From positions 992,001 through 1,056,000 of the forward strand of contig KV748209.1 of assembly GCA_001692895.1 (NCBI GenBank): DNA of 64,000 nucleotides, given 5' to 3'. A program made the translations under genes and the position numbers. The stretch is from Cenococcum geophilum 1.58 (lineage: Eukaryota; Ascomycota; Dothideomycetes; Gloniales; Gloniaceae). The notes below the pieces were generated by a model that saw only the letters and a program-made list of their open reading frames with translations, had not been told where the DNA came from and did no database searches. This document shows positions 1 through 64,000 of the stretch, in pieces (positions within the stretch are counted from its first letter, which is position 1; every line of letters starts with the position of its first letter).

Positions 1-23
1 ATCATTCAGTCTTATTATTTTCT

Positions 24-1688
24 ATGGCTCACTATTCAGGACATCAAGTTGTTGCCATCACAGTCTCATTTACCACACTTTCTGGAGTCATCCTTCTTCT
101 GCGCCTATTCACACGCTTCGCACTTATCCGCAATGCCGGCAGCGAGGATTTCTGCATTGCTTTCGCCATGGTATGTTACCCTCCATACCTAGGCACTAGA
201 CTTTGGGGCCATTCATTGCAGCTCCTTCATATATTAAACTTATACTGATGCTCTCCGAAGTTGTGCTCTATCGCATTAACTGTAACAATTTGCGAGCGTA
301 GGTCTTTCGAACACTTCTTACATATCTTAAAACTTACTTCATAAAGAGGTAAAATATGGCATGGGACAGCACGTATACACTTTGTCCAAAGAGACATTGA
401 TCAACTCGCAAAAGGTAACATGTGGCGCCTTTTATCATGAGAAGTAAGTTGCTGATTTGAGTTCCCAGCCGTTCTGGGCTAGTATCTGGATTTACAACCT
501 CTCATTGACCTTCACGAAAGTCTCAATTCTCCTCCAATACCTACGGATTTTCACAACTAAGCAGTTCAGGGTTTTCTGCTGGGCTCTCTTAGGTTTCGTC
601 GCCATTTACAGTACGTGGACGTTCTTTAGCAGTATTTTTGAATGCATGCCAGTAGCCTACTTCTGGGATAAAACCATTAAAGGCGGTCATTGCATGAACC
701 AAGATGCTGTTTGGTTCACGAACGCAGCCGTAAACATCGTTACGGATTTCGCCATCATTATTTTGCCGATGCCGGTATTACGGAGTCTCAATTTGCCCTT
801 GAAGCAAAAGAGAGCATTAATGCTTGTGTTTGCTCTCGGCGGATTGTAAGTTTAGTGGTACTTCCTATACCAGAATATCCAGGCCTGCTGATTTTAAATG
901 CCCGTCACTTGTCTTGGACACTTTTAACCATCTCATAAGACTCTACTGATGGTCGCTTTTCTAGTGTTTGCATTGTGTCTATCCTGCGCCTTAAATCTCT
1001 TGTCTCTATTTCAAATTCCACCGATCCGACATTCGATAATTCTCCCGCAGCAACCTGGTCCTCCATCGAGATTAACGTGGGCCTCATTTGTGCTAGCCTA
1101 CCAACACTGCGACAATTATTGTCCCAGCTATTTCCCAGCGTCTTTTCCAGCACCCTCCGTGCCTCCAAATACTACCCGCAGGCAGGCTACTACCGTAGTG
1201 GTGACTCAAATCGGCAATTTTATAATATCCACCTTAGTGGCGTTAGAGGCACCAAGTTGAATTCATCCGACAAAGAGAGCGAAGAAGAAATGCTCGGCTT
1301 TCAGGCCACGAGAGTCGGTACGGGTCATGACTTCGAAGAACACGGAAAGACATCCAAAAAGGAAGGCGCCGGCCGCATTTTGCACAGTGCACGTGGCTCC
1401 ACCGATCTCAAAAAGGACAGATCGACTACCCCCAGAAATGCCACACCCGAAGACAACGAAATAAAAGTTGTGACTGTCGTGCAGCAGAGTGTGGAGCGGA
1501 ACCACTCAGTTCGAATCCCACAACCCTTGTCACCCCGGCTCCAAAAGCCTCCCTCACTCTCGTCTCGTAGTCCTTCTTTTACGCCCAAACCAAGCAATAA
1601 AATTCCAAGGCGCAAGATCGAGAAGGGCACTGATGGTGGCGATGACATGAGTGAACACGGCGTTGCGCTAGAACGGAGAGGTGTTTAA
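24..1688 (+). CDS. Rhodopsin-domain (SAT4-type) integral membrane protein, five exons
   Basis: I model exons 24-170, 261-297, 347-414, 469-845 and 965-1688, giving 450 residues. The four introns (90, 49, 54 and 119 bp) start GTATGT, GTAGGT, GTAACA and GTAAGT and end in AG; each junction restores a continuous family-like frame, for example ICE/Q-VKYGMG and FALGG/F-VCIVS. About seven hydrophobic segments are visible near residues 8-28, 42-60, 86-108, 118-140, 166-188, 200-216 and 243-256. Family landmarks are YNLSLTFTKVSILLQYLRIF, the NIVTD-LPMPVL stretch and LPTLRQLL. The tail (about 270-450) is hydrophilic and rich in Ser, Pro and Lys. This is the fungal 'rhodopsin' family of unknown function, probably in the plasma membrane; it is not a retinal-binding opsin. 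No CFEM domain is present. The 3' end lies about 165 bp from the degraded repeat island, yet codon use is normal. The ATG at 24 is the first in frame in the window; a longer N-terminus cannot be excluded. Confidence 0.85.
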
Positions 1689-1852
1689 AGATGTTGTCAG
1701 CCCCTACGGTATCAACTCCTACGCATTATACGTTAAATACTGCCGTATTTTATATTAAAAAGACATAGTAAATAGATTTTGTTAGTATAAATAAAATTTA
1801 TATAATTTATTACAAAATTTATATATTTTTATAAATTTTATAATTTATAAAT
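1689..1852. other. AT-rich 3' flank without gene
   Basis: Nearly pure A/T from about 1740, with short inverted AAATTT/TTTATAAA motifs. It contains the likely 3' untranslated end of the membrane-protein gene and the start of the repeat island. I see no coding potential. Confidence 0.7.
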
Positions 1853-2285
1853 AATAGACAAAGTACAATAGGAACTAGAATGCGGTAGAGGATAGGCTCG
1901 GGCGTATTAAGGACACTATAAAATTATAGGGAACACCAACAGTATAGGCAGTAAAGCCATTATTATAGGCCAATATCGCTGCAAGCGCTCGACTGGCAAC
2001 TCTCTAGCTGTAACGTTTCCCGCCCTAACGTCGCCATATAGCCAAAAAGACACGGAGTGCTTGCGAACTTGTCGCAAGCGCGGCGGGATCTAATATATAT
2101 ACTTTTACACTAGCGTATACCTAGCGTGGTACTGGTAAGATCTATAGTTAGGATTAAAATACTAGAGGTAGTAGAAGCGGAACTAAAATAGATCCTTATA
2201 TTAATTAAAGTATATATACTAAGAGTAGTGGCAGTAAGGGTCCTATATAGTGGTAATATAGAAGTTATACTCCCTAATTTGTAGG
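1853..2285 (+). pseudogene. Fragment of Tad-like LINE ORF1
   Basis: The segments 1853-2008 and 2110-2285 match, in the opposite orientation, the ORF1 part of the LINE further right (plus-strand positions about 58460-58810). Shared blocks include GTATTAAGGACNCTATAAAA and CCTAGCGTGG; the differences are mostly transitions. The fragment is interrupted by a 101-bp solo LTR and cut at 2286 by a Gypsy LTR. Frames are broken by stops. The rest of this LINE copy is not seen in the window. Confidence 0.75.
2009..2109. mobile_element. 101-bp solo LTR with TSD CTAGC
   Basis: It starts TGTAACG and ends TTTTACA, flanked by perfect 5-bp duplications CTAGC (2004-2008 and 2110-2114). The homologous LINE sequence at about 58650 lacks it, which proves an insertion. 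A hairpin with 7-bp arms, GCTTGCG and CGCAAGC, lies near 2067. No internal element domain is present, so it is either a solo LTR from a very short LTR family or another small TG-CA insertion. No second copy was noticed. Confidence 0.7.
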
Positions 2286-2682
2286 TGTAATAAAGCCTTA
2301 TAGGAAATACTACGGTAAACTCGCTAATGGGCTAGGTATATACGTAAACAAGAAGTTAATAACGTAAATATAACTAGTAGAGTAGGTTACCCAATAGATT
2401 AACTCTAATTATATTCTAAGATTTACTATAAAAAAGAGAACTATTTAGGTAGGGACTATAATCCTTTAAATATATAATACTACGTCTAAGAAATATACTA
2501 GTACGTTAGTTAATTAGTATATCGCGTTCCTACGTTCTAAACTTATAATATAACTTACTGCGTAACTTAGTTGCCCCTTATTTTATAGCTTAATTAGTTC
2601 TAGCATCTTTTATACTATCTTAACTAATCTATCTATATCTTTTTTTAGTAGCCGTACTACTACCGATATAAGGTCTATAATA
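2286..2682 (-). repeat. LTR of Gypsy element F
   Basis: 397 bp, from TGTAATAAAGCC to TCTATAATA. It aligns along its length with the 422-bp LTRs of element E, with many transitions. It is followed by CTATCTCCCTCC, the reverse complement of the polypurine tract, so this is the 3' LTR of a minus-strand element. Confidence 0.8.
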
Positions 2683-2995
2683 CTATCTCCCTCCTTTTTA
2701 TCTTTGTCCTTAAAGATACCTCCTATCTCTAAGTATTAAAGGTATAGTATTTCTATTTTTAACTTAATAACCTTTATTATTTCTAATACCTCCTATTAGA
2801 TCTTTATATTCTAATTATTATAGTTAGCTAGTTATATTTATCCTCTTATTGGGTAAAGTTATACTATTATATTCTTATTATATGGAGAAAAAGTTAGTAT
2901 ATATTGTAATTACAGCTCTATTTAGTTGCTATCCTTTTTTCTATACTAAGTATACAAAATCAAATATACGTTTATTCTATAACGTTTAATCTATC
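2683..2995 (-). pseudogene. 3' non-coding region of Gypsy F
   Basis: It matches the region just inside the left LTR of element E (23149-23480) and ends in CTATC, the target site of Copia 1. The sequence resumes at 9110 after the Copia element. No open frame survives. Confidence 0.6.
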
Positions 2996-3213
2996 TGTTG
3001 GGAATAAAGGCAAATGGTCACCATATAAGGCATATTGCCGTCACGTGTAGCAAGTTGCCGTTACGTGCGGCAAGTTGCCATCACGTGCCGCCGCGACACT
3101 AGCGTAGTAAGGAACCTTAGGTTCCTTACCCCTTTCTTCAAGAAGAACACACAGAACAATCATCATACTATTTACAAACCGTAGCTACGTGATATCCCCT
3201 TATGAGTCCAACA
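2996..3213 (+). repeat. 5' LTR of Copia 1
   Basis: TGTTGGGAATAAAGG to GAGTCCAACA, 218 bp. It contains three spaced GTTGCCRTCACGTG-like repeats and a hairpin around AAGGAACC/GGTTCCTT at 3109-3127. Differences from the 3' LTR are mainly transitions. Confidence 0.92.
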
Positions 3214-4149
3214 CTAATTAGTGGTTAACTTTACTGTTATACTATAGAGCAGCTAGGTATTTCACCAAGAAGAGACGAGCCACTATACCAGTGCTACTTA
3301 TGCTAAAGGAAGCTGTCTTTTAAGGTTAGAACTGGTCCTAAACCTTAAATAGAACTCTTCTATAAATCTAAGGATCTAAAGGCTAGAACTAGTCCTAAGC
3401 CTTTCCTAGATTATAGATTCTTACGTCTATTATACAGAACAATACGCTTTACGAGTCTTCGCAATTTAAGGCTAGAACTGGTCCTAAGCCCTATAATTGC
3501 AAATACATATCCAAACGCGTACCAAACTATAAACGCGTACTAAATAATAAATATATATCATAAACGCGTACCAAACGACAATCCCTACGCCAATAACACT
3601 TCCCTTCCTCTAAAAACATAGCTACGCCTACTTCAAATAACTGGGAAGACTCCTTATTACTAGGGGTAGCTTTATACGCGAAACTTATTAATAAAAATTG
3701 GGATAAATTTACCTTTAACACAATAACTTATACCGCAAAATAAGTTAATAGCTTTCTCCTATACCGTATTATATTCTACTAAAGTAGACACTACACCAAT
3801 ATATAGCTGTGGGAATATTTTAGGGAGGATTTTATAGGATAGACCGCTAATACCTAGGTACTTAGTAATATTAATATTATTTGGGATTTTTAAAACTTCC
3901 TCTATAGAAACAGGGTATATGTTACTAAGAATAGTAACCTAATTGCTAGTAATATTTAGGCCGTTATTACTAGTATAGAAAAACTAGTATAGACGGAAGC
4001 TAAGATTATATATTAACTATAGAAACCTAGAACTAACCTATATTCTTTAAAAGGCAACTTTAATTTAGAATAAAACCCCTAAAACGCTACTCTCCTACCT
4101 AAAGGTACTCTCCCACCTAGAGGTACTCGTCCTCCACCTCCGCCACCTT

Positions 4150-5010
4150 TAGCTCTTCTACTCTAGCTAACCGGTAACCCTCTACTATAAGAAGTTACGA
4201 ATCTAATAAAGGTATATTTAGATAAAAAGAAGAAGTTTAAAGGAGAATTATATAATATACTTAGAGTAAAACTATAAGTCTTCTATAACTATTGTAATAA
4301 GGTTAAAATTTAATGCCACTAGTACTACTACGCTTTCTCCATTATATTAAAGGGACGGACAGTAATATTCTATTACGACTATATTACAGGTAAAAACTAT
4401 AGCTTTAATATAATGCTTTAGCTTACTAGAGCCCACTTTAAGACTAATAAAAATCGTTAACTTTATATATCCGAATAGCGAGAGACTATATTCTAGAGAG
4501 TTATTACTTCTAACTTAATAAAGACTTATTTAGAGTGCCTTTAACTACTCTTTAATAAACTTTAGAAAATCTAACGTGGCCTTACTAAAACTTACTAAAA
4601 TAAGAATAGCCTAAGGGACTAGGTTATCTTAGCATACTATAGCATTCCTAAGTATAACTTGGTGCTATATAAACCTATAAACATATTTAAAGGAGTATAT
4701 ACCGAGCTACGCTTTGCTATAGGTACTGCGATGCGAATATAAGAATCTTAACAGCTTTATACTAAAAGCCCTACCTAACTAAGCATTCCTGACTAATATA
4801 ATTATAACTAGACTAATTAAATATATGGCGGCCGTAATAGGGAATACGGCAAAGGGTATAATTAATGTTAATTATAAGGTAATTATAGAGGTCCTTATAG
4901 AGGTTTATTTTAAAGTAATTACTAGAAGAAGTACTACGTTTATAAGAAGCTAAATTGCTAGTTAACTAGACACTCCCTTAATAAGTAAAAAGAGGCATAT
5001 AACAAGTTCC
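4150..5010 (+). pseudogene. gag relic of Copia 1
   Basis: The degenerate frame has the fungal Copia gag pattern, with capsid-like helical blocks near 4200-4700. A zinc-knuckle remnant lies at about 4925-5005, where the expected Cys codons read as Tyr (KKYYVYKK), as G-to-A RIP changes would produce. Stops occur at former Gln and Trp codons. Confidence 0.65.
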
Positions 5011-5309
5011 GTTAGAGTATAAGAAATATTAGAAATTGTAAAGTTACTGCGGCCTACTTTTAAAGCTTCCTAGTTCAATATAAAGGCGTAGAAGATCTTA
5101 AGGGTAAGGTTAATAAGACTAAACAGCTCCTTATAGATATGGAAATTAAGAACTACTCTCCTAACTAATACTTTACTAAGTATAGTGAGGTAGATGGCAT
5201 ATAAACCGTTGCTGTTTTTAATAACTAATTTACGCTCCATTCTATTATAAAGTTAGATATCTTTAATAAGCCAAAGGAAAGCTTCGCGTTCTCCTTTAAT
5301 AATAGATAC

Positions 5310-6380
5310 TTGGTAAATGTCTTCTATAGTATTATACTAGATACTAGAGCCGTAGGAGTATCTATAGCAGAAGAACCTTAAGTTTGAGCCCTTTAGCAGC
5401 TTAATAACTCTATTTAGATTAACTATTTAACGGTAGGCCAATATATAATTTATTTTAGCAAAGGTACTATAATCTCTCTCGGCACAATTAGGGTTCAAAT
5501 CCCCTTAGGGTATATTAGTTTCCACATTATTCCTATAAATACTCCGTTTCTATTTTGCATTAAAGATATAGATAAGTTAAGTGTTAGGCTTAATAACCTT
5601 AAGAATATACTTATTTAGGGAGACAATTAGGTGCCTGTTATGCGTAAGTAGGGTTACCCCTAGTTGCTCCTTTATTAACTAGAAAAGAGTATTACTTAGA
5701 GCCACTTAACTAAGTCGGAATTACGCCAACTATACTATTATTTTGGCCACCTATCCGTTTATTAATTACTTAGGGTTCTTTAGCAAGCAGGCCATAAAGT
5801 TAAGGTTAAGGCAATTAAGTATCTTATAAAGTACTACTATTACTGCTAAATGAACTAAAAGTCCCCTGGCCGATTTAAGTTCACCCTTAAAGATAACTAT
5901 AACTTTAACTTCTGTATTATTATTGACGTTATATATCTTAGCAGCAAGCCAGTACTCCAAGTTATTAACTTCTTAACCTCCTTCCAAGCCGTACGATTCT
6001 TAAAGGATATATTAGCTAGGAACGTATAGGATACCCTTTAGTTATACTAGATTAATATCTACCTAGGACCCCCTAATTAAATCGTCTATAACGTAGAAAA
6101 GAACTTCTTATCTATAAAGTTCCGATAATAGATAAAGGCAATAGCAATTAAGGTTAAGAAAGTCCCCGTTAAGGCGTATAATAGTATTAAAAAAGTAGAA
6201 CGATATTACACGCCATTATACTAAGCGTATAAGATTATTTCTTTAGAACTAGAGGACGCTAGCAAAGAGCTTATCTTACAGATAGCTATTAAGGCTGTTA
6301 ATAATTCCGCTAGTCTAGATAGGCTTATACCTACATTACTAGTCTTTAGTGCCTACCCTTAAATAACTAACAATTCTCCA
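5310..6380 (+). pseudogene. protease and integrase relic of Copia 1
   Basis: An aspartic protease site is seen as LDTRAV near 5335 (DTGA type). The integrase zinc-binding half shows spaced His residues (HLSVYQLLRVL, QAGHK) and a YYYYC remnant of the HHCC motif near 5740-5850. The catalytic core includes IIIDVIYL (first Asp) near 5915, YLGPPNQIVYN near 6060 and VERYY near 6195. Several Cys and Trp codons are lost by RIP-type transitions. Confidence 0.75.
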
Positions 6381-6879
6381 CTATCTCCCTCTATTATATA
6401 ATAAGCTAAGGCTATCCGCAAAGCAATAAAAAAGGTGCGACGTCTCTACGCCACGCGCTAGGTCAACAACGCACTAGGAATAAGAAATGGCCCAAACACC
6501 TTAACTACGCTTAATTTGCCACTCTAATCTAAAGTATAGGTATAGCGTAAGAAGGGAGGATAGTTAGGTCTATATAAACTTATTATAAGTAATAGTTAAA
6601 CTTATACTCTTTAGATGCCCTATAAACCCACTTAATTCCGCTTAACCGTTATTAAGCCCTACTATAGGAATAACAGTTCCGAGCCTTTATAGGATACCCT
6701 AAAGGATGCCCTAGAGGATGCCCTAGAGGATACCCCAGAGGAGAACCATAATTAACGTACTTTAGAAGGAGACCATAATTCTAATATAATTGTAGCAGAT
6801 ATGCCGTAACCACGACGCGGTAGAGGTCGCCTAAAAGGATTACGAAATTACCAATACCTTATTAATTTAAAAGAGCAAT

Positions 6880-8450
6880 TTATTACCGCTATTAAAAGTA
6901 GAGATAAGTTATTAATGGCCTTTATAATAGCTAAAGAGAAGGCTGACTTTAAGCTCGCAAAACAGCTCTAAAAGGAAGGCCGTATTATAACTCTAGGAGC
7001 TCCTTTCAAAGCATCTAATAAGCAGGAAATTAACAGTCTTATTATAAGAGAAGTCTTTAAATTTAAGAAGTATAACCCTACTAAGTTCAATAAAGTTTGC
7101 ATCTTTAAGTTAAGAATAGTTAACGAGATTAAAGGCAAAGCTACTAACGCCCTATTTAAGAAATTAAGGCTTATCATCTAAGGTTACAACAATAATAGTA
7201 AGGAGGTAATTCTTACGTAATCTCCTACAATTCAACAAGCTAGTTAGTGAGTTATTATTACGCTAGCTCCCTCCTTAATAAAGAATAGAATAGCGGTTTA
7301 TTTACGAGATATTACTTAAGCCTACACCCAATTAGAGACGCACCTTTAGCGCTTAATATTGGCATACCTTCCGGAGTAAATTCGCCACCAGTATCCTAAA
7401 GATATAATTATGGTTATACTTAAGCTATTATATAGAATCGCAGAGGCAGGAACTTACTAGTGGGCTACCTACAGCAAGCACTATAAAGAGAAGCTTTTAA
7501 TAACTACTTCTACATTTAATCCCTATTTCCTCATTATAACTATAGAAACTCCATTTAGAATCGTCGGCATATAAACTAATGATATAATTATCTTAGAAAA
7601 CGACTAATTCTTAGCTCTTAAAGAAGACGAGCTAGTAAAGGTAAATCTTATGGCAAAGCCAAAGGAAAAGCTTAGTTTAATAATACTATTATTCTTTAAT
7701 AGATGCATCCTCTCCCTAAACGAGGATTCTATTGCTCTGCGCCAGAAGGGTTAAGGTAAGAAGATTAACGTTATTAATGCTAATTCTCTAAAGCAAGGAT
7801 ACGTAGAGCAACGCGCTTATAGAGCTTATGTTGCTTTTATCTATTAACCTAAGGCTTTATTTAATCTCTCTATTGCCGCCTAACACCAGAAACTAACTAA
7901 GGATAATATCCTTACCCTAAATAAGCGTCTTTTCTAGTAAATAAACCATCTTAATTAGGGACTACTCTATATGCCTATTAATCTTCTTACCGCTAAGCTC
8001 TTTATATTTATTAATAGATTATTTATAAATAATAAAGATTTTAGCTCCCAGTTAGGATATAAGATTATTATCGCAAATAAATTTACTAGAGAGAATAACT
8101 TTATAATCTATGGCAATTTTATCTATTAGAGCTTAACTAAGAGTAAGCGCGTTACCTAAAGTATTTTAGCGTTAGAGATATATAGAATAATTAGCGGAGT
8201 TAATATGGCAATTGCAATTGGAACTACCCTAAAGATAATTATAGATTAACTCGAACTTCCTATTATCCCTATAATCGTATACACCAACTTATATTCCCTC
8301 TACGAGTGTTTAATTAAGCTTAGTACTATAAAAGAGAAGCGCCTTATAATCGATATTATAGCACTTTAGCAATCCTACAAGCGTTAAGAACTCTTTAAGA
8401 TTTAATAAATTAATAGCTAAAATAACCCGGTAGATATAATAATAAAGGCG
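6880..8450 (+). pseudogene. reverse transcriptase and RNase H relic of Copia 1
   Basis: A Copia-type RT (RVT_2) is recognisable: KLRLII followed by a mutated QGY block near 7165, YLRDIT near 7300 and a LYRIAEAGTY block near 7425. RNase H follows near 7985-8400, with LFINNKDFSSQLGY and SILALEIY. At least one stop per about 40 codons makes it non-functional. Confidence 0.78.
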
Positions 8451-8534
8451 AACCTAAATAAGGCACTAGAGACGTTTATTAATATAAATACTCTACGTAT
8501 ACGAGTTAAAGGTTGGGTTAAAAGGGAGTCCCTA

Positions 8535-8613
8535 GAAATTTCTTAGTTATATAAGGTCTTAAGATATCCAGGAACTTCAACCGGCAGTTAAAGTTATCTA
8601 ATTAGTTAGATTC
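8535..8613 (+). repeat. Shared 3' stem-loop module, Copia 1 copy
   Basis: Sense copy of a ~80-bp module also found in Gypsy A (39633-39713) and, as a shorter core, in Gypsy B (13528-13578). The near-palindrome at 8573-8595 has arms AACTTCAACCG and CAGTTAAAGTT, followed by a second small hairpin TCTAA/TTAGA. It lies between the end of pol and the 3' LTR. Copia 2 lacks it at the matching position near 50097. Confidence 0.75.
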
Positions 8614-8886
8614 TGCAGACCCTAACTTAAACTAGCCAATTAGGATTTTCCATCCCCGGGATAAAAAATCGCTATTGGCTCGCTTACCGCTAGCGCCTTA
8701 GCGGCCCTACTAACAAGATACCTACCCATAACTTATAAGCAAGAAAGCACCACGTGCTAAGAGGCAAATTTTAGGACAGCGAGACTTATATTACAATGGC
8801 AATAGTAAGTAAAAAGGATTAATTTTTATTCCGCTAGTTAAGCGGTATATATATATAGATGGCAACTATAAAAAAAGAGTTGCTAG

Positions 8887-9104
8887 TGTTAGGAATAAAG
8901 GCAAATAGTTACTATATAAGGTATATTGCCGTCACGTATGGCAAGTTGCCGTTACGTACGGCAAGTTGCCATCACGTGCCGCCGCGGCACTAGCGTAGTA
9001 AGGAACCTTAGATTCCTCACCCCTTTCTTTAAGAAGAACACATAGAACAATTATTATACTATCTACGAACCGTAGCTACGTGATATCCCCTTATAAGTCC
9101 AACA
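8887..9104 (+). repeat. 3' LTR of Copia 1
   Basis: TGTTAGGAATAAAGG to AAGTCCAACA, 218 bp, followed by the TSD CTATC. Same length as the 5' LTR with transition-type differences. Confidence 0.92.
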
Positions 9105-9109
9105 CTATC

Positions 9110-9436
9110 TCTAATATTAAGTATATATATTTTATTACTTTTTATAGGCGTCTAATACCTTATCTAATTTATTATATAGTCTTATATTTAATCTAAGGCT
9201 AAACGCCTAGAAGGTAAACTCGCCCTAGTTCTTAAGGAGCTTAAATATTCTTATATTGCTAAATAAAGGGCTTTTTAAGCCCAGATAACCGCGTCCGCTT
9301 AGCTAATATATCTTAAAAAGGGTTATAAGAAGGTTCGCTTAAAAGAGTAGCGTCTTATAAAATAAGGTTTTCTTAAACTTAAGTTAGAGGAGGCTAAAAA
9401 GGGTTCTAGTATATTGGAGAGGAAAATAACTCTAAG
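9110..9436 (-). pseudogene. 3' non-coding region of Gypsy F, continued
   Basis: It aligns with element E at about 23485-23790. On the plus strand, antisense to the element, a frame with lysine-rich YLKKGYKKVRLKE is conserved with element E (YLKKVYKKVRFKE), although stops interrupt it. It ends in CTAAG, the target of Gypsy A. Confidence 0.55.
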
Positions 9437-9640
9437 TGTTACGGCACTGGCAGAACTTGGTAGAACTTTGCGGTTACGTGACTAAAGGACCGCATAAAAG
9501 AACCCTTCTTCAACTGGTGCTGCTCTCCTTTTTCTTTCCTTTCTTTAGCTTTAGATTCTCGTTTATAGACAATCAAATTATATAGGCTTGCACACGTCCT
9601 TCTTGCTATGCTTATATCTCAATTAACTAAGTCGCTAATA
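9437..9640 (+). repeat. 5' LTR of Gypsy A
   Basis: TGTTACGGCACTGG to GTCGCTAATA, 204 bp. It retains a pyrimidine-rich CTCCTTTTTC block and a TATAAAAG-like remnant near 9490. Confidence 0.9.
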
Positions 9641-9864
9641 TTATCTAAAGCTCTCTCTACTCTTTCTTCCTAAGAAGAAACTTAAATATATCTATAAGAC
9701 TATAAATAGGACAAGAACATAGAATAAGACCCTAAGGACATTACTAGAACTATAAGGACAGGACCTATAAGAAAAGAATAGAACCCTAATGAAAGGACCT
9801 ATAAGACGCACACAGACTAGAACCCCTAAAGAAATTACCCAAAATTACCTAATACCCCTACCAC

Positions 9865-10730
9865 TATGCCACGAAACACAGCAGTAAGTAAAGCAGCTAT
9901 ATAACCCTTAAATACTTTAAATAAGGAAATAATTAACGTCTTAACCCCCTAGGCGGAGCTTGCGGCGGCTAATACCGAAATTAAACGACTGCGAGAGCTG
10001 CTTAAAGCTAGAGATACCCCTATATCTAATAATAAGTCATTATTAGATAACTAAAGACTTGCTATAGTCCTTTAGGCCCTATTCTAGCGCCTTAGTAAAT
10101 CTACTAAGGCCTATATAGCACCGAAGCGGTTAGTAAAGGTTATGGATCCCCCGCTACTTACAAATAGAACTAACCCTATATTTAATAATTGGAAGCTTTA
10201 GTTATAGAATAAGCTTAAAGTTAATATAGACTACTTCCCTAACGCCTAAGCCAGAATGGCCTATGTCTTTAGCCGTACTGGCAGAGACACCTAGATGTAT
10301 TTACGCCCGTAATATACTAAAGACTCTATAAACCCCTTTATCTCTAAAGAAGAAATAGTTAAATACTTGTCTTTTATTTATAAAGACCCTTTTAAAGTAT
10401 AGAACGCTTGCCTTAGCTATAAAAGCCTAAATAAAAAAATAACGGAGACCTTTTCGGCCTTCTAAACCCGCTTTTTATACCTAGTAGGATAGGCCTAGAT
10501 CCCCTAGGAAGACCTACTACTAAACCTCCTCGACAAGCTTACCCTAAACCTATAGCGGGCCGTATTACTAGCTTATACTATAGCATAGACGTTAAAGAAA
10601 CTTATAGACTATTACCTAGCTATTAACTAAGGCCTCTATTGTATTAAGGTATACGCTAATTAGCTAAAAACTAGAAACCTTATAAACTAGGCTATAAGTA
10701 CTGCAAGAATAGCCTATAGTGCCCCGGTAT
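9865..10730 (+). pseudogene. gag relic of Gypsy A
   Basis: Starts at ATGCCACGAAAC (MPRNTAVSK). A charged helical N-terminus (EIKRLRELLKA) is followed by a retrotransposon-gag capsid pattern with FNNWKL, AYVFSRTGRD and YLSFIYKDPF near 10180-10400. Many former Trp and Gln codons are stops. Confidence 0.72.
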
Positions 10731-11079
10731 AATTAGAAACCCCTATAGCACCGGCCGCTTAGCTAACAGTTAACCTAGCAGCTAGCCGTGCAGCTACCCC
10801 TACTACGGGCCCGGTGTACACCTAACCTATATATAGCGACCCCTGTATATAGGCCCTTAGCAATTAAGGAGCTTGCTTTTTATACAGTTAACTAGGCTAC
10901 CCTATAAGGAACTACCTAATAAAGGTAAAGATAAATAAGGTCCTATTAATTCAGAAGGATAGTACGGAGTTAGAAAAAGAGAAACCCTAGAGGAAGACTT
11001 CTCTCTAGGGTTAAAAGGGATTAATATATTATATGTCGATTTAGGTTATCTAGTTAGTAAAAAAAGCTGCACTATGCCT

Positions 11080-13189
11080 TATACTTTATTCCGTAATAAA
11101 TATTAAGTTTTAACCTCTGCTTTAGCTAACTTAGGAGTAAATACCTTTACCTTAATTAATATAAAGTACGCTGCAAAACTGGCTGACTTTTTAAATACAC
11201 CCCTTAAAGAACTACCTAAACTAATCCCTATTTGCGGGTATAATGGATAAATAGGGTTACTTATTACAACTATCTTGTAGATCTACCTCCGCGTTAATAG
11301 ATAAAAATAATATAACGTCCCCTTCCTTATTACGGACCTTAGAAGCTATAATATAATCTTAGGGAGAAAATAGCTAGCCTATTTAGGCTTATAGCTTAAT
11401 ATACGGAATAGGCAGCTTATCTAGCCCGAAACTATACCCCTAATGCCTTCCTTTATAAAAGAGATTAGTATTATAATAGAAAACCTTATACGGCTATAGA
11501 TAAACACCGTTTACTAGGCCGATATAATACGTAGGGACTAGGCTTTTAAAAAGGATATATAGCTTAATCCATAACAGATCCGTATACTACGCCGCCCCTA
11601 GACTGCCTATGTTACACTATCCGCACTAAAGACTTAGAAAGTCGGTAGTGGCCTAGCTAAGTCCCTAATAGAGAACTTAGGCCCTACGCAGCTATAAAAA
11701 AAGACTAGGGATATTAGACGACATACTAAACTAATAGATTAGAAGGACAACTTATAGAAAATAGAATATAAGCTAAGGAGGACTATAAACCCTATACCGC
11801 AAAATACGGCCTAAATATCCGTAAAGAAACCCACGGACCTCCCACCAGTTAATATCTGCTGTATTAGCGCTATAGGATTCTACCAGAACCTGGTTTAGCC
11901 TAATACCGTTACCTTTACAACTAGCTTATACGAAATTAATTAAATAATTAAAGAGAAAGAAGCCCTAGCCTAAGAGAAAGGCGAACTTATAGATAAGGAG
12001 CTAGTAGAACAGAAACTGCCCTATTAATACTAGAAATTTAAAGATACCTTCTCCAAAGTAGTGTTTAATATACTTCCGCCTTACCGACCGTATAACTATA
12101 AGATTAAAATTAAGCTAGATAAGGTGGTTACCCTTAGCTATAGCCCCCTCCGATAGTAATCTACTGCCGAATTATAGGCCATAAAGTAGTATCTCATTAA
12201 TAACCTAGATAAGGGCTTTATTAAGCCTAGTTAAGCCCCTTTTAACTTAACCTATTCTCTTTACCAAAAAACCAAATAAAGGACTTTATTTCTGTATCGA
12301 CTACTACAAGCTTAATAATTTAACCCTTAAAGACCGCTACCCACTGCCTTTACTTAATAAGACTTTAGCCCAAATAAGTAGAGCTAAGATCTTTATAAAG
12401 CTTAATATCCGCTAGGCTTTTTACCAAATTAAGATAGACCCTAAATTAGAAGACCTTACTATGTTTCGGACCTATTACGGAATATATAAATATAAAGTAC
12501 TGCCTTTTAGACTAACTAATAGACCGGCTATATACCAACGATAATAAGGAGTAGTCCGCGTGGGCCCAATAGGGATCCGAATCGGACGTTAAGTAATGAA
12601 TTATTATTATATACCAACGATATATAAATAATGTACTATTTAACTACCTTAATAACTTCTATATAGTATACCTAGATAATATTATAATCTACTCTAAAAA
12701 TAAACTAGAATATAAAGAGCATATCTATAAAGTCCTGTAACGGCTTTAGGAAGCTAGCCTCTAAGCTAATATTAAAAGGTTAGAATTTAGTATTAAGCGG
12801 ATAAAGTACTTAGGGTTTATTATTAGTATAAGCGGAATTAAGGCAGACCTAGAAAAGACGGCTATAATTAACTAATAGGTACCCCCAAGGACCGTAAAGG
12901 GGGTGTAGTTATTCTTAGGGTTCTATAACTTCTACTAACGCTTTATTAAGAACTATAGTAGGATTACCCAGCTACTAAGCCTACTTACCTATAAGGACCG
13001 GCCCTTTTACTTTAATACCGTATATAGGCAGGCCTTTAATAAGCTTAAGAAACGACTGGTCTCTGCTCCCTTACTTACCCACTTTAACCTAAAACGGCCC
13101 TTAATACTAGAAACCGATGCCTTAAATGGCGTTATAGCTAGCGTTTACTCTTAAAAGTAGATAGACAGAGAATAGTACCCTATTACTTA
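11080..13189 (+). pseudogene. protease, reverse transcriptase and RNase H start of Gypsy A
   Basis: A degraded protease precedes RT. RT begins near 12060 with the PYN-KIKLD and LDKGFIKPS blocks, then LKDRYPLPLL near 12330 and a YLDN remnant of the YxDD catalytic box near 12668. RNase H starts near 13105 (LETDA). The frame is interrupted by a 64-bp LINE-type tail at 12544 and by element B at 13190, and resumes at 19221. Confidence 0.8.
12544..12607 (+). mobile_element. Severely 5'-truncated LINE/retroposon tail with TSD
   Basis: About 64 bp ending in TTA repeats, flanked by a 15-bp duplication TATATACCAACGATA (12529-12543 and 12608-12622). The RT codons of Gypsy A read straight through once one copy and the insert are removed. 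The core, TAGTCCGCGTGGG and ATCCGAATCGGAC, matches the 3' end of the 29008-30033 retroposon and, with transitions, the 3' end of the LINE at 51651. Long variable TSD, tail and 5' truncation indicate target-primed reverse transcription. Confidence 0.75.
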
Positions 13190-13382
13190 TGTCATGGAAC
13201 GAGGGCAGTGGCTACAGAGCGTATATATTTAAGGAGTCTACAAGACGTTACGCGATCGATCGTAAGGGTCGAGGGCGTAAGGAGGTGATATACCTACGCG
13301 TAGCTGACATAAGCTGTACGCGAGGTGTACGTAAGAGCACGGGGCTCTCCTATGGAGGCCCCTGTGGTAGGGTTCCGTAATA
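13190..13382 (-). repeat. 3' LTR of Gypsy B (left)
   Basis: 193 bp, TGTCATGGAACG to TTCCGTAATA on the plus strand. It is GC-richer than its surroundings and carries a strong hairpin GGGGCTCTCC/GGAGGCCCC near 13342. A 63-codon open frame here is only the LTR. Confidence 0.9.
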
Positions 13383-13527
13383 CTACCCCCCCTCCTATAG
13401 AGGCGGAGCTCTGGCGACGCTGTGGTTACTATATATATATAGAAGGGGCACTTAAGGTATAAAAAAGAAGAAAGGGGGGTATTGCTAAAGGTTTAAAACA
13501 ATATTATATAATAAAGCTTAGCATCTA

Positions 13528-13578
13528 AGAATCTAACCAATTAGATAACTTTAACCGCCGGTTAAAGTTCCTGGACAT
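13528..13578 (-). repeat. Shared 3' stem-loop module, Gypsy B copy
   Basis: Core of the module also present in Copia 1 and Gypsy A. The dyad at 13547-13569 has perfect 11-bp arms AACTTTAACCG and CGGTTAAAGTT around one base, then a TCTAA/TTAGA hairpin. It is sense with respect to element B and lies about 150 bp upstream of its 3' LTR. Confidence 0.75.
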
Positions 13579-14099
13579 TTTAACAATATTTTAGTTATGT
13601 AATCGCACTTTACCGCAATTTAACGGTAATTTACCCTTACGTGGTAATATATAACGGTTTAACTCTATAAGGGCTCCCATAGGGGATTAGGTATAAAATC
13701 TCTACTTAGGCCTAGTTTTTATAGGTTCGCGTAGTAAAAGTTGCTAATTAGATCCTTTGCATTTTTAAAGTCTTCCCATAGTTACTATTTTGGCTAATCT
13801 ATATCGAATTCTGTGTATATAGCTCTGTAGTAGAGCCGTCATCCTCTACCTTTACTAAAGTATTTAGAGTTAATAATTCGTTTAACGGTCCACTCCTTAT
13901 AGTTCTCGTCTTTATTCTTATCTTAGATTAATACTAATAGGGGTTTAAGCTGTATTTGCCCTGGTAAGGGGTTAGGTTAGTAAAGGTATAGTAGCTATAG
14001 GTAAAATACAGGCTATATCCTATGGGTAGCTAGGGTAGATAGGAGTTCTAGCTTATATACGGCTCCCCTATTAATAACTTATTTAATTAGATAGGGGCT

Positions 14100-17000
14100 A
14101 AGGTTTTTATAATTAAGTGACTTTATAGGCCTCTGCGTAAAGATATTATATATATTTAGCTATACCTAGTCGCCAATACGCATCTCCAGTGGTGGCGTTC
14201 TATGGCGGTCGGTAAAGTAGGCCTACTTTGCTTAAGCCTAGGCTATTTCTCCCTTGCAGTAGTTAAGTAAATTTTTTATACGGTCTATATACTAGTTAAT
14301 AAGTAGCATCTTAAGGCGTTTTCTATATAGTAGTTTCTTATTAATAGGTTCTAGTAGCTCTATACTAGATTAGGGGTAATAACCCTTATTCGCGAAAAAC
14401 GGGGTAAGTCCTATAGTAGTTAAGACGTAGTTATTTACTACGAATTTACCTAGTGGGAGGTAATCTACCTAGTTATCTTAACTATAGGCGACTACCTATC
14501 ATAGGTACACTTTTATGCTAGTATTAGCGTTTTCCGGTTACCTAGTAGTTTTATAGTAGAAGGATATAGATATCTTAATAGAGATACTAAAGTGTTAGCA
14601 GATTTGTCTCTATATATTAGAGTTAAATTATATACCTTAGTTGGACGTAATTAAGTTAGGTAACCTATATAGTCGGTAGACTTCGCGAAGGAAGGCGTTA
14701 GTAACGTCGCTAACGGCTACGCCTTCGGTTAGGACGTAGTGGCGCTCTTTTATAACTCGGTATATTATTATAAGGATGTTCTTATAGGTACGGCCGTATC
14801 GTTTATAGGGTAGTAGGTTAATAATGAAATCTATAGTAATATCTGCCTATCGTTATATAGGTACTAGTAGAGGGTATAGTAGTCCTTAGTACTTTGTATT
14901 AAAGGCCTTAGCGCGCTTATAACTATAGTAGGCACCTATAAAGCGTTTAACTAAGTCTATTATTTTTAGCTAGAAGTAGTATCGGCTAAAAAGCTTATAG
15001 GTTCCTCCTCTACCTAGGTAGCCACTTAATTAGAGGTTGTAGGCTATTTAGATTAATTGCCGTTATAGATTTTCTAAGTTAGGAATAAATAGGCGACCTC
15101 TATAATAGAGCCTATTCTCTTTTACTTCTAAGGCTGCTATATTAATTTAGCCTAAGCTTTAGAGGTTAGTAGGTAGCATATAGGCGCTGGCGGTCTTTGC
15201 GGTAATAAGTTAATATAGTAATAGGTTAATAAAGGTGTTATATGCCGTAGTAATAAGCTTATTAATTTTGGAAGGTAACTTTAGTTTTATAGTATAAAGC
15301 TAAGGTATAGTTGGCTCTATTATAGGTAGTATACCTAGGGCTAAAATTTATGCTTTTAGGATTGTCTATTATTGGAACTAATTATAGGGGTTATCTTTAG
15401 ACTAAGGAAGGTCTTACAAGCGGCGTATTAGGCTATTAGGTTTAGTACCTTATACTCCTAGTCTATATATAATTTTAAAGTTAAAACTAGAGAGGAACTC
15501 GTTCTAATATACTTAGCGTTAGTTTAGCTGCTTTATAGTTATAAAGTACTTAAGGTTACAATGGTCTATAAGGACTTTAGTTAGCTAGTTAGGCTCTACT
15601 AAGGAAAGTTCTAGTTAGAATTCTTTAAACGCTTATATAATTATAAGGAGTTCTTTATTATAGATTTTGTAGTTATACTTTTATAATATAAGCTTAGACG
15701 AGTATAATGCGACTAGGTAAAGGAAACTGTTATTACTTATTTAGAAAAAAACGCCTATGTTAATGTAGTCTAAGGAGTTAGTTTTAAGATAGAGTTATCG
15801 TCCTAGTATAAAGTAGGCTAGGATAGGTGCTTTAGTAAAGGCATTTTTAAGGTCTTAGAACGCCTTCTCGTATTTAGGCGTCTAGGTAAAGCGTAGGTGC
15901 GTTTTTCTTCCTTTTGCAGAAAGGCCCTTTATTTATATTATTGCTATAAGTAGTGCTACTACGCCTAAGAAGTTATATATAAATTTCTAATAGAAGTTAG
16001 CAAAACTAAGGAAGGCTTATACGTCCTTAATATAGTTAGGGGCTTACTATTTAGTAATTATACGTACCTTCTTAGGGTCCATATAGACACCCTTAGTAGT
16101 AATAATTAGTTTAAGGTATTTTACTTCTATAACTAAAAATTCGCATTTCTTTAAATTAATATAAAGTCCTGCGTCCCTAAGGCGCTATAGGACCTTTTAA
16201 ACGTGTTTAGTATGCTTAGAAGGGTTATTACTATAAATAAGTATATTNTCNAGGTACGCNNAGCAGAAGTCGTTAAGGTAGTCCTATAAGGCGTTATTAA
16301 TATAGCTTTAAAAGGTGGCTGGGCCGTTATATACGCTAAAGGGCATAACGGTATATTTAAATTGGCTGAAGCGTAATATAAATGCGGTTTTCCATTTATT
16401 ACCTTCCCGTATTTAGAAATAGTTAAAGGTAGCAATAATATTAAGCTTAGTATAGATTTTGGCCTAGCTAAGCCGCTTAAGGGTCTCCCGTATAAGTAGT
16501 ACTAGGTATTAGTTTTTAATTATAATAGCGTTAAGTCCTCTATAGTTAATATAGAATTAAATACCTCCTAGCTTCTTAGCAAGAAGGATAGAGGTAGCTA
16601 CTAGTAATATACTAGGACGAATAAACCCTTTATTAAGGTGCTCGTTAATATACTTTCTTATAACTAAAAGTTCGTCTTTTAATATTAGGTAGGGTCTCTT
16701 ATAAGGTAGCGTTTTTCCTTATTTAATATTAATGGCATAGTTATTAGGTTAATGTGGGGGGAGTATATCTACGCCCTTTTGTGAGCATATATTAATAAAG
16801 TTATAGTACCTCTTAGGGAGGAGCTTACGGAGTTCTTTATTAGTAAGTCCTTTTTTAAGTTTTATAAACTTCTTAAAGTCTAAAGGTAAAAGTCTGTGGA
16901 GTTCCACGGGGGCGTCGTCTTCTAAAAGGTTAACTATGTCTATTATATTACTATAAAGGATATAGTCCTATTCTTTATTAAGCTTATATAGTTATAATTA

Positions 17001-17700
17001 GGAAGCTATAGCAACGGTCTAGCCTTTCCTACGTACTATGCGGTAGAAGGCCGCGGCACTTATATAGTAGCAGTTAGTTATAGGTGGGGTAATAAGGGGT
17101 TTCTTAGGTTAATATCCTAGTAAGTAAATAGAGGCGGCTAGGCTATATCCTAAGCAAGTCTCTCTATAGTATTTAGAGTTAAAGGTTACTTTTTTCTTTT
17201 CCTAGTTAATAGCGGGGTTATATTATTTAAGCTAGCTTATTTTAAGGATAATAGGGTAGTTAGTAAGTAGTATAATATAGGCCTAGAGCTCTTTCTAGTG
17301 CCTGTTTATATCTAAGTAGAGTTATATTATATAGGTAATCTTCTATATAGTATAACTACTATTAGCGAGTTATAGGGCGCGGGCTTTAGTAAGGGGTAAG
17401 GTAAATAGGTTATAAGTACGCACAACTTAGGTATCTATAAATTAGTTAGTAGCTTTACAATTAATTATAGGACGGCTTTTATATTATTTTATAGCAGCAT
17501 CCTAATTTCTAAAATAGCTCGCGCTCTTTATCTAGGAGTTTTTACGGAAAGGTTAGTATAGAGAGGTTAATATTGGCTCTAGTAGTACTTAAGATAGTAG
17601 GCGTTGGTAGCTTAGTATATATAGGTTTAGTAGGCCCAAAGGGCTTCTATAGAGAGGTCTTTAAGTAAGGGTTAGTAGTAGCAATCTAATTTAGTTATTA
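14100..17700 (-). pseudogene. pol relic of Gypsy B
   Basis: Read on the minus strand. The integrase core is near 14500-14800, with RHYVLTEGVA and a REVYRLYRLPN block that matches the second catalytic region of chromoviral integrases. RT lies near 15900-16600, with NGKPHLYYASANLN followed by CPLAYITAQPPF where Gypsy RTs have the conserved F-MPFGL-NAP block. Protease lies further right. Stops are frequent. Confidence 0.7.
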
Positions 17701-18990
17701 TTTAATCTTCTATAGGGCTGCTACCATTTTATAAATATTATTATAGTTATAGCTAGCGGCTACATAACTAAGGCAATAAGTAACTTTTTTAAGGAGATCC
17801 TTTTAGTCTTTAGTATTGTCTTAGGCAAGGGCTCCGGTATATATTTTAGAATTTAACATAGAACTTATTAAATAATTTGGTAGGGCTTATCTTTAGGGTA
17901 TATAGTTTAGCTTAGTTAGTAGCTAGTAGGTTATAGTTACGGTATATTAGGTTAAGATTATTAAGGACTTTTTAATAAGACTGCTACTTCTAGGGACTAC
18001 TAGTCTTCTATTAGGCGAAGAGTCTATTAAATAGTATACCCTTTATTCGCCCGATAATATAGCTAATCTTAATATCTTCTATAGGAAAAAGGTAGGCGCT
18101 TTAAGTTAGTTTTTTACAAATTTATATCTTCTAGTGGCTGTATTCCTTACGGTCTCCTTAAAAGACTAGGGGATTAAGGTAGTATATATTAGATCCTACG
18201 GTAGCAGTTTAGGTCCAATTATTATGGCTTTTATTATTACTACTTTAGTAGGGGTTCCTATTAGGTAAAGCTACTTAGCGCTAACCCTCTATTAAGTATT
18301 AAGTAGGTAAAGTTACCGGGGGCGTAGAGACTTAGGTGGCGTTATATATAGTAGAGAAGTATCTAGCGTTATTACAAATATGCTTATTAAGCTAAGATTA
18401 TAGGTATTTAATTATACCTTCTTTTTTAGTAACTATAGCAATTAGTGCAATCTTATTCTTCTTTAACTATTAGACGTCGCGTTTAGATACGCGGAGGTTA
18501 TCTTTAGTTTCTTAATATATGTTATCGGCGAGCGCCTTACAAGCTTATAGGTCTTAGATAATATCGCGATCTTAGGTAGTACGCATCTTAGCTTATATAA
18601 GCTTTAGGTAGTAGTTCTATAAAAGGCGGTAGTATTTATTAGGGTCTCGTACTACTATTTTTACAAACGTCTCAGCGTCTTATATTTTAATTTTAATGGG
18701 TAATAGCCCTTCTATTTGCTTATCCGTAGTTATATAGTTAATAAAAGATAAGATATTATTGGTATCTATTTCCTTAAGGGTTAGGGCTAATAAATCGAAT
18801 TCTCTTGGGATTAATTGGCGTTGTAGGTTAAGTGTAGGTATTAGATTATTTTTTAGGTTTAATATAGTAGCTAGTAAGGAATATTGTCTTACTATTATAG
18901 GTTCCTTAGAAGTATAAAGTAAGGTAATTTATAGACACGCTGCTTCTGGCAGCGCCTATAGTATTATAGAGATGTAGAATTAGTTATAGG
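17701..18990 (-). pseudogene. probable gag region of Gypsy B
   Basis: Position between pol and the 5' LTR on the minus strand implies gag. Only short degraded blocks remain and I cannot point to a clear zinc knuckle. Confidence 0.45.
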
Positions 18991-19022
18991 TTAAACGTTA
19001 ATAGTAAAAAGGCGTAACGTAA

Positions 19023-19215
19023 TATTACGGAACGAGGGCAGTAGCTATAGAGCGTATATATTTAAGGAGTCTACAAGACGTTGCGCGATCGATCGTAAGG
19101 GTTAAGGGCGTAAGGAGGTAATATACCTACGCGTAGCTGACATAAGCTATACGCGAGGTGTACGCGAGAGCACGGGGCTCTCCTATGGAGGCCCCTGCGG
19201 TGGGGTTCCGTAACA
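19023..19215 (-). repeat. 5' LTR of Gypsy B (right)
   Basis: 193 bp, TATTACGGAACG to TTCCGTAACA on the plus strand, same length as the left LTR. TSD GCTTA follows. Confidence 0.9.
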
Positions 19216-20539
19216 GCTTACTATTTGAAGACTATAGTAGATACTAAGCTAAACTACCCAATTTACGATAAAGAAATGCTGGCTATTATCTCTAGCTTTT
19301 AGCACTAGCGAGCCCAACTAGAGGGCACCCCTAAGTCTATCTAGGTAGTTTCTAATTATAAGGCTTTAGAATATTTTATAATAATAAAGGCCCTTATGGC
19401 CTAATAGGCGCGCTAGGCAGATACCCTATCTTAGTTTAACTTCCTAATTATATATAGGCCTAGCGCTACTAACTGTGCGGACGCTCTTATAAGGCGTAAA
19501 TAGGATATAAATAACCAGACAGCCGTAAAGATCTTATTATAGACCTAGGCGCTACTATAACTAGAGCACCTTAACCCCTAAATATGGGCAAAACTAAATA
19601 TAGACTCTTTAAATGCTAAGATATACTCTATTAACTCTATAGAACTAAACCTTATTAATAAACTACTGTAGGTAAACTATACGGCCCCTTCTCTATAGGA
19701 GTACTAAAAAGAGGTAAAGAATGTTTCTAGCCTATAGTCCCTTAAAAGTGGACCGCTTAAGCACTATAAACGGCTAGTGGTAGTAGAGGAACAGAACTTA
19801 CAGACTTAGCTTATTGCTAAAGTATATACCTAGGTCTCTACGGCCCACCCTAAAAAAAATAAAAACCGTAGGATTATTAGCGACCGCTATTACTGGCCCG
19901 GAATAATTATAAATATTAACCACTATATACGGAACTGCAATAACTGCTATAGGTCTATAATTCTATAAGATAAGACCCTAGGATTATTAAAAACCCTCCT
20001 AATACCTAACCGCCCCTAGTAATATATCTCTATAGACTTTTATAAGCTACCTCTAGACCGTAACGGATATAATATAGTTATAATTCTAGTTAACCGCTTT
20101 AGCAAGCGCCTATTCTTAATTCCCTGTTATAAGAATATTAATGCTAAAGAGGCGGCCCAACTATATATTTACTACGTTTACTAAATTTATAGACTACCAG
20201 ACACTATTATATCCGATTATAGGCCGTAGTTTATATTAGCCTTTTAGAATAAGTTTACCTAGATCTTAGGCATTAAGCTAAAGCTTTCTACGGCATATTA
20301 CCTCTAAATAGACGGTTAAACGGAGATTATAAATTAATACTTAGACTAGAAACTTTAGCCTTTTATTAACTACTTCTAGGATAACTAGGCTAAACTATTG
20401 CCCTTAATAGATTACGCCTAAGCGACTCTACCCCATAACTCTACCGGATTTGCCCCTATTTAACTAGAAATGGTTTACCTACCCCATATAAGCTTTAACT
20501 AGGAAAGACTAAAAGGGCCCTAGACTATACGCGAAAAAC
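19216..20539 (+). pseudogene. RNase H and integrase of Gypsy A, continued
   Basis: RNase H resumes with YLKTIVDTKLNYPIYDKEML near 19220. Integrase follows: the zinc-binding region near 19830-19970 (NCNNCYRSI), the ISIDFYKLPL core block near 20030, the FSKRLFLIPCYKN block near 20100, LPDTIISDY near 20200 and TAYYL-IDG near 20300, corresponding to the conserved HPQTDGQ region. The TRIM-like element C interrupts after 20539. Confidence 0.82.
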
Positions 20540-20785
20540 TGTCATGGAAGTGGGCACGAGCTGGAATACAATGTACTAAACAGGGTAGTAATTGAAGAAG
20601 GCTACGTACGCGTAACTATGCGTGGTTAATACAAAGACATTTAGATAAAGAAGATTCTTCGTGTGCCAGGTCGGGTATAAATAGGGGTTATAGGGGAACG
20701 TGCGTAGGTGTCTCGGGACGAACGTAAGCACGGGTCAAGAACGTCAAAACGCGCAGGGACGTGAGAGCGTGTGAGTCCCGTGATA
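20540..20785 (-). repeat. 3' LTR of TRIM C (left)
   Basis: 246 bp, TGTCATGGAAG to CCCGTGATA on the plus strand. Confidence 0.9.
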
Positions 20786-21189
20786 GTACCCCCCCCTTAC
20801 TTCCGAGCTCCTGCAAGGCGTATCGTGTCATATATACCAGAAAAAAACCCAATACGGGAAAAAAAAATTCGTTAGCCTTCTCCGCCCTTCTATGTCCTCC
20901 GTTGCACAGGCTCCTCCAGTTCGGTCCTTCCATATTTAATCGTTAGGCCACTAACTTGTCAGGCCCAAAGCATAGCCCAGCTTCCGTTGCCAGCTACACT
21001 CCTGTCCTTGCCGCTTGGAGACGCATTACTGAAGCTCATACAGTCCCTTTCTCGCTTCTAGCAGCTCTACGGCCTTCCCTTCCTATACTCCAGGTCCCCC
21101 TAAAAAATTACCCCAATTTTTAGTCCAAAATGGGCGTTTTAGGCAGTATTTATCGGCCTAAACGGCAGTATAGTACGGTCAGTATGGTG

Positions 21190-21870
21190 TTCGTGGTCGT
21201 GGTAAAGCATATTCTTAGCAGGTTCTTATCAGTGCGGTGCAGTATTCGTATCATAGGCAGGTTCTTGTCGGTGGCAGTACGGTGCCAGCGCGGGTTCCGT
21301 AGGCATATCGGCACGGGATCTTATCAGATTCAGGTAGCAGTACGGTGCTAGCGACGTGTTCGGGTTCCGTTGGCGAATCGGCACGGAGCTTATCAGTTCA
21401 TGTAGTAGCAGTACGGTGCCAGCGATAGGGTCGTCTCGTAGGCATATCGGCACGAGGCTTNTCGGTTCGGGTAGGTAGCAGTACGATGCAAGCGACGGGT
21501 TCGGGGGTCTAGGGAGCAAGGCTCTACCTAGTCGTGTTCGGGTAGCAGTACGATGCAAGCGATAGGGTCGTAGGCGTATCGGCACGACGGGTTATCGGGG
21601 TCGTTTCGCAGGCGTATCGGCGCGAGGTCTTGTCGGTACGTAGGGCAGTGCGTGCAGGTCGGTAGGACAGTAGTAAGATACCAGCTTCCGTGTTCGTGTT
21701 CGTCATGCAGTAGGATGCGAGCCATCAGGTCAAACCGAGGGGCAGTAACGTGCCTGTTCGTAGTCGGTAGCAGTAGGGTGCAAGCCATCAAGGTCACAGG
21801 CGTATCGGCGCGGTGTCTTGTCGTCGGGTCCGTATGCAAATCGGCGCGGAGACTTATCGTACCAGTTCAG
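21190..21870. repeat. Degenerate tandem repeats inside TRIM C
   Basis: About eight imperfect units built round GTAGGCRWATCGGCACG, a CTTRTCGGTTC block and GTAGCAGTACGGTGC, with an initial period near 68 bp and later truncated units. All frames have few stops, so overlapping open frames appear on both strands. This is a composition effect and I do not call a protein. One undetermined base at 21461. Confidence 0.8.
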
Positions 21871-21999
21871 AACCCCAGCGTCCCAGTCTACCCGCAGCCA
21901 GCAGCTCCTGTATCTACCCTTGTATTAGGCGTAGAAAGGCATACTCCGCGACCAGTAGCCCACAGGCCCGCCAGGTATAGAAAAGGGATCCAAATGTAG

Positions 22000-22248
22000 T
22001 GTCACGGAAGTGGGCACGAGCTGGAATACAATGTACTAAACAGGGTAGTAATTAAAGAAGGCTACGTACGCGTAACTATGCGTGGTTAATACAAAGACAT
22101 TTGGATAAAGAAGAAGATTCTTTATGTGCCAGGTTAGGTATAAATAGGGGTTGTAGGGGAACGTGCGTAGGTGTCTCGGGACGAACGTAAGCACGGGTCA
22201 AGAACGTCAAAACGCGCAGGGACGTGAGAGCGTGTGAGTCCCGTGACA
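22000..22248 (-). repeat. 5' LTR of TRIM C (right)
   Basis: 249 bp, TGTCACGGAAG to CCCGTGACA on the plus strand. The minus-strand sequence after it, CTACATTTGGATCCC, is the candidate primer-binding site. Confidence 0.9.
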
Positions 22249-22253
22249 AAAAC

Positions 22254-22726
22254 TATCTTATAAGAAAGCCTAGCAGTACGCTAAGCGCTTAGAAGAAGCC
22301 TAGAAAGTAGCCTATATAAACCAAAAAAAGGCCTAGAAATTAATAGAATAGTAGGCGAATAAGTATAGGCGTGAGCCTAACTTTACTATAGGCGATATAG
22401 TCTAGGTTATAATAAAGAACTAGAAGATAGAACGGCCTAGCTATAAGCTAAACTATAAAATAGCAGAACCGTATAAGATTCTTAATAAAGTAGGCAACTC
22501 GTACAAAGTTAAGCTCCCAGACTTAATTAAAGTTCACCCTATCTTCTTACCGGATAAGCTATAGAAAGCTATAAATAACCTACTACCTAGATAAAAGAAT
22601 AAACCTCCTCTACTAATTTAAGTTAATGGCGATAATAAATAGGAAATTAAAGAAATACTAGCCTGTAAACTTATAAAGGGAATGTTAAAGTATTGTATTA
22701 GTTGGAAAGGATATAACCTAAACCCC
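22254..22726 (+). pseudogene. Integrase C-terminus and chromodomain of Gypsy A
   Basis: Pol resumes with LSYKKA. The integrase C-terminal block GPYKILNKVGNSYKVKLPD-like sequence is near 22465-22530, then the chromodomain EIKEILACKLIKGMLKY-ISWKGY near 22645-22710. It is cut after NLNP by element E (TSD ACCCC) and ends at 39466-39620. The chromodomain places A among chromoviruses, which are known to target heterochromatin. Confidence 0.82.
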
Positions 22727-23148
22727 TATAACGAAGCCTTATAGCAGGAACTACGGTAGACTTATTAATAGGCTAGGTATATAGGTAAACAAGAAGTTAA
22801 TAATGTAATAATAACTAGTGGAGTGGTTGCCTAATAGATTAACTCTAATTATATTCTAAGATTTACTATAAGGAGAGAAGGACTATCTAGGTAAGGACTG
22901 TGGCCCTTTAAATATACAACCGTACTCCTAAGAAATCCTCCTTATACGTAAAGTATGTCTTATATATAAGGTATATAAGTTCCTCCTATCCCTCTTATTT
23001 AATATATAGTACGTTATATAACCTTAGTTATTATCCCTTATTATATAGTTCTATTGGCTCTATTCTAGACCGTGCCTTAATTAACTAACTAGCTACTTCC
23101 GACTCCTCTCCTAGTAGTCGTAATATTATACTTAAAGCGTTTATAATA
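22727..23148 (-). repeat. 3' LTR of Gypsy E (left)
   Basis: 422 bp, TATAACGAAGCC to TTTATAATA. Original TG at the start reads TA, a RIP-type change. Confidence 0.88.
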
Positions 23149-23900
23149 CTATCTCCCTCCTTTCTATCTTCGTTCTTAAAGACACTTAATATCTCTAAGT
23201 TATTTACTAGAGGTATAATATCTATCTAATTAATTTGGTTAATATTGTTGCTTATTATACCTAAAGCTTCTTCTTCTTTACACGCCTAACGTTGTGCTTA
23301 TACCATTATTATGATATTATTGCTTAGTGAAATTATACTATCTCCGTGTTCCCGTTATACGAAAAAGGGGTTAGTTTATATTGCGCTAGTAAGTCCATCC
23401 TTGTGGTAACTGTCCTCTTACTTAGAGTGCACTAAAGCGAATATTTATTTATCCTATAACGTTTGCTCTACTTCTAATATTAAATATACGCGTTTTATTA
23501 CTCTTAATAGTCATCTAGTTCCTTAATTGATTTATCTTAGGGTCTTATGTTTAATCTATTACTACTTATTTTAATAGCGAGTTATCTTAAGCCCTTATTA
23601 AGTTAAAACGTTCTTATAATACGAAATAGAAAGCCCTAAATGTTTATATTATAGCGTCTACTTAATTACTTTATCTTAAGAAGGTTTATAAGAAGGTCCG
23701 TTTTAAGGAGTAAAAACTTGTAAAATAAGGTTTATAGGAACTTAGTAATAAAAAAATAGATTCTCTTCTAACTAAGAAGGAAATAGATTTAAGTAGTTCG
23801 GCAACTGCTCTTCTTAGGTCCCCCTTAGGTGACTTATTCTTTGGCGATTCCTCTTTATTAATACTATCTAACCTAATCTCTTCCAATACTCCTATACCTT
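23149..23900 (-). pseudogene. Long 3' non-coding region of Gypsy E with antisense frame relic
   Basis: About 750 bp separate the chromodomain from the 3' LTR, unusually long for a Gypsy element, and elements F and G share it. On the plus strand (antisense to E) a lysine-rich frame near 23585-23780 keeps YLKKVYKKVRFKE and a few stops only at former Gln/Trp codons. On the minus strand a 66-codon open frame spans 23686-23886. I do not assign a function to either. Confidence 0.45.
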
Positions 23901-25168
23901 TTTTATAGCATTTTTTAGATTTTCTAGTAGCTCCTAGGTAGTCTTACTATAGCCTATCCACTTAACCTTATACTATATTTTATTATTAGTGTCCTTATAA
24001 CTAATAATCCTAAAAACTTACTATTTGTCTTCTTCTTATCCTCTGTATATGTCTGCTTTATAAACTAGTAGCTTAATATTCCCGTATGCTGGCTTTAGCA
24101 TTGCGATATATTATATAGGGTAGATTTTTATCTTGGCTAGTAGGTTTAATTTAAACGTAACTGGTGAAATCCTTTATATAATTTTAAAAGGTCCTAGTCT
24201 AATATAATCTAATTTCTTACTTAGTCGTTAACTCTTGAAATTTTTGTATAGTAGCTATACTTTATCCCCCTCCTTAAGATCTGGTCCCTTAGATCTCTTA
24301 GTATTATAGTACTTTTTTATTCTCTTTTATACCTTTTTTGCTAATTCTATAAGGTCTATATAAAGATTTATTAGTGTCTTTATCCTTTCTTTAACTGTGC
24401 TACTTGTTTTTTTACTTATTATAATAATAATGATATTCTTAGCTTATACCTGTAATTTGCCTTAAATAGTAATATGCCTATTCCTTCTTATAGTGTTATA
24501 TTATATATAAACTATATAACTAATAATAGCAATACCTAATTGTTCTGTATATAATTAATATAATGCCTTAGATACTGTTCTAGCGTTTAATTTAATCTTT
24601 TTATTTAACCGTCTATCTGCGGGTAATATGCGGTAAAAGTTACTGCTTTTACTTCTTACTCTGCTAAGAACACTTCCTAGAATACTGCTATAAATCTTAG
24701 ATCTCTATTTAATATAATTTTACTTAGTGCTTTATATCTTACGAACACTTCTTTAATATAGATTCTAGCGATATTTTTTACTAAGATTTCTTCTGTGCAT
24801 GCTATAAAGTAGCCCTATTTAGTTAACTTATCCACTATTACTAAGATTATATTATACTTTTGTCCGGTAATAGGATCTCTTAACTTTAGTAATTTAATAA
24901 TAAAGTCCTATAATATAACCTTCTATAGTCTTTCTAGTATCTTAATAGGTTATAGCCCTCTGTATAGCTTATACCTTATTAGTTTATTCCTTTAGCAATC
25001 TAGATATTCCTTTATTACTTTTCTTACAATATTCTAGATTCCGTTAATAATATATTCTTCCTAAAGTTTTAACACTAAGCCTATTGCTCTATTATATCCC
25101 TAAGTTATTCCTTTATAGAAGTCTTCTATAAAATGCTTTACTATGCTCTTTAGGATATACTTCGCTTC
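23901..25168 (-). pseudogene. Chromodomain and integrase relic of Gypsy E
   Basis: Read on the minus strand, the region aligns with integrase and chromodomain of element G (31690-32990) across its length. Element G interrupts it at 25169 and RNase H resumes to the right of 34120. Confidence 0.72.
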
Positions 25169-25589
25169 TATTACAAACGCTTTAAGTACGATGTTACGAC
25201 TACTTGGAGAGGAGTCGGAAGAAGCTAGTTGGTTAATACAAGCACGGTCTAGGATGGAACCCGTGGAACCATGTGACGAGGAATAGTAAGCAGAGTCACG
25301 TAATGTGATCTGTGTAATCTGTATAATCTGCGAGATCTGTAACAGAGCAAACAGAGCAGACAGAGTAGATAGAGTAACGACTTTCTTAGGAGTACGGTTG
25401 TGTATTTAAGGACCCTTAGTCCCTACCTAGATAGTTCCTTCCTTATAGTAATTCTTAGAATACAATTAGAGTTAATCTATTAGGCAACCACTCTACTAGT
25501 TATTATTACATTATTAACTTACTTATAATACCTATATACCTCGCCTAATAATAAGTCTACCGTAGTTCCTACTATAAGGCTCCGTTATA
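25169..25589 (+). repeat. 5' LTR of Gypsy G
   Basis: 421 bp, TATTACAAACGC to CTCCGTTATA. It includes near-identical ATCTGTGTAATCTG short tandem motifs around 25310, partly deleted in the right LTR. Confidence 0.88.
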
Positions 25590-25629
25590 TAATTACTACT
25601 AGGGTTACAGTTTTAATAAGTTAAATAAT

Positions 25630-26710
25630 ATGCCACCAAAAGCAGCCACTACGATGCTATTAACGGCGGCAACTACTTCGAGATTAGGTAACAACACTAG
25701 TATAGTAGATACTAACTCGCAATAACCTATAATAGTAGAATAGTTATAAGAGATAGTTAACCAGTTAATGGAAAATAATGCAACGCTCGAAAATAGGATC
25801 AACGGGATAGGTGCGGCAAAGATTAAGCTACTATTAATTAAGAGATTCTTAGGAGAGAGATTAAAGTTTAAAGGATTCCTTACGCAAATGCAACTAATAC
25901 CTATAGATTAAGTAGCGTATGCAGGATTATTCCTATTAGGAAGAGCACTTAAATAGTTTAAGCCTTACCTTATAGAGATATAAGTAAATAGAATAACGAC
26001 TATAAACCAGGAAGTACGGTTTATGTTCTTAAATTAAGGAGGATTTATAGAGCGACTTATATAAATGTTCGGAGATCTAGAGGCAACGACCACGGCGAAA
26101 AGAAAACTCTAAAACATTACGTAACGAACCTTAGCAATTAAGTATATAACGTAGTTCTAAACGCTAGCGATATAGGTTAAGTGGAATAACAAGGCGCTTA
26201 TGGCATAGTATAAACAGGGACTTAAGGCTAAAGTTTAGGACGTAATTATTCTAATAGAAGATATGGACACCCTTAGGGAATTAATTAATTAAGTAATTAA
26301 GATTAATAATAGGATCTACTAAAGGGAATAGACTAAGAGAGGTTAGGATAGAGTTCTATAGTCATATAAGGCGTAGAGCACGCAACAATAAAAGCTAAGT
26401 TAGAAATTATGGTATAGCGCAGAGCTAATAGACCTAAGTAGTACTAAAGAAACCTATAAGAGATGGAGTAAGAAACTATAGAAATCTAGAGGTTAAGGAT
26501 TAAGTAATTATAGGACTAGGGAGTATAGGCTAAACCAAAGATTTTAATAGCAGAAGACGTTTAAGCGGACTCTATAATAAAAGTAATGGTTTAGAGACGG
26601 AGCTTATATAAATTGCGGAAAATAGGGTTATTTCGCTAGAGACTATAGAAGTAGTTAGAATTACTATATAGTAAAGGGAACTAGACTAATAGTATATAAC
26701 ACACATGTAT
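25630..26710 (+). pseudogene. gag relic of Gypsy G
   Basis: Starts at ATGCCACCAAAAGC (MPPKAATT). A capsid region has the blocks FKGFLTQMQL near 25870 and AYAGLFLLGRAL near 25917. A CCHC zinc knuckle is seen near 26600-26650 as INCGKIGYFARDYRS, with the first and last Cys mutated to Ile/Tyr contexts. Stops replace Trp and Gln codons. Confidence 0.75.
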
Positions 26711-26899
26711 AAAGGGATAATAGTATACTGCAAGGAACAAAAGAGTATTTAATTAAAAGTTTTGCGTTTTGTTACAATAACATATACCAAATTTATAAAG
26801 ACGCTAAGTATAGTGCAAGCTATTAGCTATAAGAGCTAGAGTTAAAAGGACTTAAAGGAACTAGAGAGTTAGATAAAGAATAAGATTAACTCTATAAGC

Positions 26900-28990
26900 T
26901 AGATTAAGATATTATAGCAATGTGCGGATAAAGATTAGTAGTAATAATAATGGAGTCGAAGTACTTATTAATTAGCGATAAGGTAGAAGAAAAAACTAAC
27001 TAGGGGTATCTAAACCTTAATAACGTAATAGAAGTAGAGACTAAGACCGCTATAGAGTAAGGTTTAGTAACGGGCATTATAACACCGTCAAATATAGTAT
27101 TTATCGCTTTACAAGACGGAAGGAGTAATATTTAAAGACGATTAAGCAAGCAGATGACTACTAGTGCTAGCTTACCACTTAATAAAGGTAAAAGGCTAAA
27201 GGCTTAAGATTCTTAAGACGAGATAAGGTATGCTTAGGGACCTATAACGGACGATAACCGGTGGAGCAGAGCAATAGCTTAGTTTAGCAATATATAAATA
27301 AGCTTAGGACGAAGTTTCCTAAAGGCATAAGACTCTTAAGACGAGATAAGAATACTAGTAAAGCCTAGTCGGACTAAGGCTAGAGTACAGCTGAAGAAAG
27401 AAGCGAGCTTAGGATTAAAGAATCTAAGGGACTAAGAATTTGGAGAACGAATAAGGACACCTATAAGTAAGAAGCAAGTGGCTTCGCTATAGATTAGAGA
27501 ATCTATAATATAAACAGTAACCAGATTAGGAGACAGATATATAGACCCAGAGGACTTACTAGGAGAACGCAGTATTTAGCCTAAAGATTAAAAGTTTAAT
27601 ACTAAGATTAGGAAGCAAGACGACTTTAAGGATCTACTCGCAAGACGCGAATAAAAAGAAACTATAGATGAATTTAGAGCAAGAATTACCGTATAGTAAG
27701 AATAGAAACTAGATAAGAGATCTAGTATATTAGGACGTATAAGGGATAGAGCATTAGTACGAAGAATTACTAATAGGCTAAGAGTAGGTATACTAAGAGC
27801 TAAGTAGCTTACTAAACTAGAAAATAAAGAGGATTTAGGGATTTTAATTAGGTTTAAAGAACGATATATAAAGGGCTGTTACGATGCAGTAATAAGAAGA
27901 TACTTCCTTACGGATAAGCTGTATATACTCTAGTAGCTGTACTAAAAGTAGTATAGGCAACGATATAATAATAAGTGAGAAGATTTCTATATATAGTTAA
28001 ACGAATAAGTTATCTAAGACTACCTAATTACGGAGAAAGCAATAAATTATATTAAGGGAGCCTTAATTATAACGTTAAAGGATCTAGAGGAACAATTAGA
28101 GGACTAGAGAAGTAAAAGATATATTTTAGTACCTACGAATAAAGTTGTAATGTTTAGATTAACACGGTAAAGGTTTAAACTTAAGGATAAAGATAAGTTA
28201 AGAGTTAACCTAAAGCACCTAGCACACTATACACTATTATAGATCGCATATATAGACGATATGTGTAAAATGCACAAAAATCCAAAAGAGAAAAACCAGA
28301 AATACCCTATAAGGATATATTGGGCGCCAGATAAGTAATAGTACAGAAATACTAAGTATATATATAGCTAGTATCTAGTAGAAGTTTAGGAGTTAGGAGA
28401 CTTAATACTTTAACCAGGAAGATTTCTTACAGAAAAATACCTAGATAGATGATAATGGTAGGAATATCTAGAGAATACCTGTTTATAGTATATTAAGGAA
28501 AAGAAGCGAACTAAGTATTAGCTTAAGTTAGACTAAGTATAAATAGGATCTAGTAGCCAATAGTTAGGAAAAGTAGAGGCCTATAGGACTAGAGGGAACT
28601 AGTAGTAGAGCCTTAGACCCTTAAAGGAATTTAAAAACGGCACCTAAATTTAAAAGTTAATTAGTAAGATTAATAGTTTAAAGCATTAGTAGATAGTAGA
28701 GCAATAAGAAACCATATCTTACTAATAGCAGTTAAAAGAATGGGGCTACTATATAGATAAAAAGAGCACCTATATCTAGTAGTTACAATTTTAGAAGATC
28801 CAATAGCCTATAGAGGAGGTATTATTAATCTTAAAATAGGACCTATTTAGATAACTATTAAAGGGAGATAAATTAAGATATCTTTTAATATATTACCATT
28901 AGGGAATAATAAGGCAGTACTAGGAATACCTTAGTTATAAGAATACAATCTAAAGATCAATTAGGTTATAGGTTAAGTTAATATTAGAAA
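26900..28990 (+). pseudogene. Linker and protease region of Gypsy G
   Basis: A long charged stretch between gag and RT, conserved with the matching part of E (36240-37960). It includes RRYFLTDKLYILQQLY-like and MHKNPKEKNQKYPIRIYQAP-like blocks. A retropepsin-like region follows near 28660-28960. No function other than pol N-terminus and protease is suggested. Confidence 0.55.
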
Positions 28991-29007
28991 TATATAATAA
29001 TATAAGA

Positions 29008-30033
29008 GGCCGTCAAAAACGGATTCTGCACCTGTACGTGGTGACGGCTACAAACCTAGGTCTTCGAAGTTCAGACCCAGAGCCAACGCAGAGACGTTGC
29101 ACAGCGCGTGCAAGTAGGACCTAGTGGTTGTGTGCGTCATGGGGCGTAGTAAAAAGTTTTCATATAGGATGGTGAGATCTCGAAAACTACTACTAACAGT
29201 ACCCCTTTATAATATAGCCACTAGTTCTCCTACTAAGCACCTATATAATCCAACGTGGATAAATAGCTTTTAAAAGCATCCCCTAGCCCCTAATAGAAAG
29301 CATTAACGACCTTATATTGACGGATAAACGGGCATATAAGCGAACGAACGAACGAGCAAATATACGGCCCCTCCTAACCCTTAAGGCAGTCGCCCGCGGA
29401 GCATACGGTTACTCGCCGTTTTCAACTACCAAATACTATCTAGCAGCTTGGATTACGACCCACGGTTTTCCCTGTCTCCTTTTAATGGAGTGGTAACCCT
29501 TAGAGAGGGCCTAGCTGGGGCCTAGGCATAAAAGATACCCAAATACAACATAATATCCCGCTCGCTTATTAGTATTACGGTAGTTAGAACGGATGAATCC
29601 CCTTTACGCCTTTAATAGCTCTAGGGGGGGGGGAGGCAAGGCGTATATGGCAGTGGTCTATATAAGAGATAGCATATAGGGGATGGGCAAGATATGGGAC
29701 ATAAAGAGATAATAAGACACAGCAATTGATTAGTAAGGCCTAGCTGGGATATAGTAAACCCTAGCTTTAATAAGCTAGAGAAGGAAGCAGTGGTTCCTAA
29801 GGAGTTTAAAACATCTAAGGAGGAGGACGTGCAGTAGGCCTATAGGGCCGCTGCTATGTGCAAACATGGCAAATCGGGGTTTTTTATCCTACTGAGGCTG
29901 CTTATAGGGTTTTTCCTCCCCCAACTGCAGGGTTTTCTTTATGTAAATTATAAGTTTTCCCCCCTGTGACGGAGTAGTCTGCGTGGGCTAAGATAGGATC
30001 CGTATTAGACGTTAATTAAAGAACTACTACTAC
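29008..30033 (+). mobile_element. Non-coding ~1-kb retroposon, copy 1
   Basis: 1026 bp flanked by a 13-bp duplication TAATAATATAAGA (28995-29007 and 30034-30046). It starts GGCCGTCAAAAACGG and ends GAA followed by CTA repeats. Element G pol sequence rejoins across it and the E/F homologues lack it. No ORF or known domain. The last ~65 bp match the 3' end of the LINE at 51651 and the 64-bp tail at 12544. A second copy lies at 40801-41843. TGGTGACGG and GTTCAGACC near 29038-29077 vaguely resemble pol III A and B boxes; this is weak. Confidence 0.78.
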
Positions 30034-30049
30034 TAATAATATAAGATGC

Positions 30050-31090
30050 GACAATAGACTAAGATAGTATAGTACTAAGTTAAAGCAACATACAAGGAAA
30101 CCGAGAAAGGGTTATCCTACGTACTAAAGAGATACCACAAGTACGGTAAAAAACTATAGTCACTAGAAAGTAAAAAGCTGTTAAAGTATATAGTATAAGA
30201 CTATAAGATAGAGTTAGAACTAGAAATAAGTCTAAAGTTCTTTCCAATTTATAAGCTTACCGAAGAAGAAGGTAAAGCACTTAAAGAGTTTATCCAGGAG
30301 AATTTATAAAAGGGATATATTAGACCATTACAGTTATTAGTAGGTTATCTAGTATTATTTATACCAAAAAAAATAGGAAACTTAGACTATATATTAACTA
30401 TAAATAGTTAAATAGCATTACTAGGAAGGATAGGTATCTTTTACCCTTAATTAGCAAAATCTAAAACAGGATCGGTAATGCGTAAATCTTTACAAAGATA
30501 GATCTAAGATAGGCGTACCATTAGATTAGAATTAAGGAAGGCAACAAATAGAAGGCAGCCTTTAGGTTAAAAAAAGGACTATATAAACTATTAATTATAT
30601 AATTTAGGCTTATAAACGTACTAGCAACGTTCTAGAAGCGTATTAACAATATATTAAGGAAACACTTAGATAAATTTATTATAGTATATCTTAATAATAA
30701 TATTATCTACTTAATAAATAAGGAAGAATATAGAGAACACGTTAAATAGGTCTTAAAGAGACTATAGAAAGAACAGATGCTAGTAGCAATTAAGAAATAT
30801 AAGTTCTTTACTAGGAAGATAGATTTTATTAAATTTATTATTAAACTAGGCTAACTTAGTATAGATCTAAAAAAGATCGAGGCTATAGTAAATTGGTAAG
30901 AACTAGAGAATATAATATAGTTAAGGTTATTCCTAGGGTTTTATAATTACTATAGAAAGTTTATAGCTTAATAGTTAAAGGACATTAAGCTGTTTACAAG
31001 ATTAATAAAAAAAGAAGAACTATAGGTATAGGGAAAGGAATAAAGGGAACTATTTAAAAAAGTTAAACAGTTGTTCACCTAGGAGCTAGT
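30050..31090 (+). pseudogene. Reverse transcriptase relic of Gypsy G
   Basis: Blocks FPIYKLTEEEGKALKEFI and the KGYIRPLQL motif appear near 30240-30330, FIPKKIGNL near 30357 and the remaining palm motifs to about 30720. The catalytic box is degraded (VYLNNNIIY at 30689). Confidence 0.78.
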
Positions 31091-32990
31091 TCTTAAAATC
31101 TATTAACTATAGTTAGAGATAGTAGTCAAAACAGATATATTAGACTATACACTAGGAGTGTGCTTCCTATAGAAATACAAAGATAGATAGCACCCAGTAG
31201 TATACTATAGTTGAAAGATAATACCACCAGAACTAAACTATAATATCTATAATAAGGAGTTATTAGGTATAGTTACAGCACTTAAGGAATAAAGAGCATT
31301 CTTATAAGGCATAGAGAAACCATTTTTAGTTAAAACGGATTATAAGAACCTAATGGGGTTCCTAATAATAAAAGAACTTAATTATAGATAAGTTAGATAT
31401 GCAGAAATGCTTATAGAATACTATTTTAAAATTTAGTATACTAAGGGTACAGAGAACGCACGAGTAGATGCTTTAAGTAGAAAGGCTAAACTATAAAATA
31501 ATAAAAAGCCATTAGGGGCTTTATTGCGAAAGGATATAGATAGATTAATTAGATATAATTATCTAAAAATTATAGCAATATAAGAGAAACAGATCTATAA
31601 ATTACTAGAGAGTAACTAGATATAAAAGATCTAAAAAGCACAGGTAGAGAATCTAGACTTAGAGTAATACAAAAACTAAAAAGCAATATACGTGCCAAGA
31701 TCTATCGTAAAGGAGTTTATTAAGTTATTTTATAAAGGACTAACTTAAAGACACAACGGAGCCATAGGCTTAGTATTAAGACTTTAAGAGGAGTACATTA
31801 TTAATAGAATTTAGGGACTAGTAAGATAAGTTATAAAAGAATATCTAGATTACTAAAAAAATAAACTAATAAGGTACAAGCTATATAGAGAGCTATAACC
31901 TATTAAAATACTAGAGAGACTATAGGAGGTTATATTATAGGACTTTATTATTAAGTTATTAAGGTTAAAGAACCCTATTACCAAATAAGATTATAATGCG
32001 ATTTTAGTAATAGTAGATAAGCTTACAAAGTAGGGATACTTTATAGCATATTTAAAAGAAATATCAGCGGAAGATATTGCTAGAATCTATATTAAAGAAG
32101 TATTTATAAGACACGGAGTACTAAGTAAGATTATACCGGATAGAGATCTAAGATTCGTAGCAGTATTTTAGGAAGTATTCTTAGCAAAGTAAGGAGTTTA
32201 AGCAGTAACTTCCACTATATATTATCTATAGACAGACGGTTAAACAGAAAGATTAAATTAGATACTAGAACAGTATCTAAGGCATTATATTAATTATACA
32301 CAAAATAATTAGGTATCGCTATTACTAGTTATATAGTTTATATACAATACAACACCATAAGAAGAAATAGATACGTCACTATTTAAGGCAAATTACGGAT
32401 ATAAGCCAAGAACCTTATTATCGCCACATTAAGTAAAGAAAATAAGTAGTATAGCTAAGTAAAGAATAGAGAATTTAATAAATCTTTATATAAACCTTAT
32501 GGAAATAGCTAAGGTGGTATAATAAAGAATAAAAAGGTACTATAATACTAAGAGATCTAAGGGACCAGATCTTAAGGAGGGGGATAAAGTATAGCTACTA
32601 TATAAAAATTTCAAGAGTTAATAACTAAGCAAGAAGTTAGACTACGTTAGACTAAGACCTTTTAAAATTACGCGGAGAATTTCATTAGTTATATTTAAGT
32701 TAAATCTACTAGCTAGGATAAAGATCTACCCTATACAGCATATTATAATGCTAGAGCTAGTATATAGAAATATTAAGCCACCAGTTTATAAGGCAGACAC
32801 GTATAGAGGATAAGAGGAAGACAAATAGCAAGTTTTAAAAATCGTTAGTTATAAGAACGTTAACAATAAAATATAGTATAAAGTAAAGTAGATAGGCTAT
32901 AAAGAGACTACCTAGGAACCACTATAGAACCTAAAAAACGCTATAGGAAAGGTATAGGAGTATTAGAAGAAAATAGGTTAGGTAGTAAAG
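31091..32990 (+). pseudogene. RNase H, integrase and chromodomain relic of Gypsy G
   Basis: RNase H shows VVKTDILDYTLGV near 31123 and ELNYNIYNKELLGIV near 31231. Integrase shows a HNGAIG zinc-binding His near 31752, FIIKLLRLKNPITK and VDKLTK near 31940-32020, IIPDRDLRFV near 32132 and LQTDGQTERLNQ near 32227. The chromodomain lies near 32815-32940 (YKVKQIGYKETTQEP after reading RIP stops as Gln). All three integrase catalytic neighbourhoods are recognisable. Confidence 0.82.
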
Positions 32991-33712
32991 AGTTACTAAA
33001 GAAAGAACTACCTAAGGGGGACCTAAGAGGAACAATTGCCGAACTACTTAGAGTTGTTTCCCTCTCTATTAGAAAAAAATCCGTTCTTTTATTACTAAGT
33101 TCCTATAAACCTTATTTTATAAGCTTCTACTCCTTAAAATAAACCTTCTTATAAACCTTCTTAAGACGGATTAACTAAGTGGATGTAGCAAGACGAGAAT
33201 CTAGGGCCCGTTATTAAGTATCAGCGGCCTTATACTTAGCGTCCTAAGAATAATAAAGTTCCGCTAGAGCGACGGATAGTTTATTATTAAGCTTTATAGC
33301 AGCAGATTAAATACGAGACCCTATAACAAATTACTTAGGGAACTTAAAGACTACTAAGAGTTATAGGACGTGTATACTTAGCGTTAGAAATAAAACGAAC
33401 ATCGCAAGACGATTAAACGTTTACTTTAGTATACTCTAAATAAAAAGAGGGTTACTAAGATAAAGGACTTGCTAACGCAATATAAACTAACCCCTTTTTT
33501 ATATAACGAGAATATAAAGACGGTATTATTTTACTAAGCGATAGTATAGATAAAACTGTATGCGTATAACGAAGTATCAAAGAAGAAGAAGATGCTTTAG
33601 GTATAATAAGTAAAAATATTAACCAGATTAATTAGACGGATATTACACCTCTAGTAAATAACTTAGAGATATTAGGAATCTTTAAGGACGAAGATAAAGA
33701 GGAGGGAGATGG
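32991..33712 (+). pseudogene. Long 3' non-coding region of Gypsy G
   Basis: Homologous to 23149-23900 of E and 9110-9436 plus 2683-2995 of F, in the opposite orientation. It ends in the GGAGGGAGATGG polypurine tract. The antisense lysine-rich frame is also visible here (minus strand near 33120-33165). Confidence 0.5.
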
Positions 33713-34115
33713 TGTTATAAACGCTTTAAGTATAATATTACGACTACTTAGAGAGAAGTTGGAAGAAGCTAGTTAGTTAATATAAGCACGGTCTAGGATA
33801 GAACCCATAGAACTATATAACGAGGAATAGTAAGTAGAGTCACGTAATATAATCTATATAATCTATATAATCTACAAGATCTATAATAGAGTAGATAGAG
33901 CAACGACTTTCTTAGGAGTACGGTTATGTATTTAAGGACCCTTAGTCCCTACCTAGATAGTTTCTTCCTTATAATAATTCTTAGAATATAATTAGAGTTA
34001 ATCTGTTAGGCAACTACTCCACTAGTTATTATTACGTTGTTAACTTACTTACAATACCTATATACCTCGCCCAATAACGAGTTTATTGTAGTTCCTACTA
34101 CAAGGCTCCGTTACA
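33713..34115 (+). repeat. 3' LTR of Gypsy G
   Basis: 403 bp, TGTTATAAACGC to CTCCGTTACA, 18 bp shorter than the 5' LTR because of a deletion in the short ATCTGT-type repeats. TSD GCTTC follows. Confidence 0.88.
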
Positions 34116-34120
34116 GCTTC

Positions 34121-36120
34121 TTAATTTTTATATATATCTATCTATAGGTCTTCTAGCTATGCTTTTAGAATTCTTTATATCTAAAAGCTTTCTGGTGTTT
34201 TATAGACTCTTTTTAGTTTATTATTCTCTTAAGTTACTACTAGTTTAGGGTAGTTGTATTTAATCCATCTATCCTCGTCTCTACGTAGCATTGCTCCTAA
34301 TAGTCTTTTATTGTTCTGTAATTTAGCTTTTCTGCTAAATGCGTCTGCCCTTACGTTTTTAGTTCCCTTAGTATGCTAAATTTTAAAATAGTATTCTATA
34401 AGTATCTCCGCCTATCTAACCTATCTTTAATTAAGTTCTTTTGTTATTAGGAACCCCATTAGGTTCTTATAATCCGTTTTAACTATAAATAGCTTCTCCA
34501 CGCCTTGTAAGAATTCTCTCTATTTCTTTAGTGCTGCGACTATACCTAATAACTCCTTATTATAGACGTTATAGTTTAGCTCTAGTAGTGTTATCTTCCT
34601 ACTATAATATAATACTGGATGCTATGCGTCCTTATACTTCTATAGTAAGTATACTCCTAGTATATAGTCTAATGCATCTATTTTTATAACCGTGTCTAGT
34701 CCTAGTTAGTAGATTTTAAGGATTAGCTCTTGGGTAAATAACTCCTTAAGTTCCTTAAACAACTTCTTTTGCTTATCCCCCTATACCTATAGTTCCTCTT
34801 TCTTTATAAGCTTAGTAAATAGTTTAATATTCTTTAACCATTATATTATAAACCTTCTATAGTAGTTGCAAAACCCTAAAAATAACCTTAACTATATTAC
34901 ATTTTCTGGTTCTTACTAATTTACAATAGCTTTGATTTTCTTTAGGTCTATACTAATATAACCTAGTTTAATAATAAATCTAATGAAATTGGTCTTCCTT
35001 ATAAAGAACTTGTATTTCTTAATTGCTACTAGTATCTATTCCTCTTATAGTCTCTTTAAAACCCATTTAACGTATTCCCTGTGTTCTTCCTTAGTTATTA
35101 AGTAGATAATAATATTATTAAGGTATGCTATAACAAACTTATTAAGGTGTTCTCCTAATACACTGTTAATTCTTTTCTAAAACGTTACGGGTGCGTTTAT
35201 TAACCTAAATTGCATAACTAATAGTTTATATAGTCCTTTTCTTAACCTAAAGGCTGCTTTCTATTCGTCGCCTTCTTTAATTCTAATCTAATAATATACC
35301 TACCTCAGATCCATCTTTATAAAGATTTATACGTTACCTATCCAATCTTAGATTTCGCTAATTAGGGGTAAAAGATATCGATCTTTTTAAATGATGCTAT
35401 TTAACTGTTTGTAGTTAATATATAGTCTAAGTTTTCTGTTCTTCTTTAGTACGAATAATACCGGGTAGCCTGCTAATAACTGCGATGGTTTAATATATCC
35501 CTTTTATAAGTTTTTTTTAGATAAACTCCTTAAGTGCTCTGGACTCCTCTTAAGTAAGCTTATAGGTTAGAAAGAACCTTAGACTTATTCCTAGTTCTAA
35601 CTCTATCTTATAGTTTTATACTATATAATCTACCAGCTTTTTACTTTCTAGGCTCTATAGTTTCTTACTATACTTATGGTATCTCTTTAGTATATAACTT
35701 AAGCCTCGCTTAGTCTCTTTATATATTACTCCGACTTAGTACTATACTAACTTAGTTTGCTATTATATTTTATATTATTAAGTATTTCTAATATTAACCT
35801 GCCCTATAATCCAATTAATCCTTAGGTTATATTCCTATAACTAAGGTATTCCTAATACTGCCTTATCCCGTCCTAATAGTAGGATGTTAAAAGATATCTC
35901 TATTTATCTTCCTTTAATGGTTATCTAAATAGGTCCTATTTTAAGATTAATAATCTCTCCTCTATAGGCTATTAGGTCTCCTAAAATTATAACTAATAGG
36001 TAAGGTTGCTCCTTCTGTCTATAAGGTAATCCTATTCTCTTAACTACTGCTAGTAAAATATGGTTTTATATTGCTTTACTATCTATTAGCGCTTTAAACT
36101 GTTAATCTTACTATTTTACT
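34121..36120 (-). pseudogene. RNase H, reverse transcriptase and protease relic of Gypsy E
   Basis: On the minus strand the RNase H block FIVKTDYKNLMGFLI lies near 34440-34490, RT at about 34700-35560 and protease at about 35800-36120. Sequence and order mirror element G. Confidence 0.75.
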
Positions 36121-38998
36121 TATAAATTTAGGTATCGTCCTTGAATTCCTTTAAGGGTTTAAGGCTTTACTACTAGCTCCTTTAGGTCCTATGGGCCTCT
36201 ACTTTTCCTAACTATTGGCTATTTAATCCTATTGCATTTAGCTTATTCTTTAGCTAATGCCTAGTTCGTTTTTTTATCCTTAATATACTATAGACACGTA
36301 TTCTCTAAACATTCCTACTACTATTGTCCGTCTAAGTATTCTTCCGTAAGGAATCTTCCTAGTTAAAGTATTAGGTCTCCTAACTTCTAAACTTCCGTTA
36401 AATGCTATCTATATATATATCTAGTATTCCTATATTATCGCTTCTCTGGCGCCTAATATATCCTTATAGGGTATTTCCAATTCTTTTCTTTTGGGTTTTT
36501 GTGTATCTTGTATATATTATCCACGTATATAATCTATAATAGCGTATAGTGCGCTAGGTGCTTTAGGTTAACTCTTAACTTATCTTTATCCTTAAGTTTA
36601 AACCTTTANNNNNNNNNNNNNNNNNNNNNNNNNNNNNNNNNNNGTACNAAGANGCGTCTNTNNCTTCTCTAGTCCTCTAATTATTNCTCTANATCNTTTA
36701 ACGTTATAATTAAGGCTCCTTTAATATAAGTTATAGCCTTTTCTATAATTAAGTGGTCCTAGATAACTCGTTTATCTAACTATATATAAAAATCTTCCTA
36801 CTTATTATTATGTCGTTGCCTATACTACTTTTAGTATAGCTGTTAGAGTATATACGGTTTATCCGTAAGGAAGTATCTTCTTATTACTATATTATAATAG
36901 CTTTTTATATATCGTTCCTTAAACCTAGTAGGGATCCCTAAATTCTCTTTATTTTCTAGTTCGGTAAGCTATTTAGCTCTTAGTGTGCCTACCCTAGGCC
37001 TATTAGTAATTCTTTATATAGGTTCTCTGTCCCTTATACGTCCTAGTATACTAAATCTCTTATCTAGTTTCTGTTCTTACTATGCAATAATTTTTTGTCT
37101 AAATTCTTCTATGGTTTCTTTTGGTTTACGTCTTGTAAATAGATCCTTAAAGTTATCTTACTTTTTAATCTTAGTATTGGTATTCTAATCCTGTTGCTAA
37201 GCCTTGCTTGCGATTTCTTTAACGGTCCTTATTCTGTTATTAAAATCTTAGTTCTATAGGATTCTTAATCCTAAGCTTGCTTCTATTTTAAGCTTTACTC
37301 CAGCCTTAGTCTAATTAGGCTTCTTTAGTGTTCTTATCTTGTCTTAAGAGTCTTGTGTCTTTAGGAAACTTTATCCTAAGCTTATTTATATATTGCTAAA
37401 CTAAGCTATTACTCTACTTTATTAGTTATTATCTATTATAGGTCCTTAAGCTTGCCTTATCTTATCTTAAGAGTCTTAGGTTTTTAGCCTTTTGCCTTTA
37501 TTAAGTGCTAAAGTAGTTTACTATCCTTCTTCTCTTACGTCTTGTAAAGTAATAGATATCGTGTCTAGTAGGGTCTTGATCCCTACTAATGTTCCTTATT
37601 CTATAGCGGAATTATCCTCTACCTCTATTATAACATCTTTAAGGTCTATATGCTCCTAGTAAGCTGCTTTTATTACCTTATTATTACTAAATGTTTTACT
37701 TATATTAAATTTATTATCCTTAATATCCGATTTATAAACTAGTTTATTAGTTCCTCTAAACTTTAATAATTTTTAGCTCTTATGGCTAATAGCTTGCGCT
37801 ATACTTAGCATCTTTATAAATTTGGTATGCGTTATTATAACAAAACGCGAAACTCCTAATTAAACATTCTTTTATTCCTTGCAGTATATTATTGTCCCTT
37901 TATACGTATATATCGTCTGCTAGTCTTATTCCTTTTACTATATAGTAATTCTAACTACTTCTATAGTCTTTAACGTAATAACCCTATTTTCCGCAATTTA
38001 TGTAAGCTCCTTCTTTAAACTATTTTTTTTGCTATAGAGTCCGCCTGAACGTCTTCTGCTATTAAGATCCCTAGTTTAGCCTTTGCTCTTTAGACCTTTA
38101 ATTACTTAATCCTTGTCCTCTAGGTTTCTATAATTTCTTATTCCACTTTTTAGATTCTTTAGTACTACTTAGGTCTATTAGCTTTGCGCTATACTATAGT
38201 TTTTAACTTTATTATTACGTGCCCTACGCCTCATATAACTGTAGAACTCTATTCTAACCCTTCTTAGTCTGCTCTCTTTGGTAGATCCTATTATTAATTT
38301 TAATTACTTAATTAATTAAATCCCTAAGAGTATCCGTATCTTCTATTAGGATAATTACGTCCTAGACTTTTACTTTAAGTCCTTGCTTATACTGTGCTAT
38401 AAGCGCTTTATCGTTCTATTTAACTTATATTGCTAACGTTTAAAATCATATCGTGTACTTAATTACTAAAGTTCTTTATATTAGGTTTTAGAGCTTTTTT
38501 TCTACCATAGTGGTTACTTCTAGGTCTCTAAATATTTGCGTTAATTATTCTATAAACCCGTTTTAACTTAAGAATATATACTATACCTCCTAGTTAGTGG
38601 TTGTTATACTGTGTTCCTATACCTCCGTAAGGTAAGATTTAAACTACTTAAGTGCCCTTCTCATTAAGAATAATTCTGCGTAAGTGACTTAATCTATAGG
38701 CGTTTCTAGCTTTACTCCTTTCTGTATAACCTTAAAGTGTATTTATATAAGGAATCCCTTAAGCTTTAACTTCTCTCCTAAGAATTGCTTAATTAAGGGT
38801 AACTTAACCTTAGCTGCTCCGATTCCATTAATCCTTTCTTTAAATATCCTATTATTATTTATTAATTAATTAACCATTTCTTGTAGTTGTTTAATAGTAA
38901 CTAGTTGCGAGTCAGTATCTACTATACTGGTGTTATTACCTGTCCTTAAGGTAGTCGCCGCTATAGACGCCGTTGTGGCTGCTACTTTTAGTGGCATA
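36121..38998 (-). pseudogene. gag and linker region of Gypsy E
   Basis: Gag starts with ATG at 38998 on the minus strand (MPLK). The zinc knuckle relic GAYINCGKIGYY lies at about 37975-38022. The linker mirrors 26900-28650 of G. A run of undetermined bases at 36609-36643 and scattered N to 36696 mark poor assembly. Confidence 0.68.
36609..36696. other. Assembly gap and low-quality bases
   Basis: 35 consecutive N followed by scattered N. The gap falls in the linker region of element E; the homologous part of element G (about 28080-28170) shows no extra gene there. Confidence 0.95.
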
Positions 38999-39038
38999 TT
39001 ATTCGACTTTGTTAATACTATAACCTTAGTAGTAAATA

Positions 39039-39460
39039 TGTAATGAAGCCTTATAGTAGGAACTACGGTCGACTTATTAATAGGCTAGGTATATAGGTAA
39101 GCAAGAAGTTAACAATATAATAATAACTAGTAGAGTGGTTGCCTAATAGATTAACTCTAATTATATTCTAAGATTTACTATAAGGAGAGAAGGACTATTT
39201 AGGTAAGGACTGTAGCCCTTTAAATACATAACCGTATTCCTAAGAAATCCTTCTTATACGTAAAGTGCGTCTTGTATATAAGGTACGTGAGTTCCTTCTA
39301 TCCCTCTCGTTTAATACGTAGCACGGTATATGACCTTAGTTACTATCCCTTATTACATAGTTCTATTAGCTTTATTCTGGACTATGCCTTAATTAACCAA
39401 CTAGCTGCTTCCGACTCCTCTCCTAGTAGTCATAACATCGTACTTAAAGCGTCCGTAATA
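39039..39460 (-). repeat. 5' LTR of Gypsy E (right)
   Basis: 422 bp, TGTAATGAAGCC to GTCCGTAATA, followed by TSD ACCCC. Confidence 0.88.
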
Positions 39461-39465
39461 ACCCC

Positions 39466-39620
39466 ACTTAGTACCCTATATAGAACTTTATAGGTAGTCC
39501 CTATAAGCTTTAGAAGTTTTATAGCTGTTACCCTAATAAACCTAGACCGCTAAAGTACCTAGATAAGTGGATAGAATACTAGCATAATAAAGATAATAAG
39601 CTACTAGAAGAATATAAGGA
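39466..39620 (+). pseudogene. Chromodomain end of Gypsy A pol
   Basis: Codons continue the chromodomain after element E: ACT TAG TAC CCT gives T-stop-Y-P where chromodomain Gypsy pol has Thr-Trp-Tyr-Pro, so TGG became TAG. A short charged tail (NKDNKLLEEYKDKN) ends the reading frame near 39630. Confidence 0.75.
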
Positions 39621-39632
39621 CAAAAACACCCA

Positions 39633-39713
39633 AGAAATTTCTTAGTCACGTAAGGTCTTAAGATATCTAGGAACTTTAACCGGCGGTTAAAGTTGTCTAA
39701 TTAGTTAGATTCT
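39633..39713 (+). repeat. Shared 3' stem-loop module, Gypsy A copy
   Basis: About 80% or better match to 8535-8613 of Copia 1 over the full length. Dyad at 39672-39694 with perfect 11-bp arms AACTTTAACCG and CGGTTAAAGTT, then TCTAA/TTAGA hairpin. It lies between the chromodomain and the polypurine tract at 39759. Confidence 0.78.
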
Positions 39714-39772
39714 CTTACTAAGACTTTTAGTAGCAAAGCCTAAGGGCAGGCTTTTTTGGAGGGGGGGGGTAA

Positions 39773-39976
39773 TGTTACGGCACTGGTAGAACTTAGTAGA
39801 ACTTTATGGTTACGTAACTAGAGGACTATATAAAAGAACCCTTCTTCGACTAGTGCTTCTCTCCTTCTCCTTTCCTTTCTTTAGCTTTAGATTCTCGTTT
39901 ATAGACAATCCAATTATATAGGCTTGCACACGTCCTTCTTGCTATGCTTATATCTCGATTGACTAAGTCGCTAATA
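39773..39976 (+). repeat. 3' LTR of Gypsy A
   Basis: 204 bp, TGTTACGGCACTGG to GTCGCTAATA, same length as the 5' LTR, preceded by a G-rich polypurine tract and followed by TSD CTAAG. Confidence 0.9.
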
Positions 39977-39981
39977 CTAAG

Positions 39982-40800
39982 TAGCTTAGTAGCTGCTCCT
40001 CTTAGGTCCCCCTTAAATAATTTATTTTTTAGCGATTCTTTCTTATTAATGCTTCCTAATCTAATTTCTTTTAATACTTTATTACCTTTCTTATAGCGTT
40101 TTTTAGATTCTATAGTGGCTTTTAGGTAGTTTTATTATTAATATCCTTATCCCTTGCAACGCCGACTTGCGTCCATCTGTTATCGATAAGAATCGACTAA
40201 TAGAATCAGTCAAATCAAAATCATCAATGTGGAAAGGATTAAAATTAGGTAGCGGCCAGGGCTTCGGGGAGGGGTTCTTTTGCGACGCAATTTGGTTAAA
40301 CATTATATTAAGTCGGCTCAACAAAGTCTATATCGTTAGAAGTACGTTTGGAAGGCATGGTTAATCGTAACATAGACATTGTACGCGTTGTTTTGATTTG
40401 GTGTTCTCGCACGGACCATTTGCAGATGGACGCCGGCGTTGCAAGGGATAACTAACGATCTTTAAAACTTATTATTTGTCTTCCTTTTATCCTCTATATG
40501 TGTCTACTTTATAAACTAGTAGCTTAATATTCCTATATACTAGCTCTAGTATTATAATATACTATATAGAGTAAACCTTTATCTTAGCTAGTAAGTCTAA
40601 CTTAAATATAACTAGTAAAATCTTTTATTTAATTTTAAAAGGTCCTAGTTTAATATAATTTAATTTCTTACTTAGTTATTAACTCTTAAATTTTTTATAT
40701 AATAGCTATACCTTATCCCCCTCCTTAAGATCTAGTTTCTTAGATCTCTTAACATTATAGTACTTTTTTTAAATTCTTTTTTATACTAGTTTTACTAATT
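39982..40800 (-). pseudogene. Chromodomain and integrase C-terminus of Gypsy F
   Basis: Pieces 39982-40149 and 40451-40800 align with 23800-24330 of element E. They are split by a MITE at 40150 and stopped by retroposon copy 2 at 40801. Confidence 0.65.
40150..40448. mobile_element. TA-flanked MITE, about 299 bp
   Basis: Terminal inverted repeats start TCCCTTGCAACGCCG and continue GCGTCCATCTG, with a 4-bp extra in the left arm. TA dinucleotides flank both ends, as for Tc1/mariner/pogo elements. It is GC-rich and hardly RIP-mutated next to its host, fitting an insert below the RIP length threshold or a late arrival. Short open frames on both strands are not supported as genes. Confidence 0.82.
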
Positions 40801-41843
40801 TAATATTACTATTAATTCTTAATTAACGTCTAATACGGTCCCAATTAAGGTCTATATAGACTACTGCCATAATATAGGTATTAAAAACGTCTAAGGCAAA
40901 CGTAAGCGGTAATACAGAGTATACCCCTTTAGGTAGTGCGTCCGTACTATATTAATAGGAGGAAAAATACTATTAGGTCGCAGCTTTAAAACTCCTATAT
41001 AAAAGTGTTCTAATTGCCTATTTTACCCTATCTACTACTTATACTATACTTCCTTTTAAATTTATAAGTGCTATAAGAACAATATAATCCTACCCCCGCT
41101 CCTATATATCTATACGCCTATAGCCCTCCTACTTATAGTATACTTTCTACCCTAAAGAAATAGTAGGATAAATATAGATCTAAATCTAGGTATTTTGTCC
41201 TAGGGCCCTAACCTAAGTCCCCTATCCCTTCCCCTGGTGTATTTCGTCCTACTATTATTAATAAGGGCTGGCCAATAGAATTAATAGTATTAAGGCTCTG
41301 TGACTATACGCGCACTTTTAATTCTGGTGTTCGCGCACAGTTTAACTCTCGTAGGACGTCACCAGGGGAAGAGATATATACCCTAAGCTAAAGGTATAGA
41401 GGAAGACGGAATACTACGCGATAAGTCTAGGCTATTAAGTAAAGTAGGGAATAAGAGGCTTATTATAGGCTTCCTAGGGCGTATATAGTTTATTCGGTTG
41501 CTATATACGGCTTATTTAGTTATTAGGCTATATAGGTATTTATATAGAAAGAAGGGGGGGCGCTAGATATAGATGCCGTGGTTTAAGTAGTATTTTTAAT
41601 ATATAAACGTGGCCGAGACTAGATATAATAGTCGTTTTTAAAGCTTCTGTTAAGGCTTACTCTCCTAGCAAAAATATTCTCCACGCTACTACTACCTTAT
41701 AGCGCCGGCGCGCTGCTATATATGCGTCTCTGCGTTTACTCTAGTAGTCTATTAGCACGATCCTAATAGAACGCCAATAGCTATATGCTAGGTTCCTAGG
41801 CTCTACTACGTAGAGGTATAAAGGCCGATTTTTATAAAGCCAT
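40801..41843 (-). mobile_element. Non-coding retroposon, copy 2, minus strand
   Basis: 1043 bp including a 150-bp MITE. Flanked by an 11-bp duplication, TTTTACTAATT (40790-40800) and TTTTGCTAATT (41844-41854), one transition apart. Its minus strand begins GGCTTTATAAAAATCGG and matches the start of copy 1 (CTACGTAGTAG against GTACGTGGTGA; AACGCAGAGACG identical). Its end at 40801 has the same GTTAATTAA-GAA plus TTA-type tail. No ORF. Confidence 0.7.
41225..41374. mobile_element. 150-bp TA-flanked MITE inside retroposon copy 2
   Basis: Ends TCCCTTCCCCTGGTG and CACCAGGGGAAGAGA are inverted repeats, with CGTCCTAC/GTAGGACG further in, and TA on both sides. A subterminal GGTGTTCGCGCAC motif resembles GGTGTTCTCGCAC in the 40150 MITE. 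Confidence 0.75.
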
Positions 41844-41854
41844 TTTTGCTAATT

Positions 41855-44460
41855 AATAAGGTCTATATAAAGATTTATTAACGTCTCTATTCTTTACTTA
41901 GCTATACTACTTATTTTCTTTATATATTATAACAATAATAATATCCTTAGCTTATATACATAATTCACCTTAAATAGTAATATTCCTATTCCTTCTTATA
42001 ATGTTATATTATATATAAACTATATAACTAGTAATAGTAATACCTAATTATTCTATACGTAATTAAGGTAATGCCTTAGATACTATTCTAGTGTCTAATT
42101 TAATCTTTCTATCTATAAATAGTATATCGTTACTATTACTGCGCAAACCCCTTATTCTACTAAAAATGCCTCCTAGAATGCTGCTATAAATCTTAGGTCT
42201 TTATTTAATATAATTTTACTTAATACTCTATGTCTTATAAACACTTCCTTAATATAGATTCTAGTTATATCTTCTACTAAGATTTCGTCTATATATGCTA
42301 TAAAGTAGCCCTACTTAGTTAATTTGACTACTATTATTAGGATTATATTATGCTTCTATCCGGTAATAGGATCTTTTAATTTTAGCAACTTTATAATAAA
42401 GTCTTATAATATAACCTCCTATAGTCTTTCTAGTATTTTAATAGGTTATAGCCCTCTATATAGCTTATACCTTATTAGTTTATTTCTTTAGCAATCTAGA
42501 TATTCTTTTACAACTTATCTTGCTAGTCTTTAGATTCCTTAAATAATATACTCCTTCTAAAATCTTAACACTAAGCCTATAGCTCCGTTATATCCCTATA
42601 TAATTCCCTTATATAATTCTTTAATAAATTCTTCCGTAATTTCCCTTAGGATATATATAGTTTTTTAGTGCTTATATTACTTTAAGTCTAGATTCTTACT
42701 TTTTAGGAACTTATAGATCTGTCCTTTTTAGGTTAATATAGTTTTTAGATAATTATACCTAATTAATCTATCTTTATCTTTTTATAAAATTGTCCCTAAC
42801 AGCTTTTTATTATTCTATAGCTCTATCTTTCTACTAAGTGTATCTACTCTTATATTTTTAGTACCCTTAATATAATAAATTTTAAAATAGTATTCTGTAA
42901 GTATTTCTACCTATTTAACTTATTTATAATTTAGTTCCTTTATTAATAGGAACCCTATTAAGTTCTTATAATCCGTTTTAACTATAAATAGTTTTTCTAT
43001 ACCTTATAACGCTTTCTATTCCTTAAGTGCTATAACTATATCTAATAACTCCTTATTATAGATATTATAGTTTAGTTCTAATAGTATTATCTTTCAACTA
43101 TAGTATACTACTAGGTGCTATACGTCCTAATACATCTATTTTAAACACTGTCTCCAGTACTAGTTAGTAGATTTTAAGAATTAAATCCTAGGTAAATAGC
43201 TCCGTAAGTTCCTTAAACAGCTTCTTATACTTATTACCCTATATCTAGAGTTCCTCTTTCTTTATTAGTCTTATAAATAGCTTAATATTTTTTAACCACT
43301 ATACTATAAACCTTCTATAGTAGTTATAAAACCCTAGAAACAATCTTAACCATATAACGTTCTTTAGTTCTTACTAACTAACTATAGCTTTAACTTTCTT
43401 TGGGTCTATACTAATATAACTTAGTTTAATAATAAATCTAATAAAATTAGTCTTCCTTATAAAGAACTCGCATTTTTTAATTATTACTAGTACCTATTTT
43501 TCTTATAGTATCTTTTTAATATATTTTACGTATTCTCCGTATTCTCCCTTAATTATTAAGTAGATAATAATATTGTTAAGGTATACTATAATAAACCTAT
43601 TAAATTATTCTCTTAATATATTATTAATTTGCTTTTAGAATATTACTAGTATATTTATAAACCCGAATTATATAACTAATAGCTTATATAGTTCTTCTTT
43701 TAACCTAAAGGCTGCCTTTTATTTATTACCTTCTATAATTCTAATTTAATAATACGCCTATCTTAAATCTGTTTTTATAAGGATTTATATATTACTAATC
43801 CTATTTTAGATTTTGCTTATTAAGGGTAAAGGATGCCTAACCTTTCTTATAATGCTATTTAATTGTCTATAGTTAATATATAGCCTAAGTTTTCTATTTT
43901 TCTTTAGTACGAATAATATTAGATATCCTGCTAATAATTGCGATAATTAAATATATCTCTTTTATAAGTTTTCCTAGATAAACTCTTCTTAAGTTAGCTT
44001 ATAGATTAAAAAAACTTTAAACTTATTCCTAGTTCTAACTCTATTTTATAGTCCTATACTATATACTCTAATAGATTTTTACTTTCTAGGCTCTATAGTT
44101 TCTTACTATACTAATAGTATTTCTTTAGTATATAAATTAAGCCTTGCTTAGTCTCCTTATATATTACTTTAACTTAGTACTATACTATCTTAATTTATTA
44201 TTACATCTTATATTAACCTAATCTATAACCTAATTAATCCTTAGATTGTATTCCTATAACTAAGACATCCCTAAAACTACTTATCTCGCCCTAATAGTTA
44301 GATATTAAAAGATATTATAATTAGTCTTCCTTTAATAGTTATTTAAATATGTCCTATTTTAAGATTAATAATATCTCCTCTATAGGCTATTAGATTTCCT
44401 AAAATTATAACTAGTAGATAAGAGTACTCCTTCTATCTATAAGGTAGTCCTATTCTTTTA
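41855..44460 (-). pseudogene. Integrase, RNase H, RT and protease relic of Gypsy F
   Basis: It aligns in order with 24340-25168 and then 34121-36060 of element E on the minus strand and ends abruptly in the protease region. It is more degraded than E or G, with long TA-only stretches. Confidence 0.72.
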
Positions 44461-44548
44461 GTAAAGGTTTTAATATTAATATTAGCTAATTAGATTCCTT
44501 AATATTGTTACTAATCAATATTGGCGAATATTGGCGAATATTGGCGAA
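44461..44548. repeat. Short 10-bp tandem repeat at the target of Copia 2
   Basis: GGCGAATATT is repeated about 3.5 times at 44518-44548 and continues after Copia 2 at 50549 (GCGAATATTGGC). Sequence 44461-44515 is AT-rich with no recognised feature. Confidence 0.6.
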
Positions 44549-44714
44549 TGTCGGGAATGAGGCAAGCGGTCGTTATGTGACGCCGCGGCACTAGCGTGGC
44601 GAGGAGTCTTAAGCTCCTCGCCCTCCCTCATTCCAATCAATAAGCTTTATTAACTAACATCACTGTAACCTACTCGAGTAGTCGTTATTGGTAAGTCACC
44701 CTATGTAACTAATA
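44549..44714 (+). repeat. 5' LTR of Copia 2
   Basis: 166 bp, TGTCGGGAATGAGG to GTAACTAATA. Contains the hairpin CGAGGAG/CTCCTCG at 44599-44619 at the place of the Copia 1 LTR hairpin. Confidence 0.9.
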
Positions 44715-45799
44715 CTAATTAGTGGTTAAATATATAGTCAACTATAAAGCAGCTAGGTTTTCGAACAGAAGAGACAGTCTCGTATAGGGGTGCTATATGC
44801 GCTTATATGGAATGGATCCCGGCGATACTATGCTACCTTAAACTTGCGGAAAACTAGTAACAGAAGTGTTACTGAGTACTAGGAGATACCAAGTTGCGTC
44901 TATTATGTAGAATAACCGCGTTTATAAAGATTTGGTCAAGTACTTTAGGTTAGAAGTGTCACTAAACCTAAAGTCCTAAGTCAATGACCGAAACGCGTCG
45001 AACAACCTTTATTTCCTTATTTTTTTTATCATTAAAAACGCGTCAAAACAACCATCTTAATACCTTTGGTGTACCTTCGTAGACCGCAGAATCACGATTA
45101 CTACCTAATTATACGTTGAACAACCTTTAATAATAGCTATTATGGCGTTAACCTACCCGAAGAAGTATAAGGACGACATTAACCTAGAGATATAGAACAC
45201 CGACATAACTAACCTTAAAGATGTTAATTAGCAAGACTTAAACGGATTTTTATTACACCGTATGGTATACTATAAAGATAGCGAATACAACAACACTATG
45301 CTATAGTACTGTGTAAGGGAGGACTTTATTAGATGGATAAAGGGAATATAGACTCCTATAAAGAAGGATATTATATAAGACTTCCGTAACTTCTTATAGG
45401 AGTATAGAGTTTTTATATCTATAGATGGGGGTATTATTAGAGACAATATTTAGGAGCAGGTTATTAACGTAAAAAAAGAGCACGAATGGACTCTATAAGA
45501 GATTAAGCACTAACTACGCACTATAAGGAAGCTTAACTTACAATGGAATCTAAGTAATATACCTCTAGAGACGAATCTATCTCTGCCTTTAACTCCTCTG
45601 TATCTAATTTAACCCGTAACTTTAACTTTAGATACTATACCCTAACAAGAGCAGGTATAGGATCCTATTGCTTTATAATTTACTAACCTTTAGACTCCAC
45701 CGATTAGACCTATATCCCCACTATAGCCTGTAATGCAACTCCTACCTCCTCTATTTTAATCTTAAATTAGAGGTAATTTAAAATTGCTTATAGAACTTA

Positions 45800-46600
45800 C
45801 GAGGCTCTATTTGGATTAGGAGAAGAAGTTTGGCAGGGAATTATATAATATTCTTAATTCGAAACTATATATCTTTTATAACTATTGCTAGAAGGTAGGA
45901 ATAGAGTCTAATTAATACTATAACGCCTATTCTGTTATGCTTAAGGGCCGAGCTAGTACCTTCTATTATAATTATTTGGTAGGAAAAGAATATAATTTCG
46001 ACCGTATAATATATAAGTTAAGATACTACTTTGAAATAAAAGAGAATAAGTAGTAGTATATATTAGAATAGAGAGAGACTACCTTTTTAAGGATTATTAC
46101 TATAAACCTAGGTGTCCCTTGGCTTAATTGCCTTTAAAAGCTCTTTAATTAACTTTAGATAATTTAGCGTGGTTTATCTAAATTATATTAAGAGGACTTT
46201 AGCCTACGTAATTAAGTTATTAGCGTATACTAAGGCGTTAAAGAATGCAACCTTATTCTCTTTAATCCTGTAAACACTTATAAAGACGTATATACTTAAT
46301 TAAGATCTTCTATTAGCACCGCTCTACGCTTTTAAGAAGTATAGCAATTTAACGCCTAACTTTAACCTACTTTAATCGACCCGCTTAACCAATATAATTA
46401 CAACTAGACTAATTAAATATATAATAGCCGTGGTAGGTAATATAGTAGAGGGTATAATTAACGACTACGAGGTAAAGGTGGAGGTCCTTATAAAGGTTTA
46501 TTTCAAAGTAATTGCTAAAAGAAGTGCTACGTATATAAGAAACCAAATTACTAGTTAACTAAGCATTCTCTTAATAAGCAAAAGGAGGTATATAATAAGT
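45800..46600 (+). pseudogene. gag relic of Copia 2
   Basis: Capsid-like blocks homologous to Copia 1 gag and a degraded zinc knuckle near 46530-46580 (SATYIRN in place of the Cys-rich block). No intact frame. Confidence 0.62.
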
Positions 46601-46879
46601 TTCGCCAGAGTATAAGAAATATTAAAAATTATAAGGTTACTACGGCCTACTTCTAAAGCTTCCTAGTTTAATATAAAGGCGTAAAAGATCTTAAGGGTAA
46701 GGTTAATAAGGCCAAATAGCTCCTTATGGATATAGAAATTAAGGACTACTTACCCAACTAATACTTTACTAAGTATGGTAAGGTAGATGGTATATAAACC
46801 GTTACTATTCTTAATAACTAATCTACGCTCCATTTTACTATGAAGTTAGATATCTTTAATAAGCTAAAGAAGAATTCCG

Positions 46880-47960
46880 CGTTCTCCTTTAATAATAGAT
46901 ACTTAGCGAACGTTTTTTATAGTATTATGCTAGATACAGGAGCCATAGGAGTATTTATAGTAGGAGAATCTTAAGTTTAAGCTCTTTAATAACTTAATAC
47001 TTCTATCCAGATTAACTAATTAACGGTAGGCTAATATATAATACGTTTTGGCAAGGGTACTGCAATCTCTCTTAGCATAATTAGGGTCTAAACCCCCTTA
47101 GGATATATTACTTTCTACATTATTCCCGCGAATACTCTATTTCTATTCTACATTAGGGATATAAATAAATTAGGTGTTAAGCTTAATAACCTTAAGAATA
47201 TACTCGTATGGGGAGACAATTAGGTGCCTATTATATATAAATAGGGTTACCCTTAGCTGCTCTTTTAATAACCAGAAAAGAGTATTGCTTAGAGCTATTT
47301 AACTAAGTTAGAGTTACGCTAACTACACCATCGTTTTAGCTACCTATCCGTTTATTAATTACTTAGGGTTCTTTAGCGAGTAGGCCATAAAGTTAAGGTT
47401 AAGGTAATTAAGCATCTTATAAAGTACTGCTACTACTACTAAATAAACTAGAAGTCCCCTAGCCGATTTAAGTTTACCCTTAAAGATAACTACGACTTCA
47501 ACTTCTATATTATTGTTGACGTTATATATTTTAGCGGCAAGCTAGTACTCTAAGTTGTTAACTTTTTAACCTTCTTTTAAGCCGCACGGTTTTTAAAGGA
47601 TATATTAGCTAGGAACGCATAGGATATCCTTTAATTATACTAGATTAATATCTACCTAAGACCCCCTAATTAAATTATCTATAATATAGGAAAGAACTTC
47701 TTATTTATAGAGTTTTGATAACAGATAAAGATAATAGTAATTAAGGTTAAGGAAGTTCCTATTAAGGCATATAATAGCGTTAGAAAAGTGGAGCGATATT
47801 ACGCGCTATTACGCCGCGTATATAAGATTATCTCTTTAAAACTAGAGGATATTAGCGAAGAACTTACCTTATAAATAGCTATTAAAGCTATTAATAATTC
47901 CGCTGGCCCGGATAAACTCGTACCTACATTACTAGTCTTTAGCGACTACCCTTAAATAAC
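46880..47960 (+). pseudogene. protease and integrase relic of Copia 2
   Basis: MLDTGAI near 46927 preserves the DTGA protease active site, better than Copia 1 (DTRA). Integrase zinc-binding and catalytic blocks follow in the same order as in Copia 1, with VDVIYFSGKLV near 47515. Confidence 0.75.
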
Positions 47961-48469
47961 TAATAATTCTCTACTATCTCCCTCTATTGTGTAATGAGCT
48001 AAGGCTATTTATAAGGTAATAAAGGAGGTATAACGTCTCTACGCTATACGCTAGGTTAATAACGCACTAGGAATAATAAATGGCCTAAATACCTTAACTA
48101 CGCTTAATCTACTACTTTAGTCTAAGGTACGCGTATAGTGTAAAAAGGGAGAATAGTTAGGCCCATATTAACTTATTGTAATTAATAGTTAAACTTATAC
48201 TATTTAGATGCCTTACGGACCCACTTAATTCCGTTTAACCGTTATTAAGCCTTACTATAAAGATAATAGTTTTAAGCCTTTATAGGATGCCCTAAAAGAT
48301 GCCCTAGAGGAGAACTACAATTAATATGCTTTAGAAGACGACTATAATCCTAATATAATTATAGTAGATATGCTATAACTATAACGCGGTAGAGGTCGCC
48401 TAAAGGGATTATAAAATTGCTAATATCTTGTTAATTTTAAAGAGCAATTTATTACTGCCATTAAGAATA

Positions 48470-49990
48470 GAGTTAAGCTATTAATGGCCTTTATAACAGT
48501 TAAGGAGAAGGCTAACTTTAAACTCGTAAAATAGCTTTAAAAGGAAGGTTATATTATAACTCTAGAAGCTCCTTTTTAAGCATCTAATAAGTAGGAGATC
48601 GATGGTCTTATTATAAAAGGAGTCTTTAAATTTAAGAAGTATGACCCTACTAAGTTCGATAAAGTCCGTATCTTTAAGTTAAGAATGGTTAACGAGATTA
48701 AGGGCAAAGCTACTAACGCCCTATTTAAGAAATTAAGGCTTATTATCTAAGGCTATAATAATAATAGTAAGGAGGTAATTCTTATATAATCTCCTATAAT
48801 TTAATAAGCTAGTTAGCGAGTTATTATTGCACTAGCTCCCTCCCTAATAAAGAATAAAATAGCGGTCTATTTGCGAGATATTACTTAGGCCTACACCTAA
48901 TTAAAGACGCACCTTTAGCGCTTAATATTAGCATACCTTCTAGAGCAAATTCGCCACTAATATCCCAAAGATACGATTATGGTTGTGCTTAAGCTATTAT
49001 ATAGAATCGCAGAGGTAGGAACTTATTAGTGGGCTACCTATAGCAAGCACTATAAAGAGAAACTTTTAATAACTACTTCTATATTTAATCTATACTTCCT
49101 TATTATAACTATAGAAACCCTATTTAGAATTATTGGCATATAAACTAATAATATAATTATCTTAAAAGACGACCAATTATTAGCTCTTAAAGAAGATAAG
49201 CTAGTAAAGGCAAATCTTATAGTAAAGCTAAAGGAAAAGCTTAATTTAATAACACTATTACTTTTTAATGGATGCATCCTCTCCCTAAATGAGGATTCTA
49301 TTACTTTGCGCTAGAAGGGTTAAGGTAAGAAGATTAACGTTATTAACGTTAACTCTCTAAAATAAGGATATATGGAGTAACGCGCTCGTAAAGCTTATGT
49401 TGCTTCTATCTATTAACCCAAGGCTTTATTTAATCTCTCTATTGCCGCCTAATACTAGGGACTAACTAAGAATAATGTTCTTGCCTTAAATAAGCGTCTT
49501 TTTTAGTAAATAAACTATCTTAATTGGGGACTACTATATATGCCTGTTAATCTTCCCACCGCTAAGCTCTTTATATTTGTTAATAGGTTATTTATAAATA
49601 ATAAAGATTTTAGCTCCTAGCTAGGATATAAGATTATTATTATAAATAAATTTACTAGAGAGAATGACTTTATAATCTACGGTAATCTTATCTATTAGAG
49701 CTTAACTAAGAGTAAGCGTATTACTCGGAGCGTTCTAGCGTTAGAGATATATAAAATGGTTAGCGGAGTTAATATGGCAATTGCAACCGGAACTACCCCA
49801 AAGATAATTATAGATTGACTTAAACTCCCTATTATCCCTATAATTGTATATACCGACTTATATTCCCTCTATAAGTGTTTAGTTAAGCTTAGTACTATAA
49901 AGGAGAAGCGCCTTATAATCGATATTATGGCACTTTATTAATCCTATAAATAGTAAAAACTCTTTAAGATTTAATAGATTAATGGTTAAG
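48470..49990 (+). pseudogene. reverse transcriptase and RNase H relic of Copia 2
   Basis: Homologous to 6880-8450. RNase H blocks LFIFVNRLFINNKDFSS and SVLALEIYKMVSGVNMAI near 49570-49785. Many TAA/TAG stops. Confidence 0.76.
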
Positions 49991-50382
49991 ACAACCTAGT
50001 AGATATAATAATAAAGGCAAATCTAAATAAGGCTTTAGAAACGTTTGTTAATATAAATACTTTATATATATAAGTTAAAGGTTAGGTTAAAAGGGAGTAA
50101 GAGTATAATATTCGGCAGACCCTAATTCTAACCAGCTAATTAGGATTTTCCATCCCTAGGATAGAAAATTGTTATTGGCTCGCTTATAACTAGCGCCTTG
50201 GCGGCTCTAATATAATATATACCTATAACTTTAAGTAGGAAAGCACTACGTGCTAAAAGGCAAATTTTAGAATAGCGAGACTTATATTACAATAGCAATA
50301 GTAAGTAAGGAGGATTAATATTTATTACACTAGTTAAGCAGTATTTATATATAGATGGCAACCATAAAAGAAGAGTTGCTAG

Positions 50383-50548
50383 TGTTGGGAATGAGGTAAG
50401 CGGTCGTTACGTAACGCTATGGCACTAGCGTGGCGAGGAGTCTTAAGCTCCTCGCCCTCCCTTATTCCAATTAATAAGCTTTATTAACTAACATTACTGT
50501 AACCTACTTAAGTAGTCGTTATTGGTAAGTCACCCTATGTGACTAACA
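50383..50548 (+). repeat. 3' LTR of Copia 2
   Basis: 166 bp, TGTTGGGAATGAGG to GTGACTAACA, followed by TSD GCGAA; hairpin arms conserved. Confidence 0.9.
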
Positions 50549-50553
50549 GCGAA

Positions 50554-50797
50554 TATTGGCTATATTTGTAATATTTGCAGATCTTCTTAGCACCCTTTTT
50601 TAAAAAAACTTTAATATTGTATGGATAAATTATTAAATATTATAGCTTCTAAAGCAGAATGATTACTTTTTATGCCTATAATGGACTCCCTTAATATAGA
50701 AGAGTTATTAAACTGCTAGTAAAAAAAGACTTTTAACCTATAGATACTAGTAAGTAGGGATTTGCTTCGCAAATTCTATTCCTCTATTAGTTATCTT
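50554..50797. other. AT-rich stretch without recognised feature
   Basis: Flank of Copia 2. No gene or element match inside the window was noticed, apart from the end of the 10-bp repeat. Confidence 0.5.
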
Positions 50798-51324
50798 TTT
50801 GGACTAAAGTAGAATGGATCTGGCCTTAGATCTACTTTATTTAGCTAGTAAATTATTTTACTCTAGGAGCTCTTTAGAGCTCTAGTATATTTATATACTA
50901 AAAATAAAAAAGCTTAGCATTAATATAATAAAGGTAGTTTTAAAAAGAAATAAATAGGTAGGGTTAGAGGGGGGGATAGAAAGCAGTATATAGAGCTAAA
51001 AAAGAAAGGAAGAGGTAAGTAGAGGTAGGTAGGTAGAGGTAGATACAAGAGATAGGTGGGTAGTAAGTGTTTAGGTAAGCGAACACGACGAGCATAATAA
51101 GAAGCATAGAGCACGAAGGTTCTTATCTCATTACTCGTAATATATACACGCACCTCCCTTCCTTATTAAGACTAGATGTTTTTTTATTAGGTTAGATTTG
51201 GAGCTCTAAGAGCTCTACGGCCTCGAATCCACTCTATCTAATTAATTAAATCGGTAAGATCCACTCTAATCAAACTATAGCTCCACCACGGAACTCCAGA
51301 ATTAACCCAGTCCAAAAAGATCAC
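50798..51324. mobile_element. Degraded inverted-repeat element
   Basis: ATCTTTTTGGACT near 50798 is repeated inverted near 51323, and GGAGCTCTTTAGAGCTC (left) pairs with GAGCTCTAAGAGCTC (right). The arms are imperfect, with an extra segment in the right arm. The centre (50938-51060) is a purine-rich GTAGAGGTAG low-complexity tract. A 77-codon open frame on the minus strand across it reflects this composition. Possible DNA transposon derivative. Confidence 0.4.
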
Positions 51325-51380
51325 TGCCCTCTGTCATGCTTTGCAGCAGGGGGTGAGCTTTAGGCGGAGCCTCTGGGCCG
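51325..51380. other. Short unique-looking GC-rich spacer
   Basis: TGCTTTGCAGCAGGGGG and GGCGGAGCC with normal composition and no RIP bias. No feature recognised. Confidence 0.4.
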
Positions 51381-51640
51381 GCTCGTGCACGTAACTAGCT
51401 CGTATACGCTTTTCCTCACCAAAACATACTTAAATACACATTTTTCTACTACCTATTATTTAATAACCTTTTAATAGAAATTTATAAAAATTTAAATATG
51501 GCTTATCAAATACTATAATTATAATTTTATATAATAAAAACACATAATATATTAAAATGTTTATATTAAAAATAGAGTTAAAAACGTACTCTATTAATAT
51601 AAATTGAAATTATTATTAAATATATAAGTAAAATTTAGAT
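51381..51640. repeat. Left arm of AT-rich inverted repeat flanking the LINE
   Basis: Starts GCTCGTGCACGTAAC, then CACCAAAACATACTTAAATACAC and a long TA tract. It pairs as an inverted repeat with 59530-59690, about 80% over roughly 170 bp, and again with an inner copy near 59350-59520. The LINE sits between the arms, so it probably inserted into a ~0.8-kb AT-rich inverted-repeat element. Confidence 0.6.
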
Positions 51641-51650
51641 TTACCTAGTT

Positions 51651-51735
51651 TAATAATAATAATAATTTATTCTATTTATTGCCCGATTTAGTCCTTTACT
51701 AAGTCTATATAGGCTTCTACCTTCTATTTACAGGA
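51651..51735 (-). repeat. LINE 3' end shared with the non-coding retroposons
   Basis: On the minus strand, about 45 bp before the TTA tail align without gaps with the last bases of the retroposon at 12544. Over 27 bases around ACTAAATCGGGC against TCCGAATCGGAC all differences but one are transitions. Upstream of this the sequences diverge. Confidence 0.65.
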
Positions 51736-51999
51736 AAAATCCCTATAGGGGAAAAACCTAGGTGTGTTCTTTTAGCTAGTCTTTTACGCTCCGCCTGTGC
51801 CTAGCCTGTTTACCTTTATTATATGTCTACCTTTTATACTATACTTCTAAGGTGTCTTAGAAGGTTTAGGGGGTAGTAGAAGGGTTTAGTAAGTTGCCTA
51901 TAAGCCACCTTCGGCTTAGCGGGAGGTCTAGTCTCTAAGGGGCTAAAAGGGGACGTATCCTTCCATATCCTTCTATTAGATCTTATACGCTATCTAGAA

Positions 52000-54900
52000 C
52001 TACTAGAGAACTCCTTAACCTATAAACTATTATACTGCTGCTTATAGGCCCCTACTTATAAATAGCATTTAGGTAATATTATTTATGCCCGCCCTAGTAA
52101 ATAGCTGGTCTTTTACCGTATAGTAGGTATAGAACAGTATTATATAGCGTACTAACTATATAGGCCATCTGTATGTGTAGTGTAGAATAGTATTTAGGAT
52201 ATAGATGCTTACTAGCTATGCGTTTAGTTCTAAAACCTCTATTCGTAATAGAAAAGCGACTGTAGATTCTGCCTTTATCTATTCTTCGTATAGGGGGAGA
52301 GTTAGTATTATCTATAGGATGCTCTATATAGTTCCCCTTTGCGCCTTCGCCGCCTTCTTCTAGCGTTATTTCTACTTATTATTTACCTATCTTGCGATGT
52401 ATATAGTAGATCTCCACTTATACTAGTGGCCCCCTATCCTCTATTATTGTCGCGGTACTCTACTAGCGTAGCACCGGATCTTCGCTTAGTGCTATAGTAG
52501 CTCTTATATTTTCTATTCTCTCTCTACCGCTTATAGGCGGAGGGCTTTTTGACTTATAAGCTTGGGCGCGGTGCCCCTTTAGGGGGCCCTCGCTCCTTAT
52601 ATACGCTCTACTATCTAGCGTATCTCCTTCTCTACTAGGTGGCCTTATACTATAGATGCCCTCTATATAGCCGTTGCTTCTATATATACGTCTAATAGCG
52701 GTACTATTACTTCGCGTTCTATTACGGCACGTAGTATCCTTTTATAAGCCCCTATAATTCTATATAAGCATTAGTTTTATAGCTTCTCTAGTGGTGCTAG
52801 GGAGCTTTTTACTAATAGTTTGCTGTTTAGCTTTATGCCCTAGATCTAGGTACTATATAGTATTACTAGCCTTATCACTACTATATATAGTAGTCGTATG
52901 CGTCTAAATAAGGGTCCTTAGGTTAATGCTATAATTTATAATACCGTTATAAATACCGCTGCTCCCCTATAAGTCGCCTGTGTAATATATACGTTCTAGT
53001 TTAGCTTAGCGTCTACCTAAACTTCTAAGACCTTAAGGGTGGCTTCTAGTTTTGCTTCGCAGCCCTATATATTTACTGTTAATACTAGGTTATTAGTTGC
53101 CCTTCTTTTCCTTATAAAGTAGATAAGCTAGTATTTATCTAGTGCAAATTTAATGCTATGTTGCTTTGCCTATATAATATACCTATTGTGTACCTAGTTT
53201 AGCCTTATACAGTTTTTTGCTGCTATATCTCCCTATATAATTAGGTTTATATTATCTATAAATTTTAAAGCTACTATTTCTTAGTTGTTATTAAATGTCT
53301 CTAGTAGCTTAGATATAAATAAAAGGAATAGGATTGGTAATAAGGGTAATCCTTAGGAGATACCTGTTGGTGTTAGTATTGTATTACTTCTATAGCCCTT
53401 AAATACTATTTTAGTAGTACGTCCTGTAAGAAAGGCTTAAGTAAAGTTAACTATTTAGTTTGGTAGGCCCTTCTTTTATAAAATCTATAGGAGTCTCTTA
53501 TATAATACGTGGTTAAAGGCTCTACTTATATCTAGGCTTAGTATAGATACTACGCAGCCTAGGTGGGCTTGCTACGCTGCCTAGACGCTTAAGGTAATTA
53601 GGGAGAGGGCTAAAAGGGTTAACCGTTTCTTTCTTGCGCCTATTTACGTCTATAGTAGTAAACCTTACTTCTCTACGGCTTCTTATATGCGTTCTACTAC
53701 TATTTTTTCTAGGAGCTTTCCTAACGTATTTTTAAGGGCGACTAGTTAATAGCTTTCTAGGAGGGAGTAGTCCTTTTTATTTACCTTTCTTAGGATAACT
53801 ATAATTATTTCTTTATAGTATTTTAGTAGCTTACCTTTAAGGAGGCAGATTGTTACCATATTAGCTAGTAGTACTATTACCGCTTCTAATACGGCTTTAA
53901 TTGCCTTATTTAGGATCCTATCTAGCCCTACCACTTTGCTTATAGGGAGTTTTTATATCGCATCCTTTATTTCCTTTAAGGAGACTATTTAGCTTATCTT
54001 TAGCGGTTAGAGGTAGTCCTAACTGCTAATATCCTATAGGTCTGCTTAGCATATATTAGGGAAGAACCTCTCTACTAGTATTTTTATTTTATTCCCTATT
54101 ATTGTTTATATACTAATTTTATTCTATTTAGCGGAGTATAGGTAAATAGGGGTCTTTTAACGTTTCTCCTGCAGCTCTTTTATACCACTTAGATATACGC
54201 TAGAGGCCCTAATTATATAGTTTAGTGGGGTCTAAGGTAATTTCCTTTAGGAATTAGCGCTAGCTGCTTCTATTCTCCTTCTATATTATCTTCTTAAGCC
54301 TATTCTTTAGGGCCTTATAGCTCTAATAGTAGTAGGCCTCGCTTATTACGCTGTATTATCGCCTTACCCTTCTTATACCTATAAGTAGCTATACCGCCTC
54401 TAGCGACTATTCTCGCTAGGCGTGTTTATAAGGCTAGGCTTTTAAGTAGTACTCTTCTAAGCAGTTGCTTATAATCCTCTAGATATTCTCTAATATTGCC
54501 TCTAGTATTATTACTAGTCTATTAGTAATTTCCTGGAAGTATTTTTCTTAATTAAGTTTATATATAGCGTATCTCTAGCGCGTCTATTATACTAGGGCGT
54601 TAATATTAAGGGATATCCGTATAGGTATATGGTTTACAGTTAGTGCCTATATATTTTCTAGCCCGTAGAACGCTAGCTAGTTTGTAAGTGCTTCTTACAT
54701 AAATATTAGGTTAATTATACTCTCTTAGGTCCCTCTTTTCTATATAGGTTTGCTAGTTAGGATAGTTAGGGCAAGGCCTCGCGTTTCTAGTTCGTTAAGT
54801 AGGTAAGTTGCCTATACTTTTACTATAGCCCACTATCCTCTCTATACCGTATAGTGTGTATTAAAGTCCCCTAGGACTATTATCTCTCCTTTTGCTATAT

Positions 54901-55106
54901 TAATAGTATATTATAGTAGTCCCTATATAGTTATCTAGGGCCTATTATCTTTTAGATTATAGATGTTAATTATACTATTTTGGCCCCTATCTATAGCTAT
55001 TTATAGTTTGGCTATATTAGGGCTAATAGTATAATAGCTCTACGCCTATATATTAATGTATTGGCTAATTAAGAAGTATATATAAGTAGCTAGGTCTAGT
55101 TTATAT
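52000..55106 (-). pseudogene. LINE ORF2 relic: endonuclease C-half and reverse transcriptase
   Basis: On the minus strand, the endonuclease block VLGDFNTHYTV lies near 54840-54900 (GDFN-H motif of AP-type endonucleases). RT follows: VGLDRILNKAIKAVLEAV at 53930-53880, ISQGLPLLPILFLLF near 53330-53365, and FIDNINLI near 53235-53260 where the active site should read F-x-D-D, so one catalytic Asp is now Asn. A C-terminal region extends to about 52000. Stops replace Trp and Gln codons. Confidence 0.75.
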
Positions 55107-55318
55107 AGTAGTGTTATAGAAGTAAGCACGAGCTGGAATACAATATACTAAACGGGGTAGTAATTAAAGAAGGCTAGGTACGCGTAACTATGCGTAGTTA
55201 ATACAAAGACATTTAGATAAAGAAGAAGAGTCTTTATATGCTAGGTACGGGTATAAATAGGAGTTATAGGGGAACGTGCGTAGGTGTCTTGGGACGAACG
55301 TAAGTATGGGTTAAGAAC

Positions 55319-55562
55319 TGTCACGGAAGTAGGCACAAGCTGGAATACAATGTACTAAACAGGGTAGTAATTAAAGAAGGCTACGTACGCGTAACTATGC
55401 GTAGTTAATATAAAGACATTTAGATGCAGAAATAGAACAGGTTAGGTACGGGTATAAATAGGGGTTGTAAGGGAATATGTGTAGGTGTCTTGGGACGAAC
55501 GTAAGCACGGGTTAAGAATGTTAAAATGCGCAGAGACGTGAGAGCGTATAAGTCCCGTAATA
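55319..55562 (-). repeat. 3' LTR of TRIM D (left)
   Basis: 244 bp, TGTCACGGAAG to CCCGTAATA on the plus strand. Confidence 0.88.
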
Positions 55563-55929
55563 GTACCCCCCCCTTACTTCCGAGCTCCTGTAAGGCGTGT
55601 CGTATATACTAAAAAAACCCAATACGGGAAAAAAAATTCGTTAGCCCTTCTCTACCCTTCTACGTCCTCCGTTATATAGGTTCCTCTAGCTCGGTCCTTC
55701 TATATTTAATTATTAGGCTACTAACTTATTAGGCCTAAAGCATAGCCCAGCTTCTATCGCTAGCTATACTCCTATTCTCGCCGCTTAGAGACGTATTGCT
55801 AAAGCTTATATAGTCCCTTTCTCGCTTCTAGCAGCTCTACAGCCTTCCCTTCCTATACTCTAGGTCCCCCTAAAAAATTACCCCAATTTTGGTCCAAAAT
55901 AGGCGTTTTAGGCAGTATTTATTGGCCTA

Positions 55930-56960
55930 AACGGCCGTATAGTACGGTGTTTATAGTCGTGGTAAGGCATATTCTTGGTAGGTTCTTATTAGTGCGGTAT
56001 AGTATTTGTATCATAGGCAGGTTCTTATCGGTGGTAGTATAGTGCCAGCGCAGGTTCCGTAGGCATATCGGCACGGGATCTTATCAGATTTAGGTAGTAG
56101 TATAGTGCTAGCGACGTGTTTAGGTTCCGTAGGCGAATCGGCACAAAGCTTATTAGTTTATGTGGTAGCAGTATAGTACTAGTAATAGGTTCAGGTTCCG
56201 TAGGCAAATCGGCACAGAGCTTATTAGTTTATATAGTAGCAGTACGGTGCTAGCGACGGGTCGTCTTGTAGGCGTATTGGTATAAGGCTTGTCGGTTTAG
56301 GCAGCAGTACAATATAAGCGATGGGTTTGGGGGTCTAGGGAGCGAGGCTCTACCTAGTCGTATTCGGCTTGTAGGCGTATTGGCACGAGGCTTATTAGTT
56401 TAGGTAGCAGAACGATGCAAGCGACGGGCGGCTTAAGATAGTCTGGGTATCGGATGCGAATGGCTTCAGCGGCGGCAGTATAATGCTAGCGACAGGTTCG
56501 GGCGGCTTAAGATAATTCGGGTATTAGATGCAGAGAGCTTCGGCGGCAGGTTCGGACGGTAGCAGTACGGTGCCAGTGACGGGTCGTCTCGTAGGTATAT
56601 CGGCACGAGGCTTGTCGGTTCGGGCAGCAGTATAATGTAAGCAATAGGGTTCGGGGGTCTAGGGAGCAAAGCTCTACCTAGTCATGTTTGGGTCAGGTCG
56701 TAGGCTTATCGGCATAATAGGTTATTAGGTTTGTTTCGCAGGCATATTGGCGCGAGGTCTTGTTAGTACGTAGGGCAGTACGTGCAGGTCGGTAGGATAG
56801 TAGTAAGATACCAGCTTCCGTGTTTATGTTCGTGTTCGTTATATAATAGGATGCGAGCCATTAGGTTAAACCGAGGGGCAGTAACGTGCCTATTTATAAG
56901 TGGTAGTAGTAGGATGCAAGCCATTAAGGTTGCAGGCGTATCGGCGCGATGTTTTATCGG
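55930..56960. repeat. Degenerate tandem repeats inside TRIM D
   Basis: About a dozen imperfect units with GGCRWATCGGCACR, CTTRTYRGTTYRGG and GCAGTAYRGTGC blocks. Some units (GGCGGCTTAAGATARTYYGGGTAT near 56429 and 56508) are absent from copy C. Open frames of 60-67 codons arise from the repeats. Confidence 0.75.
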
Positions 56961-57138
56961 TAGGTTATAATTCCACAGGCGTATCGGCGTGGTGTCTTGT
57001 CGTACTAGTTTAGAACCCTAGCGTCCTAGTCTACCCACAGCTAGTAGCTCCTGTATCTACCCCATAGGCGTAGAAAGGCATGCTCTGCGACTAGTAGCCT
57101 ACAGGCCCGCTAGGTATAGAAAAGGGATCTAAATATAG

Positions 57139-57382
57139 TGTTATAGAAGTAGGCATGAGCTGGAATACAATGTACTAAACAGGGTAGTAATTAAAGAAGG
57201 CTACGTACGCGTAACTATGCGTAGTTAATATAAAGACATTTGGATGCAGAAACAGAACAGGTTAGGTACGGGTATAAATAGGGGTTATAGGGGAACGTGC
57301 GTAGGTGTCTCGGGACGAACGTAAGCACGGGTCAAGAACGTCAAAACGCGCAGAGACGTAAGAGCGTGTAAGTCCCGTAACA
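57139..57382 (-). repeat. 5' LTR of TRIM D (right)
   Basis: 244 bp, TGTTATAGAAG to CCCGTAACA on the plus strand. Confidence 0.88.
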
Positions 57383-57435
57383 AGAACGTTAAAACGCGCA
57401 GGGACATGAGAATGTGTAAGTCCCGTAACAAGTAG

Positions 57436-59160
57436 GTAGTATTCTTTTAGTTAGTATATTTTACAGGTTTACTTATTATATGCTAGTTCCTATAGGGTTA
57501 TTATTTAGTATTTTTTTAGGTCTAGGCTATTAAATAAAGGGCGTATTAATTTATAGTTTAAGTGTTCGCAGTTATATTATACTATAGTTAACCCTTTTAT
57601 AGCTTATCTGGCAACTTATAGGCGTCTTCCCTTTATATTTAGGGCGTCTTATTTAGGGCCGCTATAATTAGGATTCTTTGCTAAGATAGGTCTCTGGCAG
57701 TGTTTATACTACCTTTTAGCCATCCTCTACTCTGTTTTACTACTAGTTAAGTAAATATTGCCCCTACTAGGGTAGGTACCCTAGCTCTCTTTCTTTATAC
57801 AATTATCTACCCACTATTAGTTACCCTACTTATCTTCTTCTCCTTATATACGTTTCCCTATAGTATAGCTATAATCTAATATAGCTAAGCTTGTTTTATT
57901 TTTATAGCTTCTAAGTATACCTAGTACGTTTTATACTCTAGCTTCTACTATACTCTATATTTTCTACCGCAATTTATATATCTAACTCCCTTATTCTTAG
58001 GGCAGTCTTTAGTGTTATAAGTATTAGCGCACTCTCCGTATCTTGCCTATCTCCTATATGCGCTTTAGGTGTATTCCTACTACTAATATTTAAAGTAATA
58101 TTAAACTTAGACTCCGTGGTAGTATAGCCGGGCTTTATACTAAAGGCTATTTATTACCACTCCCTTACGGGCCAGTACTGCTTATATCTTTTAGGTTAGT
58201 AGGCTAATTATTAGAGTACCGCGCGTTTTAACCCTTTAGAACCTAGGTAATTCCCCTATATATATTATACGTTCTTTATAAAGCTATATAACTCTAGTTA
58301 TTATAATCCCTAGGGCTAGTTTTCTAGTAGCCTTTATAATCCTTTAAATAATTTCTGTGTTTACAGCTCTTTACCCGCTTTCTACTTATATATTAAGGGG
58401 TACTCTAATTACTTTAACTGGGTAATCCTAACGGAGGATTTTATACTTAGGGGTATCTCCCTAGGTAATAGTCTGGTCCTTTACCTACTAGTTAAGGAGC
58501 GTAACTTCTATATCTCTACTTTATAGGACCCTTACCGCCACTGCTCTTAGTATATATACTTTAATTAATATAAGGATCTATTTTAGTTCCGTTTCTACTA
58601 CCTCTAGTATTTTAACCCTAACTATAGCTCTAACCAGTGCCACGCTAGGTAGGCGCTAAAGAGTTACCAGTTAGGCATTTACCGTAATATTAGTCTATAA
58701 TAGCTTTACTACCTATATTGTTAGTATTGCCTATAATTTTATAGCGTCCTTAATACGTCTAAGCCTATCCTTTACTTCGTTTTAGTTCCTATTATGCTTT
58801 ATCTAAAGCTTCTAAGCGGTTTAGCCTGCTTACAATACTACCCACGCTACCCCTACGCGTAGCTATTTACCTTCTCCCTTCCTTAGATCTTCCTTAATAT
58901 CTTTTAGAAGGTCTACTAGTTTTTACTATTTCCGGTCGCTGCTCTATGGTTAGGTTACTCTCTATTAGGTTTATTATAGTGTCGCGCTTTTCTATACAAC
59001 GCCTATCCTTTATGTCTACTACGACCCTTCTATATCGCGTAGGCTTTCCGGCTATGCTGTATATATTAGTTCTAGGGCATAATGCGCCGTAGATTTAATT
59101 AGGGATGGTTATTTCTTTATTAGATAATTAGTAGGCGTGTTCTGCTGCTGTAGTGGCTCT
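57436..59160 (-). pseudogene. LINE endonuclease N-half and ORF1 relic
   Basis: The endonuclease start lies near 57440-57700 on the minus strand. ORF1 (gag-like) covers about 57850-59150, with a zinc-knuckle remnant YINCGRKYRV near 57950-57990, matching a Cys-x2-Cys pattern with the first Cys mutated. Positions 58460-58810 are the source homologous to the fragment at 1853-2285. Confidence 0.62.
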
Positions 59161-59164
59161 TAAT

Positions 59165-59690
59165 ATTTAATAAAATGTAAGAATATTTATATTATAATTA
59201 AAGTTTTAATATTTTAATTATAATTAATAATATCTTTCACTATAACTATAATTAGTTATTAAAAATATAATATAGCTTATTATTATATTTAATATAACAT
59301 TTCCAATTTTTTTTATTATATATAAAACCTAAGCGTTTTTAGTTTATGCTATAATATATAATATATTTGCATTTTTATATTATATAATGCTTAACTTACT
59401 ATATAATAAGCTATATTTTAATTTTTGTATTAATAGCTATTATAGTTATTAAGTTATAAGTGTTTAAAAATGCTTATATTTTGGTATAATTTAGCCTATA
59501 TACGAGCTAGTTACGTATATAAGCTAATCAGTTTTTTATAGTTTTTATTTATTATAAATCATAGTTTTAGTATTTAATAAACTATATTTAAATTTGTATA
59601 AAAATTTATTAAAAAGTTATTAAGTTATAGGTGGTAGAAAAAGGTGTATTTGGGTGATTTTGGTAGGGAGGAGCGTGCACGAGCTGTCCG
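59165..59690. repeat. Right arm of AT-rich inverted repeat, two tandem copies
   Basis: The outer copy (59530-59690) is the inverted match of 51381-51570. An inner copy (about 59350-59520) has TATACGAGCTAGTTACG, the inverse of CGTAACTAGCTCGTATA at 51389-51405, and then similar TA-rich sequence. No gene. Confidence 0.55.
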
Positions 59691-59708
59691 CGTGCACGAG
59701 CTGTCCGG
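59673..59708. repeat. 17-bp direct repeat
   Basis: CGTGCACGAGCTGTCCG occurs twice in tandem. The inverse GCTCGTGCAC is at the left arm start (51381), so this may be the terminal part of the AT-rich inverted-repeat element. Confidence 0.7.
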
Positions 59709-59956
59709 AACTTGTATAGAAGCACTGCGTATAGAGGCATACAATCACTCTGCATATAGCTCTATATGCGGAGGCTCTACGTACGATAGCTTTACGTATA
59801 GAGGCTCTACGTACGGCTCTATATATAATAACTTCAATTTAGCTTCTTTTTTTTGCCAAGCGCGCCAAGGATTCAATGTCATACGCCAACTCACGTTTGT
59901 CCCGTGACACCCACGCACGTACCACGACAGCCCTATATCTTGACCATTACGCGTCA
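59709..59956. other. Spacer with imperfect short repeats
   Basis: GAGGCTCTACGTAC occurs twice and ACGTATAGAGGC is related. Small open frames occur on both strands, with no support for a gene. Confidence 0.45.
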
Positions 59957-60349
59957 AAGTACAGAGGTAGCGGTAAAAAGTTCCTGGCCCCCCATTTTCG
60001 CGCTAGCCTTTAGTGGCTTAGTGTGGCGTATATTAGGCCTAGGCTAGATCTTACCAAGGCTTAGCGCGCATAGAGGGTCACCAGTATATAACTCTCTCCT
60101 TAATACCACACTCTAGAGGCTTCCAAAATACATTTTACATCTTACTGTTCGTAATAGGCAATTTATATAAAATGTATTTTAGAAGCCTCTAAAGTGTGGT
60201 ATTAAGGAGAGAGTTATATACTGGTGACCCTACTATGTGCGTTAAGCCTTGGTAAGATCTAGCCTAGGCCTAATATACGCCACACTGAGCCACTAAAGGC
60301 TAGCGCGAAAATGGGGGGCCAGGAACTTTTTACCGCTACCTCTGTACTT
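59957..60349. mobile_element. 393-bp foldback (near-perfect palindrome) element
   Basis: Arms 59957-60140 and 60165-60349 are inverted copies, about 95% identical with mostly transition differences, around a 24-bp spacer. Ends read AAGTACAGAGGTAGCGG and its complement; TTGACC/GGTCAA lie just outside on both sides, possibly part of the ends. No ORF of note and no clear TSD. It is the outermost repeat before the zinc-finger gene. Confidence 0.8.
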
Positions 60350-61400
60350 AGCACGGTCAATAGCAATCAAGCTGATTTGCAACTGCTCGGTCGATCCGTG
60401 ACATTCTAGATCGTTCGGTTAACAATTTCTCCTACGACGCGCAATGCTTTTCCGCCCTCGTAACGATTAAGCCGATTTTCAATCGTATTAGAAACCCGTA
60501 ACGTACTTAGGGAGTTGACATTTATATAACATAAGTAGAGGCACAAAGTTAAAAAATTAAACTAAGTCTATTGACACATACCTAATGGCTGAGTATCTAC
60601 TAATTTCCTAAAATGGTTTAGGTTTGTTGCGCCTAGATAACTGCCCACCCGTTGCGATTCGGGCCTCTCTGCAGTCCTCGATCATCTTTGTCCAGGAACC
60701 ACTACACAGCTATCACCATCTGCTCGATCGCCTCATTAACCCCTATGTTTGGTTGCCTTGGACCGTTCATGGGGATTAGTGTGCCATCTTTCATGGCAAG
60801 GAGGCGGTGAAGCGCGCCTTTCATTTCCTTCCACCTCACCGGTGAGCGCTGAGCAACACACTCGTCTGACTCTAGTCCTGCAGAAAGAAATGACAAATCT
60901 TTCGACAGGTGCTGTTTTCGGCATCGGTCTCAGCTTGCATAATCTCTTGGAAGACTATATTCTTGCTTTGATTCATTGACATCGGTGCGATTCCCTCTCG
61001 AGTTCTCTGGAGGCGTGCGCCATGGTGGTACAAATCTTGTCATATCATGTTCCTAAATTACCATCTGGGGGATGAAGACGAAACAGGCCATTTCTCCCGG
61101 CACTTTCCACTGATGAGAGAAGGCGTTGTAGGTCTGGCTGGCAAAGCGACATGCAGTAACATCTCTCGGCCACCAAATCCTCCCAGAAAGTAGGTAAATC
61201 TGTGTCTTTTTCGTCTTGGTCGTCTATCGTATGGTTATGTACTTTCGCATAAGGCAGCCTATGGCGAAATACGGATGTGACCGGCACCCTAAGCGGCAAT
61301 TAGCTGGGGTCTCTGAGAATGGAGTTCGTGTTCTCCACCTTGCACGAAGCCCTCAGTGCTGACGTTCTGCCCCCAAGCCTCAGTTCAGTGGCAGACGCCG
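60350..61400. other. Intergenic region upstream of the zinc-finger gene
   Basis: Composition returns to normal from about 60640. Frame 60612-60776 (55 codons, no ATG) contains FVQEPLHSYHHLL, weakly like the start of a LINE endonuclease. Other small frames overlap each other on both strands and are not supported. Confidence 0.5.
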
Positions 61401-61411
61401 ATCGGCATCAG

Positions 61412-61470
61412 TATATAAATCTACCCTCTCCCGCTCCTTCTAGTCTACGCGATCGATCCATTCGCTTGGG
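61412..61470 (+). promoter_or_regulatory. Probable core promoter of the zinc-finger gene
   Basis: TATATAAA at 61412-61419 is followed by the CT-rich tract CTACCCTCTCCCGCTCCTTC, a common fungal arrangement before transcription starts. This leaves a leader of about 350-380 bp with short upstream frames. Confidence 0.45.
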
Positions 61471-61822
61471 CCCCGACTGTCGTTGGAGCTTGACGCTTCA
61501 GATATTTTTATTTTTACTGCTTGTTGTCGCTCATTTAGTTGCTCTTTGTATCGGCTTCTCTTCGTACGCACCCCCCTCTCGGTCTACTTGCCTGTCTTTA
61601 CAGATATTTCAAGCCTTCTCGCATAACCTACAGCATTACTATTTACCTTCAGCCGTTGTTATTCATTCATTTGGCTTCGGCCCAGAGTTGTTTTTGAAGC
61701 AAGTCGGCATAAAAATATGTCAGTACAATTCTTGCAAATCTAAGGCTCTGTCACTCTGTCACCTTGACATTCGTTCACTAGACTAAATATCCCCGGGGAA
61801 TATCACAGCTAAGAAAGCGTTA

Positions 61823-63658
61823 GTGATGGACGAGTTTCAGAATATACCATCAGATTTCCTTATCCAAACCTTGCTGGAGAGACATGGTCTGCAAGAACTT
61901 AATTCATTGGCTATGGGTGTCTACAAATCTCGTTGGTCACCCTACTCCCAAAATTCAATGTTTCTAGCTGCTTTTTCTAACTCTATATTATTAGGTCATG
62001 GCTCCTCCACTTCCTCCCAGTCAAACTCTGCGTTTTCTTCTCACCGATTTAGCAGCTCTAGTTTTGGGTCATTCTCCAGCGCTAATACGATTGCCTCTTC
62101 GATTCCATCTCAAAGCCTCCCTGCGACACCCCACAGTGTTTATTCCAACCGGCTGGAGTCTGTCACACCTTCCCCTACAAGTCATGCAACCACCCACAGA
62201 CGTGCCTTCACAAACCCAACTAAGGCTTCGGACACCACTCAAACAAAGTGCGAAGCCGAAGGTATGAGAGCCTCTGTAATGTCGTCGAACGAAAACCTTT
62301 ATACTTCCAAAGCAGTCATGTTTTGTATGTACTGTTGCGAGCAAGGGAAGAAGCTTAGAACCTTCGGGCTCAAGTCTGACTGGAAAAAACACCTCAGACA
62401 ATTTCACGAAACTGGAGAGGAATTTCCATGTCCGGTTGGGGGCTGCTCTCAAGTCTTCGATAGGTCCAAAGATTTTACACAGCATTCTCGAGAATTCCAC
62501 GCCAATCAGTCTTTGCCTCCGGAAAAGGTAAAGGTGCAGCTACTTCAAAGTGTAGCTTTTGGGTGCGGGTTTGAGGGTTGCGTTGCTGTTTACTACAACT
62601 GGGATAGTTACTGTAAGCACGTTGCGGAGTGCATGACATTCGGCCGCCGTTGGAATTATTCTACCAAGATACGGAACCTCCTCCGGCAGTCCGCCATCCC
62701 TGAAGCCTCGCAAGAATTGTTTCGAGATCTGTGCGCTCGATGCAATACGCGTCGGTCTCATCTTCGTTGGTATCCTAGTAACACACGGATACTGCGGCAG
62801 AAACTTGAATGCAACGACTTCCGTCCCGGTTTTAAAGCTTTCATTACGACGGCATTCAGCCTTGGTCTGAGCACATTTCCAGAACCTTCCTTAGAGCCTC
62901 ACGATATTCCTGCCTATATACCCGACTGCTTCGTAACGCCTCGCTCAGACTCAGTTGCCAACATCCACTCTCTAGATTCGCAACAGCTACGGAAAGTCCT
63001 CATGGGTGCTCCCGAGCACCCTGACAAGTTATCTCAGTTCCAACTTTCAGGCGATGCCCTCCTCACAGTTGCGCATCCAGATCTGTTCTCACAACATCCC
63101 CTACCTCCCCATGGAGTTCCACTTACTCAGGAGTTCACTTCCGACATTTCCCCTAACATTAGCCAGCCTAGGAATCGCATTAGCTACATGGATTTGGGCG
63201 ACGATTTTCCGGATTTTAGCTCATTTACGATGGATCAAACTGCGCCCACTTCCGCACTCAATACACATAGAGAGCACCAACTCTCACATTTGCCGACGTA
63301 TAGCGTCTCTGAAAGGCGACCTTCTATGCCCGATCAGCGATTCTCCTACGTGCCAAATTCCACGTTCCAAAAGCCGGACAACTTCATCGCAGCACCCACA
63401 TGCAGCGATCCCCAAGGTGAAACACCCCATTCACGCAAAAACTCTCAAGAAACCAAATCCAAAAGGACTAAAAGTGGCCTTTCTTTCAAAAAATCTGTAG
63501 GGCCTCAGTCCGGCGTTGTTGATCATCCCGATTTGCCTTTTGGGTTTCGACTACGGACTACCAACACAAGGTCAACACGATCAACCATACAAGATTTCCC
63601 TGACTCGTCAGATGCACGAAGTCCGCCTTATGGTTCGCATGATGGACGTGGGTCATAG
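61823..63658 (+). CDS. C2H2 zinc-finger protein, 611 aa
   Basis: Single-exon frame. The start MMDEF is at 61823; the second Met at 61826 is an alternative. A Ser-rich low-complexity region spans about residues 50-125. Three zinc-binding units follow: Cys168-Cys171-His190-His195, Cys203-Cys208-His221-His226 (classic C-x4-C-x12-H-x4-H), and Cys248-Cys253-His266-Cys270, a C2HC variant. A further CARC pair is at 304-307. The C-terminal half is Pro/Ser-rich, with a basic patch SRKNSQETKSKRTKSG near 540 that could be a nuclear signal. This is likely a DNA-binding or regulatory protein of the many fungal C2H2 types with unknown targets. Codon use is normal with no RIP stops, although the repeat island ends only about 1.5 kb upstream. 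Confidence 0.85.
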   Translation: MMDEFQNIPSDFLIQTLLERHGLQELNSLAMGVYKSRWSPYSQNSMFLAAFSNSILLGHGSSTSSQSNSAFSSHRFSSSSFGSFSSANTIASSIPSQSLPATPHSVYSNRLESVTPSPTSHATTHRRAFTNPTKASDTTQTKCEAEGMRASVMSSNENLYTSKAVMFCMYCCEQGKKLRTFGLKSDWKKHLRQFHETGEEFPCPVGGCSQVFDRSKDFTQHSREFHANQSLPPEKVKVQLLQSVAFGCGFEGCVAVYYNWDSYCKHVAECMTFGRRWNYSTKIRNLLRQSAIPEASQELFRDLCARCNTRRSHLRWYPSNTRILRQKLECNDFRPGFKAFITTAFSLGLSTFPEPSLEPHDIPAYIPDCFVTPRSDSVANIHSLDSQQLRKVLMGAPEHPDKLSQFQLSGDALLTVAHPDLFSQHPLPPHGVPLTQEFTSDISPNISQPRNRISYMDLGDDFPDFSSFTMDQTAPTSALNTHREHQLSHLPTYSVSERRPSMPDQRFSYVPNSTFQKPDNFIAAPTCSDPQGETPHSRKNSQETKSKRTKSGLSFKKSVGPQSGVVDHPDLPFGFRLRTTNTRSTRSTIQDFPDSSDARSPPYGSHDGRGS

Positions 63659-64000
63659 GGTGCTCTAATGTGAAGACATTCTTTGATTGCTATGACTGAT
63701 GGATAATGCTCATGTCTTGAGATGCCACCTTTGGCAACCAGATCTTGTATTTCATTTCAAAACCTGTATTATTATGAGGCCACGATTGACCTAATCTCTG
63801 TTAATTGCTATGTACTTTTTTTATACGCGCCACTTCCACGAGTACTTTCAGATTCCCTTTTTAATACTCCGGTCTGCGTATTCATCCTTAAGTCGGGCCC
63901 ATTATTTTCGTGTTCGACGATTTTCATATGCCCGCTCAACACTCTGCAAGTTTTATCTTTCTGCTTCTAAATATTCTTTGGATCTGGCTTTTGGGCATGG
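63659..64000. other. 3' flank of the zinc-finger gene
   Basis: Normal composition, likely 3' untranslated and intergenic. An 82-codon frame at 63722 has no family features and is not called. Confidence 0.5.

Follow-up and report, generated by a model that had tools for sequence, protein, structure and literature searches.

A LINE-tailed non-coding retroposon family of Cenococcum geophilum with a candidate HDV-like ribozyme at its 5′ end

The window analysed here is a stretch of 64,000 nucleotides from contig KV748209.1 of Cenococcum geophilum 1.58. It carries one copy of a discrete retroposon family, referred to as family A, whose parts are listed in Table 1. The copy sits within a RIP-damaged repeat. 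A related repeat in the same window is unbroken at the matching place and has the target sequence only once; the family A copy is thus an insertion. The 1026-bp insert described in the original prediction, with its GGCCGTC start, CTA tail and 13-bp TSD, is present in the window sequence in every one of these respects. The absence of an ORF was claimed there as well, and in the RIP-corrected family A consensus the longest stop-free stretches indeed reach only 117 codons (minus strand) and 72 codons (plus strand), with no obvious coding capacity. Elsewhere in the window, two related repeat clusters (20466-22289 and 55038-57423; families D1, D2, D9 and D10) lie in GC-richer stretches.

Table 1. 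Features of the family A copy and of related elements in the window. Positions are those of the window; nt numbers count from base 1 of the element.
Feature	Position	Strand	Remarks
Family A retroposon, whole	29008..30033	+	1026 bp
Left TSD, TAATAATATAAGA	28995..29007	+	13 bp
Right TSD, TAATAATATAAGA	30034..30046	+	13 bp
Candidate HDV-like self-cleaving ribozyme, nt 1-86	29008..29093	+	predicted cleavage between 29007 and 29008
P1, 5′ strand GGCCGTC	29008..29014	+	pairs with 29043-29049 GACGGCT; nt 1-7/36-42, one G-U
P2, 5′ strand TTCTGC	29024..29029	+	pairs with 29088-29093 GCAGAG; nt 17-22/81-86
P3 ACC/GGT with loop L3 TGTACGT	29030..29042	+
P1.1 GT/AC	L3 GT 29034-29035 with AC 29050-29051	+
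P4 hairpin	29056..29080	+	29056-29062 CTAGGTC with 29074-29080 GACCCAG, one A-C mismatch
J4/2 CCAA	29083..29086	+	first C is the putative catalytic C; then one extra C before P2′
Family A body, no obvious coding capacity	29106..29782	+	indels and transversions between subfamilies
LINE-derived 3′ part, two blocks collinear with LINE-B 3′ UTR	29783..30023	+
Terminal hairpin GTCTG...TAGAC	29977..30010	+	alignable across four groups of LINEs and retroposons; putative recognition by RT
(CTA)n tail	30024..30033	+
Related repeat without insert (paralogous empty site)	about 35520..36233	-	same window
66-bp stub, LINE-B type 3′ end alone	12544..12609	+	TSD TATACCAACGATA at 12531-12543 and 12610-12622, 13 bp
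LINE-W, RIP-damaged LINE	51652..55000	-	3′ end at 51652; upper limit approximate

The own-genome DNA search proposed with the original prediction was carried out with family A on the assembly (177 Mb, 162 contigs). It gave 862 first-look candidates, of which 40 were scored. Each of the 40 alignments begins at base 1-2 and reaches base 1022-1026, and identity is 90-94% apart from the window copy itself. A degenerate 28-nt pattern built on the 3′ end found 307 matches in the genome, and its reversed control found 0. Family A has hundreds of copies dispersed over many contigs, and a second subfamily (~80%) was found beside one copy.

From the fetched loci 61 distinct 5′ ends were collected, and in 55 of them the 3′ end was recognised as well. 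Six copies (L046 at 3181, L057, L050, L008 at 382, L060 and L052) lacked a recognisable 3′ motif and were omitted from the TSD count, the first of these being cut by the locus end. TSDs of 12-18 bp abut base 1 in 54 of the 55 two-ended copies (47 exact, 7 with one mismatch), a count which is silent on the frequency of 5′ truncation since the loci were chosen by best score; the sole exception, L043, has no TSD. The TSD sequences vary between copies, and 41 of them begin with TA; the element itself opens with G in 53 copies and with A in the other 2. The ends are discrete and a tail repeat is present. Tails differ among copies and subfamilies, with (CTA)n, (TTA)n and TCTCTCTC seen in L031 (C65:680876-681902), L045 and L041, and the repeat unit of the tail seems to vary from one source copy to another.

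Compared with their majority sequence, 30 main-subfamily copies show 1262 transitions and 7 transversions. For RIP correction, C or G was restored wherever it is kept in at least 10% of the copies (45 sites). After this correction the C-to-T change amounts to 34% at CpA, 12.5% at CpG, 2.5% at CpT and 0.7% at CpC, a CpA-biased pattern which we take to be the signature of RIP. The main-subfamily copies differ almost solely by transitions in this context.

At the 3′ end, the original prediction aligned the last ~65 bp of the element with a LINE end at 51651-51735, here LINE-W, and held the rest to be unrelated to the LINE. With the microsatellite tail included, the score of this alignment was reached by 0 of 500 shuffles under transition-tolerant scoring and by 6 of 500 under standard scoring; without the tail the numbers were 7 and 51 of 500. 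When RIP-corrected family A was compared with a second LINE copy, 4 of 500 shuffles reached the score in the transition-tolerant mode and 497 of 500 in the standard one. Taken by itself, the alignment with the LINE-W end is weak. It becomes convincing through two intermediates, LINE-B and LINE-C, together with a hairpin alignment over all four groups.

LINE-B was first met as two minus-strand copies in locus L063 plus the stub at 12544-12609 of the window, and the family gave 1425-1548 first-look candidates, of which 40 and 150 were scored. L067, the copy with the least damage, is flanked by its own TSDs and has a few stops and a frame change; pieces of it match PF14529/PF03372 and PF00078, and it has EN and RT domains. 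LINE-C is the little-damaged LINE of L063. Family A matches the LINE-B 3′ UTR in two collinear blocks, nt 773-801 (93%) and nt 961-1022 (81%), which keep their order and nearly their spacing and extend over 250 nt in family A and 236 nt in LINE-B. When the 129 nt that precede the tail were aligned by standard scoring, with 1000 shuffles each, the comparison with LINE-B scored 60 (reached by 0 shuffles) and that with LINE-C scored 26 (reached by 1), while two LINE-W copies scored 21 and 23 (24 and 8 shuffles) through a short T-rich word only. A 3′ end is common, in other words, to family A and an EN/RT-coding LINE of the same genome. The proposal of a non-autonomous retroposon sharing its 3′ end with a LINE is supported, the closest LINE seen being LINE-B (L067, L030) with a shared span of ~250 nt; LINE-W, whose best standard local match is that short T-rich word, was dropped as partner in favour of LINE-B. 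The lack of relation to the LINE stood for nt 1-772 and failed for nt 773-1022, where the two LINE-B blocks lie.

Before nt 773, family A has no match to LINE-B, L063 or LINE-W beyond short chance words. This bears on the reading of the locus as truncated or rearranged LINE fragments that form no family. Short LINE stubs do occur, as at 12544-12609 of the window; however, besides the head without a LINE match, the 40 scored and the 55 two-ended family A copies start at one position, and a 5′ continuation into LINE ORF2, which the original prediction had named as the sign of a mere LINE fragment, is seen in none of the 55. The discrete family claimed there is borne out, 29008-30033 is one copy of it, and the fragment explanation is refuted, with virtually no probability left to it.

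Some further observations concern the LINEs themselves. The stub at 12544-12609 is an extreme 5′-truncated TPRT product, inserted in a region which reads by eye like a Gypsy-type RT. We take the LINEs to be Tad1-like and this region to be Gypsy-like, labels given by eye. When the final 1.35 kb at the LINE-W 3′ end was searched, 7 of the 41 matches started at query base 235 (window 52766, minus strand), and in L062 the same 1.1-kb 3′ piece sits within another LINE-W copy with the TSD TAATAATAGCTAGGATA; the recurrent start may mark a place where 5′ truncation recurs, or else another short family derived from this LINE. A 15-bp repeat may be the TSD of the LINE-C copy (L063/L066), but the left flank there resembles another repeat. 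Among the PF14529 matches listed, those without an internal stop are 3 of 3 on contig C101 (L063, L066, L067) and 6 of 147 elsewhere; C101 (329 kb) may escape RIP or hold young insertions.

The terminal hairpin was aligned over LINE-B, LINE-C, LINE-W and family A, the alignment of LINE-W with family A resting on the LINE-B and LINE-C intermediates. The outer stem reads GTCCG/CGGAC in LINE-B, GTCTG/CAGAC in family A, GCCTG/CGGGC in LINE-C and GCCTA/CGGGC in LINE-W, with U-A/C-G exchanges at two of its pairs. Pairs were counted in 13 hand-picked sequences (4 of family A, 4 of LINE-B plus the stub, 1 of LINE-C, 3 of LINE-W): 92.2% of 116 cells are paired, against 18-65% when the pairs are slid. 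Ten cells are doubly changed compared with 3.2 in shuffles, and none of 500 shuffles reached 10. The number of doubly changed pairs (3) was reached by 153 of 500 shuffles and is not above chance; the number of pair types was reached by 484 of 500.

Tailed SINEs share a 3′ UTR hairpin with stringent LINEs and carry a microsatellite tail. Family A is like them in both hairpin and tail, but its head has neither an A box nor an Rfam small-RNA match. The original prediction had suggested a check for A and B boxes and for a tRNA, 5S or 7SL head, and this came out negative. No A box was found in the scan of the family A consensus, and the only B-box-like match lies at nt 794, within the LINE-derived part. 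Homology to tRNA, 5S or 7SL, examined through Rfam for the window element and four loci, gave no match. T-runs of four or more occur at eight places along the element. Internal A and B boxes and a small-RNA-derived head, the strict marks of a SINE, are therefore not those of family A, and the box results together with the T-runs make a pol III SINE unlikely. A conventional SINE, its head taken from a small RNA gene and its pol III promoter internal, would be in keeping with the LINE tail, which SINEs commonly share, and the available text of PMC5063351 reports SINEs of tRNA and 5S type from a fungus. With the promoter results, the Rfam result and the length of ~1 kb all against it, this explanation is disfavoured and very unlikely. 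Judged from its sequence, family A is probably a LINE-dependent retroposon without a promoter that cuts itself from read-through transcripts.

The candidate for such cutting lies at the 5′ end. The GGCCGTC start given in the original prediction stood, and the HDV-like fit found at that end was absent from it. The sequence of nt 1-86 fits a self-cleaving ribozyme of the HDV-like kind, whose predicted cut falls exactly before base 1. Hallmarks of HDV-like ribozymes are a U in L3 with a G five bases on, and a J4/2 of the form C-N-R-A immediately before P2′. The L3 U/G and the J4/2 CCAA are present in family A, yet one extra C precedes P2′. P4 is perfect in the RIP-corrected sequence (CTGGGTC/GACCCAG), and the nested double pseudoknot of P1, P1.1, P2, P3 and P4 is found in the RIP-corrected consensus and in 25 of the 61 copies. 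For comparison, the accessible part of PMC3774820 gives the R2 ribozyme 6-7 bp in P1 and no fewer than 5 in P2, with a P4 that varies, a C for catalysis and few bases that are fixed.

A strict descriptor requiring P1, P1.1, P2, P3, L3 and J4/2, written after the element sequence was seen, gave a single match in 127,760 window positions, at 29008 on the plus strand. In 567,404 positions of the fetched loci it gave 27 matches, 26 at base 1 of an element and one in an overlapping register at the same site; as the loci partly overlap and the window copy is included, these represent 25 distinct copies of 61. Dinucleotide shuffles of the first 120 nt of family A matched at base 1 in 2 of 300,000 cases, and in 8 with one P1 mismatch. 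The copies are mostly RIP-damaged, and the 25 of 61 that pass the strict descriptor rise to 30 when one P1 mismatch is allowed. Of the 36 failing copies, 28 have at least a P1.1 defect, mostly through G-to-A in L3, which fits RIP; a RIP-type change at one base of the proposed P1.1 occurs in 31 of the 61.

In the 61 aligned copies, 94.6% of 1512 cells of the ribozyme pairs are paired, against 31-41% when the pairs are slid. The rate of transversions plus indels in 55 aligned full copies is 0.6-0.9% in nt 1-100 and 8.4% in nt 101-150. In the same 55 copies nt 351-400 (window about 29358-29407) show 0.0% transversion/indel cells, the only 50-nt window lower than nt 1-100, and RNAalifold windows across the body give other possible hairpins. 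Covariation in the ribozyme pairs is modest (score 0.111 versus 0.099 in shuffles), and the number of doubly changed pairs was reached by 28 of 500 shuffles. That covariation barely exceeds the shuffles is due in part to RIP, the source of most of the variation, and RIP alone can convert a G-C pair to A-U. The clearest exchange of another kind is in L053 and L059, where pair 5-38 changes from G-C to C-G, but pair 3-40 is lost in the same register.

Rfam, searched at E up to 10 with the window element and loci L041, L046, L053 and L020, gave no HDV match. The energy fold of nt 1-103 was no better than shuffles (z 0.57, pseudoknots being unscored), and over part of P1 the RNAalifold consensus favours a different pairing. 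A hairpin CAACG/CGTTG at nt 77-92, preferred by MFE, was set aside as the functional fold because a T-to-C change at nt 91 breaks it in some copies. The conserved 5′ 100 nt could be regarded as a DNA-level promoter or some other RNA structure, the HDV-like match being fortuitous, a reading to which the blank Rfam result and the weak covariation lend weight. In trypanosomatids, Pr77 serves as promoter and ribozyme alike (PMC4035085, in the text available), so that conservation alone does not prove catalysis. However, the descriptor is specific in scans and shuffles, and the predicted cut coincides exactly with base 1 of the element; a fortuitous match is in our view distinctly unlikely.

The origin of the putative ribozyme head was considered with regard to the LINEs. 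Family A may be an internally deleted LINE that was once ribozyme-headed, as are R2 SIDEs and NARTc, its middle replaced or drifted since. Its 3′ part is LINE-derived, and the known ribozyme-headed short elements compared here are of this type (PMC3414825, PMC4035085, as far as their accessible text goes). Against such a descent, L067 has neither a descriptor match nor a match to family A before nt 773, with the limit that it is the single two-ended LINE-B copy seen and may lack some 5′ bases; L061-L066 have no descriptor match either, few LINE 5′ ends being covered in all. We consider descent from a deleted LINE unlikely. About an even chance is given to a ribozyme recruited independently of the LINE, in an element with no promoter of its own that relies on host read-through, cuts itself at base 1 and borrows the LINE enzyme.

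Family A is thus read, with good though not full confidence, as a non-coding retroposon which would be mobilised by a LINE via the 3′ hairpin and whose HDV-like head would free its RNA from read-through transcripts. The discrete family with its exact 5′ end and TSDs, the LINE 3′ blocks, the hairpin with its compensatory changes, and the HDV-like sequence and topology at base 1 are counted as shown. That LINE-B mobilises family A, that its RNA cuts itself and that it relies on read-through all go beyond this sequence anatomy and are inferred by analogy with R2, SIDEs and L1Tc/NARTc. In the proposed course of events, family A would be transcribed within a longer RNA begun at an outside promoter, and the ribozyme in its 5′ ~86 nt would cut this RNA exactly before base 1. 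New copies would in this way share their first base without an internal pol III promoter. The RT and endonuclease of a Tad1-like LINE would recognise the shared 3′ hairpin and start copying at the hairpin and tail, the LINE tail on family A being what is proposed to enable the LINE enzyme to copy its RNA. Insertion would follow by target-primed reverse transcription.

Retroelements with an HDV-like ribozyme at the 5′ end are known from animals and trypanosomatids. The plan of a ribozyme head with a LINE tail is already known, on the available text of the papers concerned, from the SIDEs of Drosophila (PMC3414825) and from trypanosomatids (PMC4035085). R2 SIDEs and R2/R1 hybrid SIDEs are likewise non-autonomous, with a 5′ ribozyme and a LINE 3′ end, and in the hybrid form an R2 ribozyme is joined to the 3′ end of another LINE, R1, with 14-bp TSDs (PMC3414825). 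As described there, SIDEs are rare, reside in rRNA gene loci and are built from R2/R1, whereas family A is dispersed in hundreds of copies of ~1 kb with a body of ~675 nt. Both ends of a SIDE come from known LINEs; in family A the 3′ end is of LINE-B type, but the 5′ end was not found on the fetched LINE stretches, which include few LINE 5′ ends. NARTc, RIME and SIDER of trypanosomatids are likewise short and LINE-related, with a conserved 77-nt 5′ hallmark that is an HDV-like ribozyme (PMC4035085). According to the same source this hallmark is common to the autonomous L1Tc/ingi LINEs, whereas the family A head was not found on L067; the likeness noted here is one of plan.

The variant HDV ribozymes of fungi likewise have an HDV-type double pseudoknot and, in the text available (PMC5640933), an additional nucleotide, mostly C, between P2 and P3, to which the extra C of family A may correspond. 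Their cleavage-site pair is typically C-G and their P4 is partly loop E, while family A has a G-U pair and a plain P4 hairpin and is set apart by this description. These variants number 230 examples from 26 species and differ widely in the genes they are associated with. Previous searches by descriptor had overlooked them too, and the words retrotransposon and transposable are absent from the main text of that paper as available (PMC5640933). Among the matches listed in the open literature there is no report of a ribozyme-headed SINE-like element of a fungus, nor one joining the plan of ribozyme head and LINE tail with fungal HDV-like ribozymes; within these bounds, that junction is what is new here.

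The hairpin alignment, which takes in family A as well as LINE-B, LINE-C and LINE-W, makes recognition of RNA by the RT of these fungal LINEs testable. Family A would be a clean case of a ribozyme head and a LINE tail with possibly different histories, and as a ribozyme-headed retroposon of high copy number with a LINE tail it would provide the fungal HDV variants with a mobile-element context. If the ribozyme was recruited independently of the LINE, some of those variants that are unexplained may be the heads of such elements, and RIP would destroy the helper LINE and the ribozyme alike.
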